In this document: positions 1-15,910 of the stretch, piece after piece
How the letters are laid out: every line of letters begins with the position of its first letter
Numbering within the stretch: position 1 is the first letter of the stretch
NCBI GenBank assembly: GCA_934402315.1
Contig: CAKRTS010000031.1
Location: 1-15,910 of the forward strand
Reading direction: 5' to 3'
Length of the DNA stretch: 15,910 bases
DNA from: an uncultured Acetatifactor sp.
Lineage (GTDB): Bacteria > Bacillota > Clostridia > Lachnospirales > Lachnospiraceae
The notes under the pieces: generated by a model
What the model was told of the DNA's origin: nothing
Database searches by the model: none
The model's input: the letters and a program-made list of their open reading frames with translations, nothing else
Program-made: the position numbers and the translations under genes

Positions 1-185
1 TCCTCGCCACATACCCTCCGCACGCAGGCTCGTTGGGTATAGGCAGCACTTTCCTCGCCACATACCCTCCGCGCGCAGGTTCGTTGGGTATAGGCAGCGC
101 TTTCCTCGCCACATACCCTCCGCACGCAGGCTCGTTGGGTATAGGCAGCACTTTCCTCGCCACATACCCTCCGCGCGCAAGCTCG
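1..185. repeat. 51-bp tandem repeat, about 3.6 copies, truncated by window edge
   Basis: Copies start at 1, 52, 103 and 154; the last stops after about 32 bases, near 185. Copies 1 and 3 are identical. Copy 2 differs from them at three positions, and copy 4 shares the GCGCGC variant with copy 2, so the array alternates with a 102-bp higher-order period. Each full copy carries a 6-bp inverted repeat (ATACCC and GGGTAT, 18 bases apart). The length is a multiple of three and most reading frames are open, so it could encode a 17-residue repeat, but no start codon or gene context is visible. More copies may lie to the left. Confidence 0.95.
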
Positions 186-239
186 CGAAGTCATCACCAC
201 TAATTCACTTAGCTTATTCAACAAGGAAAGAGGATTCAT

Positions 240-749
240 ATGGCTGTGGTATCCACTGTTCAGGAAAAATACATGAAAGAGGCTCTCAGGCAGGCAAAAA
301 AAGCCTATGCTCTCGGGGAAGTCCCCATCGGCTGCGTCATTGTACATGAGGGCAAAATTATCGGACGGGGATACAACCGGCGCAACACAGACAAAAACAC
401 TCTTGCACACGCTGAGATCACCGCCATCAACAAAGCCAGCAAGGTCATCGGTGACTGGCGGCTGGAGGACTGCACGCTCTATGTCACCCTTGAGCCCTGC
501 CAGATGTGCGCCGGAGCCATCGTGCAGGCGCGGATTCCCGAGGTGGTCATGGGGTGCATGAACCCCAAGGCGGGCTGCGCCGGGTCTATCCTGAATATCC
601 TTGACATGCCGCAGTTTAATCACCAGGTCTCCGTCACACGAGGCATTCTTGAACAGGAGTGCAGCGACATGCTGAAGCTGTTCTTCTCGGAATTGAGGGT
701 TCGAAATAAGGCTGAGAAGGAGGCGCGCAAGGCCTCTACTCAGTCCTGA
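240..749 (+). CDS. tadA: tRNA-specific adenosine deaminase TadA
   Basis: Deaminates adenosine 34 to inosine in the anticodon of tRNA-Arg(ACG), allowing wobble reading; a cytosolic, zinc-dependent enzyme. The zinc and catalytic motif HAE is at residues 57-59, and PCxxC at 86-90 supplies the two cysteine ligands. The GEVPIGCVIV segment (residues 26-35) and the MNPKAGCAG region after the PCxxC helix are typical of TadA rather than of cytosine or guanine deaminases. The 169-residue length is normal. The ATG at 240 follows an AAGGAAAGAGG ribosome binding site; a second ATG at codon 12 would trim the first helix and is less likely. The 3' end overlaps the convergent mutS2 remnant by 10 bp. No clear promoter is seen between the tandem repeat and the start. 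Confidence 0.95.
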   Translation: MAVVSTVQEKYMKEALRQAKKAYALGEVPIGCVIVHEGKIIGRGYNRRNTDKNTLAHAEITAINKASKVIGDWRLEDCTLYVTLEPCQMCAGAIVQARIPEVVMGCMNPKAGCAGSILNILDMPQFNHQVSVTRGILEQECSDMLKLFFSELRVRNKAEKEARKASTQS

Positions 750-2469
750 TCGAGATGCAGTTCCGCCCCTTCCACATATTTTCTCTCCATCTTGTGACGC
801 AGCTTACGGGTCGCCACAGAGTCAAAAATAATTGAGAAATCATAATCCTCCGGGTACAGCTCCGCAGCTGCCACCTGCAGTCTGACCCGCTTATGGCTGA
901 TCCACATCTTTCTATCGCGCAGCTGCACCCGCAGCACCCCTTTTTCATTCACCGGCTCACATACAATACCAATCTTTTTATCCGGGTAAACCATGACGCT
1001 GTCACCGCGCCGGAACTTTTCCGTGAGTTCTGCTTTCTGTCCTGTCAGCGCTCCGCTGTTCTTTTTCTTTTGAATGCGAGGGCCCTGTTGGTATGCCGTG
1101 CGCTTCTTTTCCGTCTTCTCCGGCTCAGATATGTCCAAATTTGCAGGAGCTTCCACACCCTTTACACAATCCCCGCATGGCGGCTTCGGTATTCCCCGGA
1201 GCTTCGACGCTTCCCCCATCCTCGCTCCGTATGCCGCGCGCTCCGCCGTCCGAAGCATTGTCTCCGGCATTCCAAGTCTCGCCGCGATATAGAAGGCACA
1301 GCTCTCTCCCGCCTCCCCGATCTCCATTTTATAGAGCGGGCGCAGGCTTTCCTTGTCGAAGGTCATTCTGGCATTGATAATGCCCTCCGCCTGTTCCGCA
1401 TAGGTTTTCACCTCCGGGTAATGGGTCGTCACGAGGAAGAGACAGCCTCTCCTACGCAGTTCCTCCAGAATCGCAACCGCAATGCCCATTCCCTCCGCCG
1501 GGTCAGTGCCCGAACCGAGTTCATCCATGATCACCAGACTTTCCCTGTTCACCTTTTGCAGAATATCCAGCACATTTGTAATGTGCGCCGAAAAGGTAGA
1601 CAGGTTTTCAGACAGATTCTGTCCGTCTCCGATGTCGCAGAGGTAATTGCTGTTCATGCAGATGTTCGCCTGTTCGCAGCAGACATGAAGTCCGCACTGT
1701 GCCATCATGCAGTTGACGGCAACCGTCTTGATCGCCACCGTCTTACCGCCCGTGTTGGGGCCGGTAATCACGACGCCCCTGTAACCCGCGCCCTGCACCG
1801 GCTTCGTCTCCACATCCGGTGCCTGTTTCACATTGCCGCCCGGCTCTCCGATGCTGAAATCCTGCGGTACGCACACGGCGCGGTCCATCAGCGGATGTCT
1901 CGCCGCCGTCAGCCTGATCCTTCTCTCTGTGTTGATGTCCGGGGCGGCGCAGCCAAGCTCCATGCTCAGCTTTCCCTTAGAGAAGCAGAAGTCCAGCTTC
2001 TCCATCGTTTTCAGATTCTGCTCCATTGTCTCCCCCTGCTCTCCCAGCATGGCAGACAGCGTATACAGTATCCTTCTCTCCTCATTCTCCTCATCAATCC
2101 GCATCAGCTGCAGTTCCTCGCTGTACTTCGCCACAGCCGTCGGCTCAATGAACAGGGTATTGCCCGTAGCCGACTTGTCGATCACACTGCCGCTCACACG
2201 GAACTTATATTCTTTCTTCACCGGCACGCAGAGATGCCCGTTCCGGTTTACGCTGTAGCTGTCCGACATGCACTCTTTATTGCTGCGGATCACCGCCTCC
2301 GCCTTTTCCTTCATCTTTTCCTCAATGCGGACAATCCCGCCCTCAGCTCTACCTCCGAGAGAACCGGCGCCGCCTCCTGAATCTCTCTCTTCGCGCTGTC
2401 TGTCAGCGCAAGCGCGCTCCAGATCTCCTTTATCTTATCAAATTCCAAAATCTTTTCCGTCTGATTCAT
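740..2469 (-). pseudogene. mutS2: mutS2-family gene, internally deleted and frameshifted
   Basis: MutS2 proteins are ABC-type ATPases of the MutS superfamily that act on recombination intermediates or collided ribosomes. The N-terminus starts at the ATG at 2469, behind a GAGAGAGGG site, and reads MNQTEKILEFDKIKEIW, the usual MutS2 opening. After about 44 residues it goes out of frame and stops at 2311. The rest resumes in another frame, open from about 2340 and with an ATG at 2314. By comparison with B. subtilis MutS2 recalled from memory, roughly 115-125 residues of the core region are missing at the join. The remaining part has Walker A GPNTGGKT, the GQNLSENLSTFSAHI segment, Walker B with DELGSGTDPAEG, and TTHYPEVK. 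It has no Smr domain, as in the short Clostridia form. The ATGA overlap at 2311-2314 could let the 524-residue C-terminal part be translated separately. Confidence 0.85.
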
Positions 2470-2502
2470 TTCAATCCCTCTCTCTGCTACAATAATGCAC
2501 GC

Positions 2503-2530
2503 AAAAAGAGCACAGCCATACAGCCATGCT
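2503..2530 (-). terminator. Intrinsic terminator 34 bases before the mutS2 start
   Basis: Read on the minus strand, AGCATGGC (2530-2523) pairs with GCTGTGCT (2516-2509) over a 6-nt loop, giving eight pairs of which two are G-U. It is followed by C and five Ts (2507-2503). It lies between the 2783-2812 promoter and the mutS2 start at 2469. It therefore either ends an independent RNA or acts as an attenuator in the mutS2 leader. Confidence 0.7.
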
Positions 2531-2777
2531 CCTTCAATCGTTTCCTTCACAACAAATATCCGCCGTTCACCATCCATGTCAAATGCCGGCTCACCTGCGT
2601 TCATTCTATCCGTCAATCCGCAGGAAATCCCGCCGATTGCAAACTCTGTCCATCGCAACTGTAATGATATTCGGGCACACTCCGAGCCTGAAATCCCGAA
2701 TCTTCACCCTGCAATATTTATTTTGCATTTACCTTTACAATTACCGACGACAAAAACATTCCTCGCTCTCTTTTAAT
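2503..2777 (-). ncRNA. Putative structured non-coding RNA or long leader RNA upstream of mutS2
   Basis: This stretch holds no convincing gene but has the layout of a transcription unit. A near-consensus promoter at 2783-2812 lies before it, and an intrinsic terminator at 2503-2530 ends it, giving about 275 nt. Helices readable by eye include ATTCGGG (2701-2695) with CCCGAAT (2675-2669); a hairpin at 2639-2614 (CAATC with GATTG, then GCGGG with CCTGC over an ATTT loop); CCTGCG (2624-2619) with CGCAGG (2599-2594); GCCG (2590-2587) with CGGC (2565-2562); and CAATCG (2639-2634) plus TTTCC (2627-2623) with GGAAACGATTG (2545-2535). Some of these exclude each other. I do not recognise the class: not SRP, RNase P, tmRNA, T-box or cobalamin RNA. 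A raiA-type RNA is possible by size and lineage only. Confidence 0.55.
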
Positions 2778-2782
2778 AAACC

Positions 2783-2812
2783 TATATAACCACACCGTTT
2801 TCCCGTTGTCAA
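2783..2812 (-). promoter_or_regulatory. Strong housekeeping-sigma promoter facing the RNA and mutS2
   Basis: On the minus strand a perfect TTGACA (2812-2807) is followed, with 17 or 18 bases between, by TTATAT or TATATA (2789-2783). The predicted start is near 2776. The -35 box overlaps the stop codon of the acyltransferase gene that ends at 2809, so there is no room for a terminator between them. Confidence 0.7.
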
Positions 2813-4101
2813 GAAGATTTTGTCCTGCGCCTGTTGGATGAAGACCTTGTCAGCTTATACAGCTCCTCCGTTGCAAGTCTCGTCTTCGCCACAATATCTC
2901 CGCCCTCCTTCGGGAAACAGTAATACAGCACCTCCGTATTGCCGATGCAGATCATGTCGCCCACCTCGTACCAGTAATAGTCAGAGTAGAGGCTGTAGGA
3001 GGCCGGCGGCTTCTGGGAATAATCGAGCTTTCCGTCGCAGCCTGTCAGGTGGAAGCCGTCTGTGCCATGGTGCAGTCTGCCGCTCCCGACCTTATAGATG
3101 CATCCCATATTTACCATCATGCAGATATCGACAGCCACATCCAGCTCATAGCTGCCCTCCTCAAGCTCTTTTCTGACACATTCCCGCTCCCAGCGATACC
3201 AGTCGGGAACATGGGCAAACTCCGTGTCTCCGTCAGCCGCCTCCATGAAGCCCATCTCTGTCAGCGAGTATTCCTTGCCGCAGCTCTGGCAGGTGAGCTT
3301 TGTCCCCTTGCCGAGCATCTTTCCCTCTGTGCTGCAGTGCGGGCATTTGTAGAGGACACGGTTCAGGCAGTCCGCACGGAAGGTCTCCTCGATCCTGACA
3401 TTGTTCTCCTGCTGCCAGCGGAAGTTGTCGAAGGTGAATTTCTCCGTCAGAATGGCATTCAGCTCCGCAACGCTCTTATTGGCAATCTCCTCGGGGGAAA
3501 GAAGATATTCCATATCCGCCGAGACATCCACCTCGCGCAGCTGGAGATTATTGTACAGCGGATCTCTTGCAAACGCTCCGTAGGTCTTGATCATTACGAC
3601 CGGAACACCCAACATTTTCAAACATTTCCCGAGACTTTCCGGCAGCGGGGTGGCTGTTCCGTCAAAGCTGTAGCTCGCCTCCGGGAACATCAGCACAGAG
3701 TTTTTCAGCTTTTTAAACGCAAACATCATGTCACGGACAAGAAGCATATCCATCACAAACTTCTTTGTCGGAATACAGCCGATCCTGTACATCAGACCAC
3801 TCTTTCCGACAAATCCGTCTGAGGTACAGACGATATTAAAGGGACGAGGGTACAGAATCGTCGCAGCGATTTTCAGATCAATAAAACTGGAATGGTTCAT
3901 CAGTATCAGGCAAGGCTCCTTTTTCCCGAGTCTATCCATTCCGATCTCCCGACAGGTAAAATTAGTCGCCTTCAGATCCGAAGCCGACAGAAGCTTCAGG
4001 AGTGTCCGAAAACCGATTCCCGGTTTCCTCGGAAACCGATGCAGTCCAACCGGCTTCGCCAGCACATCCTCATAGCTCATCTCTTTTATTTTTATCTTCA
4101 T
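2809..4101 (-). CDS. PlsC-like glycerolipid acyltransferase with C-terminal zinc ribbon
   Basis: A 430-residue protein. Residues about 40-200 look like a PlsC/LPLAT acyltransferase: NHSSFID gives the catalytic H70-x4-D75, and FPEASYSFDG (139-148) matches the substrate-binding FPEG block. Such enzymes acylate lysophosphatidate or related lipids at the membrane. After it comes a CPHC and CQSC pair (C253, C256, C271, C274), a clear zinc-ribbon pattern. A roughly 150-residue C-terminal part of unknown fold follows, with several Tyr/Trp and a basic Ser/Arg tail. The extra domains make it about twice the length of plain PlsC (roughly 200-250 residues), so the lipid or other acceptor cannot be named. 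The ATG at 4101 has only a modest GGGCGGG site upstream. No transmembrane segment is obvious. Confidence 0.75.
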   Translation of the reverse strand: MKIKIKEMSYEDVLAKPVGLHRFPRKPGIGFRTLLKLLSASDLKATNFTCREIGMDRLGKKEPCLILMNHSSFIDLKIAATILYPRPFNIVCTSDGFVGKSGLMYRIGCIPTKKFVMDMLLVRDMMFAFKKLKNSVLMFPEASYSFDGTATPLPESLGKCLKMLGVPVVMIKTYGAFARDPLYNNLQLREVDVSADMEYLLSPEEIANKSVAELNAILTEKFTFDNFRWQQENNVRIEETFRADCLNRVLYKCPHCSTEGKMLGKGTKLTCQSCGKEYSLTEMGFMEAADGDTEFAHVPDWYRWERECVRKELEEGSYELDVAVDICMMVNMGCIYKVGSGRLHHGTDGFHLTGCDGKLDYSQKPPASYSLYSDYYWYEVGDMICIGNTEVLYYCFPKEGGDIVAKTRLATEELYKLTRSSSNRRRTKSS

Positions 4102-4133
4102 GTATTCCCGCCCTCACAGCATTCTTTTTAATC

Positions 4134-4142
4134 AGTATAACA
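4134..4142 (-). promoter_or_regulatory. Extended -10 element for the acyltransferase gene
   Basis: The minus strand reads TGTTATACT here, an extended -10 (TG-N-TATACT), about 33 bases before the ATG at 4101. No good -35 is seen 16-18 bases further upstream, which extended -10 promoters tolerate. It lies back to back with the SRP RNA promoter. Confidence 0.45.
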
Positions 4143-4171
4143 TAGCATACAAACAATTAACAGCAAAATCC

Positions 4172-4227
4172 TTGACAAAATCCCCGGAAACCGATACACT
4201 TATAAAGCCGTACATTCGTGATATGAT
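4172..4227 (+). promoter_or_regulatory. Promoter region of the SRP RNA
   Basis: Two overlapping possibilities are visible. TTGACA (4172-4177) with a 17-base spacer leads to TACACT (4195-4200), giving a start near 4207. An extended -10, TGATATGAT (4219-4227), would start near 4234, just before the paired RNA 5' end. Either gives the SRP RNA; the first would need 5' trimming. Confidence 0.55.
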
Positions 4228-4240
4228 GTTGAAATTCGGT

Positions 4241-4355
4241 CTTGCGCAATGAGAATCTGCGAACCGTGTCAGGTTGGGAACAAAGCAGCACTAAGCAGAA
4301 CCTTTCATGTGCCGCAAGGCAGCCGGGTGGAGTTGTATCCGGGTGTGCGGTTTTT
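4241..4355 (+). ncRNA. ffs: Signal recognition particle RNA, small bacterial (4.5S) type
   Basis: The conserved Ffh-binding helix is plain. GTCAGG is followed by TTG (4274-4276), the tetraloop GGAA (4277-4280), then CAA (4281-4283) and AGCAGC, the SRP domain IV signature with a complete three-pair stem under the loop. The ends pair as UUGCGCA (4242-4248) with UGUGCGG (4344-4350), and five Ts follow, so the closing stem doubles as a terminator. The RNA joins Ffh to deliver nascent membrane and secreted proteins to FtsY. The exact ends are estimates of a few bases. It has no Alu domain, so it is the short form rather than the B. subtilis long form. Confidence 0.93.
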
Positions 4356-4381
4356 AAAATATTTCGATCAGGTATCCTTCT

Positions 4382-5305
4382 ATGTCAATGACTCCCGAAA
4401 AGATAACTTCATATATGTCGGACTGCACGCTCTGCCCGCGCAGATGCCATGCCAACCGCGCAGCGGGGCAGACAGGCTTCTGCGGTCAGACCGCCCAGCT
4501 CCGCGCTGCAAGGGCAGCCCTGCATTTCTGGGAGGAGCCCTGTATCTCGGGCGATTGCGGCTCCGGTACGGTCTTCTTCTCCGGCTGTAGCCTGCAATGC
4601 ATTTTCTGCCAGAATCATGAGATTGCTCTGGGTAAATCCGGCAAGGTCATCTCCGTGGAACGCCTGTCCCAGATCTTTCTGGGACTTCAGGATAAGGGCG
4701 CTGCCAACATCAACCTTGTCACGGCAGGACATTTCATCCCACAGGTCTGCCGCGCCTTAGAGCTTTCCAAGGCAGACGGCCTGTCCATTCCTATCGTCTA
4801 TAACACCGGCAGCTATGAAGAGGTGGGTTCACTTCGGCTTCTGGAAGGTCTCATAGACATCTGGCTGCCGGATCTGAAATACTTTTCCGGTGACCTCTCT
4901 GCCCGCTACTCCTCTGCTCCGGACTATTTTCAGGCTGCAACGGCTGCGATTGCAGAAATGTTCCGCCAGACCCCGGCCGCCGTATTCGATACCCAAACCG
5001 GGCTGATGCAGCGGGGAATCATTGTGCGTCACCTCATGCTCCCCGGTCAGGCTGCCGACTCCAAAAAGATTCTGAGGTATCTGCATACCACCTACGGCGA
5101 TGCCATTTATATCAGCATCATGAATCAGTACACTCCCCTTGCGGGTGTGAGCGAAATTCCCGAATTAAACCGTAAGGTCGCACCGGAGGAATACCGCCGG
5201 GTTCTGGATTTCGCGGACAGGATCGGCATTGAAAACGGCTTTATGCAGGAGGACGGTACCGCGGCAGAGAGCTTTATCCCGCCTTTCGACTACGAGGGCG
5301 TATAG
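4382..5305 (+). CDS. PflA-like radical SAM protein (COG1313 type)
   Basis: A 307-residue cytosolic radical SAM protein related to pyruvate formate-lyase activases. The [4Fe-4S] motif is C69-x3-C73-x2-C76 in GCSLQCIFCQNHE. An N-terminal cysteine cluster (C15, C18, C22, C34), typical of this subgroup, may bind a second metal. The later VYNTGSY, DIWLPDLKYF and RHLMLPG segments fit the partial TIM barrel of this family. Its substrate is unknown and no glycyl-radical enzyme gene is adjacent, so activase function is only inferred. ATGs occur at 4382 and 4388 and neither has a strong ribosome site; the first gives the usual length. It starts 27 bases after the SRP RNA and converges on the next gene with an 8-bp gap, with no terminator seen between. 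Confidence 0.85.
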   Translation: MSMTPEKITSYMSDCTLCPRRCHANRAAGQTGFCGQTAQLRAARAALHFWEEPCISGDCGSGTVFFSGCSLQCIFCQNHEIALGKSGKVISVERLSQIFLGLQDKGAANINLVTAGHFIPQVCRALELSKADGLSIPIVYNTGSYEEVGSLRLLEGLIDIWLPDLKYFSGDLSARYSSAPDYFQAATAAIAEMFRQTPAAVFDTQTGLMQRGIIVRHLMLPGQAADSKKILRYLHTTYGDAIYISIMNQYTPLAGVSEIPELNRKVAPEEYRRVLDFADRIGIENGFMQEDGTAAESFIPPFDYEGV

Positions 5306-5313
5306 CTCCGCTG

Positions 5314-6219
5314 TCACATCTGTACCTTCATCATATAATAGCCGAAGTCCGATGCCTGTGCCGGTTCCTGTGCACACTCAAAGCTCTCAAAGCCGAACAT
5401 CACGGCAACCTGCTTTTCCCTCTCGAAATAGTTTCCGGGAACGCCCAGATAATAGAGTATCTCGCCCTTTCTCTCAACTCTGGTCAGAATCAGATGTCCG
5501 TAGTTATAAAAACCGTGCAGCAGGAAGCTGTTGTTTGCCGCCCGGTAGGAGTCCGCTGAAAACAGCACGAAATCCGCCGGTCCGACCGAGAGGTATTCCC
5601 TTTCATCCCCAAAGGGATTGACATGCGGATAAACCGTGCAGAGCTGCAGCCACTTGTCCTCCTTGAGTGCCATGACTGCGGCCGGTTCCGGCAAATTCCG
5701 TTCCTGCCGCCTCTCCGGTTCCAAACGCTCCGGTTCCAACTGCTTCACTTCCTGCGGATTTTCCCTCTGCTGCCCGGCTTCCGGTTCCCCACATTCTTCG
5801 TCAGCACACTGTCCGGCTGTCTCTGCGACATTTTTCTGTTCCGCGGCATTGAGTTCAGCTTCTCCTCGCTCATTCTCCCTAAATGTACAGGAGACAAGTC
5901 TTCCCTCTCCCACACGGATACGGATTTCCGCCAGCTCCTGATAAGCAATTCTCGTTTTTCCGATTTCATTTTCCACATGACATTCGTATCGAAACTTTCC
6001 CTCTCCATTATAAAACGTGATTTTCCCTACCGCCGCCTCCTTTACCTGCGAGCAAAGAATTACATCACACGCCAGTCCCTCCGCGCATCGGAGCCCCCTG
6101 ATATTCAGTTCCATAATGAGATGGGAATCCCGCAGCTCAAGTCTTGCAAATCCGCACCCGCGCACGCGTTCACCATTTTCCAGATAGTCCAGATACTTGA
6201 TCCTTCTGTCATAGCGCAT
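5314..6219 (-). CDS. Hypothetical protein, DUF6128-like
   Basis: A 301-residue protein of unknown function. Residues 1-125 form a beta-rich N-terminal part opening MRYDRRIKYLDYLENGERVRGCGFARLE. A low-complexity Glu/Pro/Arg/Gln linker (about 125-180, with LEPER twice in a row) leads to a C-terminal domain containing YLGVPGNYFEREKQVAVMFGFESFE and GYYMMKVQM. This layout matches a Lachnospiraceae family I recall as DUF6128; that label is from memory and not checked. There is no signal peptide or membrane segment. The ATG at 6219 has GGGGGT seven bases upstream, and that site sits inside one arm of an inverted repeat (6227-6267). The gene follows the CdaR gene on the same strand and converges with the radical SAM gene. 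Confidence 0.75.
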   Translation of the reverse strand: MRYDRRIKYLDYLENGERVRGCGFARLELRDSHLIMELNIRGLRCAEGLACDVILCSQVKEAAVGKITFYNGEGKFRYECHVENEIGKTRIAYQELAEIRIRVGEGRLVSCTFRENERGEAELNAAEQKNVAETAGQCADEECGEPEAGQQRENPQEVKQLEPERLEPERRQERNLPEPAAVMALKEDKWLQLCTVYPHVNPFGDEREYLSVGPADFVLFSADSYRAANNSFLLHGFYNYGHLILTRVERKGEILYYLGVPGNYFEREKQVAVMFGFESFECAQEPAQASDFGYYMMKVQM

Positions 6220-6226
6220 AAAATTA

Positions 6227-6267
6227 CCCCCGAATATACTTTGATTGATTAAAATATATTCGAGGGG
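6227..6267 (-). promoter_or_regulatory. Inverted repeat covering the ribosome binding site of the 6219 gene
   Basis: The arms at 6227-6238 and 6255-6267 pair over 12 bases with one bulged base, around a 16-base loop. The minus-strand reading then continues TAATTTT and into the ATG at 6219. The downstream arm contains the GGGGG ribosome site. It could be a weak terminator for the CdaR gene, an operator, or an RNA hairpin that masks the site. Confidence 0.45.
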
Positions 6268-6275
6268 TTGTCTGC

Positions 6276-7364
6276 TTAGTACTCGCTATTGTCAAGATAC
6301 TTCATATAATTTACGACCATCAATGCAATCTTAAAGGTCAGCGCATCGTCGAAGTTCCTCAGATCCAGCCCGGTGCTCTTCTGGAGCTTTTCAATCCTGT
6401 ACACCAGTGTGTTTCTGTGTACAAAGAGTTGTCGGGAAGTCTCGGAGACGTTCAGATTATTTTCAAAGAATTTATTAATTGTATTCAGGGTCTCCTCGTC
6501 CAGATCACTCGGCACATTGTCTCCGAAGATCTCCTCAATAAATATCTTACAGAGATTGATCGGAAGCTGGTAGATCAGACGGCCGATTCCGAGCGTGCTG
6601 TATGCCGCCACATTTTTCTCTGCATAGAAGATCTTTCCGACATCAAGCGCCATCTTGGCTTCCTTATAGGATTTGGAAACATCCTTCAATTCCGGTACAA
6701 CCGTTCCGAATGCCACCTTGACGTTCATCATCGCCTCGCCGTTCACCATCGCCACGATCGTCTCGGCAATGTTCATAAGCTCTTCGTGTGAGGTATTCGG
6801 CTCCAGCGCTTTAATCAGAATGACACTGCTCTCATCCACCGCGGTAATATAGTCACCCGCCTGGCTGGAAAACATGCTCTTTAGAACCTCCGTCACGATT
6901 CCGTCCTTCTCGAGTCCCGTCTCCACAAGGAATACCGCTCTCGGCACCGACACTTCGATGTGCAGCTTCTTCGCCCTGTTATAGATGTCTACAAGCAGCA
7001 GATTATCCAGCAAAAGGTTCTGGAAGAAATTGTTCCTGTCAAATCTCTCCTTATAGGCAATCGCAAGATTCTGGATCTGACAAACTGCGATCTTTCCCAC
7101 CATGTAGACGTCTTCGCTGGTTCCCTTTGCAACCAGAATGTTCATCAGTTCGCCTTCATCAAGGATTTTCAGCAAATGATGCGTCCCTATTACCTGGCTG
7201 TCTGCCGGAGAATTGGCAAATCCGACAATCAGATCCCCATTGATGTCAATCTGATCGGTCGTCGAAGCCAGCGTTGCCCCGCCGAGATCATATACACACA
7301 AATCCACCTTTGTTATTGCTTTCAGCTCGTCAATGCTGGTCTGTATTGTCTGATTTGAAATCAT
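6276..7364 (-). CDS. CdaR/PucR-family transcriptional regulator
   Basis: A 362-residue DNA-binding regulator of the sugar-diacid (CdaR) type. The N-terminal half is a ligand-sensing part (VDLCVYDLGGATLAS, later a GTHHLLKI segment). A GGDEF-like or PucR linker region follows, and the C-terminal helix-turn-helix reads FFENNLNVSETSRQLFVHRNTLVYRIEKL, the PucR/HTH_30 signature. I start it at the ATG at 7364 because GGGAG lies five bases upstream. The in-frame ATG at 7391 has no ribosome site and sits almost at the predicted transcription start. Family members respond to carbohydrate or diacid signals; the ligand here is unknown. It lies just downstream of the ATPase gene but has its own promoter behind a strong terminator. 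Confidence 0.88.
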   Translation of the reverse strand: MISNQTIQTSIDELKAITKVDLCVYDLGGATLASTTDQIDINGDLIVGFANSPADSQVIGTHHLLKILDEGELMNILVAKGTSEDVYMVGKIAVCQIQNLAIAYKERFDRNNFFQNLLLDNLLLVDIYNRAKKLHIEVSVPRAVFLVETGLEKDGIVTEVLKSMFSSQAGDYITAVDESSVILIKALEPNTSHEELMNIAETIVAMVNGEAMMNVKVAFGTVVPELKDVSKSYKEAKMALDVGKIFYAEKNVAAYSTLGIGRLIYQLPINLCKIFIEEIFGDNVPSDLDEETLNTINKFFENNLNVSETSRQLFVHRNTLVYRIEKLQKSTGLDLRNFDDALTFKIALMVVNYMKYLDNSEY

Positions 7365-7399
7365 ATTCTCTCCCACACCTTTCCCTGTCATTATTACTC

Positions 7400-7428
7400 A
7401 TAATACCCGATTTTTTTATGCTCCGCAA
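7400..7428 (-). promoter_or_regulatory. Promoter of the CdaR-family gene
   Basis: On the minus strand TTGCGG (7428-7423), 17 bases, then TATTAT (7405-7400). The predicted start near 7393 gives a leader of about 30 bases to the ATG at 7364, which argues against a start at 7391. Confidence 0.6.
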
Positions 7429-7443
7429 GCATTTTCCTGTGTT

Positions 7444-7473
7444 GAAAAAAGAGGCGCTGTCACCAGCACCCCT
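7444..7473 (-). terminator. Intrinsic terminator of the sugar ABC ATPase gene
   Basis: On the minus strand AGGGGTGCTG pairs with CAGCGCCTCT over a GTGA tetraloop (7473-7450). This is ten pairs counting G-U, directly followed by six Ts. It lies 16 bases past the stop at 7489 and separates that gene from the CdaR gene. Confidence 0.9.
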
Positions 7474-7488
7474 TTGAAATATTTCAGC

Positions 7489-8601
7489 TTAGTTGGTAAT
7501 AACCTGCTCGGTTTCCTTATCGAATACATGAATCTTCTCGATATCAAATGCAAATCTGATGCTGTCACCAGGTCTTGCAGTTGTACGAGAGTCAACTCTT
7601 GCTGTGATCGGGAACTCATCGAGATCAAAGTACAGATAAACTTCTGCACCAAGAAGCTCGTATACCTTAACGGTAGACTCAAATACGCTCTGAGGTGAGC
7701 TCTCAATGAACATCTCGGAATCATATACATCCTCAGGACGAATACCGAAGGTAACAACCTTTCCGTCATAGCCGCCATCAATCAGCTTCTTGGACTTTGC
7801 AGGAGGCAGAGGAATGCTGTGACCTGCGATCTCAAGGTTAGCTGTGCTGCCGTTTATCTTAACGGTAGCATCAAGGAAGTTCATCTGAGGAGATCCCATG
7901 AATCCTGCAACGAACAGATTGCAAGGCTTCTCATACAGATTCTGAGGAGTATCAACCTGCTGGATAACACCGTCCTTCATAACAACGATTCTGGTACCAA
8001 GCGTCATAGCCTCAGTCTGGTCATGTGTAACGTAGATGATGGTGGTTCCCAGTCTCTGATGCAGCTTAGCGATCTCAATACGCATCTGTACACGCAGCTT
8101 TGCATCCAGATTGGACAAAGGCTCATCCATCAGGAATACCTTAGGGTTACGAACGATTGCACGACCCATGGCAACACGCTGTCTCTGACCACCGGACAGT
8201 GCCTTGGGCTTACGATCAAGAAGAGGAGTCAGATCAAGAATCTTAGCTGCTTCCTTAACCATCTTATCGATCTGATCCTTGGGAACCTTTCTAAGCTTCA
8301 GTCCGAATGCCATGTTGTCATATACGGACATATGAGGATACAGAGCGTAGTTCTGGAATACCATCGCGATATCACGATCCTTAGGCTCTACATCATTTAC
8401 AACTCTGTCACCGATCTTCAGCTCACCGGAAGAGATGTCTTCCAGACCTGCGATCATACGAAGGGTTGTGGACTTACCACATCCGGAAGGACCAACAAAG
8501 ATGATGAACTCCTGATCTGCAATCTGAAGGTTGAAATTCTTAACTGCTTCAAAGCCGTTAGGATATACCTTGCAAACATTTGTCAAAGATAAACTTGCCA
8601 T
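7489..8601 (-). CDS. ugpC: Sugar ABC transporter ATP-binding protein (UgpC/MsmK/MalK type)
   Basis: The ATPase subunit that powers carbohydrate ABC importers at the cytoplasmic face of the membrane. It has Walker A GPSGCGKST (37-45), Q-loop Q83, signature LSGGQ (135-139), Walker B VFLMDEP (155-161) and H193. A C-terminal OB/TOBE regulatory region (about 235-365) carries the FGIRPEDV segment typical of MalK/UgpC. The 370-residue length is normal. The ATG at 8601 has AGGAG seven bases upstream. No permease or solute-binding gene is next to it, and it has its own promoter and terminator. This fits the stand-alone MsmK-type ATPase shared by several sugar importers in Firmicutes; the glycerol-phosphate name should not be read as a substrate. 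Its codon use is more biased than its neighbours' by eye, suggesting high expression. Confidence 0.95.
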   Translation of the reverse strand: MASLSLTNVCKVYPNGFEAVKNFNLQIADQEFIIFVGPSGCGKSTTLRMIAGLEDISSGELKIGDRVVNDVEPKDRDIAMVFQNYALYPHMSVYDNMAFGLKLRKVPKDQIDKMVKEAAKILDLTPLLDRKPKALSGGQRQRVAMGRAIVRNPKVFLMDEPLSNLDAKLRVQMRIEIAKLHQRLGTTIIYVTHDQTEAMTLGTRIVVMKDGVIQQVDTPQNLYEKPCNLFVAGFMGSPQMNFLDATVKINGSTANLEIAGHSIPLPPAKSKKLIDGGYDGKVVTFGIRPEDVYDSEMFIESSPQSVFESTVKVYELLGAEVYLYFDLDEFPITARVDSRTTARPGDSIRFAFDIEKIHVFDKETEQVITN

Positions 8602-8670
8602 AAAAAACTCCTTTCACAATACAATCACTCGCCATTTGTAACGCGATTTCTCGTCGCTTGACCTAGAAAC

Positions 8671-8676
8671 AGTATA
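8671..8676 (-). promoter_or_regulatory. -10 element for the sugar ABC ATPase gene
   Basis: TATACT on the minus strand, about 70 bases before the ATG at 8601. No good -35 lies 16-18 bases upstream. The rest of the 236-base gap up to 8837 holds no gene I can support and no clear terminator for the gene ending at 8838, apart from a T-run near 8681-8686. Confidence 0.35.
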
Positions 8677-8837
8677 ACGAAAAAAGGTCACTGACGCCAT
8701 ACCACTATTCCACAAAGATTTTCCGGCAGATTGTATGTTTTGCTTATAAACTTATTATTTTTCCTCATCGCCTGTCATTTTACCCAAATTGCCGTCCATG
8801 TTCTTAGGCATATTTGCCAATCATTTTGAGCTTTCCA

Positions 8838-9557
8838 TTACTTGGTAACATCCTTGTCCGTCAGAGTCGGATCCAGCTCATCCTTGAAGATTCTCTCGTC
8901 CTCCTCCGGCTCCTTCTCCTCATCCGCCGGGGCATTGGCTGCCAGCGTCCGCTCCTCCAGCCCCTTGAAGAACTTGTTGTACAGCTTTGCCGATACCCAT
9001 GCCGGAACGGAGAGTCCGAACATCATGCAGATCGGCATAATCTGTACCACCGTGAAAAACAGCAGCGCCGGAATTGCATACATGATAACCATAAGGATTG
9101 TCTTGGGAAACTGCATCAGGCTCATCAGGAAAGCATTCTTAAGCGTTCTGAATATCGGATTTGCGAACTTTGCCTGCACCGGGAACACAAACATCATGGT
9201 AAATACCAGCATAATGGCAACCGCCATGATAACGCCCCACAGAATCTTGCTGAATTCGCCTTCGGAATTCCACATGATGTAAAAGTCGCCCGCAAGAACC
9301 GCAAATGCCACAAGAAAGATCAGCCAGATCAGCGTTGCCTGTCTGAAATTTTCCTTAAAGGACTTAAAAAAGCCCTTTGTGATATAGCATTCCTCGTTTC
9401 TGGCGATTTTCAGCGCCATGTAGTTCATCGCCGTCAGGGATGCCCCCGCCGTGATGACCGGCAGACAGCAGATCAGCGTGAGCACATTGAGCCACATCAG
9501 GTCTGCCATTTTGCCCAATGCCTGCATTAACGGACTATCCAGATTAAATAGTTTCAT
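8838..9557 (-). CDS. YesL/DUF624 family membrane protein
   Basis: A 239-residue integral membrane protein with about four hydrophobic segments (roughly residues 22-44, 74-95, 104-127 and 150-177). It opens MKLFNLDSPLMQALGKMADLMWLNVL, and CCLPVITAGASLTAM is the DUF624 hallmark. YesL proteins are usually found with carbohydrate ABC importers or glycan-use genes; their biochemical role is not established. The last 40 residues are a strongly acidic cytoplasmic-type tail. The ATG at 9557 has AGGAG six bases upstream. The gene lies 10 bases after the acetyltransferase and is the last gene of a three-gene unit; the next gene downstream is the sugar ABC ATPase. Confidence 0.9.
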   Translation of the reverse strand: MKLFNLDSPLMQALGKMADLMWLNVLTLICCLPVITAGASLTAMNYMALKIARNEECYITKGFFKSFKENFRQATLIWLIFLVAFAVLAGDFYIMWNSEGEFSKILWGVIMAVAIMLVFTMMFVFPVQAKFANPIFRTLKNAFLMSLMQFPKTILMVIMYAIPALLFFTVVQIMPICMMFGLSVPAWVSAKLYNKFFKGLEERTLAANAPADEEKEPEEDERIFKDELDPTLTDKDVTK

Positions 9558-9567
9558 TGCAATCTCC

Positions 9568-10059
9568 TTAGCGTTTAAAATTTTTTATCATTTCTGTAAC
9601 GCGGATACCGGAATATTCCTGCTCCGGTCTCACAACATAAAAACCAAGCTTTTTATAAAATCCAACGGCATAGGGAGCCGCCTTTACCGAGATAAACTGC
9701 TCTCCCGCCTCCCTCGCCAGATATTCGCAAAGTCGGTTCAGTATCGCTCTGCCCACACCCCGGCGATGATACTTTTCATCCACAAAAAGCAGAGAAAGGT
9801 GATTCCGGTTGCGGAGAGAGCCTGCACCGACCACCTCATCCCCGTCCAGAGCCACCATCATCTGGTACCGGCCTCTCAAAAAGGCCACATATAAGTCATC
9901 ATCCGTAATAAAGTCAAAAAAGTTTTTTATGCCCTCTCTGGTATAATCCTTCCCCTCAAATTTCAGGAAGGTCCGCCAGATCATCTTCATTGCTGGCGCC
10001 CACTCATTTTCTCTCGCCCAACGGATTGTCAGGGAGCGGCTTTCTTTCTCTGCGTCCAT
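9568..10059 (-). CDS. GNAT-family N-acetyltransferase
   Basis: A cytosolic acetyl-CoA-dependent acetyltransferase of about 163 residues. The acetyl-CoA-binding motif is clear: LLFVDEKYHRRGVGRAIL contains the R-x-x-G-x-G/A pyrophosphate loop. The C-terminal AAPYAVGFYKKLGF is the usual motif B. The substrate cannot be told. The start is taken as the ATG at 10059, which shares its A with the TGA of the upstream hydrolase (TGATG), a layout suggesting translational coupling. A GTG one codon earlier (10062) is also possible. It lies between the lipase-like gene and yesL in one unit. Confidence 0.88.
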   Translation of the reverse strand: MDAEKESRSLTIRWARENEWAPAMKMIWRTFLKFEGKDYTREGIKNFFDFITDDDLYVAFLRGRYQMMVALDGDEVVGAGSLRNRNHLSLLFVDEKYHRRGVGRAILNRLCEYLAREAGEQFISVKAAPYAVGFYKKLGFYVVRPEQEYSGIRVTEMIKNFKR

Positions 10060-11033
10060 CACCCACGCCGTCCTTCACTTCCACCGACCTCATTCTCCTG
10101 CAAGACGACATCCTTAAGCCAGTCATAGATGTCCTTCATGACTTCATCCCGGTTTGTCTCATTCAGCAGCTCATGCCGCGCGCCTTCATACAGCTTCAGA
10201 CGGATATTTTTCACACCTACACCGTTGAGGCTGTCATAGGCCTTTCGCACGCCTGCCCCATAATCCCCGACCGGGTCCGCCGTGCCCGAAATCATCAGCA
10301 CCGGAAGGTCTTTGGGCACTCTGGCAATGTTTTCATTCCTGTTCAGTCTGGCCGTCAGCTCTGTAAGTGTAAGAAAACCGTTGACCGTAAACACAAAGCC
10401 GCACATCGGATCCTTACGGTACCGGTCTACCCGCTCCGGATCTCTGCTGAGCCAGTCAGTATCGGTCCTGCGGTTTTCTATTCGGTCGTTATATTTTCCG
10501 AATGCCAGCTTGTCCATCAGCCTGCTGACATATTCCGACCCAAAGAGCACCTTCTGTATGCTGCCCAATATTCTTGCCATTGTCAGGCGCGTCTGGGGCT
10601 GCATTCCCGTGCCCATGATGATTGCCGCGCTGACACCTGTCCCATAGCGGAACATATAGTTTCTCACAATGAAGGAGCCCATGCTGTGCCCCATGATAAC
10701 ATACGGCACATCAGGGTAGAGCGCCTGCGTTGCCTTCTTGAGTCTGTGTACGTCGCGCACCAGCACCGTCGCGGGGTCCTGCTCGCAGAAATAACCGTAC
10801 TTTCCGTTCTCGCCGACAGACTTGCCGTGTCCCATGTGGTCTTCTCCTGTGACAACGCAGCCCTTTGAGGTAAGAAATTCCGCGAACTCCTCGTATCTCT
10901 CAAGGTACTCAGCCATTCCGTGCACGATCTGAACCACGCAGCAGATATTCTCTGCATCGTCCGGCGCGTACCGCACGGCATGCAGCTTACTCTTACCATC
11001 TCTGGAGTCGTAATAGAACTCTTCCTTTATCAT
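10059..11033 (-). CDS. Alpha/beta hydrolase, lysophospholipase or monoacylglycerol lipase type
   Basis: A 324-residue serine hydrolase of the PldB/Hydrolase_4 family. The nucleophile elbow GHSMGS gives S117, the acid is D253 in SGTADPVG, and the histidine is H287 in EGARHELLNE. HGMAEYLERYEEFAEFL (38-54) and the GEDHMGHGKS segment (63-72) are typical of this family, which cleaves lysophospholipids or monoacylglycerols. No signal peptide is seen, so it is probably cytosolic. I start it at the ATG at 11033 because GAGG lies six bases upstream; a GTG at 11045 would add four residues and lacks a site. It is the first gene of the unit with the acetyltransferase and yesL. Confidence 0.9.
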   Translation of the reverse strand: MIKEEFYYDSRDGKSKLHAVRYAPDDAENICCVVQIVHGMAEYLERYEEFAEFLTSKGCVVTGEDHMGHGKSVGENGKYGYFCEQDPATVLVRDVHRLKKATQALYPDVPYVIMGHSMGSFIVRNYMFRYGTGVSAAIIMGTGMQPQTRLTMARILGSIQKVLFGSEYVSRLMDKLAFGKYNDRIENRRTDTDWLSRDPERVDRYRKDPMCGFVFTVNGFLTLTELTARLNRNENIARVPKDLPVLMISGTADPVGDYGAGVRKAYDSLNGVGVKNIRLKLYEGARHELLNETNRDEVMKDIYDWLKDVVLQENEVGGSEGRRG

Positions 11034-11084
11034 AGCCCACCTCACAGCATTCCAACCCTATGTCAGTCAATTCGTCTTATTGCC

Positions 11085-11113
11085 AGTATAACTCATTTGT
11101 GATGAAATTTTAA
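11085..11113 (-). promoter_or_regulatory. Possible promoter of the hydrolase-acetyltransferase-yesL unit
   Basis: On the minus strand TTAAAA (11113-11108), a 17-base spacer and TATACT (11090-11085), about 52 bases before the ATG at 11033. The -35 matches consensus at four of six positions. Confidence 0.45.
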
Positions 11114-11128
11114 GTCTTTTCTGAAAAT

Positions 11129-12448
11129 TTAACGATCTGTTAACATATATTTTTTCTTATCCGCCACATTGATGTCCGTTCCGAGCTGCACTTCGATCAC
11201 GCTGAGCCTTGTATCCGCAATGATGGTGTGCTTGCAGCCCGCCGGCATAGTCACGACGCTTCCGGGGCGTACTCTGCGTTCCTCCCCGTCAAGGATGACT
11301 CTGCCCTCGCCGCTCATGACCGTCCATACCTCATCTCTGTGCTCATGGCTGTGATAGTGCAGCCGGTGCCCCGGCAGAAGCTCCACCTTGATCGTCATAC
11401 TGTCATGCTGTACATCCAGAACCGTAAAGCTCCCCCATGACTTTTCCGCATACATCACCTGCCCGGCGAGCTTGTCCACATACGGTTTTATGTAAGAGCT
11501 CTGCGCCTTGTCGGATACGATGATCCCGTCACTGCTCGCCGCAATTACCATACTCCTGCATCCCATGCACAGGATCGGAATGTTCAGTTCGTTCACCACA
11601 TGAGTATCGACACAGGTGTCATTCATGGTAACGTTGCCGACCGTATTGCTTCCCATCGCCTCCGTCAGGGTATTCCACGTTCCGAGATCCTTCCACGAAC
11701 CGCTGTAGCGAAGCACCTGTATGCTCTTCTCCTTCTCAACCACCGCATAGTCGAAGCTGATCTTTGTCTGGTCGGCGTAATGTGCATAAAGATCCCGATA
11801 ATCCTCAAAGTCCATCAGCTCATGCGCCTTGTCCAGCAGATAACCCAGGCGGAAGGCAAAGACGCCTCCGTTCCAGAGTGCTCCCTGTTCGAGATACTTC
11901 CGCGCCGTCTCTTCGTCCGGCTTCTCCCGGAAGGTTCTGACCGCACTGACACGCTCCTTCGACTCCGGGATAATATAACCGTACTTCTCGCTGGGATAGG
12001 TCGGCTCAATCCCCAGAAGGTTCATGTCCGCATCACCCTTCGCCGCCAGCGATGAAAGCTCCTTTAATGCCTCAAAATAAGTATTATCCACATAGGGATC
12101 GACCGGGCAGACTACAACCGCCTCATCCGTGCTGACACCCTTTTCATCATGCAGGTATGCAGCCGCCAGGCAGATCGCCGGAAAGGTATCCCTGCGTTCC
12201 GGCTCGACACATACATTCACTTTATTCTCCAGCTGGTTCAGTATCATGCTGACCTGCTTTTTGCCGGTCGCAATCGTCACCTCTGCCTCGGGATCAGCCG
12301 CAACGATCTGTCGGTAGACCCTCTGAACCATGGATTCCGCTTCACCGTCTTCGTTCTTCAAGACTTTGAGAAACTGTTTGGAGCGCACATTGTTTGACAA
12401 GGGCCATAATCTCTGACCCGAGCCGCCGGACAGCAGGATAATATTCAT
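11129..12448 (-). CDS. manC: Mannose-1-phosphate guanylyltransferase with cupin domain
   Basis: Makes GDP-mannose from mannose-1-phosphate and GTP. The nucleotidyltransferase signature [11 protein letters not shown] is at residues 8-18, with FREKPD (173-178) and WNGGVFAF (192-199) forming the sugar-phosphate site. The C-terminal cupin, [19 protein letters not shown], is the type II phosphomannose isomerase part, so the protein may be bifunctional. At 439 residues it is somewhat shorter than the usual 460-480. The expected P-S-D-H motif reads PVDPYV (115-120), keeping the aspartate but not the histidine. The ATG at 12448 overlaps the gmd stop by four bases (ATGA), with GAGAAGGG upstream. Its product is the substrate of Gmd, so the pair is one pathway operon. 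Confidence 0.95.
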
Positions 12449-13482
12449 ATTCCCTTCTCCCTCTTTGCAAGCGCTCTGTCGTGCTTTGCCATGATCTCAA
12501 CCAGCTCGGCATAAGAGGTCTTCTGCGGATTCCAGCCGAGCACCGTTTTTGCCTTAGTCGGGTCTCCCCATAGGTTATCCACATCCGTCGGGCGGAACCA
12601 CTGGGGATTTACACACACCAGCATCTTTCCGGTTGCCTTGTCATACCCCTTCTCATCTATGCCCGTACCTTCCCATCGAAGCTCAATTCCGTTCGCTCTG
12701 AACGCACGCTCTGTAAAATCTCTCACCGTGTGCTGCTCGCCGGTCGCAATGACAAAATCCTCGGGCGTATCGTGCTGAAGGATCATCCACATGCACTCCA
12801 CATAATCCTTCGCATAGCCCCAGTCACGAAGTGAATCCATATTTCCAAGCTCGAGATGATCCTGCAACCCTTCCGCAATCCTGCCTGCTGCCAGCGTGAT
12901 CTTTCTTGTCACAAAGTTCTCGCCGCGCCTCTCGGATTCATGGTTAAACAGAATGCCGTTGACCGCAAACATTCCATATGCCTCACGGTATTCCTTTGTG
13001 ATCCAGAATCCATACTGCTTCGCAACCGCATAAGGGCTGTAAGGATGGAACGGCGTTGTTTCTCTTTGCGGCACTTCCTCAACCTTACCATATAATTCAG
13101 ATGTCGATGCCTGATAAAATTTCGTCTTCTTCTCAAGCCCGAGAATCCTGACCGCCTCGAGAATACGAAGAACGCCGATCGCATCCACGTCACCGGAATA
13201 CTCCGGCACATCAAAGGACACCTGCACATGGGACTGTGCTGCCAAATTATAAATCTCGTCAGGCAGGACTTTCGCAATGATATTCATCAGAGACGCTGTA
13301 TCTGTGAGGTCTCCGTCATGAAGCGTAATCGCGTTTTGTGCGATCAGATGATCGATTCTCGCCGTATTTGCAATCGACGCGCGGCGGGTAATCCCATGAA
13401 CCTCATACCCCTTCTCCAGCAAAAATTCTGCCAGATATGATCCATCCTGTCCGGTAATACCGGTAATAAGAGCTTTTTTCAT
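12445..13482 (-). CDS. gmd: GDP-mannose 4,6-dehydratase
   Basis: Converts GDP-D-mannose to GDP-4-dehydro-6-deoxy-D-mannose, the branch point to GDP-L-fucose, GDP-D-rhamnose and related surface sugars. An extended SDR fold: the NADP-binding [14 protein letters not shown] is near residues 8-21, TSELYGK (127-133) gives the catalytic Thr and Glu, and YAVAK gives Y151 and K155. The [16 protein letters not shown] segment here reads [16 protein letters not shown], as in true GMDs. The 345-residue length is normal. The ATG at 13482 has GAGGA about nine bases upstream and a good promoter at 13557-13585. It overlaps manC downstream. No GDP-fucose synthase or GDP-rhamnose reductase lies in the window, so the end product is unknown. 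Confidence 0.96.
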
Positions 13483-13556
13483 TATTTTGATTCCTCGTTC
13501 TTTCTTATTGTTCCGGGAAAGACTTATTCATACAATGCTTTTATGCGTTTTAAATC

Positions 13557-13585
13557 ATTATATATTATTTCGCTTATCTCCACAA
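13557..13585 (-). promoter_or_regulatory. Promoter of the gmd-manC operon
   Basis: On the minus strand TTGTGG (13585-13580), a 17-base spacer and a perfect TATAAT (13562-13557). It sits between the kinase gene's stop (13612) and gmd, with a leader of about 68 bases. No terminator is seen after the kinase gene, so read-through into gmd is also possible. Confidence 0.7.
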
Positions 13586-13611
13586 GCATTTGCAGATGAT
13601 CTCCAAATTAC

Positions 13612-14919
13612 TTATTTCTGCTTATAACTTAAATAGATACTCTGGCAGAATGCCTTTTCTTCCTCCCAGTATTCATAACTCCCTTCATACTCCTCCACAA
13701 TGCGGTATATACTCTCCATGCCGAAGCCATGCTTTTCCTTTTCCGGCTTACAGGTGGTAAGTTTGGGATTGTGCGCCATCACCGACTCCTCGATGCTGTT
13801 TTCCAGATAAATCTCCAATCCGGTATCCAACGCCCGCACCATCAGTTCCATTTCTTTTGTTCCATTCACCTTGAAACAGGCTTCCATCCCATTACTCAGC
13901 AGATTATCCATAAGATTGCCCAAGACCATACTGTCTATTTTCCATGGCTTTCCCAGCACTACATAACAAAAGTGAATGCCCTTCTCCCTGCACTTGGGTA
14001 TCGTCTTCATAAATGCAGCGTCCAATCCCTCATTTCCAGTATCCTGGGGCAGTTCCGGATAATTTTTCAGATCGCCATACAGCTTTTCCATATAGCTTTC
14101 TACCTCTTCGTACTTTCCGTTCTTCTGCATGCGATACAGCACGCCTAATGCTCCCTGCATATCATGCCGCCAATGATTGATTTCCCTGCCGACGCGGTAC
14201 ATATCCAGAAGTCCTTCCTTGCGTTCTTCCTCCCTCTTCTCCTGATACTGCTTCTCCAATTCCTCTTGCTGATATTTTCCCAACCGGTGATAAATTTCCA
14301 CCAAAAACACAACAATACCTGTCTCGTCTACCAATATTCCTATTGTCAGCCAATGCCTCTCGGAACGCCCAAATTCTCCCACTTCGAGGCAAAATAATCC
14401 CATTGCCAGAAGTGTCATCAGCATAAAAGCACCTGCTACGATCCAATTTTCCCTTTTATGAAAACCGGTCTGCTTACGCAATAATGCAGTGACAATTTTT
14501 CCCATTGAAAACTTCACCACTAAAGCAACTAAGGAGGCATAGAATAGCAGGTCTCCATTGATCTGCAACAACTCCTGCAGATTTTTCCCTGAAACAATCC
14601 CAAGTACATTAAAGATTGCATAGGTGCTAACCATAGCAATCAATACCCAAAGGACCCCCGCTATCAGAAAGTCCTGCGCTCTGCCCTCCAATGCTAAAAA
14701 AGCATAACCGACCAGCACCAGTCCATAAAAAAAGCCCAGCACATTTTCAAACTCTATTACCCAATTCAATGTCGTGACCGTAAGGAAATAAACAATACAG
14801 CCTATGGCAAAGTAGATCCACCTTCTGGCACCACAATATTTCTTTTGAAACCCATAGTCTATATATTCCATCGCCACGATCGCTGACGCAGCATTTATCA
14901 CATATTCACTGATCTCCAT
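13612..14919 (-). CDS. GHKL-type sensor histidine kinase (AgrC-like)
   Basis: A 435-residue membrane kinase. About six hydrophobic segments fill residues 33-210, followed by a coiled-coil-like Glu/Lys/Gln stretch (211-240), the phosphoacceptor region and a GHKL ATPase. The likely phospho-histidine is H252 in NHWRHDMQGAL. The N-box is NLMDNLLSNGMEA (335-347) and the G-box HGFGMESI (397-404). This is the layout of peptide-sensing kinases paired with LytTR regulators. The conserved Asn four residues after the histidine (HDxxN in relatives) is Gly here. I start it at the ATG at 14919, with AAGGAG five bases upstream; longer in-frame starts would run further into the regulator gene. It overlaps the regulator by 14 bp, so the two are cotranscribed. 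No peptide precursor or AgrB gene is visible. Confidence 0.9.
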   Translation of the reverse strand: MEISEYVINAASAIVAMEYIDYGFQKKYCGARRWIYFAIGCIVYFLTVTTLNWVIEFENVLGFFYGLVLVGYAFLALEGRAQDFLIAGVLWVLIAMVSTYAIFNVLGIVSGKNLQELLQINGDLLFYASLVALVVKFSMGKIVTALLRKQTGFHKRENWIVAGAFMLMTLLAMGLFCLEVGEFGRSERHWLTIGILVDETGIVVFLVEIYHRLGKYQQEELEKQYQEKREEERKEGLLDMYRVGREINHWRHDMQGALGVLYRMQKNGKYEEVESYMEKLYGDLKNYPELPQDTGNEGLDAAFMKTIPKCREKGIHFCYVVLGKPWKIDSMVLGNLMDNLLSNGMEACFKVNGTKEMELMVRALDTGLEIYLENSIEESVMAHNPKLTTCKPEKEKHGFGMESIYRIVEEYEGSYEYWEEEKAFCQSIYLSYKQK

Positions 14920-15646
14920 GGCGCTCCTTCTCGTACTGAAGTACTGCTTCACGAATTTTTGCCCTTCTGTCCCTTCCCATCTCAAGGACAGTGTCATCCA
15001 TCAGATATACTTCTCTCTTTCCTACTTCTTTTATGTATCTCTGATTCACCAGATAATTTTTATGGATACGCAAAAAATGATGCCCTTCCAGTTCCTCTTC
15101 CATGGCCTTCAGGGTACCATATTTCTTTAAACAAGTTCCATCTGTTTTCCGTATAATGAGGCTGTGTCCTGTGCCTTCGACATATAGAATATCCCGCAAC
15201 GGCAGCTCCCGAAACGAAAATCCTTCCTTCAAACGATAATTCACCCTCGTAGAAGCCGTGATCTGTAAATATTTTCTTAGTGCCCGGAACATATCCTTTT
15301 CCAGATTACTCTTGCGCACAAACCATAGCGGCATATATTCAGGGGCCTCAAAAACAAAGCTTTCATGGGAAGATACAAAGATCAGGCGAGTTGATGGCCG
15401 ATCCATGCAAAGTCTCTCTGCCAATTCAAATCCACTTAGATTGGGCATTTCTATGTCAAGGAACAACAGGTCAAACTTCAGTGTCCGAGTCGCCTCATAT
15501 AACTTTTCCCCATCCAGAAACTTTTGGCATTTCAGTTGTATCGGCTGCCCTGTTCTTTGCAATCCTTTCTTTAAAGCATTTTCTATTCTTGCAATGTCGT
15601 CTATGCAATCATCGCATATTCCAACTCTCAATTCCCATTCTTCCAT
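14906..15646 (-). CDS. LytTR-family response regulator
   Basis: A 246-residue regulator partnered with the kinase downstream. The receiver domain (about 6-125) has the acidic pair D12-D13, the phosphoacceptor D64 in LFLDIEMP, S92/S93 and K112. The C-terminal LytTR DNA-binding domain (about 135-240) carries ILYVEGTGHSLIIR and FLRIHKNYLVNQRYIKEV, both typical. Such AgrA-like proteins bind paired direct repeats and often act in cell-cell signalling, bacteriocin or surface gene control; the targets here are unknown. The ATG at 15646 has AAGGAG about nine bases upstream, a slightly long spacing. A good promoter lies at 15720-15748. Confidence 0.94.
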   Translation of the reverse strand: MEEWELRVGICDDCIDDIARIENALKKGLQRTGQPIQLKCQKFLDGEKLYEATRTLKFDLLFLDIEMPNLSGFELAERLCMDRPSTRLIFVSSHESFVFEAPEYMPLWFVRKSNLEKDMFRALRKYLQITASTRVNYRLKEGFSFRELPLRDILYVEGTGHSLIIRKTDGTCLKKYGTLKAMEEELEGHHFLRIHKNYLVNQRYIKEVGKREVYLMDDTVLEMGRDRRAKIREAVLQYEKERHGDQ

Positions 15647-15719
15647 ATGCGTCCACTCCTTGTATCTGTCAGCCCCTAACTCCTGCTTATTGATTGCTCT
15701 TCTAAGGCTTTCTTCTTTT

Positions 15720-15748
15720 ATTATACCGCATTGTTTGTCATAAGTAAA
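15720..15748 (-). promoter_or_regulatory. Promoter of the regulator-kinase operon
   Basis: On the minus strand TTTACT (15748-15743), a 17-base spacer and a perfect TATAAT (15725-15720), leaving a leader of about 67 bases before the ATG at 15646. It starts 30 bases after the terminator of the upstream RHS gene, so the operon is independently transcribed. Confidence 0.7.
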
Positions 15749-15777
15749 CCAGCTTCATTGATTTCGTCCGATATACT

Positions 15778-15805
15778 AAAAGGGCCAGTCCCTCACGACT
15801 GCCCC
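15778..15805 (-). terminator. Intrinsic terminator of the RHS gene
   Basis: On the minus strand GGGGCAGTC pairs with GACTGGCCC over a 6-base loop, with one internal G-G mismatch, and is followed by four Ts (15781-15778). It lies about 21 bases after the stop codon of the partial gene at 15827. Confidence 0.7.
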
Positions 15806-15826
15806 TCAATTAGTTCGACGCCCCCC

Positions 15827-15910
15827 TCAGCATCCGGAATTGGAACCCTTTTTATACCCACTCGGATCATAATACACCACCGGATTATTGCTACAGTAGG
15901 CGTACAGGTT
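15827..15910 (-). CDS. RHS/YD-repeat protein, C-terminal end only (cut by window edge)
   Basis: The minus strand is open from the right edge to a TGA at 15827-15829 and encodes 27 residues. They include NLYAYCSNNPVVYYDPSGY, the conserved end of the RHS repeat-associated core domain (N-L-Y-x-Y-x-x-N-N-P, then D-P-x-G). RHS proteins form large beta-barrel shells that carry toxins or adhesins and are exported to the cell surface or to neighbours. Normally a variable toxin domain follows DPxG, but here only KKGSNSGC follows before the stop, so no toxin tip is present. The gene has its own terminator. The rest lies outside the window, so whether the core itself is intact cannot be seen. Confidence 0.8.
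   Translation of the reverse strand, partial: NLYAYCSNNPVVYYDPSGYKKGSNSGC

What the first reader, a model, noticed from the sequence alone, without database searches (positions are those of the whole stretch)
2503..2812. Self-contained transcription unit for an unassigned structured RNA
Between the acyltransferase stop and the broken mutS2 lies a TTGACA/TATATA promoter, about 275 nt without a convincing gene, and an intrinsic terminator, all on the minus strand. Several helices of 5-11 pairs can be drawn inside. The size and free-standing layout suggest a non-coding RNA, or a long leader that attenuates mutS2. I cannot match it to a known class; a raiA-type RNA is one guess from lineage and size alone.
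Basis: partly seen in the sequence, partly recalled or inferred. Interest (0 to 1): 0.75.

Follow-up and report, generated by a model that had tools for sequence, protein, structure and literature searches.

The report
Leader-peptide switch before mutS2-like gene
The stretch is probably not a free-standing RNA but an RNA switch that carries an 11-codon gene and a stop signal, one of a new family in gut Lachnospiraceae that seems to let stalled ribosomes turn on a ribosome-rescue-type protein and drug-exporter-type operons.

Summary
Promoter, structured RNA and terminator at 2812-2503 (minus) are real (fold z -4.9). No Rfam family, raiA included, reaches its cut-off. Relatives occur in 54 of 138 'genus' and 46 of 397 family genomes. 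The core covaries. An intrinsic terminator follows, then, 12-368 nt on in 28 of 29 measured cases, a Smr-less MutS2 paralogue (MutS2B). Leader and MutS2B coincide in 50 genomes of 54 each, p 7e-28. Other copies head ABC-2, GNAT or methyltransferase genes; 19 canonical mutS2 upstream regions had none. Best reading: ribosome-mediated transcription attenuation; a ribosome stalled on the peptide opens helix P1 and lets polymerase pass the terminator. The antiterminator is only modestly supported and fails in the window, whose own mutS2B copy is broken. New family and target of a known principle; inducer untested.

The parts
2783..2812 (-). Promoter: -35 TTGACA 2812-2807, -10 TATATA 2788-2783; the -35 overlaps the acyltransferase stop codon
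   Evidence: sequence; similar promoter in relatives, 34 of 45 with at least 10 of 12
2761..2764 (-). Shine-Dalgarno GAGG of the leader peptide
   Evidence: sequence; aligned SD in relatives
2718..2753 (-). Leader peptide ORF, TTG start, (M)SSVIVKVNAK-stop, 11 codons plus stop
   Evidence: such an ORF in all 37 loci found with model R1 and in 38 of 40 loci from R2
2735..2754 (-). P1 5' arm in the minimum-energy fold, inside the leader ORF
   Evidence: fold; family P1 covaries
2636..2664 (-). P1 3' arm: the minimum-energy fold uses 2664-2645, the family model R2 aligns UUUGCAAU 2643-2636 instead; the two cannot both form
   Evidence: the window was among the sequences R2 was built from
2710..2727 (-). 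P2 hairpin TGCAAAATAAATATTGCA; its loop holds the leader stop codon; nearly invariant in close relatives
2673..2709 (-). P3 hairpin: GGGUG 2709-2705 with UGCCC 2677-2673, inner UUCGGG 2700-2695 with CUCGGA 2686-2681; contains the conserved GGAGUNUGCCC element
   Evidence: fold, alignment
2503..2531 (-). Intrinsic terminator, stem 2531-2523 / 2516-2508, loop 2522-2517, U-run 2507-2503
   Evidence: hairpin of similar sequence in relatives
2344..2469 (-). Start of the mutS2B gene (residues 1-42 of the L019 protein), 33 nt after the U-run
   Evidence: tblastn, distance
770..2335 (-). Rest of mutS2B (residues 156-648) in another frame: about 113 residues missing and a frame change, so the copy is broken here (or misassembled)
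   Evidence: MutS_V and TIGR01069

Best explanation
It is the 5' leader of a mutS2-like gene and works by ribosome-mediated transcription attenuation. RNA polymerase starts just below 2783 and makes an RNA whose first part encodes an 11-codon leader peptide. When a ribosome translates it freely and leaves, the ORF region pairs with a downstream strand (P1), the terminator at 2531-2503 forms and transcription stops before mutS2B. When the ribosome stalls on the peptide or at its stop codon, as with a translation inhibitor or other ribosome stress, P1 cannot form; its 3' strand is free to pair with the 5' arm of the terminator and polymerase reads on into genes that relieve the stress: a Smr-less MutS2-family ATPase, and in other copies an ABC-2 exporter, GNAT acetyltransferases or a methyltransferase. 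Shown here by sequence: promoter, ORF, covarying core, terminator, gene association. Inferred: translation, stalling, its trigger, antitermination, and the function of MutS2B.
For: SD-led ORF open in all 37 R1 loci and 38 of 40 R2 loci, ending K or N in 36 and R in 2 of those 38 although one search did not ask for it; synonymous share of single-base codon changes 0.352 against 0.203 +- 0.075 for permuted columns (12 of 300). Core covariation: 24 of 35 pairs with double changes, 102 cells against 35.0 +- 6.6 shuffled and 30-52 slid. Terminator of recurring sequence. Leader and MutS2B: both in 50, one only in 4 and 4, neither in 80 of 138 genomes, p 7e-28. Of 40 R2 loci that I chose, 38 have downstream ORFs and each has a gene of one small set. 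Canonical mutS2 upstream regions: 0 of 19 matched by R1 or R2, against 9 of 20 MutS2B pieces by R2 at E 0.01. In transcripts cut in the terminator loop, sequestration of the terminator 5' arm rises when the ORF is masked, 0.29 to 0.65, by more than 0.1 in 26 of 33. B. subtilis MutS2 splits stalled ribosomes and its loss gives erythromycin sensitivity (PMC10897456, passages).
Against: With the whole terminator present, equilibrium folding keeps it whether or not the ORF is masked (0.93 free; 0.92, 0.92, 0.88 masked). Antiterminator pairs pair more than slid versions but do not covary above shuffles, RNAduplex showed no consistent excess over shuffles, and the actual segment beats shuffled ones only modestly (0.37 against 0.27, 19 of 27, p 0.001); the window is a negative case in both tests (0.59 to 0.38; 0.01 against 0.20). 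The coding signal from synonymous change alone is moderate, and the models were built from sequences that carry the ORF. The covariation controls do not remove relatedness fully. Four of 54 MutS2B genomes gave no R2 match (two of them, G009 and G056, do show a leader). In relatives up to 368 nt separate terminator and gene, room for another promoter. MutS2B lacks the Smr domain, which in B. subtilis promotes binding to collided ribosomes. No expression, ribosome-profiling or induction data.
Confidence: 0.74

Rival explanations
1. A stand-alone structured small RNA (raiA-like or a new class) with its own promoter and terminator; the short ORF is accidental and the nearby genes are passengers.
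For: Own promoter and terminator, very stable fold, strong covariation, up to 368 nt between terminator and next gene in some relatives.
Against: SD-led ORF open in 37 of 37 and 38 of 40 loci with a K/N-stop end; same strand and upstream of a limited gene set in the 38 loci with downstream ORFs and in 43 of 59 leaders within 4.5 kb of mutS2B; no Rfam match at cut-off.
Confidence: 0.12
2. A leader that controls translation or RNA stability of mutS2B (ermC-type translational attenuation) rather than termination.
For: Leader peptide, P1 overlapping the ORF; ermC-type systems share this anatomy (described in PMC4191407 passages).
Against: An intrinsic terminator of recurring sequence lies between ORF and gene, and the terminator to start codon distance varies from 12 to 368 nt. 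Pairing over the mutS2B ribosome site was not examined.
Confidence: 0.08
3. A metabolite riboswitch or amino-acid attenuator (T-box, trp-type).
For: Structured core with conserved unpaired elements (GGAGUCUGCCC, GCCUUACAAU); terminator.
Against: No Rfam riboswitch or T-box at the site; the peptides show no run of one amino acid; the targets seen are not biosynthetic genes.
Confidence: 0.05

Closest known systems
BmrB leader of the bmrBCD operon, Bacillus subtilis (PMC4191407; abstract, outline and passages seen)
   Same: Short translated ORF, intrinsic terminator and alternative stem-loops ahead of an ABC exporter; induced by lincomycin, erythromycin, chloramphenicol.
   Different: In BmrB the terminator lies within the bmrB-coding region; here a 10-14 codon ORF is followed by a covarying core and a separate terminator; targets are MutS2B and ABC-2 operons. 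No sequence relation was tested.
MsrDL leader of msrD (PMC10314930; abstract and passages seen)
   Same: Very short peptide (MYLIFM) whose stalling at the UAA stop, with macrolides, keeps an intrinsic terminator from forming before the gene of a ribosome-acting ATPase.
   Different: Different peptide, structured core and target family; stalling is not shown here.
MutS2 (B. subtilis; PMC10897456; abstract and passages seen; PDB 7qv3)
   Same: MutS2B of L019 matches TIGR01069 (547.6 bits) and B. subtilis MutS2 (E 5e-104); its model best fits MutS2 structures.
   Different: No Smr domain; about 630-720 residues in the 37 intact copies listed rather than about 800; a second copy beside canonical MutS2 in many genomes.

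Membership tests
Ribosome-mediated transcription attenuator with leader peptide | Short translated ORF with ribosome-binding site in the leader | tested here: met
   By sequence conservation only; translation itself not measured
Ribosome-mediated transcription attenuator with leader peptide | Intrinsic terminator between leader ORF and regulated gene | tested here: met
   Window 2531-2503; automatic scan found one in 36 of 47 leaders, by eye 31 of them the recurring hairpin, and missed the window's own
Ribosome-mediated transcription attenuator with leader peptide | Mutually exclusive antiterminator formed when the ORF is occupied | tested here: inconclusive
   no; 26 of 33 yes; duplex test no excess; pairing yes, covariation no; modest; window negative
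Ribosome-mediated transcription attenuator with leader peptide | Induction depends on translation or stalling of the leader | not testable with these tools
   needs reporter, toeprint or ribosome profiling
raiA motif RNA | Match to the Rfam covariance model | tested here: not met
   window and 36 loci of relatives
T-box or known riboswitch | Rfam match at the site | tested here: not met
   (the T-box in L113 and the SAM riboswitch in L092 lie elsewhere in those loci)
Amino-acid-starvation attenuator | Run of regulatory codons for one amino acid | tested here: not met
   peptide list read by eye
Canonical MutS2 (downstream protein) | MutS2 core and ABC ATPase | tested here: met
   on the intact L019/L118 protein
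Canonical MutS2 (downstream protein) | KOW domain | tested here: inconclusive
   five-strand barrel 572-614 at pLDDT about 84 in the model, weak sequence resemblance, no Pfam hit
Canonical MutS2 (downstream protein) | C-terminal Smr domain | tested here: not met
   no Pfam Smr up to E 1; the chain ends after a short helix

The most novel reading that the evidence does not exclude
A Lachnospiraceae-wide regulon in which one dedicated arrest peptide, roughly M-L-S-[IV]-V-x-x-E-x-x-A-[K/N]-stop, reports inhibited ribosomes and switches on a dedicated Smr-less MutS2 paralogue as an inducible ribosome-rescue or resistance factor, together with an ABC-2 exporter, GNATs or a methyltransferase.
Probability: 0.5. 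Interest if true: 0.85.

Novelty: new variant of a known kind. Interest (0 to 1): 0.72.

Why it matters
MutS2 was only recently shown to split stalled ribosomes (PMC10897456). A MutS2 paralogue held under a peptide-sensing attenuator, and sharing that attenuator with exporter-type operons, would mean that ribosome splitting is an induced stress or drug response in major gut commensals, parallel to ABC-F and Erm systems. It also gives a structured RNA family that Rfam 15 does not match at cut-off, and a defined short peptide whose stalling can be tested directly in vitro.

Tried and rejected
raiA and every other Rfam class: none at cut-off. The near misses are RsaOG on the other strand of the window (16.8 of 50 bits) and Yfr19 over the 3' end of the L008 leader (28.5 of 70 bits, E 1.1). 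Equilibrium folding of the whole leader as a test of switching: negative. RNAduplex between the stretch downstream of the ORF and the terminator 5' arm against shuffles: no consistent excess. Antiterminator covariation: not above shuffles. An earlier count said that the leader-ORF pattern was absent from canonical mutS2 controls; that pattern was not in fact run on them (no gene start was found there). The valid control is the model search: 0 of 19. The first P2 column assignment was off by one and was corrected. In one search the pattern itself demanded a K, N or R last residue, and by eye about four of the 77 entries are spurious (from L031, L036, L041, L189). Papers: none held MutS2 with 'transcription attenuation'; one review held MutS2 with 'leader peptide' (listing only); the listings show nothing on this leader. 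PMC5171806 (passages) does not name MutS; PMC11633108 (passages) reports that MutS2 and RqcH co-occur.

Full report
What is in the window. On the minus strand between the acyltransferase stop (2809) and the mutS2-like start (2469) lie TTGACA/TATATA with an 18-nt spacer, about 275 nt of RNA, and a nine-pair terminator hairpin with five U. The RNA folds at -90.2 kcal/mol, z -4.91, better than all 200 shuffles; the plus strand gives z -1.34. The generic scan does not list this promoter or terminator, so their reality rests on recurrence in relatives. Rfam finds only the small SRP RNA at 4233-4332 (+) in the whole window at cut-off, and at the site, up to E 10, one sub-threshold match on the other strand.

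Relatives. The acyltransferase protein gave 80 loci (the best of 120), many from Acetatifactor and other Lachnospiraceae records. Of these, L014, L008 and L019 hold a relative of the RNA downstream of the acyltransferase (nhmmer); the other 77 gave no nhmmer hit, and a covariance model gave only weak ones there, the best L070 at E 0.024. That model, built from those three alone (R1), found the window at E 0.0026. R1 matched 24 of 138 genomes of the 'genus' of L019 and 14 of 397 of the family at E 0.01 (37 loci, G002 in both). A second model from 34 sequences including the window (R2) matched 54 of 138, 46 of 397 and 2 of 291 genomes (genus, family, class); the two class hits, G002 and G458, belong to the family set. 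At E 0.01 per genome a few of the weakest may be chance.

A hidden leader peptide. All 37 R1 loci carry, inside the 5' arm of P1, an ORF with Shine-Dalgarno that ends in the loop of the P2 hairpin, TGCAAAATAAATATTGCA in the window (L081-L083 are copies of L008, L014, L019 there). In one search the pattern asked for [ACT][KN] before the stop. In one search, where the last residue was not part of the pattern, I could pick an ORF in register in 38 of 40 R2 loci (not in L260 and L261); 36 end in K or N and two in R. In 38 leaders the ORF has 12 (30), 11 (7) or 10 (1) codons; L280 and L285 have 14 and 13. Among 77 pattern matches, about four of them spurious, the stop is TAA 63, TGA 13, TAG 1. Synonymous changes are enriched only moderately (0.352 against 0.203 +- 0.075, reached by 12 of 300 permutations), as expected for a stretch also held by base pairing. 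The window's version starts at TTG 2753: (M)SSVIVKVNAK.

Structure. On 38 sequences (A6; nine of the 47 were left out before aligning) the named helices P1, P2, P4 and terminator pair in 83.1% of cells, 24 of 35 pairs show double changes, 102 such cells against 35.0 +- 6.6 shuffled and 30-52 when slid. All seven pairs of P4 and nine of fourteen of P1 show double changes. The structure was read off one member and the sequences are related, so part of the excess is expected. R2 used 34 of these 38. In the window the minimum-energy P1 uses 2664-2645 while the family model aligns 2643-2636, so its exact 3' arm is open.

Terminator and promoter. An automatic scan found a terminator in 36 of 47 leaders; by eye 31 are variants of AGCATG-R-CTGTATGGTCATGCT-Tn and five are other hairpins; it missed the window's own. 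From terminator to the mutS2B start is 12-368 nt in 28 of 29 measured leaders; the 29th (L206) is 3.2 kb with an ABC gene between; four of the 33 examined had no start in reach. A sigma-A-like promoter with at least 10 of 12 matches precedes 34 of 45 leaders, mean 10.1 against 7.5 in shuffles.

What lies downstream. The mutS2-like protein (MutS2B, here of L019) is TIGR01069 at 547.6 bits, closest to B. subtilis MutS2 among solved chains, with the ABC ATPase, a predicted KOW-like barrel and no Smr domain. In 138 genomes MutS2B (54 genomes) and the R2 leader (54) coincide in 50, p 7e-28; 43 of 59 leaders lie within 4.5 kb upstream on the same strand. Of the four MutS2B genomes without an R2 match there, G009 matched weakly in a smaller search (E 0.0012) and G056 has a pattern match; of the four leader-only genomes, G099 has a mutS2B lacking its middle, G046 an ABC operon and G013 GNATs, and G082 is a weak match not looked at. 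I fetched 40 R2 loci of my choosing, weighted towards leaders not next to mutS2B, so the proportions are not representative; 38 have downstream ORFs, and the first recognised gene is mutS2B in 21, an ABC-2 ATPase with permease genes in 8 (one followed by mutS2B), TM protein-GNAT-mutS2B in 3, GNAT-mutS2B in 2, GNAT in 2, methyltransferase in 2 (Pfam). Operons with leader, ABC ATPase and, further on, mutS2B are also seen in G093, G105, G006 and G069. Upstream regions of canonical mutS2 gave 0 of 19 matches (R1, R2) against 9 of 20 MutS2B pieces of up to one kilobase by R2 at E 0.01.

Mechanism. The anatomy (promoter, short ORF, P1 across the ORF, terminator, gene) is that of ribosome-mediated transcription attenuation. 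The proposed antiterminator pairs the P1 3' strand (GCC...UGCUUAAUA) with the terminator 5' arm (UUAAGCAUGGC). Against: the complete terminator wins at equilibrium, a duplex test showed no consistent excess, and these pairs do not covary above shuffles. For: they pair in 78.2% of cells against 32-54% when slid; in transcripts that end in the terminator loop, sequestration of the 5' arm rises from 0.29 to 0.65 when the ORF is masked (by more than 0.1 in 26 of 33); and in the 27 leaders that could be mapped the actual segment pairs more than its shuffles (0.37 against 0.27, 19 of 27, p 0.001). The window fails both of the last two. That the trigger is a ribosome-targeting drug or collision stress is inferred from the targets: MutS2 splits stalled ribosomes and its loss makes B. 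subtilis erythromycin-sensitive; in that plate assay a Walker B mutant was sensitive while KOW and Smr mutants were only modestly so, but KOW and especially Smr promote binding to collided ribosomes, which speaks against equating the Smr-less protein with MutS2 (PMC10897456, passages). BmrB and MsrDL are precedents for the mode of control. The peptides have no amino-acid run that would suit starvation sensing. A likeness of SIVV/SVIV to macrolide-stalled Erm leader peptides is recalled from memory only.

State in the window. mutS2B here aligns in two pieces, residues 1-42 and 156-648 of the L019 protein, in different frames: broken, or misassembled. The copy of L014 also lies in two frames (G002). 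So the leader may outlive its gene in this strain.

Verdict. It is a new leader-peptide attenuator family, by sequence, with a new kind of target; expression evidence is wanting.

Noticed in passing
window 4233-4332 (+): Bacterial small SRP RNA (76.3 bits) just before a radical-SAM-like gene (4382-5305; Pfam score below its cut-off).
   Followed up: no
L014 (G002:C143:9010-10571): The mutS2B copy of this relative is also split over two reading frames, at another site than in the window.
   Followed up: partly
L189 (G099:C35), 2173-3178: Behind a leader and an ABC ATPase lies a mutS2B-like gene lacking its middle (residues about 260-566, the ATPase region).
   Followed up: no
G001:C51, G002:C47, G004:C8, G058:C364: Second leader copies in genomes that already have one near mutS2B; these head ABC-2 operons.
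   Followed up: partly
L260 and L261 (G092:C30, G043:C56): Leader-like matches before a methyltransferase gene in which no short ORF of 8-14 inner codons was found in register.
   Followed up: no
window 8556-8621 (-): Weak R2 match (17.6 bits, E 0.017) across the start of the ABC transporter ATPase gene; probably chance.
   Followed up: no
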